Below are positions 1-34,052 of a stretch of DNA of 34,052 bases, one piece after another. The position numbers and the translations under genes were made by a program. Within the stretch, counting starts at the first letter, position 1. Every line of letters starts with the position of its first letter. The notes beneath the pieces are model-generated. The model searched no databases, was not told the origin of the DNA, and saw only the letters and a list, made by a program, of their open reading frames with translations. The DNA comes from Alphaproteobacteria bacterium (GTDB lineage Bacteria; Pseudomonadota; Alphaproteobacteria; Rs-D84). The stretch lies in assembly GCA_017617915.1 (NCBI GenBank), contig JAFZVH010000058.1:1-34052 (forward strand), given 5' to 3'.

Positions 1-40
1 CTCTCTCTAGAGTTCTGCGGATTTCCGAAGTCTCGAACAT
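1..40 (-). other. possible start of a transcript or gene cut by the window edge
   Basis: A minus-strand ATG at 40-38 is preceded by a purine-rich GGAA stretch at a normal ribosome-binding distance and by a promoter at 74-101, so a 13-codon open start (MFETSEIRR...) runs off the window. The visible codons (GAG, AGA, CTA) are ones the neighbouring genes mostly avoid. The fragment could therefore equally be the 5' end of a non-coding RNA. Nothing more can be said from 40 bases. Confidence 0.3.
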
Positions 41-73
41 GGGACCGTTCCTTTCCTTTTTCTCTACCCGTGA

Positions 74-101
74 ATTATATCATATTTTCTGTAAAAAACA
101 A
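74..101 (-). promoter_or_regulatory. promoter for the edge transcript
   Basis: Minus strand reads TTGTTT (101-96), a 16-nt spacer, then TATAAT (79-74). The predicted start of transcription is near 67, leaving about 27 nt before the ATG at 40. This matches the promoter style seen throughout the window. Confidence 0.55.
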
Positions 102-141
102 AATCATAAATTCGTTTTGACGCGCCAAAGCATACTAAAGA

Positions 142-176
142 GATAAAAAAGGCGCGACGGCAAAACGCGCCGTCGC
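142..176 (-). terminator. rho-independent terminator after the 44-aa ORF
   Basis: An 8-bp GC-rich stem (GCGACGGC at 154-161 pairing with GCCGTCGC at 169-176) with a 7-nt loop is followed on the minus strand by GCC and then a run of six T (150-145). It lies 39 nt after the stop codon of the small ORF and points the same way. Confidence 0.8.
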
Positions 177-214
177 AACCCAATTTATTTCGATAGATAC
201 ATCAGGCAAAAGAC

Positions 215-349
215 CTAACGTTGCGGATTATTTGCCACCTTTTCTGGCACTGGCAACCCCGCACCCGCAGCATTCAAAAAGCCCACTAAATCGACCGCTT
301 TGAACGCCATTTTCTTTTTACCTTTTACAAAATCGTTCACATTCGCCAT
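215..349 (-). CDS. 44-aa small protein, unknown function
   Basis: This short ORF was found by reading the gap. It starts with ATG at 349-347, ends in TAG at 217-215, and begins MANVNDFVKGKKK. The N-terminus is lysine-rich (residues 9-13), the middle is hydrophobic (LVGFLNAAGAGLPVP), and the tail is polar. There is no signal peptide or cysteine. Support for a real gene comes from its surroundings: an AAAGGTG ribosome-binding site five bases before the ATG, a consensus promoter (387-414) and a dedicated terminator (142-176). Codon use (GCG, GTG, AAA, GAA) resembles the neighbours. I recognise no family. The high promoter quality suggests an abundant product. The alternative is a regulatory RNA that happens to carry an ORF. 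Confidence 0.65.
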   Translation of the reverse strand: MANVNDFVKGKKKMAFKAVDLVGFLNAAGAGLPVPEKVANNPQR

Positions 350-386
350 GTTAACACCTTTTTCAAAGTATCTCTCTGGTGCCGCC

Positions 387-414
387 ATTATACCCTAACA
401 AAACCTTTTGTCAA
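387..414 (-). promoter_or_regulatory. consensus sigma-70 promoter for the 44-aa ORF
   Basis: Minus strand shows a perfect TTGACA (414-409), a 16-nt spacer and a perfect TATAAT (392-387). It is the only promoter I found here with both boxes perfect. Predicted initiation is near 380, giving a roughly 30-nt leader to the ATG at 349. Confidence 0.8.
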
Positions 415-437
415 GCATATTCGCATTCACCATCGAA

Positions 438-2030
438 CTATTTTTCACACCCGTACGCGCCACATTCGGATACAACTTCTTCAACAGAAACATCTGCAAC
501 CGGCATCATTCCGCCCTCTTCGGTATATGATACTTCTTTGACCACGCGTACACGACGGTTTTCCGCATTACGCACGCCATCTGGGGTTGGGACTTTCAAA
601 TCTTCTTCGCCCGCAGACACAGCCACAATTTGACTGGAAGGTATGCCATATTCAATCAACATTTTTTGAACCGCATCCGCACGACGACCACCAAGTGCAT
701 AGTTATAATTCTTGCTGCCTACTGTATCAGTATGCCCAACAACAGAAATTCTAACATTCTTGTTTGATTGAGTCACATCAACCAATTTCTTGATAATATC
801 TTCATATTCTGGTTTTATAACCGCTTTGTTAAAGTCAAAACGAATTTCAAAAACCTCTTCCATGACGTGCTGTTTGGGTTCAACCGGAATTTGCTGAACT
901 TTGATTATTGTTGTTTCATCGTAATCCGACGCCTTGGCGCCCTGCAACTTGTCAAGACGCGCATTTATCGCCGCCAATTCCGAACGCATCGCCATCATCA
1001 TATCGATAAATTCACGACGCGAAACTAAATTGTCTGCAACGATAGTAATCTCTTCTACTTCCTCTTCCGCGGCACAATCACAAGGAACATCTGTGTACAA
1101 TTCTACGCCATTATCGGGATTATATTCGGCACAAGGACACCCAACAGTTGGCAGCACTGTGGAATTACCACTGTTTGAAACATTATTGCTGTTGTTATTG
1201 CTGTTACTGCCAGCGTTGTCATAGATATGTTGATTAAACACCATCGGCTGAACAGGTTCAGTTTTGATTAAATGTTCTGGAATATTTACATTGTTCACGA
1301 TAATAACACCTTCGCGCGAACGATTGACCCCGCGCATAGCCGCCATCGCCGCAGTTTCCGGGTAATAAGTACCAACAGATTCTGTCATCGGGGTTGCAGA
1401 TACCGCCGTCACCGTTGTAATCGTGCGTTCTGTTGCAACATCGCTAGTCCCATTTGCAGAAATTATACGCGCACTGGCACAATCACGCAATGCCCCCAAT
1501 GCCTTTCTAAAACGCAAACGACATTCGCGCGCAGTGCCCACCTGCCCTGACGCCTCGGCCGAAATCCAACAATCATACTTTGCCTGCATTTCCGCCGCCA
1601 ATTCAGGATGTGTTTGCGGTGCATCATTTTGCAACTGTTCAATCATTTCATTATATGCCGTGGACAATTCGTACGCAGTATTATCATCTTCTATCGTCCA
1701 AGTATCCAATGTTTCTGGAAATGGAGTTTCGCCAGAAAATGCGGAAACCGCCTTGTTTGCAAACAATTCACCAATTTCTGGCCGACCACTGGAACGCGTG
1801 TTATATACCGCATAAGAACGATAATTCATCGCCAACTGATTCAAAAATGAATCCTTGTGCGGTGCAGAATAAACATCCAATCCTTCGATATAGTCAACCG
1901 TAGGCGTTGCATACATTGCATTTGGATCGACATCACCAGAATTGTTCGCACAACCAACAGTTCCAACAACCGCCGACAACGCGACAACGCGCAACAAGAC
2001 AGACAAAGATACATTTGACATAAATTTCAT
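438..2030 (-). CDS. OmpA-family outer-membrane lipoprotein
   Basis: A 530-aa protein that should tether the outer membrane to peptidoglycan. I start at ATG 2030 (MKFMSNVS) because AAAGGA lies 6-7 nt upstream, rather than at the longer open start. Residues 1-27 form a lipoprotein-type signal ending in Cys27 (TVGC, an atypical lipobox with Thr at -3). The mature N-terminal half (FLNQLAMNYRSYAVYN, AKYDCWISAE) matches the domain found in alphaproteobacterial OmpA lipoproteins. An Asn/Ser-rich linker and a CPC...CDC cysteine cluster follow, then a short coiled coil. The C-terminal OmpA domain has the IRFDFNKAVIKPE and GHTDTVGSKNYN signatures and the NRRVRV end. After it comes an acidic tail with two more cysteines. 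There is no terminator before the 44-aa ORF downstream, so some read-through is possible. Confidence 0.9.
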   Translation of the reverse strand: MKFMSNVSLSVLLRVVALSAVVGTVGCANNSGDVDPNAMYATPTVDYIEGLDVYSAPHKDSFLNQLAMNYRSYAVYNTRSSGRPEIGELFANKAVSAFSGETPFPETLDTWTIEDDNTAYELSTAYNEMIEQLQNDAPQTHPELAAEMQAKYDCWISAEASGQVGTARECRLRFRKALGALRDCASARIISANGTSDVATERTITTVTAVSATPMTESVGTYYPETAAMAAMRGVNRSREGVIIVNNVNIPEHLIKTEPVQPMVFNQHIYDNAGSNSNNNSNNVSNSGNSTVLPTVGCPCAEYNPDNGVELYTDVPCDCAAEEEVEEITIVADNLVSRREFIDMMMAMRSELAAINARLDKLQGAKASDYDETTIIKVQQIPVEPKQHVMEEVFEIRFDFNKAVIKPEYEDIIKKLVDVTQSNKNVRISVVGHTDTVGSKNYNYALGGRRADAVQKMLIEYGIPSSQIVAVSAGEEDLKVPTPDGVRNAENRRVRVVKEVSYTEEGGMMPVADVSVEEVVSECGAYGCEK

Positions 2031-2060
2031 CAGAAATCCTTTCCTTTTTTCTTTTGTATA

Positions 2061-2089
2061 ATTATACCAATTTTGCAAATTTTAGTAAA
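2061..2089 (-). promoter_or_regulatory. promoter of the OmpA lipoprotein gene
   Basis: TTTACT (2089-2084), 17-nt spacer, TATAAT (2066-2061) on the minus strand. Initiation near 2054 leaves a short leader containing the AAGGAAAGGA ribosome-binding stretch, consistent with the start chosen at 2030. Confidence 0.6.
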
Positions 2090-2108
2090 GCAAAAAAGTG
2101 CCCCCCCT

Positions 2109-2951
2109 TTATTTATCCAACAACGATGTCGCAATATTTGCCAAACCGCCAACACCACCGACACCTTTTTGCGCCATGATACCAGACACCATTTCCATCA
2201 CAGACCCAGTATTTGTTGGTTGCCCAAGATTACTGATTGTTCCTGTGATAAATCCGCCGACTGCCGCTTTCTTTTGCGCCAACAATTTTGCATCAGAACA
2301 CTTGTCAACCTTTTGGCGCAGCGCCGCCGCCTGACTTACCTCGGATTTAGTATAATCTGCATCACCAAAATCAATAATTGCAAACAAATCCCACATATTC
2401 GAAGACTTTACCTTCTTGTTCTCGCTGCAATTATATGTTCCGTCCGGACAATACAAACTGGTAACTGTTGCCTTTGGATACCCAGCCCACACGGCTCCCC
2501 GTGCCTCTGTTGGCGAAAAAACTTCCCAACAAATCGTACTGCCCCCATCTGGAAACCGAGCCCTTCTTAGAACAGAGTCTTCATATTTTTCCCCCTCACA
2601 AGCAATTCCTGTATTATAGGTTGTGCTACCGCTGGTAATCGAAGGCTTTGCCGGATTTGCACCACCTGCATTCGCCCATTCTTTAACCAAATTATTTACA
2701 AAATTTATTTCTGAACTTGTCGGATAGCATTCCGCCACCAGCGCCTTTTGCTGTTGAGTCAACGCCATAACACCCTGCACCAAATTCAAAGCAGTGGGCA
2801 ACATACTGGCGCCAACACCGGTGGTTGAAGTCGAAGTATCTTGCTTTGCAACCGATGCAGCCTTTTTAGGTTTCAAAACCGTTGCACCAAACGCAGTGCA
2901 ACAAAAACACGCGGTCAAGACAACCCCACAAAAAGCATAAAGTTTTTTCAT
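2109..2951 (-). CDS. secreted protein of unknown function, six mature cysteines
   Basis: A 280-aa protein with a clear Sec signal peptide (MKKLYAFCGVVLTACFCCTAFG, cleavage probably before ATVLK). The mature part starts with a Lys/Thr/Ser linker. It then has a helical segment (LNLVQGVMALTQQQKALVAE), a central region carrying most of the six mature cysteines, and a Gly/Ala-rich C-terminus (GGVGGLANIATSLLDK). An even number of cysteines in an exported protein fits disulphide bonding. I recognise no family. It has its own promoter (2975-3003) and a weak AAGAGAG ribosome-binding site. It precedes the OmpA lipoprotein gene in the same direction by 78 nt, but that gene also has its own promoter. Confidence 0.75.
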   Translation of the reverse strand: MKKLYAFCGVVLTACFCCTAFGATVLKPKKAASVAKQDTSTSTTGVGASMLPTALNLVQGVMALTQQQKALVAECYPTSSEINFVNNLVKEWANAGGANPAKPSITSGSTTYNTGIACEGEKYEDSVLRRARFPDGGSTICWEVFSPTEARGAVWAGYPKATVTSLYCPDGTYNCSENKKVKSSNMWDLFAIIDFGDADYTKSEVSQAAALRQKVDKCSDAKLLAQKKAAVGGFITGTISNLGQPTNTGSVMEMVSGIMAQKGVGGVGGLANIATSLLDK

Positions 2952-2974
2952 ATTAAAAACTCTCTCTTTAACGA

Positions 2975-3003
2975 ATTATATCATAAAAAAACAAAATGAA
3001 CAA
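2975..3003 (-). promoter_or_regulatory. promoter of the secreted 280-aa protein gene
   Basis: TTGTTC (3003-2998), 17-nt spacer, TATAAT (2980-2975) on the minus strand, about 24 nt from the ATG. It lies back to back with the lptC promoter, making this a divergent promoter region. Confidence 0.6.
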
Positions 3004-3013
3004 ATATAAAAAA

Positions 3014-3042
3014 TTGATTTTTTATTTATAACAAGCTAACAT
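3014..3042 (+). promoter_or_regulatory. lptC promoter, predicted leaderless
   Basis: TTGATT (3014-3019), 17-nt spacer, TAACAT (3037-3042). Counting 7-8 nt from the -10 box puts initiation at 3049-3050, while the ATG is at 3051. No Shine-Dalgarno sequence precedes the ATG, which agrees with leaderless translation. Confidence 0.5.
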
Positions 3043-3050
3043 TAACCTAA

Positions 3051-3530
3051 ATGACAAAAAGTAAACGCAATCTTATTATTGTCAGCCGCCACAAACGGTG
3101 GCAACGCCTGTGGCAATTTTTCTTTACAGGCTGGGGTCTGATTATGATTGCGGCACTGGTCGCGACATCCTTGTTCACCAAGCAATTACTGTGGTCGCCA
3201 ATTGCGGCAATAAATATTACCGATGTGGTCAGCAATCAGTTTAAAATGTCTGGCGCATCTTTTTCGGGAATAGATTCAAATGGCGAACCTTTTAAAATCA
3301 ACGCACGCAGTGGTTATCAAGAATACAATAAATCTGATATAATTTTTCTTGAAGGTGTATCTGGAAACGTGACCCAAATTCAAGACGGCAAAAAAACTGT
3401 ACATAAATATTCTTCCAAAAAGGGGGAATTTAACCGAACAAACAAAACAATTAAACTGATTGGCAATGTACGAATTCTGTCTGACACAGGCAACGATATA
3501 CAAACAAACGAATTGGTGATAAAGATATGA
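3051..3530 (+). CDS. lptC: LptC, inner-membrane component of LPS export
   Basis: A 159-aa bitopic membrane protein. A basic N-terminus (residues 1-20) is followed by one transmembrane helix (about 24-44, FFFTGWGLIMIAALVATSLF). The periplasmic beta-rich domain shows the LptC/LptA-like pattern: NQFKMSGASFSGIDSNGEPFKINA, then repeated short strands, ending GNVRILSDTGNDIQTNELVI. LptC takes LPS from the LptBFG transporter and passes it to the LptA bridge. Its last codons overlap lptB by four bases (ATGA), so the two are translationally coupled. No lptA lies between them, unlike the common lptC-lptA-lptB order. Family assignment rests on topology, fold pattern and the lptB neighbour. Confidence 0.82.
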   Translation: MTKSKRNLIIVSRHKRWQRLWQFFFTGWGLIMIAALVATSLFTKQLLWSPIAAINITDVVSNQFKMSGASFSGIDSNGEPFKINARSGYQEYNKSDIIFLEGVSGNVTQIQDGKKTVHKYSSKKGEFNRTNKTIKLIGNVRILSDTGNDIQTNELVIKI

Positions 3531-4255
3531 AACAATCTGTATTAAAAATTGAACATCTGTCCAAAGCATACGGCAAACGCGTTGTGTTGCGCGATATTTC
3601 TATGGAGGCGCGCCAAGGCGAATCGGTTGGCTTGCTGGGGCCAAATGGTGCAGGTAAAACAACTGCTTTTTATTGCATCACCGGACAAATCAAGGCCACA
3701 CGTGGACAAATTTTCCTGAATTCCCAAGATATCACTCATTTGCCTTTCTATCAAAGGGCGCGTTTACATATTGGATATCTTCCACAAGAAAACAGCGTGT
3801 TTCGCGGCCTGAACGTAGAACAAAATATTATGGCAATTTTGGAAGTCGTCGAACCCGACAAGAAAAAACGTAAGCAGAAACTGGATGCGCTGTTGGAAGA
3901 ATTTGCGATATCGCATTTGCGCCACAGTCCTGCAACATCGCTTTCTGGCGGTGAACGTCGCCGCGTTGAAATTGCACGTGCATTGGCAACCGACCCAAAA
4001 TTTATCTTGTTAGATGAACCTTTTGCAGGAATTGACCCAATCGCTGTGAACGAAATTCGCAGTTTAGTATCACAATTGAAAAACCGCGGGCTGGGTGTAA
4101 TTATTACTGACCACAATGTGCGTGAAACATTGGGAATTACCGACCGCAGTTATGTTCTGCACGATGGTATGATTTTGAAACATGGCACCAGTGATGAAAT
4201 CATCCGTGATGAAATGGTAAAAAAAGTTTATCTCGGCGAAAGTTTCACAATGTAA
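3527..4255 (+). CDS. lptB: LptB, LPS export ABC ATPase
   Basis: A 242-aa ATP-binding cassette protein that powers extraction of LPS from the inner membrane together with LptF and LptG. Walker A is GPNGAGKT (residues 38-45), the Q-loop region includes YLPQE (84-88), the signature is LSGGE (139-143), and Walker B is FILLDE (159-164) with FAGIDP following as in LptB proteins. The switch histidine is in ITDHN (His196). Length and the YLGESF-like C-terminus match LptB. It starts inside the lptC stop region (ATGA overlap) and ends three bases before a strong terminator, so lptC-lptB is a complete two-gene unit. Confidence 0.95.
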   Translation: MKQSVLKIEHLSKAYGKRVVLRDISMEARQGESVGLLGPNGAGKTTAFYCITGQIKATRGQIFLNSQDITHLPFYQRARLHIGYLPQENSVFRGLNVEQNIMAILEVVEPDKKKRKQKLDALLEEFAISHLRHSPATSLSGGERRRVEIARALATDPKFILLDEPFAGIDPIAVNEIRSLVSQLKNRGLGVIITDHNVRETLGITDRSYVLHDGMILKHGTSDEIIRDEMVKKVYLGESFTM

Positions 4256-4257
4256 AA

Positions 4258-4285
4258 ACCGCCCAAATGGGCGGTATAATTTTAT
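4258..4285 (+). terminator. bidirectional terminator between lptB and carD
   Basis: Stem ACCGCCC (4258-4264) and GGGCGGT (4269-4275) with loop AAAT. Plus-strand tail is AT-rich (ATAATTTTATT), and the minus-strand tail is a run of five T. It sits between two convergent genes and can serve both. Confidence 0.75.
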
Positions 4286-4848
4286 TCTTCGGGCGTTTCG
4301 ACGAATTCCTCTTCTTCGTCCTCTTCAACCGCATTTAAATCTATTTCTTTTGGAATGCCCAAGATATCTTCTATTTTTTCAGACGCCTCTTCAACCTCCA
4401 TCTTGTGCAAAACTGCAAATTCTTGTGCCATCCGTTCCAGTGCACGCATATACAACCGACGCGCAGAAAACGGCATTGTATCGGTTGCGGTGCGGCGTTG
4501 CAAGTCGCGTACAACCTCGGCCAATTTCATTGGGTCGCCAGAATTTATATTTTCTTCGTACTGTGCCGCACGTCGCGCCCAAATCATACGCTTTGCGCCC
4601 GCCTTACCTTTTGCCGATGCAATCGCTTCATCCATTTTTTTCGCGCTGGTCAGCGGCCGCAGACCAGAAATTTCGGCACGTTCCAATGGTACGCGCAGTG
4701 TCATCCTGCTTTTTTCAAAATCGATTACCAGCATTTGAATTTTTTGACCGGCAATTACTTGCTCTTCTGTACGCGCAAGACGCCCAACGCCCTGGGTTGG
4801 ATATACAACATATTGACCAGTTTTAAAGTCTAATTTCTTACTTGGCAT
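4282..4848 (-). CDS. carD: CarD-family RNA polymerase-binding regulator
   Basis: A 188-aa protein. I start at ATG 4848 (MPSKKLDFKTGQYVVYP), the normal CarD start, with AAAGAG eight bases upstream. The longer frame would begin upstream of the predicted transcription start. Residues 8-70 form the CarD_CdnL RNA polymerase-interaction domain (GQYVVYPTQGVGRL, MTLRVPLERAEISGLRPL). The rest is helical with a basic patch (AGAKRMIWARRAAQYEENI) that in CarD proteins contacts promoter DNA. The C-terminus is a long acidic tail of Asp/Glu. CarD proteins stabilise open complexes, particularly at stable-RNA and ribosomal promoters. It has its own promoter (4886-4914) and is flanked by terminators on both sides. 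Confidence 0.92.
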   Translation of the reverse strand: MPSKKLDFKTGQYVVYPTQGVGRLARTEEQVIAGQKIQMLVIDFEKSRMTLRVPLERAEISGLRPLTSAKKMDEAIASAKGKAGAKRMIWARRAAQYEENINSGDPMKLAEVVRDLQRRTATDTMPFSARRLYMRALERMAQEFAVLHKMEVEEASEKIEDILGIPKEIDLNAVEEDEEEEFVETPEE

Positions 4849-4885
4849 AGCATTTACTCTTTCTTTGCCATTCTCTCGTCTGTAA

Positions 4886-4914
4886 ATTATAACACAAAAA
4901 TATTGAAAAAACAA
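4886..4914 (-). promoter_or_regulatory. carD promoter
   Basis: TTGTTT (4914-4909), 17-nt spacer, TATAAT (4891-4886) on the minus strand. Initiation near 4879 gives a roughly 30-nt leader to the ATG at 4848. Confidence 0.65.
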
Positions 4915-4927
4915 ATTTTATGGACAA

Positions 4928-4959
4928 AAAATGTTGCCCTTGGCGGGCAAACATTTTTA
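4928..4959 (-). terminator. terminator of the nifJ-bamE unit
   Basis: A hairpin pairs the two GCCC/GGGC cores at about 4936-4949, flanked by AATGTT and AACATT arms with one unpaired base. A T run follows on the minus strand. The bamE stop codon (4959-4957) lies at the very edge of the hairpin. Confidence 0.7.
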
Positions 4960-5388
4960 TTGACCAAGACCCGCCGGACTAAATCGCCCAACATTTTTGA
5001 ACAATTCTTGCAGTGCATTCAATTCTACCGCCGCAGGAATTTCTGTTTCTTCGTCATCTATTTCAACATTTGGCAAATCATCATCATGCAAAATCTGCGT
5101 CTTTACAACCCGCGTTCCACGCACCCACGCCAACAAAACCGTCTTGTTATCATAAGTCAAAGGCAACGGCCCGCGATAGTTTTCATCTTCGCCGAAATAA
5201 ACCCAAACATCATCACCATAAACTGTTTTAACCTGTGGCGACCCAAGCAAACTTTCCAACTGGGCGGTTGTTTTGACAGATTCGATTTGTTCCGCCAAAT
5301 CATTTGGAAAAACATACCCGCGATGCTTGGTCTGGAAAGTACAGCCCAAAATTACCGCGCAACACAAAATAGCAATCAGTTTTTTCAT
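4957..5388 (-). CDS. bamE: BamE-like outer-membrane lipoprotein (SmpA/OmlA family)
   Basis: A 143-aa lipoprotein. The signal peptide ends in an ILGC lipobox with Cys16. The following HRGYVFPNDLAEQI segment and the VKTTAQLESLLGSPQ motif match the start and core of BamE, a small subunit of the BAM complex that assembles beta-barrel proteins. The domain closes with VWVYFGEDENYRG. An acidic C-terminal extension (residues 105-143) goes beyond the typical BamE core. It begins three bases after the nifJ stop, with its GAGGGG ribosome-binding site inside the end of nifJ, and has no promoter of its own. It should therefore be co-transcribed with nifJ. Confidence 0.85.
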   Translation of the reverse strand: MKKLIAILCCAVILGCTFQTKHRGYVFPNDLAEQIESVKTTAQLESLLGSPQVKTVYGDDVWVYFGEDENYRGPLPLTYDNKTVLLAWVRGTRVVKTQILHDDDLPNVEIDDEETEIPAAVELNALQELFKNVGRFSPAGLGQ

Positions 5389-5391
5389 ATT

Positions 5392-8300
5392 TTACCCCTC
5401 GCCGTTTTCTTTTGGTGTGGTTGCCTGCATCATCGCAAAGTGCGCAATATATTTTTTCAACTGCGTCTTGTATCGATTATTTTCCTTGGCATACTCCACC
5501 AATTTATCAAAGTTCGGATTCGCCGCACGCGCTGCACCAAACCGCGTTTCTGTTTTAAGGAAATCTTCTAGCGGAGACAGTGTATCAACATTCGAATCCA
5601 TCGTCAATGGGTTATGGCCTTCGACAACCTGACGCGGGTCAAACCGATACAGCGGCCATGCGCCAGTATTCACCATCTGTGTTTGATGCTCTGGTCCATT
5701 TTGCAGTGCAAAACCATGCGCAATACATGGTGCATAGGCCAAGATAATTGATGGACCGTTGAAACTTTCCGCCTCGCGGAATGCCTTGATTGCCTGCGCC
5801 GGATTCGCGCCCAATGCAATTTGTGCAACATACGCGCCAGACATCATCGCAATCATACCCAAATCTTTCTTGGCATGATTTTTGCCACCAATTGCAAACT
5901 TCATACTTGCACCAAACGGTGTTGCCTTGGATTGCTGGCCCCCTGTATTTGAATACCCTTCGGTATCAAGCACCAAAATATTCACATTTTCGCCACTGTG
6001 CAAAACATGGTCCAGCCCACCATATCCAATATCGTACGCCCATCCATCGCCACCAACAATCCACACAGACTTTTGCACCAAATCGCCCAGCATACTTTCC
6101 GCCAATCGCGCAGACGGCGAATCTATCGCCCGCAATTTTTCTGCAACTTGCGTTTGATATTCGCGTTGTTTTTCAATGTCAGTTTCAGCAAACATTTCTT
6201 CGACATTTGTAAAACCCAGTTCAAACAGCAACCCGCGCAAGACCTCGCGCCGCTGGTTCAACGCCACACGCATTCCAAGTCCGTATTCCGCATTATCTTC
6301 GAACAGAGAATTCGACCACGCCGGCCCACGCCCATTTGCATCAACCGTCCAAGGCGTTGTAGGCAGATTTGCACCATAAATCGAGGAACAACCTGTGGCA
6401 TTTGCAACAACCATACGGTCGCCAAACAAATGCGACATCATTTTGATATAAGGCGTTTCGCCGCAACCCGCGCACGCGCCAGGGAATTCAAAATAATGCG
6501 GCAACAGTTCAATATGCTTTGGAATATTCAAATTTAATTTTTCACGCGGGAAATCTGGCAACTTTACGACTTCATCAAACACCTTTTGACTGTCGGCAAC
6601 CTGTTCCATACTTTCCATAGTCAGCGCACCAACCGGACAATTTTTTACACACAAACCACACCCTGTACAATCGGCTGGTGAAATACTAATAGTGAAATAC
6701 ATATCCGCACCCAGCTCTGGGGTTTTCATTGGCACAACCGTAATGCCTTTGGCGCGCGCGGCATCCGCCTGCTCGGCCGTCATGGCCTTGATACGAATCG
6801 CCGCATGCGGACACAGCATTGAACACTTGCCACATTGAATGCACTTTTCCAAATCGCACTTTGCAACACGCGGTGAAATTGCGCGCTTTTCATACTTTGA
6901 CGTACCAACCGGATATTGACCCGCACCAAATTGCCCATCTATTTTAAACCGCGACACAGGCAACGAATCGCCCCGCCCCGCGGCCATTTCACCCAGTGTA
7001 CCCGCAATTTCGTTCGGCGCATCCGCGGTCATTGCCGACACAAAATCAGGTGCAAAATTCGACACAGATGACGGCAAATCGAATTTTTTCAAATAATTCG
7101 CCGCACGATCAACCGCCGCCCAGTTCGCCTGAACAACATCCATCCCCTTTTTCTTATAGGTCTTTTCAATTGCGGTCTTGGCCGATTCCGCGGCAACCTG
7201 TGGGTCAATAACGCGCGTCAGGTTAAAGAAATTCAACATTATAAAGGTATTTATTCTGTTGCCCAATCCCAATTCTGCGGCGGCGCCATTTGCATCCAAG
7301 AAATAGACATTTGCACGCATCCGCATCAAATGCTCTTGTGCATCACGCGGCAAGTTTGCAAATGCGACATCGGGCGCAAGGGCGGTATTTATCATCACTG
7401 TACCGCCGGCACGCAACCCGCGGAAAACATCAAAACGTTGGGCTATCACAAAGTTAGAAACACTGATAAAATCGGCAACCTCGACCAAGTATTGACTTTG
7501 AATCGGGCGGTCTGCGAACCGAATGTGCGACGCAGTAAGTCCGCCAGATTTTTTCGAATCATACACAGCATAAGACTGCGGATATAAATCAGAATTTTCA
7601 CCAACAATTTTTACAATATTTTTGACGGCGCCAACGGTTCCATCACTGCCAATTCCATACAGAATCGCGGTTTTGAAATTCGGGTCTTCCACAGAAAACG
7701 CAGGGTCTGTTTTCAGCGACAATCCCGTCAAATCGTCTTCGATGCCAACGGTAAAATTATGATGCAAAGTTTTGCGTTTCATATTTTCGAACACGGCGGC
7801 AACATCGCGGGGCTTGAATTCCTTGGAACCTAAACCATAGCGGCCACCAAAGACTGCGGCGCGGTCACCCACCACAGATTTAACATCTGTATAAAGTGGC
7901 TCGCCAACGGCGCCCGCCTCTTTCGTCCTGTCCAAGACCGCAATTTGCCGCACAGTTTTCGGCAACGTGGCCAAGAAAGCCTGAACCGGAAATGGACGAT
8001 ACAAATGAATCTTTATCAAGCCAAAGCCCGCAGGCAAATGCGCCATAGTTTCTTCGATAGTCTCACACGCCGAACCCATCGCAACAATAACATTTTCGGC
8101 CTTGCTGTCGCCGACATATTCAACCAAAGAATACTTCCGACCGGTCAGCTGCGCAAATTCATCCATGCACTCTGCTACAATTTCTGGCGTGCGGGCGTAC
8201 AGTTCGTTTGCGGCCTCGCGCCCTTGGAAATACACATCGGGGTTTTGCGCCGTTCCGCGAATCGACGGGTTATCAGGATTCATTCCGCGCGCATGATATT

Positions 8301-8898
8301 CGGCAACAAGTTTTTCCGGCAACATTTTGCGCAAAACTTCGTCATCGATTCGATTCAATCGCGATTCTTCATGACTTGTGCGGAAACCATCAAAGAAATG
8401 CACAAACGGCACGCGTGCGCGCAGTGTTGCGGCATGCGCAATTGCGGCCATATCATGCGCCTGTTGCACATTGTGCGAAGACAACATTGCAAAACCCGTA
8501 GAACGTACCGCCATAACATCACTGTGGTCGCCGAAAATCGACAGCGCATGCGTCGCCAACGCGCGCGCGGCAACATGCATAACAAACGGCGTCTGTTCAC
8601 CGGCGATTTTATACATGTTCGGAATCATCAACAGCAAACCTTGGGATGCGGTAAATGTTGTCGCCAACGCACCCATCTGCAACGCGCCATGCATTGCACC
8701 CGCGGCACCACCCTCGGATTCCATTTCAATTATTTGCGGGATCGCGCCCCAGATATTTTTCTTGTGCTGGAACGACCATTCATCGGCCAGTTCGCCCATA
8801 GTACTGCTGGGGGTGATTGGATAAATCGCAGCAAAGTCAACACAGCGATACGCGACATCTGCGGCCGCCCAGTTTCCATCAACAATTAGATTTGCCAT
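5392..8898 (-). CDS. nifJ: pyruvate:ferredoxin (flavodoxin) oxidoreductase
   Basis: A 1168-aa single-chain PFOR that converts pyruvate and CoA to acetyl-CoA and CO2 while reducing ferredoxin or flavodoxin. The start is MANLIVDGNWAAADVAYR at 8898; the longer frame adds an unrelated N-terminus. The order of domains is normal. First comes the pyruvate/TPP-domain start with YPITPSS, and then a central gamma domain. Two [4Fe-4S] motifs follow (CIQCGKCSMLCP at about residues 680-700; CTGCGLCVKNCP at about 735-750). The proximal-cluster cysteines are CAGCGE (about 810), ATGCSS and a late YAPC. The TPP site GDGWAYDIGYGG lies near 950, followed by DTEGYSNTGGQQS. All cluster ligands appear present, so the enzyme should be active. 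It indicates anaerobic metabolism and is unusual among aerobic alphaproteobacteria. It shares an operon with bamE. Confidence 0.97.
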   Translation of the reverse strand: MANLIVDGNWAAADVAYRCVDFAAIYPITPSSTMGELADEWSFQHKKNIWGAIPQIIEMESEGGAAGAMHGALQMGALATTFTASQGLLLMIPNMYKIAGEQTPFVMHVAARALATHALSIFGDHSDVMAVRSTGFAMLSSHNVQQAHDMAAIAHAATLRARVPFVHFFDGFRTSHEESRLNRIDDEVLRKMLPEKLVAEYHARGMNPDNPSIRGTAQNPDVYFQGREAANELYARTPEIVAECMDEFAQLTGRKYSLVEYVGDSKAENVIVAMGSACETIEETMAHLPAGFGLIKIHLYRPFPVQAFLATLPKTVRQIAVLDRTKEAGAVGEPLYTDVKSVVGDRAAVFGGRYGLGSKEFKPRDVAAVFENMKRKTLHHNFTVGIEDDLTGLSLKTDPAFSVEDPNFKTAILYGIGSDGTVGAVKNIVKIVGENSDLYPQSYAVYDSKKSGGLTASHIRFADRPIQSQYLVEVADFISVSNFVIAQRFDVFRGLRAGGTVMINTALAPDVAFANLPRDAQEHLMRMRANVYFLDANGAAAELGLGNRINTFIMLNFFNLTRVIDPQVAAESAKTAIEKTYKKKGMDVVQANWAAVDRAANYLKKFDLPSSVSNFAPDFVSAMTADAPNEIAGTLGEMAAGRGDSLPVSRFKIDGQFGAGQYPVGTSKYEKRAISPRVAKCDLEKCIQCGKCSMLCPHAAIRIKAMTAEQADAARAKGITVVPMKTPELGADMYFTISISPADCTGCGLCVKNCPVGALTMESMEQVADSQKVFDEVVKLPDFPREKLNLNIPKHIELLPHYFEFPGACAGCGETPYIKMMSHLFGDRMVVANATGCSSIYGANLPTTPWTVDANGRGPAWSNSLFEDNAEYGLGMRVALNQRREVLRGLLFELGFTNVEEMFAETDIEKQREYQTQVAEKLRAIDSPSARLAESMLGDLVQKSVWIVGGDGWAYDIGYGGLDHVLHSGENVNILVLDTEGYSNTGGQQSKATPFGASMKFAIGGKNHAKKDLGMIAMMSGAYVAQIALGANPAQAIKAFREAESFNGPSIILAYAPCIAHGFALQNGPEHQTQMVNTGAWPLYRFDPRQVVEGHNPLTMDSNVDTLSPLEDFLKTETRFGAARAANPNFDKLVEYAKENNRYKTQLKKYIAHFAMMQATTPKENGEG

Positions 8899-8932
8899 AA
8901 TATTTCTGCCTTTCGTTTTTTTACATCGCCCA

Positions 8933-8961
8933 ATGATAGGCCGATTTTTATAATAAGGCAA
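8933..8961 (-). promoter_or_regulatory. probable nifJ promoter
   Basis: TTGCCT (8961-8956), 17-nt spacer, TATCAT (8938-8933) on the minus strand, 35 nt before the nifJ ATG and just after the upstream terminator. Confidence 0.5.
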
Positions 8962-8974
8962 GGAATTGTTACGA

Positions 8975-9000
8975 TAAAAAAATCGGGGCGGTTGCCCCGA
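8975..9000 (-). terminator. rho-independent terminator of ctpA
   Basis: Stem TCGGGGC/GCCCCGA (8983-8989 with 8994-9000) and a 4-nt loop, followed on the minus strand by seven T. It starts 16 nt after the ctpA stop codon. Confidence 0.85.
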
Positions 9001-9016
9001 TAACATAAATTATTAT

Positions 9017-10411
9017 TTAGTCTTTTTTATCTGGTTTCGGCGCGGCGGACTTGGCATGCTCGGTCATCTTGGCCATCGCAATAACCATTTCCATTCCGCG
9101 CTGCAACTGATAATCGCGCGCATCTTTTTCCGCATCGGTCAAATCTTTGTCGTCATCGTCGTCAGATTTAGATTCAGATTTATCAGACTTCTTTTTCGCT
9201 TTCTTGGCCGCCGCATCATTTTTCAGTGAATTGCGGAAAGACGCTTCGGAATACATACTTTCGCGCTTTTCCAGAACTTCAACCTTACTATGCAGAACTT
9301 CGACATCTGGCGTAATCCCAGTATTTTGAATCGATGTACCACTGGGCGTATAATAGCGCGCAATCGTCAAATGTATTGCCGTCCCATCACCCAGGGCTTT
9401 TTGCTGTTGCACACTGCCCTTGCCGAAACTTTGCGACCCCATAATCACACCGCGACCATTATCTTGGATTGCGCCCGCAACAATTTCAGATGCCGATGCC
9501 GAACCATGATTGATAAGGACCACCAAAGGCTTGCCATTTATCATATCCCCAGGTTTTGCCATACTGCGGTCTATGTCGTCTTTGTCTTTGCCGCGCGTAG
9601 AAACGATTTCGCCACCGTCAAGAAATGCATCCGCAACCTCTATCGCCGCCGTCAGATAGCCACCTGGGTTATTCCGCACATCCAAGACATAGCCGACAAC
9701 CTGCTTTTTTTCCAAATCTTTGATTGCCGCGCGCAAGTCTTTGGCCGTCGTCGCACCAAAGTCTGAAATGCGGATATAGCCAACATGCGGTGCGTCTTCA
9801 TCCGCATCGGCCAATGTTTTTTCAGAATGCTTTACCGACTGAACTTTGATAATCGCGCGTTTCAGGGTCAATGTTTTCGGTTCGCGATCGCCGTCATCAG
9901 AAATCACCGTCAATTTGACACGCGTTCCTGGGCGCCCCTTCATCTTTTTCACCGCCTGATTAAGTGTTAAATCAAACACAGGCTCATCATCTATATGCGT
10001 GATATAGTCGCCCGCCTTGATACCTGCACGCGCCGCCGGTGTATCGTCAATTGGCGAAATAACACGCACCGCGCCCCTGTCCGAAGTTATCTGAATCCCC
10101 AGTCCGCCAAATTCACCTTGAGATTTATCATTAAAGTCTTTGAAATCGTCCGCCGACAAATAAGACGAATGCGGATCCAGTGCCCCAAGCATTCCGTTCA
10201 TCGCGCCTTCCAACATTTTACGCTCGTCAACCTCTTCTACAAAATTGTCGCGCGACAATTCGAACACCAACGCAAGTTTCTTTAACTCTTCATAAATCTG
10301 TTCGTCCGTCAGATGCACAATCGGCTCTTCTTTCTTCTTTTTTTCCGCCGCAACTGCATCCACCATAATCGGCGCAAGGCACGCCAACAAAATCAAAATT
10401 TTTTTCAACAT
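9017..10411 (-). CDS. ctpA: C-terminal processing protease, S41 family
   Basis: A 464-aa periplasmic serine protease. The start is MLKKILILLACLAPIMVDAVAAE at 10411, a signal peptide preceded by AAAAGG; the longer frame lacks export features. After an N-terminal helical cap (LVFELSRDNFVEEVDERKMLEGAMNGMLGALDPHSSYL) comes a PDZ domain (GGLGIQITSDRGAVRVISPI ... ARAGIKAGDYITHIDDEPV). The S41 core has the catalytic serine in GSASASEIVAG and the lysine in QSFGKGSVQ about 25 residues later. The C-terminal tail is a low-complexity Lys/Ser/Asp stretch. CTPs trim periplasmic proteins and cell-wall hydrolases. In many alphaproteobacteria the gene sits next to an envC-like gene; here one kinase-like gene separates them. 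Confidence 0.93.
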   Translation of the reverse strand: MLKKILILLACLAPIMVDAVAAEKKKKEEPIVHLTDEQIYEELKKLALVFELSRDNFVEEVDERKMLEGAMNGMLGALDPHSSYLSADDFKDFNDKSQGEFGGLGIQITSDRGAVRVISPIDDTPAARAGIKAGDYITHIDDEPVFDLTLNQAVKKMKGRPGTRVKLTVISDDGDREPKTLTLKRAIIKVQSVKHSEKTLADADEDAPHVGYIRISDFGATTAKDLRAAIKDLEKKQVVGYVLDVRNNPGGYLTAAIEVADAFLDGGEIVSTRGKDKDDIDRSMAKPGDMINGKPLVVLINHGSASASEIVAGAIQDNGRGVIMGSQSFGKGSVQQQKALGDGTAIHLTIARYYTPSGTSIQNTGITPDVEVLHSKVEVLEKRESMYSEASFRNSLKNDAAAKKAKKKSDKSESKSDDDDDKDLTDAEKDARDYQLQRGMEMVIAMAKMTEHAKSAAPKPDKKD

Positions 10412-10451
10412 TGTCAAACCTTTTCCTTGTGTTGTATGCAGTCTATAATAA

Positions 10452-10478
10452 AAAAATCGTGTCCGCAACACGATTTTT
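10452..10478. terminator. strong bidirectional-looking terminator after the APH-like gene
   Basis: Perfect 11-bp stem (AAAAATCGTGT at 10452-10462 with ACACGATTTTT at 10468-10478) and a 5-nt loop, ending in T runs in both directions. It lies 3 nt after the stop codon of the minus-strand kinase-like gene and in front of ctpA, so its main task is probably to separate those two. Confidence 0.8.
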
Positions 10479-10481
10479 CTG

Positions 10482-11411
10482 TTATTTCTTTTTCGCAAAC
10501 CGCTGCTCCAGCGCCAAAATCGCCGCCATCTGTTCGCGCATAAATGCAATTTTTGCCTTGGTGTTTTGTTTGCCTTTCTCAGACTGTGGATTTTTGCGCA
10601 AATCACGCGAAGCCTTAAGGAAACGTTTCATCAAAACGCTTTCGGCGCGATATTTCATCAGTTCTTGCATTTTGGGATTGCGAATACTAAGCATCCGCCA
10701 CAAAGACGGTTGATGATATTCCGCATACTTCTCATAAACTTGGCGTTCTATCTGCAAATCTGTTTGCAACGGCGCAAAAATATCTGCATAGATAAGATTA
10801 TAATCGGCCTCGGCAAAGTCTATGAACGATAAAGTGCTGGTCTTTTCATCGTAATACACATTTCCAGAATTCAAATCTCCATGCGACCATGCACGATAGG
10901 TATCATAGGTAAAAGAATCTATCTGTTCGCAAAACTTCTTCATTTGCAGAACTTCATTCTTTCTGAACCATTCGCCCATCCGATTATTTACAAAGTGCGA
11001 CAACACATCGAACTTAAATTCACTGGTGATTTTATGGTTCTGTTCTGGAATCGGGAGTTTTAATTCATTCATATCGACCAAAAAAGTCCCAATACTGTTG
11101 ATAATTTCCAAACGCTGGCGCTTTGACAAACTGCGAAACAAATCTTTGGTCAATTTTTCCCCTGGCGCACGTTCTTCCAGAATCTGGTATTCATCATCGT
11201 TAATAAATTCCATATTCGGAATATTATAAACAGTATGATTCACCGCACGAATCGCATCTATGGTTTCCTTGGTTTTATGCTGTTTTTCCAGCCACTTTTG
11301 CTTTTGTTCATCAGAAAACATTGGCAAAGGCCGCTTTAATACAAAGCGGTCGCCATAATAAGTGGCATAAGTTTCACGACCATGATCAAGTTTATCAAGT
11401 TCTATTGTCAT
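10482..11411 (-). CDS. APH-fold phosphotransferase (aminoglycoside/choline kinase-like)
   Basis: A 309-aa cytosolic protein. The N-lobe shows beta-strand residues YYGDRFVLKRPLP, with the lysine a candidate for ATP binding. The hinge region is YQILEERAPGEKL. The catalytic loop HGDLNSGNVYYD (about residues 175-190) gives the APH Brenner motif HGDxxxxN, and FIDFAEA supplies the metal-binding aspartate. These are the hallmarks of the APH/choline kinase superfamily. The substrate cannot be read from sequence: small-molecule phosphorylation, sugar or choline kinase activity, or a housekeeping role in cell-wall or LPS precursor metabolism are all possible. The C-terminus is a basic helical tail (RFLKASRDLRKNPQSEKGKQ). 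It lies between envC-like and ctpA genes, has a promoter right at its ATG and lacks a Shine-Dalgarno sequence. Confidence 0.8.
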   Translation of the reverse strand: MTIELDKLDHGRETYATYYGDRFVLKRPLPMFSDEQKQKWLEKQHKTKETIDAIRAVNHTVYNIPNMEFINDDEYQILEERAPGEKLTKDLFRSLSKRQRLEIINSIGTFLVDMNELKLPIPEQNHKITSEFKFDVLSHFVNNRMGEWFRKNEVLQMKKFCEQIDSFTYDTYRAWSHGDLNSGNVYYDEKTSTLSFIDFAEADYNLIYADIFAPLQTDLQIERQVYEKYAEYHQPSLWRMLSIRNPKMQELMKYRAESVLMKRFLKASRDLRKNPQSEKGKQNTKAKIAFMREQMAAILALEQRFAKKK

Positions 11412-11418
11412 ACCGACA

Positions 11419-11447
11419 AATGTAATACTAATTATTTATTTTGTCAA
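11419..11447 (-). promoter_or_regulatory. promoter at the ATG of the APH-like gene, predicted leaderless
   Basis: Perfect TTGACA (11447-11442), 17-nt spacer, TACATT (11424-11419) on the minus strand. The start of transcription would fall at 11412-11411, the A of the ATG itself. The upstream bases (GTCGGT) contain no usable ribosome-binding site. Confidence 0.55.
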
Positions 11448-11456
11448 GTATTAAAT

Positions 11457-12533
11457 TCAATCTTCTCTGAACAAACGTATCGGGTCAATCGATTTGTCGC
11501 CACGCCGAACCTCCATATACATTTCAGGCCGTGCAGAATCCATACGCCCAACCGGTTCGCCCGCCAAAACCTCTTGCCCAACAACCGCGTCAATATCACC
11601 AAGATTCGTCATAACCGTATTGTATCCATTTTTATGCGAAATGATTATGACACGCCCAAAGCCTTTGAACGCATCGGCAAATTTTACGGTTCCATCGGCG
11701 GGCGCCGTCACAAGCGCATCTGAATGCGTACGAATTCGCCAACCGTCAGATTTCAAGCCCAACGCAGTCTTTTCGCCATAGCGAACCACAATATGCCCGC
11801 GCACAGGCAAATTTAACTTTCGCACAGAAAAACGCGAATCTGCCGACATTTCCGAACTGCCGACACCCGCAGACAATTCCGATATACTTTTCGCCCGAAT
11901 AGACAACTCACGCAATTTCTGCTGGGTTGCCAACTGTTCATTGCGCAGTTTTTCATTTTGTGCGGAACGACGGCGCAACAATTTGTCCAGCCAACTTTTT
12001 TCATCGGCATATTTTTTTGCTGTACGGTCAAGTTTTTCTTTTTCTATGGCACGCGCGGCACGAATTTTATCCAGTTCTGATATTTGGGCCGCCGCTGTAT
12101 CTATCGCTTGGTCCAAATTATCTGACAAACCCGCCATCACCGCCGAAGTCAAAACAAAGTCATGCATATCATCCGTATCAAAACTCGGGTGTTCCGCGAC
12201 CAACAAAACAGACGTGACAGCATCGGCAACTCGTTCGCGGTTTTTTTCGATTTCTGCGGTTATCACCTCGCGCTGCGCATCCAACTCTGCAATCTTTTTC
12301 GCCAAATCCGCACGCAGTTCTTCCAGTGACGAAACCTTGTCCGCCGCCGTCACCAATTGCTTTTTAGTCTTGGCAACATCGCGATCAGATGTTTTAACCT
12401 GCTCTACCAATTGTTTGTTTTTCTGCTCGGTTTGACGAATTTGCGTTTGAATTTGATCCAGTTCTGTCGGTTCGGCGTGACCCATGGCCATACCGCCAAA
12501 AATGATTGCCAAAACCAGAAGCATAAAGCGCAT
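11457..12533 (-). CDS. envC: EnvC-like murein hydrolase activator with degenerate LytM domain
   Basis: A 358-aa periplasmic protein with a signal peptide (MRFMLLVLAIIFGGMAMGHA). Residues about 22-220 are a long charged coiled coil (DQIQTQIRQTEQKNKQLVEQ onward). The C-terminal ~120 residues form an M23/LytM fold (LPVRGHIVVRYGEKTALGLKSDG, VTAPADGTVKFADAFKGFGRVIII). The zinc ligands of active LytM enzymes are missing: the HxxxD region reads WRIRTHSDA and the final HxH site reads MYMEVRRG. That pattern matches EnvC, which activates amidases rather than cutting peptidoglycan itself. It overlaps the tyrS stop codon by one base (TAATG), so it is co-translated with tyrS. Confidence 0.85.
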   Translation of the reverse strand: MRFMLLVLAIIFGGMAMGHAEPTELDQIQTQIRQTEQKNKQLVEQVKTSDRDVAKTKKQLVTAADKVSSLEELRADLAKKIAELDAQREVITAEIEKNRERVADAVTSVLLVAEHPSFDTDDMHDFVLTSAVMAGLSDNLDQAIDTAAAQISELDKIRAARAIEKEKLDRTAKKYADEKSWLDKLLRRRSAQNEKLRNEQLATQQKLRELSIRAKSISELSAGVGSSEMSADSRFSVRKLNLPVRGHIVVRYGEKTALGLKSDGWRIRTHSDALVTAPADGTVKFADAFKGFGRVIIISHKNGYNTVMTNLGDIDAVVGQEVLAGEPVGRMDSARPEMYMEVRRGDKSIDPIRLFRED

Positions 12534-13747
12534 TATTTCACGACCACTTTCAAATGTGTTTTTTTGCCACGTTGAACCATAAATTCTGACTTTGGTTCAA
12601 TCGTCGCGCGCCAATCAGTCAATTTTTCGCCGTCAATCTGGATACCACCTTGCTCTATCATACGGCGCGCATCAGATTTAGAATCGAACAAACCCGCCGC
12701 ACACAAGAAATCCAACACCCCCATCGACGCATCCATTTTGATTTCCTTGGTCGGCACATTGTCCATATCTGCACCACCCGCAAACAGTGCCGCCGCCGCG
12801 GTTTCGGCCGCATTTGCCGCATCTGCGCCATGCGCGATTGTTGTTGCCGCACGCGCCAAAACCTTTTTTGCTTCGTTCAGTTCCGCACCTTGCAACTTGC
12901 CCAATTTTTCAATTTCATCCATCGGAATTTCAGTAAAGATTTTAAGGAACTTTTCAACCAATTCGTCTGGCGTATTGCGGAAATATTGCCAGTATTCATA
13001 TGGCGACAATTTGTCTTCATTAACCCAAACCGCATTACCCGCAGATTTGCCAATTTTATTTCCTGCAGCATCGGTAATCAACGCAGTTGACAAGACGAAC
13101 GCTTCTTTGCCCAATTTTTTGCGTATCAGTTCGATGCCCATAACCGCGTTGCCCCATTGGTCTGCACCGCACAGTTGCAACGAGCAACCATATTTATTAT
13201 ACAGCGTCAAAAAGTCCACCGCCTGAAAAGTCATATAGTTAAACTCTAAAAAGGTCATTCCATTGTCCAACCGGCGCTTTACACTTTCCATAGACAACAT
13301 ACGCGGCACAGTAAAATCTGTCCCGAACTGCGCAAGGAAATCCATATGGCTGTAATTTTTCATCCAATCATAGTTATCAACAATCAACGCGTCAGATTTG
13401 CCTTCGCCAAAATGCAAAAACTTTGAATAAGACTTTTTAAGGCCCGCAATATTTTTCGCCAACACTTCTTCGGTCATCATTGGGCGACCACTGTCGCGAC
13501 CCGAAGGATCACCAATGCGCCCTGTTGCACCACCAACCAACATCAAAGGCCGATGACCAAACCGTTGCAACCAACGCATCATCATAACCGGCACCAAATG
13601 CCCAACATGCAAAGAATCTGCGGTTGGGTCAGACCCCAAATATGCGGTAATTTTCCCATTATTCAGCGCATCGTTCAACGCATCCATATTTGAACACTGG
13701 TTTATAAAACCACGCACTTCCAACTCATGCAACAAATCATTTTGCAT
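12533..13747 (-). CDS. tyrS: tyrosyl-tRNA synthetase
   Basis: A 404-aa class I aminoacyl-tRNA synthetase charging tRNA-Tyr. I start at ATG 13747 because AAGAGG sits six bases upstream; the earlier ATG at 13762 would lie at the predicted transcription start. The HIGH motif is HVGH (residues 47-50). The tyrosine pocket region includes LGSDPTADSLH and QLCGADQWGN, and the KMSKS counterpart is KIGKS. A C-terminal S4 RNA-binding domain (about residues 335-404, GVLDFLCAAGLFDSKSDARRMIEQGG) is intact. It forms an operon with the envC-like gene (TAATG overlap). Confidence 0.96.
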   Translation of the reverse strand: MQNDLLHELEVRGFINQCSNMDALNDALNNGKITAYLGSDPTADSLHVGHLVPVMMMRWLQRFGHRPLMLVGGATGRIGDPSGRDSGRPMMTEEVLAKNIAGLKKSYSKFLHFGEGKSDALIVDNYDWMKNYSHMDFLAQFGTDFTVPRMLSMESVKRRLDNGMTFLEFNYMTFQAVDFLTLYNKYGCSLQLCGADQWGNAVMGIELIRKKLGKEAFVLSTALITDAAGNKIGKSAGNAVWVNEDKLSPYEYWQYFRNTPDELVEKFLKIFTEIPMDEIEKLGKLQGAELNEAKKVLARAATTIAHGADAANAAETAAAALFAGGADMDNVPTKEIKMDASMGVLDFLCAAGLFDSKSDARRMIEQGGIQIDGEKLTDWRATIEPKSEFMVQRGKKTHLKVVVK

Positions 13748-13771
13748 TTTAAACCTCTTCATTTTCCCTGT

Positions 13772-13800
13772 ATTTTAACCAAAATCGGCGCAATATTCAA
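13772..13800 (-). promoter_or_regulatory. tyrS-envC promoter
   Basis: TTGAAT (13800-13795), 17-nt spacer, TAAAAT (13777-13772) on the minus strand. Initiation near 13765 excludes the upstream ATG at 13762 as an efficient start and supports 13747. Confidence 0.55.
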
Positions 13801-13801
13801 C

Positions 13802-13828
13802 AAAAAAACAGGCGCAGACGCGCCTGTT
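13802..13828 (-). terminator. rho-independent terminator of rpsB-tsf
   Basis: A 9-bp stem (AACAGGCGC at 13807-13815 with GCGCCTGTT at 13820-13828), a 4-nt loop and a T run on the minus strand, about 20 nt after the tsf stop. Confidence 0.85.
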
Positions 13829-13848
13829 AAATTAAAATCCGATTTGCT

Positions 13849-14718
13849 TTATTTCAACATTTTTGCAACTTCATCGGCAAGGTTATCTTCGCGCTTTTCG
13901 ATACCTTCACCAAGCACGAAATATGCAAACCCCGCCAATTTACCACCTGCTTCGTCCAAGACCTGTTTCACAGATTTACTTGGGTCCATAACGAACGGCT
14001 GTTCTTCCAAAACGGATTCTGCATAGTATTTTTTAATACGGCCTTCGACCATCTTTTCAACGATATTTTCAGGCTTGCCCGCCGTTGCGCCAGATTCGAT
14101 GAACACTTTCTTTTCGCGTTCAACCGCCACAGGGTCAACATCAGCAATCGTCATAAATTCAGGTTTATTCGCTGCAATGTGCATAGCAATTTTTGGACCA
14201 ACTTCTGCGATTTTATCGGAATCACCGTCAATTGCGACCGCAACACCAATTTGCCCCATACCTGGGACCAAAGCATTGTGAATATAACTGAAAATATGCT
14301 GACCAGAAACCTTTGCAATACGGCGCAAGTTCATATTTTCACCAATTGTCGCAATAGTTGCCGCGATATCGTCTTTGACCGCCGCCAGTGTTGCGTCAAA
14401 ATCACCAGACAATTCCAATGCTTTGCCTGCAACATCGGCAACCAACTTTTGGAATTTATCGTTTTTCGCGACAAAGTCTGTTTCCGCGTTCAATTCAACG
14501 ACACAGCCCATATTGTCGCACTTTACAACGGTCACCAAGCCCGATGCCGCGACACGACCCGCCTTGGACGCCGCTTTGACGATACCTTTCTGGCGCAGCC
14601 AATCTGCCGCCGCTTCGATATCACCGTTTGTTTCGGTCAGTGCTTTCTTGCAATCCATCATACCTGCGGATGTTTTTTCGCGCAGTTCTTGAATAAGTTT
14701 TGCGGTTACTTCTGCCAT
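13849..14718 (-). CDS. tsf: elongation factor Ts
   Basis: A 289-aa guanine-nucleotide exchange factor for EF-Tu. The N-terminal UBA-like domain contains LIQELREKTSAGMMDCKKAL, and the exchange motif ETDFVAKND follows the NMGCVVELNA strand. The two core subdomains continue to a standard EF-Ts C-terminus (FAYFVLGEGIEKREDNLADE). Length is close to that of E. coli EF-Ts. It follows rpsB in the usual order, with a 67-nt spacer containing a perfect hairpin, and ends in a strong terminator. Confidence 0.97.
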   Translation of the reverse strand: MAEVTAKLIQELREKTSAGMMDCKKALTETNGDIEAAADWLRQKGIVKAASKAGRVAASGLVTVVKCDNMGCVVELNAETDFVAKNDKFQKLVADVAGKALELSGDFDATLAAVKDDIAATIATIGENMNLRRIAKVSGQHIFSYIHNALVPGMGQIGVAVAIDGDSDKIAEVGPKIAMHIAANKPEFMTIADVDPVAVEREKKVFIESGATAGKPENIVEKMVEGRIKKYYAESVLEEQPFVMDPSKSVKQVLDEAGGKLAGFAYFVLGEGIEKREDNLADEVAKMLK

Positions 14719-14750
14719 TTTTAATCTCCCATTTTTTGAAAATTGATTTG

Positions 14751-14775
14751 GTTGCCCGACAAAGCGTCGGGCAAC
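14751..14775 (-). other. perfect hairpin in the rpsB-tsf spacer
   Basis: Ten base pairs (GTTGCCCGAC at 14751-14760 with GTCGGGCAAC at 14766-14775) and a 5-nt loop. No T run follows on the minus strand, so it is not a standard terminator. It may be an RNA-processing, stability or pausing element that sets the S2 to EF-Ts ratio. Confidence 0.6.
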
Positions 14776-14785
14776 ACATATTTAA

Positions 14786-15634
14786 TTATTTGTCGGCTTT
14801 TTCCGCCAATTTGCCACGACGGACTTCGCGTGCAACAGATGTTTTAGACTTTTGTTTCAATTCTTTGTCTTTGATTTCATCTTCCATTGCATCGTGTTCA
14901 TCATCCATAGATGCTTCGACTTTTTTGCCGGCCGCGCCACCAAGGCGTTTTTCAATACCAGACAAAATCGCATCTACAAACAAGTCACAATACAGTTGTG
15001 TTGCGCGTGCCGCGTCATCATTACCCGGAACAGGATAGTCAACCATTTCAGGGTTCGCGTTAGTATCGCAGATTGCGATAGTTGGAATGTCCAAGTTTTT
15101 CGCTTCGCGTACCGCGTTCATTTCGCGTGGCACATCAATAACAATCATAACCTGTGGAATTCCGTGCATATCCAAGATACCACCGAAAATGTCGCGCAGT
15201 TTTGCAACTTCTTTGGTCATCACACCGACTTCTTTCTTGGTCAAGCCCAATTTGTCGGCGTTTTCGATGTCGGCTTCCATCTTTTTCAGACGGCGAATAG
15301 ATTGCGAAACCGTTGTCCAGTTGGTCAACATACCACCCAACCAACGATTGTTCACATAGAATTGACCGCAACGTTCTGCGGCATCTTTAACAATATCTTT
15401 GGCCTGGTGCTTGGTCGCAACGAACAACACTTTACCACCGGCGGCGGCAATCGCCTCCAACGCAACCAATGCGCGGTGCAATAACGGTGCAGTCTTGTTC
15501 AAATTGATAATATGAATTTTATCTTTAACACCATAAACGTATGGGGTCATCAACGGGTTCCAACGACGGGTGTGGTGCCCAAAGTGAACGCCAGCCTCCA
15601 TCAGTTGCTGCATAGTAAAAGTTGGCAATGCCAT
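14786..15634 (-). CDS. rpsB: 30S ribosomal protein S2
   Basis: A 282-aa S2 protein. Signatures include QLMEAGVHFGHHTRRWNP, the coiled-coil insertion in the middle (RRLKKMEADIENADK), DVPREMNAVREAKNLDIP and GNDDAARATQLYCDLFVDAIL. The ordinary S2 fold ends near residue 235. The remaining roughly 45 residues form a charged extension, acidic first (MDDEHDAMEDEIKDKE) and basic at the end, as in several alphaproteobacterial S2 proteins. The AAGGA ribosome-binding site is six bases before the ATG. The approximately 60-nt leader carries two hairpins that could mediate autoregulation. Confidence 0.97.
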   Translation of the reverse strand: MALPTFTMQQLMEAGVHFGHHTRRWNPLMTPYVYGVKDKIHIINLNKTAPLLHRALVALEAIAAAGGKVLFVATKHQAKDIVKDAAERCGQFYVNNRWLGGMLTNWTTVSQSIRRLKKMEADIENADKLGLTKKEVGVMTKEVAKLRDIFGGILDMHGIPQVMIVIDVPREMNAVREAKNLDIPTIAICDTNANPEMVDYPVPGNDDAARATQLYCDLFVDAILSGIEKRLGGAAGKKVEASMDDEHDAMEDEIKDKELKQKSKTSVAREVRRGKLAEKADK

Positions 15635-15651
15635 GATTTATCCTTTTATTT

Positions 15652-15708
15652 CTGTTGTTATCCTCGGCAACAGGTGTAAAAAACCAGATATTCTGGACAG
15701 AAATTATA
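15652..15708 (-). promoter_or_regulatory. rpsB promoter -10 box and structured leader
   Basis: TATAAT at 15708-15703 (minus strand), without a good -35 match. The transcript should begin around 15697-15695, so its first bases would form the hairpin CCAGA-ATA-TCTGG (15696-15684) followed by six U. A second hairpin pairs CTGTTG (15673-15668) with CAACAG (15657-15652), just upstream of the ribosome-binding site. S2 commonly represses its own mRNA through leader structure, which makes this a candidate regulatory leader. Confidence 0.45.
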
Positions 15709-15822
15709 CCCGTCGCCTGTGTTCTTCGCGGTCCATTACTGAAACGCGTGCCCGCATTATGGGACAAAAAAACCGAAAAAGCAAGGGAAAAGTTGGGGTT
15801 AGCAACGAATATAATTTAGAAC

Positions 15823-15850
15823 TTGTGTTTTTATATTTATATTCTAATAT
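15823..15850 (+). promoter_or_regulatory. promoter of the alpha-2-macroglobulin-pbpC operon
   Basis: TTGTGT (15823-15828), 16-nt spacer, TAATAT (15845-15850). Initiation near 15857 rules out the ATG at 15851 and leaves a 24-nt leader to the ATG at 15881. The rest of the 15635-15880 gap holds only the divergent rpsB promoter and leader; I see no convincing gene there. Confidence 0.5.
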
Positions 15851-15880
15851 ATGCATCAAAGGTGGGAACGGAAATATCGT

Positions 15881-18800
15881 ATGAAGAAAAAGAAGCAAAC
15901 TTCCATACATCGCAAGTTTTGGCGGTTTTTCTGGCCAATTATTGGTCTGGGCCTGATTGGCGGCGCACTGTTTTGGATGGCGATGGATGCTAAAAACGCT
16001 GTGCGATTCGATGCGTATGTATCTAATCCAACGCACGCGCACTTTTCTGATGACAATTCTGCTGTATTATACGAAAACATACCTGATGTGAACAACAATC
16101 GCAATATTGTGCCCGCATCTGGCGTTCAGATATCTTACGAAGGCGCATCTGGTGTAAATGCACCCGCATTCAATATGAATAATTCTGGTGCAAGCCTTGC
16201 GCAAAATATCAAAATTCGTCCCGCTGTGCGTGGGACATGGACAATGACAACGCCACACACAATCCGCTTTGCGCCCGAACAAAATTGGCCTGCGAATACT
16301 AAATTTGAAATAAAAATCGCCGACAAATTATTTGCACCTGACGCGCGTCCCAATACAAAAACAGTATCTTTTACAACCGCGCCTATTTCGGCTCATACTG
16401 ACATTTTCAATGTTTATCCTGTATCTGGGAATGATAAGTCTGTGGTTGGTGTTGCGGTTGTGTCTTTTAACTATCCTGTATCCGCCAAAGATTTTGACGA
16501 CAAGGTTTCAATGCGACTGGATGGCAAGAACCTGAACTTTAACGTAAAGTTCGACCGATATATGCGAACTGCAATAATTCAAACCGACCCCATTAGAATT
16601 ACCGATAAAACCCAGACTTTGCGTTTTAAATTGAATCGTGTACCTGATTCGGATAACAAATCACGCACAGAAAAAATCACTGCAAAAACAATCATAAATC
16701 CAGAAGATGCATTTTTCAAAATCTTGGATATCGCAAGCATCAGTGCCGATGACAAAGACGGTAATCCGCGCCAGATGGTATTGGTTGAACTGTCTGCGAC
16801 CGCCAAAAATAAAATAGATTGGAATAAATACATAAGTGCATATCTGTTACCACTGCACGCGTCTGATAATGAATCGGACGAATCGCACGCGTGGGGTACC
16901 GATGAAGTCACACCAGAAATAATCAAAAAATCACAAAAACTGAACCTTGCGTTATCCGAATTTGCAAATCCCGGGGGCACTTACCAGTATGCCTTTGCCT
17001 ATGAAGTATCTGATACTTTGCCACGTTATATATATATAGACATAAAATCTGGCATTAAATCAGAAAATGGTTTCATATCACAAAACGGTCTAAACCGCGT
17101 GATAAATGTTGCCTATCCAGAACAAAGTGTCAAAATCGCCGGCAATGGCGCACTGCTATCTTTGGCGGGTGACCAAACACTGGGGATTGTTGCACGCGGT
17201 GGCGTAAAAACCGCATACATAAATCTGTACAAAATAGAATCACGCGAAATAAACCACCTTATTACACAAACATATAACTTGTTTTCTGGGGTAAACTTCC
17301 GCGCTCCTTGGACATTTGATGCATACGATATGGCCGTTGTATTTCGAAAAAAGATTCCTTTTTCAAACACTGCGAAGAATCACGTCAATTATGCATCACT
17401 GAACTTGGGCGAATATATGGACCGCACATATCAAGACCAAACTGGCATCTTTGTCATCAAAACTGGCGCAACAGAATCAGATGCAGAATACAGTGACGCA
17501 CGACTTATCTTGCTAACAGATTTGGGTATTATACGCAAAATCAACTTGGACAACAGTTCGTCGGTATTCGTGTCACAAATATCTTCGGGCGCGCCCGCCG
17601 CAGATACGGACATAACTGTTTTAGGGCGCAATGGTCAACCAATTTGGGCGGGTGTCACAGATTCTGACGGACGTGCAGACATTCCGCGCTTTGCCTATGA
17701 CGAATATAAAAATGAAAAAGAACCAGTGGCAATTGTCGCGCGTCATGATTCTGATGTTTCGTTTATTCCATACTATGCAGACGCGGCACAAACAGATGAA
17801 TATTCTAAATTTGATGTTGGTGGAATTTATTCTTCATTTACAACACCTCTAATGGCCTTTGTGTTTTCTGACCGCGGAATATATCGTGGCGGCGAAACAG
17901 TCACAATTGGCGCGATTGTTGAAAACAAAACTTTTACCAGCGTAGCGGACACACCTATCAAGGTTGAAATCACAGATCCGCGTGGTCGAACAGTGCTGGA
18001 TAAAAAAATCTCGCTTGGTGCCAATGGTATGTTTGACATAAATTATAAACTTATGACCAGTGCGCCACTTGGCGAATACAGCGTTATGGTCTATACCGTC
18101 AACAAACGTGGTCATATTCAAGATTCAATCGGCAGCACAAGTTTTTCTGTACAAGAATTTGTGCCCGACACAATGAAACTTACAGCAAACTTGGACAATG
18201 CTAACCCAGACGGATGGATTGGTTCGAATAATCTAATGATAAACGTCGCATTAAATAACTTGTACGGCACACCTGCGACAAATCGTCGTGTGAACGCAAC
18301 TGCGACACTGCGTATGTCGGATTTTCATTTTACCCAGTACCCAGATTATACATTTACACCAAACACCAACAGCGTATCAGGTAAGCAAATTAGTCAGAAT
18401 CTTGAAACCTTTACCACAGATACCAACGAATCCAGAACAAACGAAAACGGCAACTCACAACTAAATATAACTTTTGACCGCGAAATACCTGTTGGTACTT
18501 ATATGCTGACGGTGCGAGTCAACGGCTTTGACGGCAGCGATGGCAAGGCTGTTCAAACGGCGATAAGTTCGCGTGTGTCAAATCTTGATTATTTGGTGGG
18601 ATACAAAACGAGTTCTAATCTGGATTATATAAATCGCAACGACGTCAAGACTATTAAATTCTTGGCCATAGACAGCTATGCTTTACCAACTGAATTATCT
18701 GATTTAACCCTGCGTTTAGTGCGTCGGGAAAATTTGATAAGTTTGGTCAAAGATACGAATAACCAGTATAAATATCAAACCGTTTCGCGCAATACGGTTG

Positions 18801-21601
18801 TCAAAGAAGAAGTTTTTGCGATTGGGCGAGATGGAACCGAAATAAAGTTAGATACTGCAAATGGTGGCACATATTATCTTCAGGTGACGGACAAGGCGGG
18901 AAATATCCTAGCAAATCTTGAATACTTTGTTGCCGCAGATGAAAATTTGGATTTAACCGCAAATAATAATGCAGAATTAAAGGTGAAACTTGACGCAACA
19001 GAATATAAACCTGGCGACACAATAAATATTGGAATTATCGCACCATATACAGGCACTGGACTAATTACCATTGAACGCGACAAAGTTTATGCACATAAAT
19101 GGTTCGTTGCCAAAACCACATCTTCAACCCAGCAAATTGTATTACCCGCAGATTTTGAAGGCACTGGTTATATAAATGTTTCCTTTGTTCGCGATATTGC
19201 AAGTCGTGACATATTCACCACACCTTATACATACGCGGTGGCACCATTTACAACAAAATTAGATAATCGCAAGATTGGTGCAACACTAACCGTTCCAGAA
19301 ATCATCCGCGACAATAAACTAAAAATAGAATACACCACAAATCAAGACGCCGCGTCCATGATATTTGCGGTCAACACTGGAATTTTGCAGGTCGCCAAGT
19401 ATAAAATTCCAAATCCAATAAAATACTTTTTCCAAAAGGCGGCTTTACAGGTTGAAACAACCCAGATTTTATCTCTGCTGTTGCCTGAATACAAGATATT
19501 GCGCGAAGTTGCCAAAACTGGTGGTGGTGATTTCACAGATGAAGCAACCGGTTTGGATTCGCCTTTAACCAACCCATTTGCGCGCAATAATTTGCCATCT
19601 GTTGCCTTTGCGTCGGGTATCATAAAAACCACTGCAAATGAAACCAAAGAAATAACTTTTGATATTCCGGAATATTTTAATGGCGAAATAAGTGTTTTCG
19701 CCGTTGCCGCAAATGTTGGCGCGATTGGCGGTGCAAATGCAACAACCAAAATTCAATCACCCGTTGTAATATCTGTATCTGCCCCCACATTTGTTGCCCC
19801 AAATGATAATTTTGTTGTGAATACGATTATATCTAACCTTGCACCAAAATCTGGCGACAACGCAACTGTCACTGCAACCGCCGATACCAAGGGCGCGCTG
19901 TTATCGCTACCAGATACCACCATCACAATGCCTTTGCCAGAAAACACAGAAAAACTGTGGACAATAAATGTTACCGCAGGTGCGAATATTGGCCCAGGTG
20001 ATATAGATGTATCCGCCAAATTACTGGGCGCCGATGGCGGACAAATCTTGAACCGCAAAACAAATGCAAGTTTGTCTGTGCGACCAACTACAACCAAACA
20101 AACAGAAATTAAAACAAATGTGTTAAATGCACCAAGCATACAACTGCGCAATCTGACCAACGATATGTTCACAGAAAAACAAACGCGCAATTTATTCATC
20201 GCCAAAACACCTGCGATATTTGCGCGCCCATTGGTTATGTATCTTGAAAATTATGAATATGATTGTACCGAACAACTGGTATCCCGCACATTGCCCTATG
20301 TATTGCTGGCGGACAACAAAATGATTGGAACAACTTATTCAAATTCCAGCGATAAAATATCAAAGACTGTTCAGGTTTTGATGAATCGGCAAAACCCAGA
20401 CGGTTCATTTGGCGAATGGGCGACCAGCACCAGATATACCGATGATATGAGCGATGCGCGCACCGCCTATCTGACCGCGTACGTAATGAACTTTTTAAGT
20501 CTTGCGCGCCAAAACGGATTCAGTGTACCCCAATCTGTATTCGCACGTGGCATCGATTACTTGCGCGAATTTGCGGGCCAGCCAACAACCAATTTTGATA
20601 CCGCTTTGGCAAAAGCCTTGGCGATATACACTCTGACCCAAAATGACTATGTCACAACAAGTTATATTGACGCACTGCAAGAATATGCTAAGCAAAATAT
20701 AAAAAATTGGGAATCTACTATCATAGGTCCGTATATCGCCGCGTCTTATAAAATGCTGAAACAAATCGATAAAGGTGCCGATTTGATTTCGCGTTATCGT
20801 ATTGGGCAGACGACCAAGCACACCAATACATTCAACAATTCTGTTGCAAATGACGCCCAGTATACGATGCTTGCGCGCAGATATTTCAATACAAATGACA
20901 CCAAGGGTCTTAAAATTATTCAAGACTATATAAACGCAGGTCTGTATGATTCCTTTACCGCGGCGGCGATTGTTATGGCAATGGCAACAGAACAAGATAA
21001 CAATTCGGCAACGCTGGATGATATCAGTGTCTTGACAAACGATGACAGACAGTTAAAAGGCGACACCACCCCAGAATTGGTCGCAATTACAGTTCCAAAC
21101 GATGTGACAAAATTACGCATAAATTGCCCAAAGTGTGACAAATCGAACACATTGTTTGCCGCATTTGTCCAACAAGGTTTCCCTAAAACCGCCCTGCCCG
21201 CATCGAACGGCATTGAAATTTCGCGTATATATTATGACCAAAGCGGCAAAGAAATTGAAACTGGGGAAATCGGAGAAATTGTCGATGTCAAAATTGTTGC
21301 GCGCACTCGCGGGGGCACCGACAAAATAGATAACGCAGTAATATCAGACCTACTGCCTGGCGGATTTATACCATTGGCAGACAGTTTAACTGGTGACCGA
21401 GAATTCAGCGAAATCCACGAAGACAGAATCTTGATATATACCGCACTGTCGCGCGAACCCGCTGTCTTTACTTATCGCGCACAACTTTCTGCGGCAGGTA
21501 CATTCGCAGTGCCGGCAATATATGCATCTGACATGTATAATGCTGCACTGAATGCAACCGGCGAATCTGGAACCTTTACAGTATCAAATGAAGCGAAATA
21601 A
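15881..21601 (+). CDS. yfhM: bacterial alpha-2-macroglobulin, membrane-anchored
   Basis: A 1906-aa periplasmic protease trap. The start at 15881 (MKKKKQTSIHRKFW) is supported by the promoter position. One N-terminal membrane helix (about residues 17-36, IIGLGLIGGALFWMAM) anchors it; no lipobox is present, unlike the E. coli lipoprotein. Tandem MG domains follow, including the MG signature FSDRGIYRGGETVTI. A macroglobulin core domain follows (IIKTTANETKEITFDIPE then VVISVSAPTFVAPND). The thioester motif CTEQ (Cys1462) keeps the Cys-x-Glu-Gln needed to crosslink an attacking protease. An alpha-toroid domain (RQNPDGSFGEW) and a receptor-binding-like end complete it. It overlaps pbpC by 14 bases, matching the known yfhM-pbpC pairing. 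Confidence 0.95.
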   Translation: MKKKKQTSIHRKFWRFFWPIIGLGLIGGALFWMAMDAKNAVRFDAYVSNPTHAHFSDDNSAVLYENIPDVNNNRNIVPASGVQISYEGASGVNAPAFNMNNSGASLAQNIKIRPAVRGTWTMTTPHTIRFAPEQNWPANTKFEIKIADKLFAPDARPNTKTVSFTTAPISAHTDIFNVYPVSGNDKSVVGVAVVSFNYPVSAKDFDDKVSMRLDGKNLNFNVKFDRYMRTAIIQTDPIRITDKTQTLRFKLNRVPDSDNKSRTEKITAKTIINPEDAFFKILDIASISADDKDGNPRQMVLVELSATAKNKIDWNKYISAYLLPLHASDNESDESHAWGTDEVTPEIIKKSQKLNLALSEFANPGGTYQYAFAYEVSDTLPRYIYIDIKSGIKSENGFISQNGLNRVINVAYPEQSVKIAGNGALLSLAGDQTLGIVARGGVKTAYINLYKIESREINHLITQTYNLFSGVNFRAPWTFDAYDMAVVFRKKIPFSNTAKNHVNYASLNLGEYMDRTYQDQTGIFVIKTGATESDAEYSDARLILLTDLGIIRKINLDNSSSVFVSQISSGAPAADTDITVLGRNGQPIWAGVTDSDGRADIPRFAYDEYKNEKEPVAIVARHDSDVSFIPYYADAAQTDEYSKFDVGGIYSSFTTPLMAFVFSDRGIYRGGETVTIGAIVENKTFTSVADTPIKVEITDPRGRTVLDKKISLGANGMFDINYKLMTSAPLGEYSVMVYTVNKRGHIQDSIGSTSFSVQEFVPDTMKLTANLDNANPDGWIGSNNLMINVALNNLYGTPATNRRVNATATLRMSDFHFTQYPDYTFTPNTNSVSGKQISQNLETFTTDTNESRTNENGNSQLNITFDREIPVGTYMLTVRVNGFDGSDGKAVQTAISSRVSNLDYLVGYKTSSNLDYINRNDVKTIKFLAIDSYALPTELSDLTLRLVRRENLISLVKDTNNQYKYQTVSRNTVVKEEVFAIGRDGTEIKLDTANGGTYYLQVTDKAGNILANLEYFVAADENLDLTANNNAELKVKLDATEYKPGDTINIGIIAPYTGTGLITIERDKVYAHKWFVAKTTSSTQQIVLPADFEGTGYINVSFVRDIASRDIFTTPYTYAVAPFTTKLDNRKIGATLTVPEIIRDNKLKIEYTTNQDAASMIFAVNTGILQVAKYKIPNPIKYFFQKAALQVETTQILSLLLPEYKILREVAKTGGGDFTDEATGLDSPLTNPFARNNLPSVAFASGIIKTTANETKEITFDIPEYFNGEISVFAVAANVGAIGGANATTKIQSPVVISVSAPTFVAPNDNFVVNTIISNLAPKSGDNATVTATADTKGALLSLPDTTITMPLPENTEKLWTINVTAGANIGPGDIDVSAKLLGADGGQILNRKTNASLSVRPTTTKQTEIKTNVLNAPSIQLRNLTNDMFTEKQTRNLFIAKTPAIFARPLVMYLENYEYDCTEQLVSRTLPYVLLADNKMIGTTYSNSSDKISKTVQVLMNRQNPDGSFGEWATSTRYTDDMSDARTAYLTAYVMNFLSLARQNGFSVPQSVFARGIDYLREFAGQPTTNFDTALAKALAIYTLTQNDYVTTSYIDALQEYAKQNIKNWESTIIGPYIAASYKMLKQIDKGADLISRYRIGQTTKHTNTFNNSVANDAQYTMLARRYFNTNDTKGLKIIQDYINAGLYDSFTAAAIVMAMATEQDNNSATLDDISVLTNDDRQLKGDTTPELVAITVPNDVTKLRINCPKCDKSNTLFAAFVQQGFPKTALPASNGIEISRIYYDQSGKEIETGEIGEIVDVKIVARTRGGTDKIDNAVISDLLPGGFIPLADSLTGDREFSEIHEDRILIYTALSREPAVFTYRAQLSAAGTFAVPAIYASDMYNAALNATGESGTFTVSNEAK

Positions 21602-23936
21602 ATTTCTTAAATTTGGTTTAATACTGGGTGTTATTGTCGTTATCTGGGCGATTCTCAGATTCATATTTGTTGCGCCACTGTTACAGGATATTTCTTTTTC
21701 ACGCGCATATTATGACCGCAATGGCCAGTTGTTGCGAATAACCCTGACCGACGATGACAAGTACAGAATTTTTACGCCGCTATCTGAAATCAGTCCGCAC
21801 ATAATCAACGCAGTTATTTTATACGAAGACAAACACTTTTATCATCACTTTGGCATCAACCCTGTTTCAATGTTGCGTGCCGCGCGACAATATTTCAGGG
21901 GCGACACGCATCCTGTTGGCGCATCAACAATTACTATGCAGGTTGCACGTCTGATATATGACATAAACAGCAAAACAACATTAGGCAAACTGAAACAAAT
22001 TGCTGCAGCAATGTACATTGACTTGTTTCATTCAAAATCAGAAATTATCGAAGCTTATTTTAACCTTGCGCCGTATGGAGGCAATATTGAAGGCATAGGC
22101 GCAGCATCAAAAATATATTTTGATAAAACCGCAGATAACTTGACCAAAATAGAATCTATTACATTGGCAACTGTGCCGCAAAACCCGACCAAGCGTGGTC
22201 TAAACACAAGCCGAGGAATCAAAAACATAGAAAATATGCGACACAACTTGGCTGCGCGGTGGGTGGCGGAAAACCCGACAGACCAAGATTTAATCACACT
22301 GGCAAAAATGCCACTGCAGGTACGCGCGCCCGCCGACCTGCCCTTTTTGGCGCCACACTTTGTTGACAATATGAACACACAAAAAATTGACGGACATCGC
22401 CAACAAATTATAACCACGCTTGATTTTAATCTTCAGAAAAAATTAGAACGCGCGTTGCGCGATGAAATATCTGGTCGCAAGAAAACAGGTGTCACAAATG
22501 CCGCCGCCGTTTTGTTAAATTATAAAACAATGGAGGTTTTAGCATACATTGGCTCTGGGGATTATTTTAATCGCAATATCTATGGCGAAAACGACGGTGT
22601 CCGCGCGCGCCGCAGCCCCGGTTCAACATTAAAGCCCTTGATTTATGCCACCGCCATAGATAACGGACTAATCCATGGGTTCAGTTTACTGCGCGACACG
22701 CCGGTAAGTTTTGGTATTTACGCCCCAGAAAATTCCGACAATGAATTTTTTGGCCCAATTTTGGCGCGTGATGCGCTGACGCGTTCGCGCAATATTCCTG
22801 CGATAAATTTACTGCGGCAAATTGGAACAAAAAAGTTTTATAAAATATTACAGCAATCAGGTGTATCAAATTTACAACCCCCAGAACACTATGGCGTATC
22901 GGTTGCACTGGGCGGTGCCGAAGTATCAATGTTAGAATTGGCGGATATATATGCGACCATGGCAAATCTTGGCACGCGTAAAAAACTTAAATTTTACTTA
23001 GTCGAAGCCCCAACAACAATAAACTCTGTGCTTTCGCCCGAGGCTTTCTTCCTTACGCTTGATATACTTGGGCGCAATGTAGCCCCAACAAAAAAAATAC
23101 CCTTTACCCGCGGGACAACAAACACAATCAAACACTATTGGAAAACAGGAACATCGTCATCATATCGTGATGCGTGGACTGCGGGTATTTTTGGCGATAT
23201 GGTTTTGGTTGTTTGGGTCGGAAACTTTGATGGCACGCCGAACAACGCATTCAGTGGCGCACGCACTGCGGCACCGATATATTTTTCCTTGGCACACACT
23301 GTACAAAAGTATATGGCAGAAAATGGCGCACCCATTCAAAACAATGACTTTTTGCGTGAAGATATGAATATAACCAAGGTAGAAATGTGCGAAATTGGTG
23401 GCGATATTGCGGGACCGTATTGTCCAAAAAAGACATGGGGCTATTTTATACCTGGTAAATCGCCAATCGCCCAAAACAAAATTCATCGGGCTGTCGCAAT
23501 TGACAACAAAACAAATCTGCGCGCGTGCAATGCCGACCCAAAGACAACCCATATGGCGGTGTATGAATTTTGGGATGGTCAGTATCTGGATTTGTTTCAG
23601 CGCGCGGGTATTAAACGCAAGATTGCGCCAAAATTTTTGCCTGAATGCGATATAAATAACCTGCCGGACCTGCAGCCCGCCCCAATCATAGCATCCCCAA
23701 TGGCAGATTCAAAAATTGTTATCACATCTGATATGGATGTTGAACCTGTTGGATTTATGGCATTCGGCGCAGATCAAAATACTAAACTGATGTGGTTTTT
23801 AGATGATAAAACATTGGGCAGCACAAAAAACGGTGAAACACTAGAATACCGTGTGCCAATGGGCGAACATATATTACGCACAGTTGATACAACCGGCGCC
23901 GCCACAGAAATCAAATTTAGTGTTGTTGGCGGATAA
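21588..23936 (+). CDS. pbpC: penicillin-binding protein 1C
   Basis: A 782-aa bifunctional peptidoglycan synthase. I start at ATG 21588 (MKRNKFLKFGLILGVIVV), which gives a signal-anchor helix; it lies inside the last codons of the macroglobulin gene. The glycosyltransferase 51 domain carries ILYEDKHFYHHFGINP (catalytic Glu) and GASTITMQVARL. The transpeptidase domain has STLK (Ser346, Lys349), SRN and KTGTSS (from Lys519). A C-terminal PBP1C-specific domain (about residues 700-782) is present. All catalytic motifs are intact. It is thought to repair peptidoglycan where an outer-membrane breach exposes the wall, while the macroglobulin neutralises incoming proteases. Confidence 0.95.
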   Translation: MKRNKFLKFGLILGVIVVIWAILRFIFVAPLLQDISFSRAYYDRNGQLLRITLTDDDKYRIFTPLSEISPHIINAVILYEDKHFYHHFGINPVSMLRAARQYFRGDTHPVGASTITMQVARLIYDINSKTTLGKLKQIAAAMYIDLFHSKSEIIEAYFNLAPYGGNIEGIGAASKIYFDKTADNLTKIESITLATVPQNPTKRGLNTSRGIKNIENMRHNLAARWVAENPTDQDLITLAKMPLQVRAPADLPFLAPHFVDNMNTQKIDGHRQQIITTLDFNLQKKLERALRDEISGRKKTGVTNAAAVLLNYKTMEVLAYIGSGDYFNRNIYGENDGVRARRSPGSTLKPLIYATAIDNGLIHGFSLLRDTPVSFGIYAPENSDNEFFGPILARDALTRSRNIPAINLLRQIGTKKFYKILQQSGVSNLQPPEHYGVSVALGGAEVSMLELADIYATMANLGTRKKLKFYLVEAPTTINSVLSPEAFFLTLDILGRNVAPTKKIPFTRGTTNTIKHYWKTGTSSSYRDAWTAGIFGDMVLVVWVGNFDGTPNNAFSGARTAAPIYFSLAHTVQKYMAENGAPIQNNDFLREDMNITKVEMCEIGGDIAGPYCPKKTWGYFIPGKSPIAQNKIHRAVAIDNKTNLRACNADPKTTHMAVYEFWDGQYLDLFQRAGIKRKIAPKFLPECDINNLPDLQPAPIIASPMADSKIVITSDMDVEPVGFMAFGADQNTKLMWFLDDKTLGSTKNGETLEYRVPMGEHILRTVDTTGAATEIKFSVVGG

Positions 23937-24081
23937 AGGCTCCATATTTCAGTTTATGCAATAAAACCTCGGGCAACATTCCACCAAAGACATCCGCGGT
24001 CAACCCTATTGGTATATTTATTGTTTCCATAATTTCTGCTATTTTCTGCCCCAGCACAAGATTCCTTTTAAACGCACCCAT
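23917..24081 (-). CDS. possible 54-aa protein, unknown
   Basis: An ORF too short for routine detection fills the gap after pbpC on the opposite strand and overlaps the last 20 bases of pbpC. It starts ATG at 24081 (MGAFKRNLVLGQKIAEIMET) and ends TAA at 23917. The ribosome-binding site AAAGGGG with 7-nt spacing is the best in the area. Residues 10-20 could form an amphipathic helix, and the remainder is hydrophobic and Gly/Leu-rich (IGLTADVFGGMLPEVLLHKL). It lies just downstream of a terminator (24099-24137) and has no visible promoter, so expression would need read-through. I recognise no family; it may be a relic. Confidence 0.4.
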   Translation of the reverse strand: MGAFKRNLVLGQKIAEIMETINIPIGLTADVFGGMLPEVLLHKLKYGAFIRQQH

Positions 24082-24098
24082 CTCTTAACCCCTTTATC

Positions 24099-24137
24099 AA
24101 AAGAAAAATGCCATCTGAAAAAGACGGCAAGATGGCA
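24099..24137 (-). terminator. terminator of the exported-protein operon
   Basis: An 8-bp stem (TGCCATCT at 24109-24116 with AGATGGCA at 24130-24137) and a 13-nt loop, followed on the minus strand by TTTTTCTTTT. It lies about 64 nt after the stop of the 287-aa gene. Confidence 0.65.
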
Positions 24138-24200
24138 AGAACTAATTTCACTACATAGCCCGATTTATTGAATATTCAACCGGCCTCCTGCCGATATGTT

Positions 24201-25064
24201 TTATTGCAATCCGAACTTGTTGATATAGTTGAAAGAAATGCCTATCATCAAATTACTGCCATAGTGTTCGGCATCGCGCGCCTTGGCACGGCGATATTGC
24301 ACATATGGTCCCATAGTGAACGCCCCCCACAGGTTTGTATCCATACGCGCCGCCACACTTAAATCGCGTTCCAAATCTGTGCCAACATAGGTTGAATAGT
24401 TCAAATATTCACGATAATAACCGTCCGTTGATAACTTGACACCTTCGCGAATCAAATATTCCAAGCGCCATCCTGTTTCAACTGCAAACTTACTAACTTG
24501 ATCATGGCCATATGTAAAATCATATTCGTACATACCTGCAACATACAGCGATTTAATTATATCAGAATCAAACAGCGAAATACCTGCCGACCCACGCGTC
24601 ACTTTCAATCGATTATCTGTACCTTTGGTGGGCTCAAATTCTGTTTCGTACGCCGCACGCACAGTTGGCCCCAGTTTAAATGAATCAAAATCCCAACACG
24701 CATAAGATAAATTACTGCTGAACAAAATCTTGTCAGCATTTTCGTTGACGGTTTTTGGTGCATTATATGGATACAGTGTTGTTTTACCATATTCCATCAG
24801 CAGCCCATTATCCCAATTAAACCTGTTTTTTGTGTATTCTAAAACAGTATCAAAAGCGCCCTTGATATAATCTTGTCCATCTGTATTCAACGCTGTAATC
24901 GGGGAATTAGTATATTCATCTACGTGCCTCAATTGCGTTTTTGACAAATCAAGCCCTATTCTGCGAATATCAAGAACCAATTCCTTTTTTTCCAAAACAA
25001 CATCATCCGCCAACGATGCAAACGGCGCAGCGATTGCGCAACACAAAACCAACAGTTTTTTCAT
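24201..25064 (-). CDS. outer-membrane beta-barrel-like protein, unknown
   Basis: A 287-aa exported protein with a signal peptide (MKKLLVLCCAIAAPFASLA, cleavage before DDVVL). The mature sequence is dominated by alternating aromatic and polar residues with recurrent short strands, for example AAYETEFEP, YVAGMYEYDFTYG, FAVETGWRLEYL and YVQYRRAKARD. Its end MIGISFNYINKFGLQ fits a barrel strand. There are few or no cysteines after the signal. I cannot name the family; a porin-like or structural outer-membrane protein is the most likely reading. AGAGG lies 5-6 nt before the ATG and nine bases separate it from the upstream gene, so it is the last gene of a three-gene operon. Confidence 0.7.
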   Translation of the reverse strand: MKKLLVLCCAIAAPFASLADDVVLEKKELVLDIRRIGLDLSKTQLRHVDEYTNSPITALNTDGQDYIKGAFDTVLEYTKNRFNWDNGLLMEYGKTTLYPYNAPKTVNENADKILFSSNLSYACWDFDSFKLGPTVRAAYETEFEPTKGTDNRLKVTRGSAGISLFDSDIIKSLYVAGMYEYDFTYGHDQVSKFAVETGWRLEYLIREGVKLSTDGYYREYLNYSTYVGTDLERDLSVAARMDTNLWGAFTMGPYVQYRRAKARDAEHYGSNLMIGISFNYINKFGLQ

Positions 25065-25073
25065 TTTTACCTC

Positions 25074-25691
25074 TTACTTAAAAATATGTAAATTTCCATC
25101 TATACCACGATACCGCCAACCATTTTCGCGCGCCCAAATAGTGAACGCTGCACGTTTAGTGGTTGGCACCACAAAGACCATTTGATTTCCTTCCATATAC
25201 ACATTATCTAAATCTATACCACTATCTGTTGCTGTGCGACGTATTTGTATCCAATCGGCCAATCTGTCCTTTGCATCAACAATCAATAAAAATTTATCGC
25301 CTGCGTCATCCGTTGCAATCAGCCAATTTTGAATGCTGTTATCGGCAAGCCAATTTTTAGCAGCCTGACGATTCAGTGTCATTGAAATATTTGCAGAATA
25401 AGTCGTATCAGATTGACGTTCACCACTGATACTGGAGCTGGCAATCAAATTAGTTAAAACAGATGCTTTTTCCGCCATAACCTGTGTATGCAACGCCTCG
25501 GCATCTGCATATTGCTCAAGAACCTCGGAAATAATTTGGCGACGCGCCTCATCAAACGCCATTTTTTTTGCATTTGCCGCAGTATCACTGGTCACATTCA
25601 CAGATGCCGCGCCAACTAACTCGGCCGCCCACGCGCCATGAATAACCAGCCCTAAAAAACCAAACATAAAAAGATACTTTGCCAGTTTCAT
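25074..25691 (-). CDS. exported protein with a FlgT-N-like / DUF2066-like N-terminal pattern
   Basis: A 205-aa protein starting MKLAKYLFMFGFLGLVIHGAWA, a signal peptide; an ATG three codons upstream (25700) is an equally possible start. The mature N-terminus reads VGAASVNVTSDTAANAKKMA and continues into AFDEARRQIISEVLEQYA. This resembles periplasmic domains in which a short strand is followed by a helix rich in Ala and Arg (FlgT N-terminal and DUF2066 types), but I cannot confirm homology. A mixed alpha/beta C-terminal part follows (FLLIVDAKDRLADWIQIRR, VYMEGNQMVFVVPT). No cysteine is obvious in the mature chain. It sits between two putative beta-barrels, 6-15 bases after the upstream gene, so it may be a periplasmic partner for them. 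Confidence 0.65.
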   Translation of the reverse strand: MKLAKYLFMFGFLGLVIHGAWAAELVGAASVNVTSDTAANAKKMAFDEARRQIISEVLEQYADAEALHTQVMAEKASVLTNLIASSSISGERQSDTTYSANISMTLNRQAAKNWLADNSIQNWLIATDDAGDKFLLIVDAKDRLADWIQIRRTATDSGIDLDNVYMEGNQMVFVVPTTKRAAFTIWARENGWRYRGIDGNLHIFK

Positions 25692-25706
25692 ATAACACAT
25701 ACCAAA

Positions 25707-27203
25707 TTAAAATCTTACCTGCAACCCAACACGAATGCCCATAGATTTATAAATAGACTCTATTTCCCCATCCACCTTGGACACCCAACCAGAATCCTGC
25801 ATCGCCTTGATTGTTTTGGCATTGTCATCATTTTCTAACATATAGGCTTCTGTATAGCCTGCAGCAATATACTGCGCCAACAATGCGTCATAAATTCCCA
25901 TATAATAACCACTGTTCAAATATGTGTTTGCTTCACCACCAGACAAAGAATAGTAATCAAAAGTGAATCCAAGCGATAAAGAAATACTTTCTGACAACGC
26001 CGTTAAATAATTTGCGCCAAAACCTAAATGCCACGCATCGCCAAAACTGCCTTTGTCTTCTACGCTCTTGGGATGTTGCCAATCAACACGATATGGTTGG
26101 TCGCCTTGGGAATTATACATAGGCAAACCGAATTCAAGTCGTGCATTAAAACTGTTGTACGCGTTGATATCATAATTCAAATCCAGCGCTAAATACGGTC
26201 CCATCCATGTTGTTTCATAAGAATGACTGACCCCTGGCAAGACAAATTTATATGTTCCTTCGGTGCTAATACCTGTGGCACCTGGGGTAATTTGTATAAA
26301 ACCCTGGTCATCATAGGTTGGTTCCCACAAAACCTGTTGTGCATCACCATATTGCAGAATAATAATAGGGTTGCATTGTGTTTCATTACTGCCACTGACC
26401 ACTTCACAATAACCTGTATCAACGGTCATCCCATAATCTTTTGATGTTTCAAGTTTATATTTCAAATACCTGTATCCAATCGAAGGTGTTATGCGCGCGC
26501 CACCAAGTTTAAACATATTCGTTAAACCGAAACCCGCATGAAAGCCCAACATATCACCGCCTTCACTGGTGCCAATAGACAAAGAATTCCCAATTTGACT
26601 GCCTATGAACTGGTCACCAATACCGTCGTCATTTGTATCATCCCACCATTCTGTGATTAAATAACCACCGTTTGTGATATCATCATCAATCATAGTAGAA
26701 TCGCCAAATTGCATACCGTACTTAAAGCCCGCATCTATTTGCATCGGCGTACTGCTGCCGAACTTATATGCGGCATCTACACTGAACACATTCCAACGAA
26801 CATTATCATAGTGCAACTTGCTGCCTGCGGAATTCATATCAAAATTCCAATTTGCAAATTCGTGCGAAATACCCGCATTTACGAATAATCCTTGTTGCGT
26901 TGCAGTCGCATTGGCATTGCGAGCCTGAGTCTGTTGCGCCTGCGTCTGGGTCGCGACCGCCGACGTATCGCGATTATATGCCTGATACTGACGACCAACA
27001 TATACATTGACATTTGGGGACACAGTCCGTTTAGTTTGCTGGTTGCTGTTACCCGATTGCTGACGCGTTGTATAATTCTGTCTGGAATAATTCTGTTGTG
27101 GCGAACGATATCCGCCAGTGTAGTAGGTGCCCGCCGAATACGCAATATCCGGCAAAAATGCCATCAGGACAACATATACTAAGCACATATTTTTCATATT
27201 CAT
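25707..27203 (-). CDS. large outer-membrane beta-barrel protein, possibly omptin-like
   Basis: A 498-aa protein. Several nearby ATGs compete; I choose 27203 because GGAG lies five bases upstream. A signal peptide (residues about 3-24, ending IAYSA) precedes a Gln/Asn/Thr-rich linker (residues about 30-110). A long beta-barrel region follows (FVNAGISHEFANWNFDM, ITPSIGYRYLKYKLE, TTWMGPYLALDLNYD, SISLSLGFTFDYYSLSG), ending in the classic terminal strand GIRVGLQVRF with phenylalanine last. The GYRYLKYK and TTWMGPYLAL strands recall omptin proteases. However, the Asp-x-His pair of the omptin active site is not evident, so protease activity is doubtful. It leads a three-gene operon that ends at 24099. 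Confidence 0.72.
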   Translation of the reverse strand: MNMKNMCLVYVVLMAFLPDIAYSAGTYYTGGYRSPQQNYSRQNYTTRQQSGNSNQQTKRTVSPNVNVYVGRQYQAYNRDTSAVATQTQAQQTQARNANATATQQGLFVNAGISHEFANWNFDMNSAGSKLHYDNVRWNVFSVDAAYKFGSSTPMQIDAGFKYGMQFGDSTMIDDDITNGGYLITEWWDDTNDDGIGDQFIGSQIGNSLSIGTSEGGDMLGFHAGFGLTNMFKLGGARITPSIGYRYLKYKLETSKDYGMTVDTGYCEVVSGSNETQCNPIIILQYGDAQQVLWEPTYDDQGFIQITPGATGISTEGTYKFVLPGVSHSYETTWMGPYLALDLNYDINAYNSFNARLEFGLPMYNSQGDQPYRVDWQHPKSVEDKGSFGDAWHLGFGANYLTALSESISLSLGFTFDYYSLSGGEANTYLNSGYYMGIYDALLAQYIAAGYTEAYMLENDDNAKTIKAMQDSGWVSKVDGEIESIYKSMGIRVGLQVRF

Positions 27204-27229
27204 CATTACTCCAATCCAATTCTTGCTGT

Positions 27230-27235
27230 ATTGTA
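27230..27235 (-). promoter_or_regulatory. -10 box for the exported-protein operon
   Basis: TACAAT on the minus strand, about 27 nt from the ATG at 27203. The -35 region is only a T run (opposite the A run at 27250-27258), so the assignment is tentative. Confidence 0.35.
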
Positions 27236-27246
27236 TCACAAAAAGA

Positions 27247-27274
27247 TTGAAAAAAAAACTAAATTATGTAAAAT
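27247..27274 (+). promoter_or_regulatory. tRNA-Leu promoter
   Basis: TTGAAA (27247-27252), 16-nt spacer, TAAAAT (27269-27274). Predicted initiation near 27281 leaves about 19 nt before the mature tRNA. Confidence 0.6.
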
Positions 27275-27299
27275 AGGCAACAGTTCAAATGCAGTCTAC

Positions 27300-27384
27300 G
27301 CGGTTATGGCGGAATTGGTAGACGCTCAGCACTAAGGATGCTGTGGAGAAATCCGTGGGGGTTCAAGTCCCCCTAACCGCACCA
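27300..27384 (+). tRNA. tRNA-Leu (anticodon AAG)
   Basis: An 85-nt class II tRNA with CCA encoded (27382-27384). The acceptor GCGGTTA (27300-27306) pairs with TAACCGC (27374-27380). The D-arm carries GGTAGAC. The anticodon stem CAGCA/TGCTG encloses the loop CTAAGGA, giving anticodon AAG. The long variable arm GGA-GAAA-TCC and the T-arm GGGGG-TTCAAGT-CCCCC follow. Class II shape and GCGG acceptor agree with leucine. Adenosine at position 34 is unusual in bacteria, where CUU/CUC leucine codons are normally read by a GAG anticodon; it would need conversion to inosine. No integrase or duplicated tRNA end is visible nearby. Confidence 0.95.
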
Positions 27385-27412
27385 GAATTTGTTAGATTTG
27401 CGTATTTTCTGC

Positions 27413-27442
27413 TTGCTCTAAAAATCATTATTTTGCTAGCAT
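27413..27442 (+). promoter_or_regulatory. promoter of the cysteine-rich protein gene, nearly leaderless
   Basis: TTGCTC (27413-27418), 18-nt spacer, TAGCAT (27437-27442). Initiation near 27449 leaves about six bases (GAAGGA) before the ATG at 27455, too close for normal ribosome docking. No in-frame ATG, GTG or TTG start lies upstream before a stop. Confidence 0.4.
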
Positions 27443-27454
27443 ATATTCGAAGGA

Positions 27455-30283
27455 ATGAAAATCTTTAAAGTCATTTTTGGCGTATGCCTTGGTGTGCTTG
27501 CTCTTTACAGTTCGCACGCCACGACTGCTGATGATATGGTGCGCGCCGCCACACGTTCTGGTACACCCAATATAACATCTGGGACGGTACGTGGCGGTCA
27601 ATCTGGCACGCAAAAGGCAACCGCCCAAAGAACGACCGGTCCGCGTGATACAACCCGCGGCACAAATGCCACCGCGCAAAAGGCAACTGACGCACGCGCG
27701 GTGGCGAAATCGCGCCCAACCACAACACAAAATGTAATTCAACGCAGTGGCGCATCAGACAACATTGTGACGCGCACAAATGCACAAAAATCTGCTACAA
27801 GAACATTAGCAACGCGCAATGCCGCGCGCACCGCCACACGTCCAACAACCCTACGCGGTGCGGCAACTGCCGCCGCCACGCGTAAGGCGCGCACCGCTGC
27901 ACGCGCCGCAACATCCGAATCGGGCATTCGCACAAGTCAATACCAAAAATGTCGGGAAATATACTATGAATGCATGGACGAGTTCTGCGCAAACAAAGAT
28001 GCAAATCTGCGCCGTTGTGCGTGTTCCAAGCGTGCCACAGAATTCGACAGTGTAAAACAACAAATATCGCAAGTTGAAGACAAAATGCTGGACTTTAATC
28101 AACGTCTGTTGATGGTTAATATGGATGCCAAGGATGTTGATGCCATTAACACTGCGACCGCGGGCGAAGATGCATACTATGCCACCAAGGATAAAACCAA
28201 ATCAAAACAAACACTGGATGACATTTCAAAAAAATTGAACGGCGCATTTGATGATACCGGCGCTACGGGTTCTGGTCTGTCTGCAATATCATTATCATTA
28301 AATGCGGATACTGCATTTGATTCTGTAAATTCGCTGTATGGTGCAAACACTGTGACAAAAACTGGTGTTGCACTTTACAATGCAGCCATACCAATATGCC
28401 GCGAAATGGCGATGGAGATTTGCACAGACGAAGAATTTTCCTTGGCTGTCAGTGGTTATCAAATGCAAATCGAACAAGATTGCAACACCGTATCCAAGGC
28501 CTATCAATCAAAAGTTGACCAAACGCGCACCAAAGTCTTTGAAAGCGGCGCACTGTTGGATATTTCGCGTCTTGATGCATATCAAACACGTAATTCCGAT
28601 GATATTTTAACATGTAAAAAGAAGATGTTGGATTTGCTGTACGATAATGCAGTGTGCGGGACAAATATGGAAAAATGCCTTGATATCACAGGGCGGTACA
28701 TTGACCCATCAACAGGCACCGCGTTTTTGACACCAAATTTATCAGATTTAGAAACGCTTATTGCGCGACCTGAAAACGGGCAAAGTTGGGTTAGCGTAAA
28801 TTCTGGAAACGCGTTTTTAACTTATTTAAAGGACAAGAAAACCTACTTGGAATCCGCCACACAGAACTGTCAAGATATTGCCGACAAAGTTTGGGATGCA
28901 TTTATTGAAGATGCACTTGCACAAATAAAATTAGCCCAAGGCGCAAAACTGCAAGAAATTCGTCAAGCGTGCACTACGCTGACCACCGAATGTCTAACTA
29001 ACGCATCTGATTCTATAACTGATTTTGATGCACGCGCATTATCGATATTTGGGGTTGCCGCAACCAAAACGGCTCTGGCAATGTGTGCCGACGTTCAAAC
29101 TGCGTGTGACGCATTATTGGGGGCCGAAGGCGACACATCTTGGGCAACAGGTATCTCGGACGCAAACACAATCAAAACCTATGAATCTATTATTTCAAGT
29201 TGCACATTGGTTGGGCAAAACTGCATTATACAGGCATGCCGTTCGATTTCTGGCAACTTTGGTCTGTGCGAAGATGTAGAATTTGCAGCAAATCGTCACG
29301 CCATATTGGAACGCACTTCTTGCTGGAATGAGGTACTGAACTGCGTTGCATCTGCAGGCGAGAATTCAATAATGTCTGCAATAAATTTACTTGGAAAATC
29401 TGCAAGCGGATCACATAAATATGCATTCTATGACGATATATATGGCACCAATACCCCAGCGATTATATATGACATTTGTGCCAACGAATGTGCCGACGGG
29501 GTCGATGATGCTGTATGTGCAAAATGCCGTATTTCCGAACGAATTTGGGGTAATTGCCAATATAACCCTTCATCAACAGAAAATGACCAGAACCAGATTT
29601 TAACTTCCACAAATGCGTCAACATTACTGATGTGGTTCGCCAAAAACACTCATACCGAAGACAACGTTAAAAACTGTTTGAATGTGCGTTGTACCGCGGG
29701 AAATATGCATCTGTCCAGTACCGGTCAAATGATTTGCATCGCCGACAGTGATATGGGTGATGTCACAGATGATGGGCGCTATTGTCCTGTACCACCAAAT
29801 GTTCAAATGTCCCTTACCAACACCGCCGACTCACAGACAAATTGTTGCTTTGATGGTTCCGGCAGTGAGTATATTCCAAATACAGGTGCAACTAACAGTG
29901 GCATATGCTGTGAAAATGGGCATACCGTACAACTTGATAACAAACCTATCTGCGTTCCAACCGATGTCACTAATATCAAGGCAGTATTAACACGCGCCAG
30001 CGGAAACACGCAAATTATATGTATTGGCGCAAATCAGGTCACTGGTGGTGGTGCCGCGGAAACAGACTACCCAAATGGCAGGCAAGTTCGTTGCAATGGC
30101 ACCTTTATCGAAGTCCAAAACGGGAACAACTATTTTGAACCAACAAAGAGTGGTTCTAGCACAGGCGGAACACGTTATACTCCTGCAATGTACTATTACG
30201 ACACTAACGCGACAACGCCAACGACATTATCGCCCACCAACAATATAATCAACTATTTTGTCGGATATAACATATCACAATAA
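27455..30283 (+). CDS. giant cysteine-rich secreted protein, unknown function
   Basis: A 942-aa protein with a signal peptide (MKIFKVIFGVCLGVLALYSSHA). Residues about 25-150 form a basic, low-complexity Thr/Ala/Arg region (ARTAARAATSES and similar), likely disordered. From about residue 155 it becomes cysteine-rich; I count about 38 cysteines in the mature chain. Many occur in spaced pairs such as CREIYYECMDEFC, CACSK, CTLVGQNCIIQAC and CAKC. A helical segment with a predicted coiled coil (VKQQISQVEDKMLDFNQRL) and a Gly/Thr/Asn-rich C-terminal third with CC pairs (NCCFDG, ICCENG) follow. It resembles no family I can name. Export plus regular cysteine pairs suggests a disulphide-stabilised envelope or surface protein. 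It is preceded by tRNA-Leu and followed convergently by pth. Confidence 0.75.
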   Translation: MKIFKVIFGVCLGVLALYSSHATTADDMVRAATRSGTPNITSGTVRGGQSGTQKATAQRTTGPRDTTRGTNATAQKATDARAVAKSRPTTTQNVIQRSGASDNIVTRTNAQKSATRTLATRNAARTATRPTTLRGAATAAATRKARTAARAATSESGIRTSQYQKCREIYYECMDEFCANKDANLRRCACSKRATEFDSVKQQISQVEDKMLDFNQRLLMVNMDAKDVDAINTATAGEDAYYATKDKTKSKQTLDDISKKLNGAFDDTGATGSGLSAISLSLNADTAFDSVNSLYGANTVTKTGVALYNAAIPICREMAMEICTDEEFSLAVSGYQMQIEQDCNTVSKAYQSKVDQTRTKVFESGALLDISRLDAYQTRNSDDILTCKKKMLDLLYDNAVCGTNMEKCLDITGRYIDPSTGTAFLTPNLSDLETLIARPENGQSWVSVNSGNAFLTYLKDKKTYLESATQNCQDIADKVWDAFIEDALAQIKLAQGAKLQEIRQACTTLTTECLTNASDSITDFDARALSIFGVAATKTALAMCADVQTACDALLGAEGDTSWATGISDANTIKTYESIISSCTLVGQNCIIQACRSISGNFGLCEDVEFAANRHAILERTSCWNEVLNCVASAGENSIMSAINLLGKSASGSHKYAFYDDIYGTNTPAIIYDICANECADGVDDAVCAKCRISERIWGNCQYNPSSTENDQNQILTSTNASTLLMWFAKNTHTEDNVKNCLNVRCTAGNMHLSSTGQMICIADSDMGDVTDDGRYCPVPPNVQMSLTNTADSQTNCCFDGSGSEYIPNTGATNSGICCENGHTVQLDNKPICVPTDVTNIKAVLTRASGNTQIICIGANQVTGGGAAETDYPNGRQVRCNGTFIEVQNGNNYFEPTKSGSSTGGTRYTPAMYYYDTNATTPTTLSPTNNIINYFVGYNISQ

Positions 30284-30296
30284 CAACACATTACAT

Positions 30297-30824
30297 TTAT
30301 TGTAATAAAGGCTGGATTTGCCGAACAGCATCCATAACTTTAACTAACTGTTCTTCTGTAAAACGCCCCAACACCCAATCCACCGCATCTATGTTTGGGT
30401 TCAGATTGCGCGGATGATCTATACCGATTCTAATACGCCGATATTCGGGTCCGACCGCCGCATCTATGGACTTGATACCATTGTGCCCTGCACTGCCACC
30501 ACCAACTTTGACACGAACTGTACCAGTCGCCAAATCCATATCGTCATGAATCACCGTCAGGTTTTCAAGTGGGATTTTATAAAAATCCATTATTGCACGC
30601 ACTGCACGCCCACTGTCATTCATATAGGTTTGTGGCATTGCAAAAATGACACGCCGACCGTCAACATCGGTCCGCGCAGTTTTAGCAAAATGCTCGCTGC
30701 GCCACACCGCGTCCGCGCCCGCCAAGTACCCTACCGCCATAAAACCTACATTATGGCGTGTGCGTTCATATTCGGCCCCAGGATTTCCCAGACCAACAAT
30801 TAAAACAGGTTTATTTTCTTGCAT
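30297..30824 (-). CDS. pth: peptidyl-tRNA hydrolase
   Basis: A 175-aa enzyme that frees tRNAs from prematurely released peptidyl-tRNA. The hallmark GLGNPGAEYERTRHNVGF is complete, with catalytic His24 in HNVGF. The second signature covers VIHDDMDLATG and GGGSAGHNGIKSI. The protein is somewhat shorter than E. coli Pth because the C-terminal helix ends early (QIQPLLQ). It is convergent with the cysteine-rich gene, with only 13 bases between stops; a weak AT-rich hairpin lies there. It is divergent from the small beta-barrel gene. Confidence 0.96.
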   Translation of the reverse strand: MQENKPVLIVGLGNPGAEYERTRHNVGFMAVGYLAGADAVWRSEHFAKTARTDVDGRRVIFAMPQTYMNDSGRAVRAIMDFYKIPLENLTVIHDDMDLATGTVRVKVGGGSAGHNGIKSIDAAVGPEYRRIRIGIDHPRNLNPNIDAVDWVLGRFTEEQLVKVMDAVRQIQPLLQ

Positions 30825-30847
30825 ATAGACATCTCTTTTTCTAATAT
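30819..30847 (+). promoter_or_regulatory. promoter of the small beta-barrel gene
   Basis: TTGCAT (30819-30824), 17-nt spacer, TAATAT (30842-30847). It overlaps the pth start codon on the other strand, so the two divergent genes share a very compact control region. Confidence 0.5.
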
Positions 30848-30870
30848 GTTATCATATAAAGGAGATAAAT

Positions 30871-31410
30871 ATGAAGTTAAAAACATCAATTATTTTATGT
30901 TCGCTTATTGCTGGTACATCTGCACCTGCGGTTGCAAATCCTATTTTTGATTTATATGCAGGCGCCAGTATTGGTATCGGTGCGGAAACCGTATTTGTTG
31001 ACAGCACTAATGACACAAATTCTGCACAATCGTTTGGCGCGTTGGTTGGTATGGATATTCCACTGTTTCGTATAGAAGCCGAATATAATTATCTGAACGA
31101 ATCGGATTCGCGGGCACAGTTGGCATTACTGAACGCATACTTCAAATTACCTTCTGCAATTATAACCCCATACTTTGGTGGTGGCGCAGGTATGATGTTT
31201 GAAGGCAAAAATGATGCAAACAATATCAAATTTGACACAAAAATGGCGTATCAAGGCATGATTGGTATTACACTGGACGTGCCGGTTTTGCCGTTTAAGT
31301 TTGACATTGAAGGTCGCGCATTGTACATCCCGGATATCGTGAAAATTGCAGGTGAAAAACCAGACCTGTTACATTATGATGCGCGTGCAAAAATACGTTA
31401 TATCTTTTAA
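30871..31410 (+). CDS. small outer-membrane beta-barrel protein (OmpA/OmpX-like barrel)
   Basis: A 179-aa exported protein with a signal peptide (MKLKTSIILCSLIAGTSAPAVA). The mature part shows alternating strands of a small eight-stranded barrel: FDLYAGASIGIGAE, FGALVGMDIPLFRIEAEYNYL, ITPYFGGGAGMMFE, YQGMIGITLDV, FKFDIEGRALY, and the end ARAKIRYIF with terminal phenylalanine. This fits the outer membrane protein beta-barrel domain family seen in many alphaproteobacteria. The GGAG ribosome-binding site with 7-nt spacing is ideal. The function is unknown; porin, adhesin or structural roles are possible. Confidence 0.8.
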   Translation: MKLKTSIILCSLIAGTSAPAVANPIFDLYAGASIGIGAETVFVDSTNDTNSAQSFGALVGMDIPLFRIEAEYNYLNESDSRAQLALLNAYFKLPSAIITPYFGGGAGMMFEGKNDANNIKFDTKMAYQGMIGITLDVPVLPFKFDIEGRALYIPDIVKIAGEKPDLLHYDARAKIRYIF

Positions 31411-31413
31411 CAA

Positions 31414-31430
31414 TGGGGCGTGGCGCCCCA
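31414..31430. other. hairpin between the beta-barrel gene and polA
   Basis: A 7-bp GC-rich stem (TGGGGCG with CGCCCCA) and a 3-nt loop, followed by AACTTAAAT rather than a T run. It may be a weak terminator or an mRNA-protecting end. polA begins 24 nt later, so partial co-transcription is possible. Confidence 0.4.
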
Positions 31431-31453
31431 AACTTAAATACAAAGGGGCATAA

Positions 31454-34052
31454 ATGCTGACACTGATTGACGGAAATTCGGTTTTATTTCGCGCATATTA
31501 CGGCGTAAGCAGCAACCTGTCTCGCACAGATGGCACACCAATTGGTGCGGTGTTCACTTTTTTGAATATGGTTCTGCCGATTCTGGCGGCGGCAAAGCCC
31601 GAAGATATTTTCGTTTGTGTGTTCGACGCATCAAGACAAACTTTTCGTCAAAAAATTTATCCAGATTACAAAGCAAATCGCGATGAAACTCCACCCGATT
31701 TAGTCGCCCAAGGCAGACTTGTACGTCAAGGACTTGCCGAAATGGGAATGCCGGTACTGTGTATTCCTGATGTTGAAGCGGACGATGTTATTGCGACACT
31801 GGCGACACAAAATTGTCGCATTGCCGACAAAACCCGCATTATAACAAGCGATAAAGATATGATGCAATTGGTATCAGACTGCGTGTTTTTGTATGACGGC
31901 ATGAAGCAAAAACGAATTGAAATCCCCGAAGTAATAGAAAAATTCGGCGTTCCCCCAGACAAAGTTATAGATGTTCAATCACTTATGGGTGACTCTTCGG
32001 ATAATGTTCCAGGTGTGCGCGGCATAGGACCTAAAAAAGCAAGCGAACTGGTTAACCAATTCGGTTCTTTGGACGGCATTTATGCTAATCTTGATGCTGT
32101 CGCAAACGAACGCACCAGAAATATGTTGATCGACGGGCGCGAGTCTGCATATATATCGCGTGATTTGGTCACACTGCGCCGCGATGTAGATTTGGCAGGA
32201 TTAAAACTGACGCCATTCAGGTTCAATCGCGCCGCAGCACTGAAGTTTGTGCGCACAGAACTGGAAAGTCCATTTTTGTCCGACAAAATTATGCGTAATT
32301 TTTCAGAAACCCATAACGATAATCCCCAACCAGCATTTGAATTTGCAGGCTCAATGTGTCCAACCGAAAGCGCGGAAATAAAATCGGAACCTGCGCCCGC
32401 CCAAGACATCAAAATGACATTTGAAAAAATTACGACACTTGACGCACTGGATAACTTCTTGGCCAAAGTTCAAAATGTTATTGCGCTGGATACCGAAACA
32501 ACAGGTCTGAATCAGATGACCGATAAAATGGTCGGTATGTCGTTGGCAATAGATTCCACGCATGGCGTTTATATTCCACTGCGGCACAAAGTTGGTGGCG
32601 CAGATTTGTTCGGCGGCGCCGAATTCGACAAGAATCAAATCAGCATAACAGATTTGCACGAAAAACTGTGGCCTATTCTTACCAATGACAAAATTACCAA
32701 GGTCGGGCACAACATTAAATTTGACCTACATATTATGGCGAACGAAGGGTGGGACATCGAACAAATTTCACCGATTGATGATACAATGTTGTTATCCTAT
32801 GCCCTGCATGGAACACTGCACCCGCACAGCATGGATGAATTGGCGGCCAAATATCTGAATCATTACGATATACCGTTTGCATCACTGTTTCCGCCAAAAA
32901 CGCGGGATGCGGATATGCACTTTGATATGCTGCCGGTTGACACAGCCTATCCTTATGCTGCCGAAGATGCCGCCGTTACATTTGCATTGTACGAACTGTT
33001 TCGGCCGCAATTGGATGCGCAAGAAAAACTGTGCGATTTGTACGAAAAATGCGACCGACCCTTGGTCCAGATATTGACCCTAATGGAACGCAAAGGTGTT
33101 CTGGTTGACCGCACAAAATTAAACCAATTGTCGGGTGTGTTTCATCAGCAACTTACGAAAATCAGTGATGAAATTTGGGAACTGGCGGGCCATGAATTTA
33201 ATATTGCAAGTCCAAAGCAACTTGCAACCGTTCTGTTTGATGAATTAAATCTTGCCACAAACAAAAAGCGTTCTACCGATGCGGATACATTAAACGATTT
33301 GATTGACCAACATCCGATAATAGAAAAGATTCTGCGGTGGCGGTCAATTGCAAAACTGGCGGGAACATATACGGACAGCCTGCCCCATCAAATTGGTTCC
33401 GATGGTCGCATTCATACCACTTACTTGCAGACCAGTACGAATACAGGTCGCTTGTCCAGTCGTGACCCAAACCTGCAAAACATTCCGGTAAAAACAGAAA
33501 TTGGCGAAGAAATCAGGAAATGCTTTGTTGCCCCAGAATCCAGAGTTTTAATTTCGGCCGACTATTCGCAAATGCAATTGCGCCTGCTTGCAGATGTGGC
33601 GAACATCAAAACATTTAAAGATACATTTATTGCGGATGAAGATATTCACAACCAAACTGCGCGTAAAATTTTCAATATCCCGGAATCCGAACCTGTACCA
33701 AAAGATTTACGTCGCGCGGCAAAAACTGTGAACTTTTCAATTATATACGGCGTATCTTCGTTCGGATTGGCCGCACAATTAAACACTTCGCGGGCCGCAG
33801 CCCAAGCAATCATAAATTCTTATATGGCGGGCCTGCCTGAAATCAAGGAATACATAGATTATATCAAGGCTTTTGCAACCGAACATGCCTGCGTCTATAC
33901 CCCATGGGGACGCCGCATAGAATTGCCAGAAATCAAAAATCCGCGCCTGCGTGCGTATGCTGTGCGCGCTGCAATCAACGCCCCAATTCAGGGGTTCGAG
34001 GCCGATATTATGCGCTTTGCTATGGTTAAAATTTACAACGATATTGTCGTTC
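31454..34052 (+). CDS. polA: DNA polymerase I (3' end beyond window)
   Basis: Starts MLTLIDGNSVLFRAYYGV at 31454 with AAGGGG upstream; 866 codons are visible before the window ends. The N-terminal 5'-3' exonuclease domain is complete (FVCVFDASRQTFRQKIYPDYKANR split by short loops; DVEADDVIATL). The central 3'-5' exonuclease keeps all three motifs: ALDTETTG, GHNIKFD and YAAEDAAVTF, so proofreading is likely active. The polymerase domain shows motif A (ADYSQMQLRLLA) and the O-helix motif B (RRAAKTVNFSIIYG). Motif C (HDE) lies beyond the edge. It acts in Okazaki fragment maturation and excision repair. Confidence 0.96.
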   Translation, partial: MLTLIDGNSVLFRAYYGVSSNLSRTDGTPIGAVFTFLNMVLPILAAAKPEDIFVCVFDASRQTFRQKIYPDYKANRDETPPDLVAQGRLVRQGLAEMGMPVLCIPDVEADDVIATLATQNCRIADKTRIITSDKDMMQLVSDCVFLYDGMKQKRIEIPEVIEKFGVPPDKVIDVQSLMGDSSDNVPGVRGIGPKKASELVNQFGSLDGIYANLDAVANERTRNMLIDGRESAYISRDLVTLRRDVDLAGLKLTPFRFNRAAALKFVRTELESPFLSDKIMRNFSETHNDNPQPAFEFAGSMCPTESAEIKSEPAPAQDIKMTFEKITTLDALDNFLAKVQNVIALDTETTGLNQMTDKMVGMSLAIDSTHGVYIPLRHKVGGADLFGGAEFDKNQISITDLHEKLWPILTNDKITKVGHNIKFDLHIMANEGWDIEQISPIDDTMLLSYALHGTLHPHSMDELAAKYLNHYDIPFASLFPPKTRDADMHFDMLPVDTAYPYAAEDAAVTFALYELFRPQLDAQEKLCDLYEKCDRPLVQILTLMERKGVLVDRTKLNQLSGVFHQQLTKISDEIWELAGHEFNIASPKQLATVLFDELNLATNKKRSTDADTLNDLIDQHPIIEKILRWRSIAKLAGTYTDSLPHQIGSDGRIHTTYLQTSTNTGRLSSRDPNLQNIPVKTEIGEEIRKCFVAPESRVLISADYSQMQLRLLADVANIKTFKDTFIADEDIHNQTARKIFNIPESEPVPKDLRRAAKTVNFSIIYGVSSFGLAAQLNTSRAAAQAIINSYMAGLPEIKEYIDYIKAFATEHACVYTPWGRRIELPEIKNPRLRAYAVRAAINAPIQGFEADIMRFAMVKIYNDIVV

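Follow-up and report, generated by a model that had tools for sequence, protein, structure and literature searches.

Within the window, by which we mean the whole stretch of 34,052 nucleotides that was analysed, positions 27455-30283 of the forward strand read as a complete open reading frame of 942 codons with an ATG start, exactly where the initial annotation had placed it. The encoded protein contains 39 cysteines, C11 in the signal peptide and 38 within residues 166-880, in agreement with the earlier estimate of about 38. Cysteine accounts for 4.9% of residues 161-942; in a complete relative (G043) the figure is 1.1% for proteins that are not exported and 1.7% for those that are. The exported-protein census of G043 used a simple, untrained gene caller with a hydropathy rule and includes 5 hits out of 32 that look false by sequence. 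Judged by eye, residues 1-23 are predicted to form a Sec signal peptide without a lipobox (MKIFKVIFGVCLGVLALYSSHA, followed by T; 27455..27523, +), and the protein is thus predicted to be exported. A signal-like start is also present in 20/20 aligned orthologues, which accords with the previous description of the protein as secreted.

The signal peptide is followed by a basic, low-complexity linker (residues 24-160; 27524..27934, +), recognised from its composition and from the enrichment of short words over shuffled sequences. Its 137 residues include 31 T, 28 A and 19 R and carry a net charge of +18, and the remainder of the protein beyond the linker is acidic (net charge -35); the basic, Thr/Ala/Arg-rich start noted earlier is therefore correct in composition, and its length of 125 residues had been underestimated. 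Across 20 orthologues the linker varies between 104 and 187 residues, and many arginines are kept throughout. Recurring words follow the patterns [VI][VIQ][SPAQ]R and SR[AGST], as in NVVSRT. The first pattern occurs 22 times in the linkers of paralogues (2.4 in shuffles) and 20 times in those of the 20 orthologues (1.9 in shuffles), contrasts that are inflated by homology among the linkers; word repetition is also visible inside single linkers. A binding or tethering role would suit such a segment.

Residues 161-735 (27935..29659, +) constitute a helical, cysteine-stapled core that includes two helices of about 50 residues each, as modelled by AlphaFold2 with 81 orthologues. Near its start lies the signature C166-x6-C173-MDEF-C178-x9-C188-x-C190 (27950..28024, +), which is shared with paralogues in the same genome and with relatives in four further genomes. 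Its four-cysteine spacing of 6-4-9 (C166-C173-C178-C188) is repeated once, at C583-x6-C590-x4-C595-x9-C605 (29201..29269, +), where all four cysteines are invariant in 80 orthologues, and a list of cysteine spacings finds C-x6-C six times in the protein. The paired spacing to which the initial annotation drew attention is real and, given how well the cysteines are kept in 80 orthologues, goes far beyond chance. The remaining residues, 736-942 (29660..30280, +), form a C-terminal beta domain, delimited by AlphaFold2 modelling of that part alone and by conservation.

No Pfam family (E up to 1) and no NCBIfam or PHROGs entry matched the protein, and there was no credible PDB sequence match for the single protein, for a profile of 81 orthologues or for a profile of seven paralogues; the orthologues have no Pfam family in common. 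The autotransporter translocator beta-barrel (PF03797) was not matched, and the C-terminus is instead a cysteine-stapled beta domain of about 200 residues. For the mature protein with 81 sequences, AlphaFold2 reached a mean pLDDT of 76.6 and a pTM of 0.48, a model of moderate confidence that is nearly all helix up to about residue 735 and beta afterwards; residues 736-942 alone gave a pLDDT of 85.7 and a pTM of 0.78. Compared with the PDB, the moderately confident helical core gave a best Foldseek E of 0.45 and a best VIA Z of 7.0 with an rmsd of 39, followed by single-helix matches, and the C-terminal domain gave a best Foldseek E of 1.2 and a best VIA Z of 3.6 over 75 residues. No Foldseek match had E < 0.08 (mature protein against PDB and BFVD; C-terminal domain against PDB), and VIA re-examination yielded generic helix or sheet matches only. 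The earlier remark that no familiar domain is visible therefore holds across these sequence and fold searches. Mean identity to orthologues is 0.46-0.71, depending on region, in residues 161-640, falls to 0.39 in residues 641-735 and to 0.22 in residues 736-942. The C-terminal domain evolves fast around fixed cysteines, a variation for which relaxed constraint, and not partner contact, might be the cause.

The surroundings of the gene are conserved among relatives. A tRNA-Leu (AAG) gene identified by ARAGORN (27300..27384, +) separates it from a divergent neighbour encoding an exported protein of 510 residues (25707..27239, -; synteny in 71/80 loci), which, judging by its sequence, is probably an outer-membrane beta-barrel and had no match in the family search. 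Beyond it lie genes for exported proteins of 208 residues (25074..25700, -; 66/80) and 287 residues (24201..25064, -; 65/80), the latter a probable outer-membrane protein judging by its sequence. On the other side stands the convergent housekeeping gene pth (peptidyl-tRNA hydrolase, Pfam PF01195; 30297..30824, -; 63/80). The order around the orthologues runs with the genes for the 287-, 208- and 510-residue proteins on one side and pth, a gene for a small outer-membrane protein and polA on the other; each neighbour is kept in 61-71 of the 80 loci, and many of the remaining loci end early. In many relatives an extra exported, cysteine-rich gene lies between the orthologue and pth (among others, L039:8912-10279, L075:10598-11899, L116:9686-10678 and L113:8987-11026), and it is absent in the species of the window. 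GCC2/GCC3 and Ephrin_rec_like repeats are recognised in some of these extra genes, with two of seven exceeding the Pfam cut-off, and several terminate in a motif like FCDxxGCF. Elsewhere in the window, positions 15851-23936 (+) encode a bacterial alpha-2-macroglobulin of 1916 residues with a thioester-like CTEQ motif, adjoining a PbpC-type penicillin-binding protein; this pairing is ordinary and is kept despite the reduced genome.

That genome comprises 725,819 bp (0.73 Mb) in 58 contigs and belongs to Candidatus Enterousia in the GTDB order Rs-D84; genomes of the same genus span 0.6-1.1 Mb. Members of Rs-D84 are described as obligate symbionts or parasites that lack respiration, steps of glycolysis and most biosynthesis (PMC12306168). 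They are widespread in animal guts with DNA of about 1 Mb or less, the route of their metabolite supply is unsolved, and they carry many hypothetical proteins that possibly serve contact with other cells (PMC12306168).

All 23 genomes of the same genus matched in a first search, and all but one had a close orthologue, some of them split or cut by contig ends. Among GTDB genomes, at least 80 contain an orthologue; they derive from the guts of ruminants, chickens, horses, rabbits and termites, and several are named Candidatus Enterousia. Relatives within the genome of the window are 20-31% identical to the 942-residue protein and all share C-x6-CMDxxC-x9-CxC; an alignment of seven of these paralogues shows 16 invariant cysteines together with M, D, S, G, L, Y and N positions. 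The signature of the wider family, C-x6-CMDxxC-x(8-11)-CxC followed by conserved core cysteines, is fitted by our protein at residues 166-190 and recurs in almost every member identified in four more Rs-D84 genomes. Thirty-eight members from five genomes can be aligned, with six cysteine columns occupied in 38/38. A signal peptide and an Arg-rich linker typically, but not strictly, precede the signature, and the linker is short or weak in a few members.

A search with a paralogue profile places the family in 200/201 Rs-D84 genomes and 22/23 genera, with typically 9-13 profile matches per genome, corresponding to about 10-14 fixed paralogues, in the family to which Enterousia itself belongs and weaker or partial matches in most genomes of five other Rs-D84 families. 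One genome (G029, family f2) is the only one of the 201 without a detectable member, despite a completeness of 96%. By contrast, the family is absent from the 380 other Alphaproteobacteria among 385 sampled across the class, the five matches being Rs-D84, and from the 396 other genomes among 398 searched across the phylum, where the two matches belong to the same genus. Viral contigs and plasmids held no relative of the family, and we rejected a mobile-element origin on that basis. Cysteine-rich exported envelope proteins are already known as a kind, whereas the Rs-D84 CMDxxC family is new to the libraries searched; within the literature searched, no Enterousia or Rs-D84 paper describes it in its title or abstract.

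In a tree built from 38 cores, three Enterousia genomes contribute members that fall into one-to-one orthologous groups, mostly with high support, which implies a fixed set of paralogues rather than a switching repertoire. Eleven motif-bearing members in G043 (chromosome of 1,001,484 bp) amount to about 8,900 codons, or 2.7% of the chromosome. Copies are scattered in the Enterousia genomes studied closely, in contrast to the tandem members found in a termite-gut genome (left part of L111, matches starting at 1, 1214, 3094 and 5986) and in another family of Rs-D84 (L212:2362-9720). G043 also encodes giant exported proteins of 2279 residues with about 180 cysteines (L219:4880-11719, -) and 1390 residues with about 100 cysteines (L222:1853-6025, -). 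A further protein of 413 residues with 22 cysteines and one N-terminal hydrophobic segment (L258:13765-15006, -) looks pilin-like by eye and has no family match.

Conservation of the 38 cysteines averages 98% across 80 orthologues, against 30-70% for most other residue types and 100% for tryptophan. A match to a characterised family and a lack of cysteine conservation were both looked for, and neither was found. Of 81 sequences, 76 have an even number of cysteines in the mature part (28, 36, 38, 40, 42, 44 or 46), and the other five have an odd number. Accessory cysteines also come and go in pairs: at columns 646 and 671, 46 of the 81 sequences have both cysteines, 34 have neither and one is discordant, and four further pairs of accessory columns are likewise gained or lost jointly. 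When the cysteines that follow from the start of the signature are counted in the family members from five genomes, 35 of 38 have an even number, with values from 8 to 48. These counts come from related, non-independent sequences, and the pattern recurs in separate orthologous groups. Since the counts are even and the accessory cysteines change pairwise, the bridges are mostly within the chain, and the pattern speaks against a systematic free thiol, a metal site or a cross-linked sheet. The sequence comparisons thus suggest that the cysteines are almost certainly disulfide-bonded, mostly intrachain, in about 19 bridges, and we hold with high confidence that the protein belongs to this family and carries intrachain disulfides.

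How such bridges are made is a puzzle, as the family implies hundreds of disulfides in an anaerobe that does not respire and in which neither DsbB nor VKOR was recognised. A DSBA-family protein is present in 8/8 genomes tested; in the genome of the window and in one relative, the DsbA-like protein has hydrophobic N-terminal segments, a CPYC motif and a loop with Pro of the kind usual for this fold. Pfam searches of the same eight genomes, in which control profiles were positive, recovered neither DsbB nor VKOR, so of the DsbA/DsbB pair that the initial annotation had proposed to look for, only the first partner was recovered. G043 has only two short membrane proteins that combine several helices with a CxxC motif. 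Each has 169 residues, with CPVC or CPIC directly after the first hydrophobic segment, and a conserved partner gene lies behind the gene of each; one of these pairs precedes a member of the CMDxxC family. Such proteins, which have no Pfam or NCBIfam match, are encoded at L222:17042-17548 (-), L243:14964-15470 (-) and L207:1253-1759 (+), and in the genome of the window at L276:1486-2034 (+). Relatives occur in 18 other small-genome Alphaproteobacteria, in one of which (L278) the operon, read by eye, adds an exported thioredoxin-like protein with CLFC and an ArsR-like regulator gene alongside; the candidate relay was not found in G028, a more distant member of Rs-D84. From their sequences, the membrane protein and its partner are a candidate thiol relay that could run in either direction, and the membrane protein is a possible replacement for DsbB.

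We tentatively favour, as the best explanation of the whole, an order-specific, intrachain-bridged exported protein in which a stapled rod bears a variable head that contacts partner cells; a function in surface contact is likewise plausible, and we hold it with the same reserve. Sec would export the chain, and the membrane-anchored DsbA-like CPYC protein would form roughly 19 bridges within it. A rigid stapled rod (residues 161-735), able to withstand denaturants and the proteases of the gut, would result from the repeated helical C-x6-C segments. The N-terminal tail, which is basic and disordered, may keep the protein at the envelope through its charge, binding LPS or peptidoglycan, or alternatively may tether it to a partner by the repeated [VI][VIQ][SPAQ]R words, and the fast-evolving C-terminal beta domain would face outward and make contact with partner cells or their products. 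That the protein lies at the surface, is tethered by its tail and contacts partners is what we infer; the export signal (read by eye), the family and its restriction to the order, the fixed paralogues, the conserved and paired cysteines and the constant core with its variable head are computational findings. No outer-membrane export signal was identified in the protein, and it may remain periplasmic. Folded proteins could in principle pass through a secretin; secretin and ATPase families are present in 8/8 genomes tested, with a full-length ATPase in seven. R64-like type IVb pilus genes (PilN secretin TIGR02520, PilO, PilP, ATPase and T2SSF) lie at L244:3262-7951 (-), L237:8707-10335 (-) and L270:5695-12038 (-), and VirB4 lies at L244:14319-16733, all in an order of reduced genomes.

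Several other readings deserve weighing, beginning with those that concern the cysteines. The initial annotation had seen in them a hint of a disulphide-linked envelope layer, in which cysteine-rich exported proteins would serve as bricks of a covalent network like that of chlamydial OmcA, OmcB and MOMP. The many exported cysteine-rich paralogues per genome, a basic N-terminus as in OmcB and the rod-like helices of the predicted model would fit such a layer, which we nevertheless consider unlikely: the even counts (76/81 and 35/38) and the joint gain and loss of cysteines within one chain indicate intrachain pairing, and with a PbpC-type peptidoglycan synthase encoded in the window, no OmcB-like need for a peptidoglycan substitute is evident. 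The cysteine-bearing neighbours once suggested as partners, the gene at 2109-2951 and the OmpA linker, show no sequence relationship to the protein and lie some 25 kb from it. Neither is a syntenic partner, and their cysteines hold their positions only in part: the former falls outside the conserved neighbourhood, and the four linker cysteines are not kept in position, the relative examined having two elsewhere. The same even counts and paired changes make it very improbable that the cysteines bind metal or haem or have a redox role in place of structural bridges; no CxxCH haem motif and no ferredoxin-type spacing is present, even if the anaerobic, non-respiring organism and the lack of a detected DsbB or VKOR would suit that idea.

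The main rival to a surface role is a structural or assembly component of the periplasm, either an envelope scaffold or an accessory of the type IVb pilus or a type IV secretion apparatus. The presence of pilN, pilO, pilP, ATPase and T2SSF genes and of VirB4 speaks for it, as does a fixed one-to-one set of paralogues of the sort that machine components would show; however, no family member adjoins the pilus or VirB4 genes in the loci examined, and fast divergence of the kind seen in the C-terminal domain is not typical of machine parts, so that we hold this reading to be fairly unlikely. A secreted effector or toxin-like protein acting on partner cells, with cysteines for stability outside the cell, would suit an exported, stapled protein with a variable C-terminal domain in an organism of dependent lifestyle (PMC12306168). 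We regard it as improbable, as no catalytic or toxin domain was found and one set of orthologues recurs throughout the genomes compared, whereas turnover is usual for effectors. The constant core and variable C-terminus of a large paralogous family could also recall antigenic variation or a switchable adhesin repertoire, an idea that is largely refuted by the tree, in which each paralogue is a one-to-one orthologous group across species, mostly with high support; no cassette array was seen in the closely studied Enterousia genomes, and we give this reading almost no credence.

Returning to the stapled protein that contacts partner cells, a wider and more speculative extension, which we offer with considerable doubt, is that the fixed paralogues, of which there are ten or more, serve as subunits or specialised parts of a single disulfide-stapled surface structure specific to the order, with which the bacteria would dock to partner cells and draw metabolites, and which would be oxidised by an undescribed membrane CxxC protein in place of DsbB. 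Because the family occupies 2-3% of a small genome, forms a fixed set of paralogues across the genus and is absent in the other lineages tested, it is a prime candidate for what enables the lifestyle of Rs-D84. The distribution that the initial annotation had left to be checked, 200/201 Rs-D84 genomes and 0/380 other Alphaproteobacteria, is thus specific to the order.

Three known systems invite comparison. OmcB is described as a cysteine-rich outer envelope protein of Chlamydia (PMC2229832), and the disulfide-dependent chlamydial envelope is reported to be served by DsbA/DsbB (PMC6752827). Like OmcB, our protein is exported, rich in cysteine and basic at its N-terminus, and it comes from an obligate bacterium with a reduced genome and a DsbA-like protein; it differs in having no common sequence family with OmcB, a core predicted to be mainly alpha-helical, cysteines that appear to be bonded within the chain, and a host in which peptidoglycan synthesis is present and DsbB was not found. 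Proteins with Ephrin_rec_like or GCC2-GCC3 repeats (PF07699) are likewise secreted and disulfide-stapled, and a gene of this kind lies directly downstream in many relatives; the 942-residue protein has a predicted helical core and does not match PF07699 at the Pfam cut-off. A different parallel is offered by the twin-CX9C (CHCH) hairpins of the mitochondrial intermembrane space, in which helices are stapled by regularly spaced cysteines during oxidative folding. Pfam CHCH is not matched, the main cysteine spacing in our protein is x6 rather than x9, and nothing indicates common descent; the likeness is one of principle, in that regularly spaced cysteines staple helices in both.
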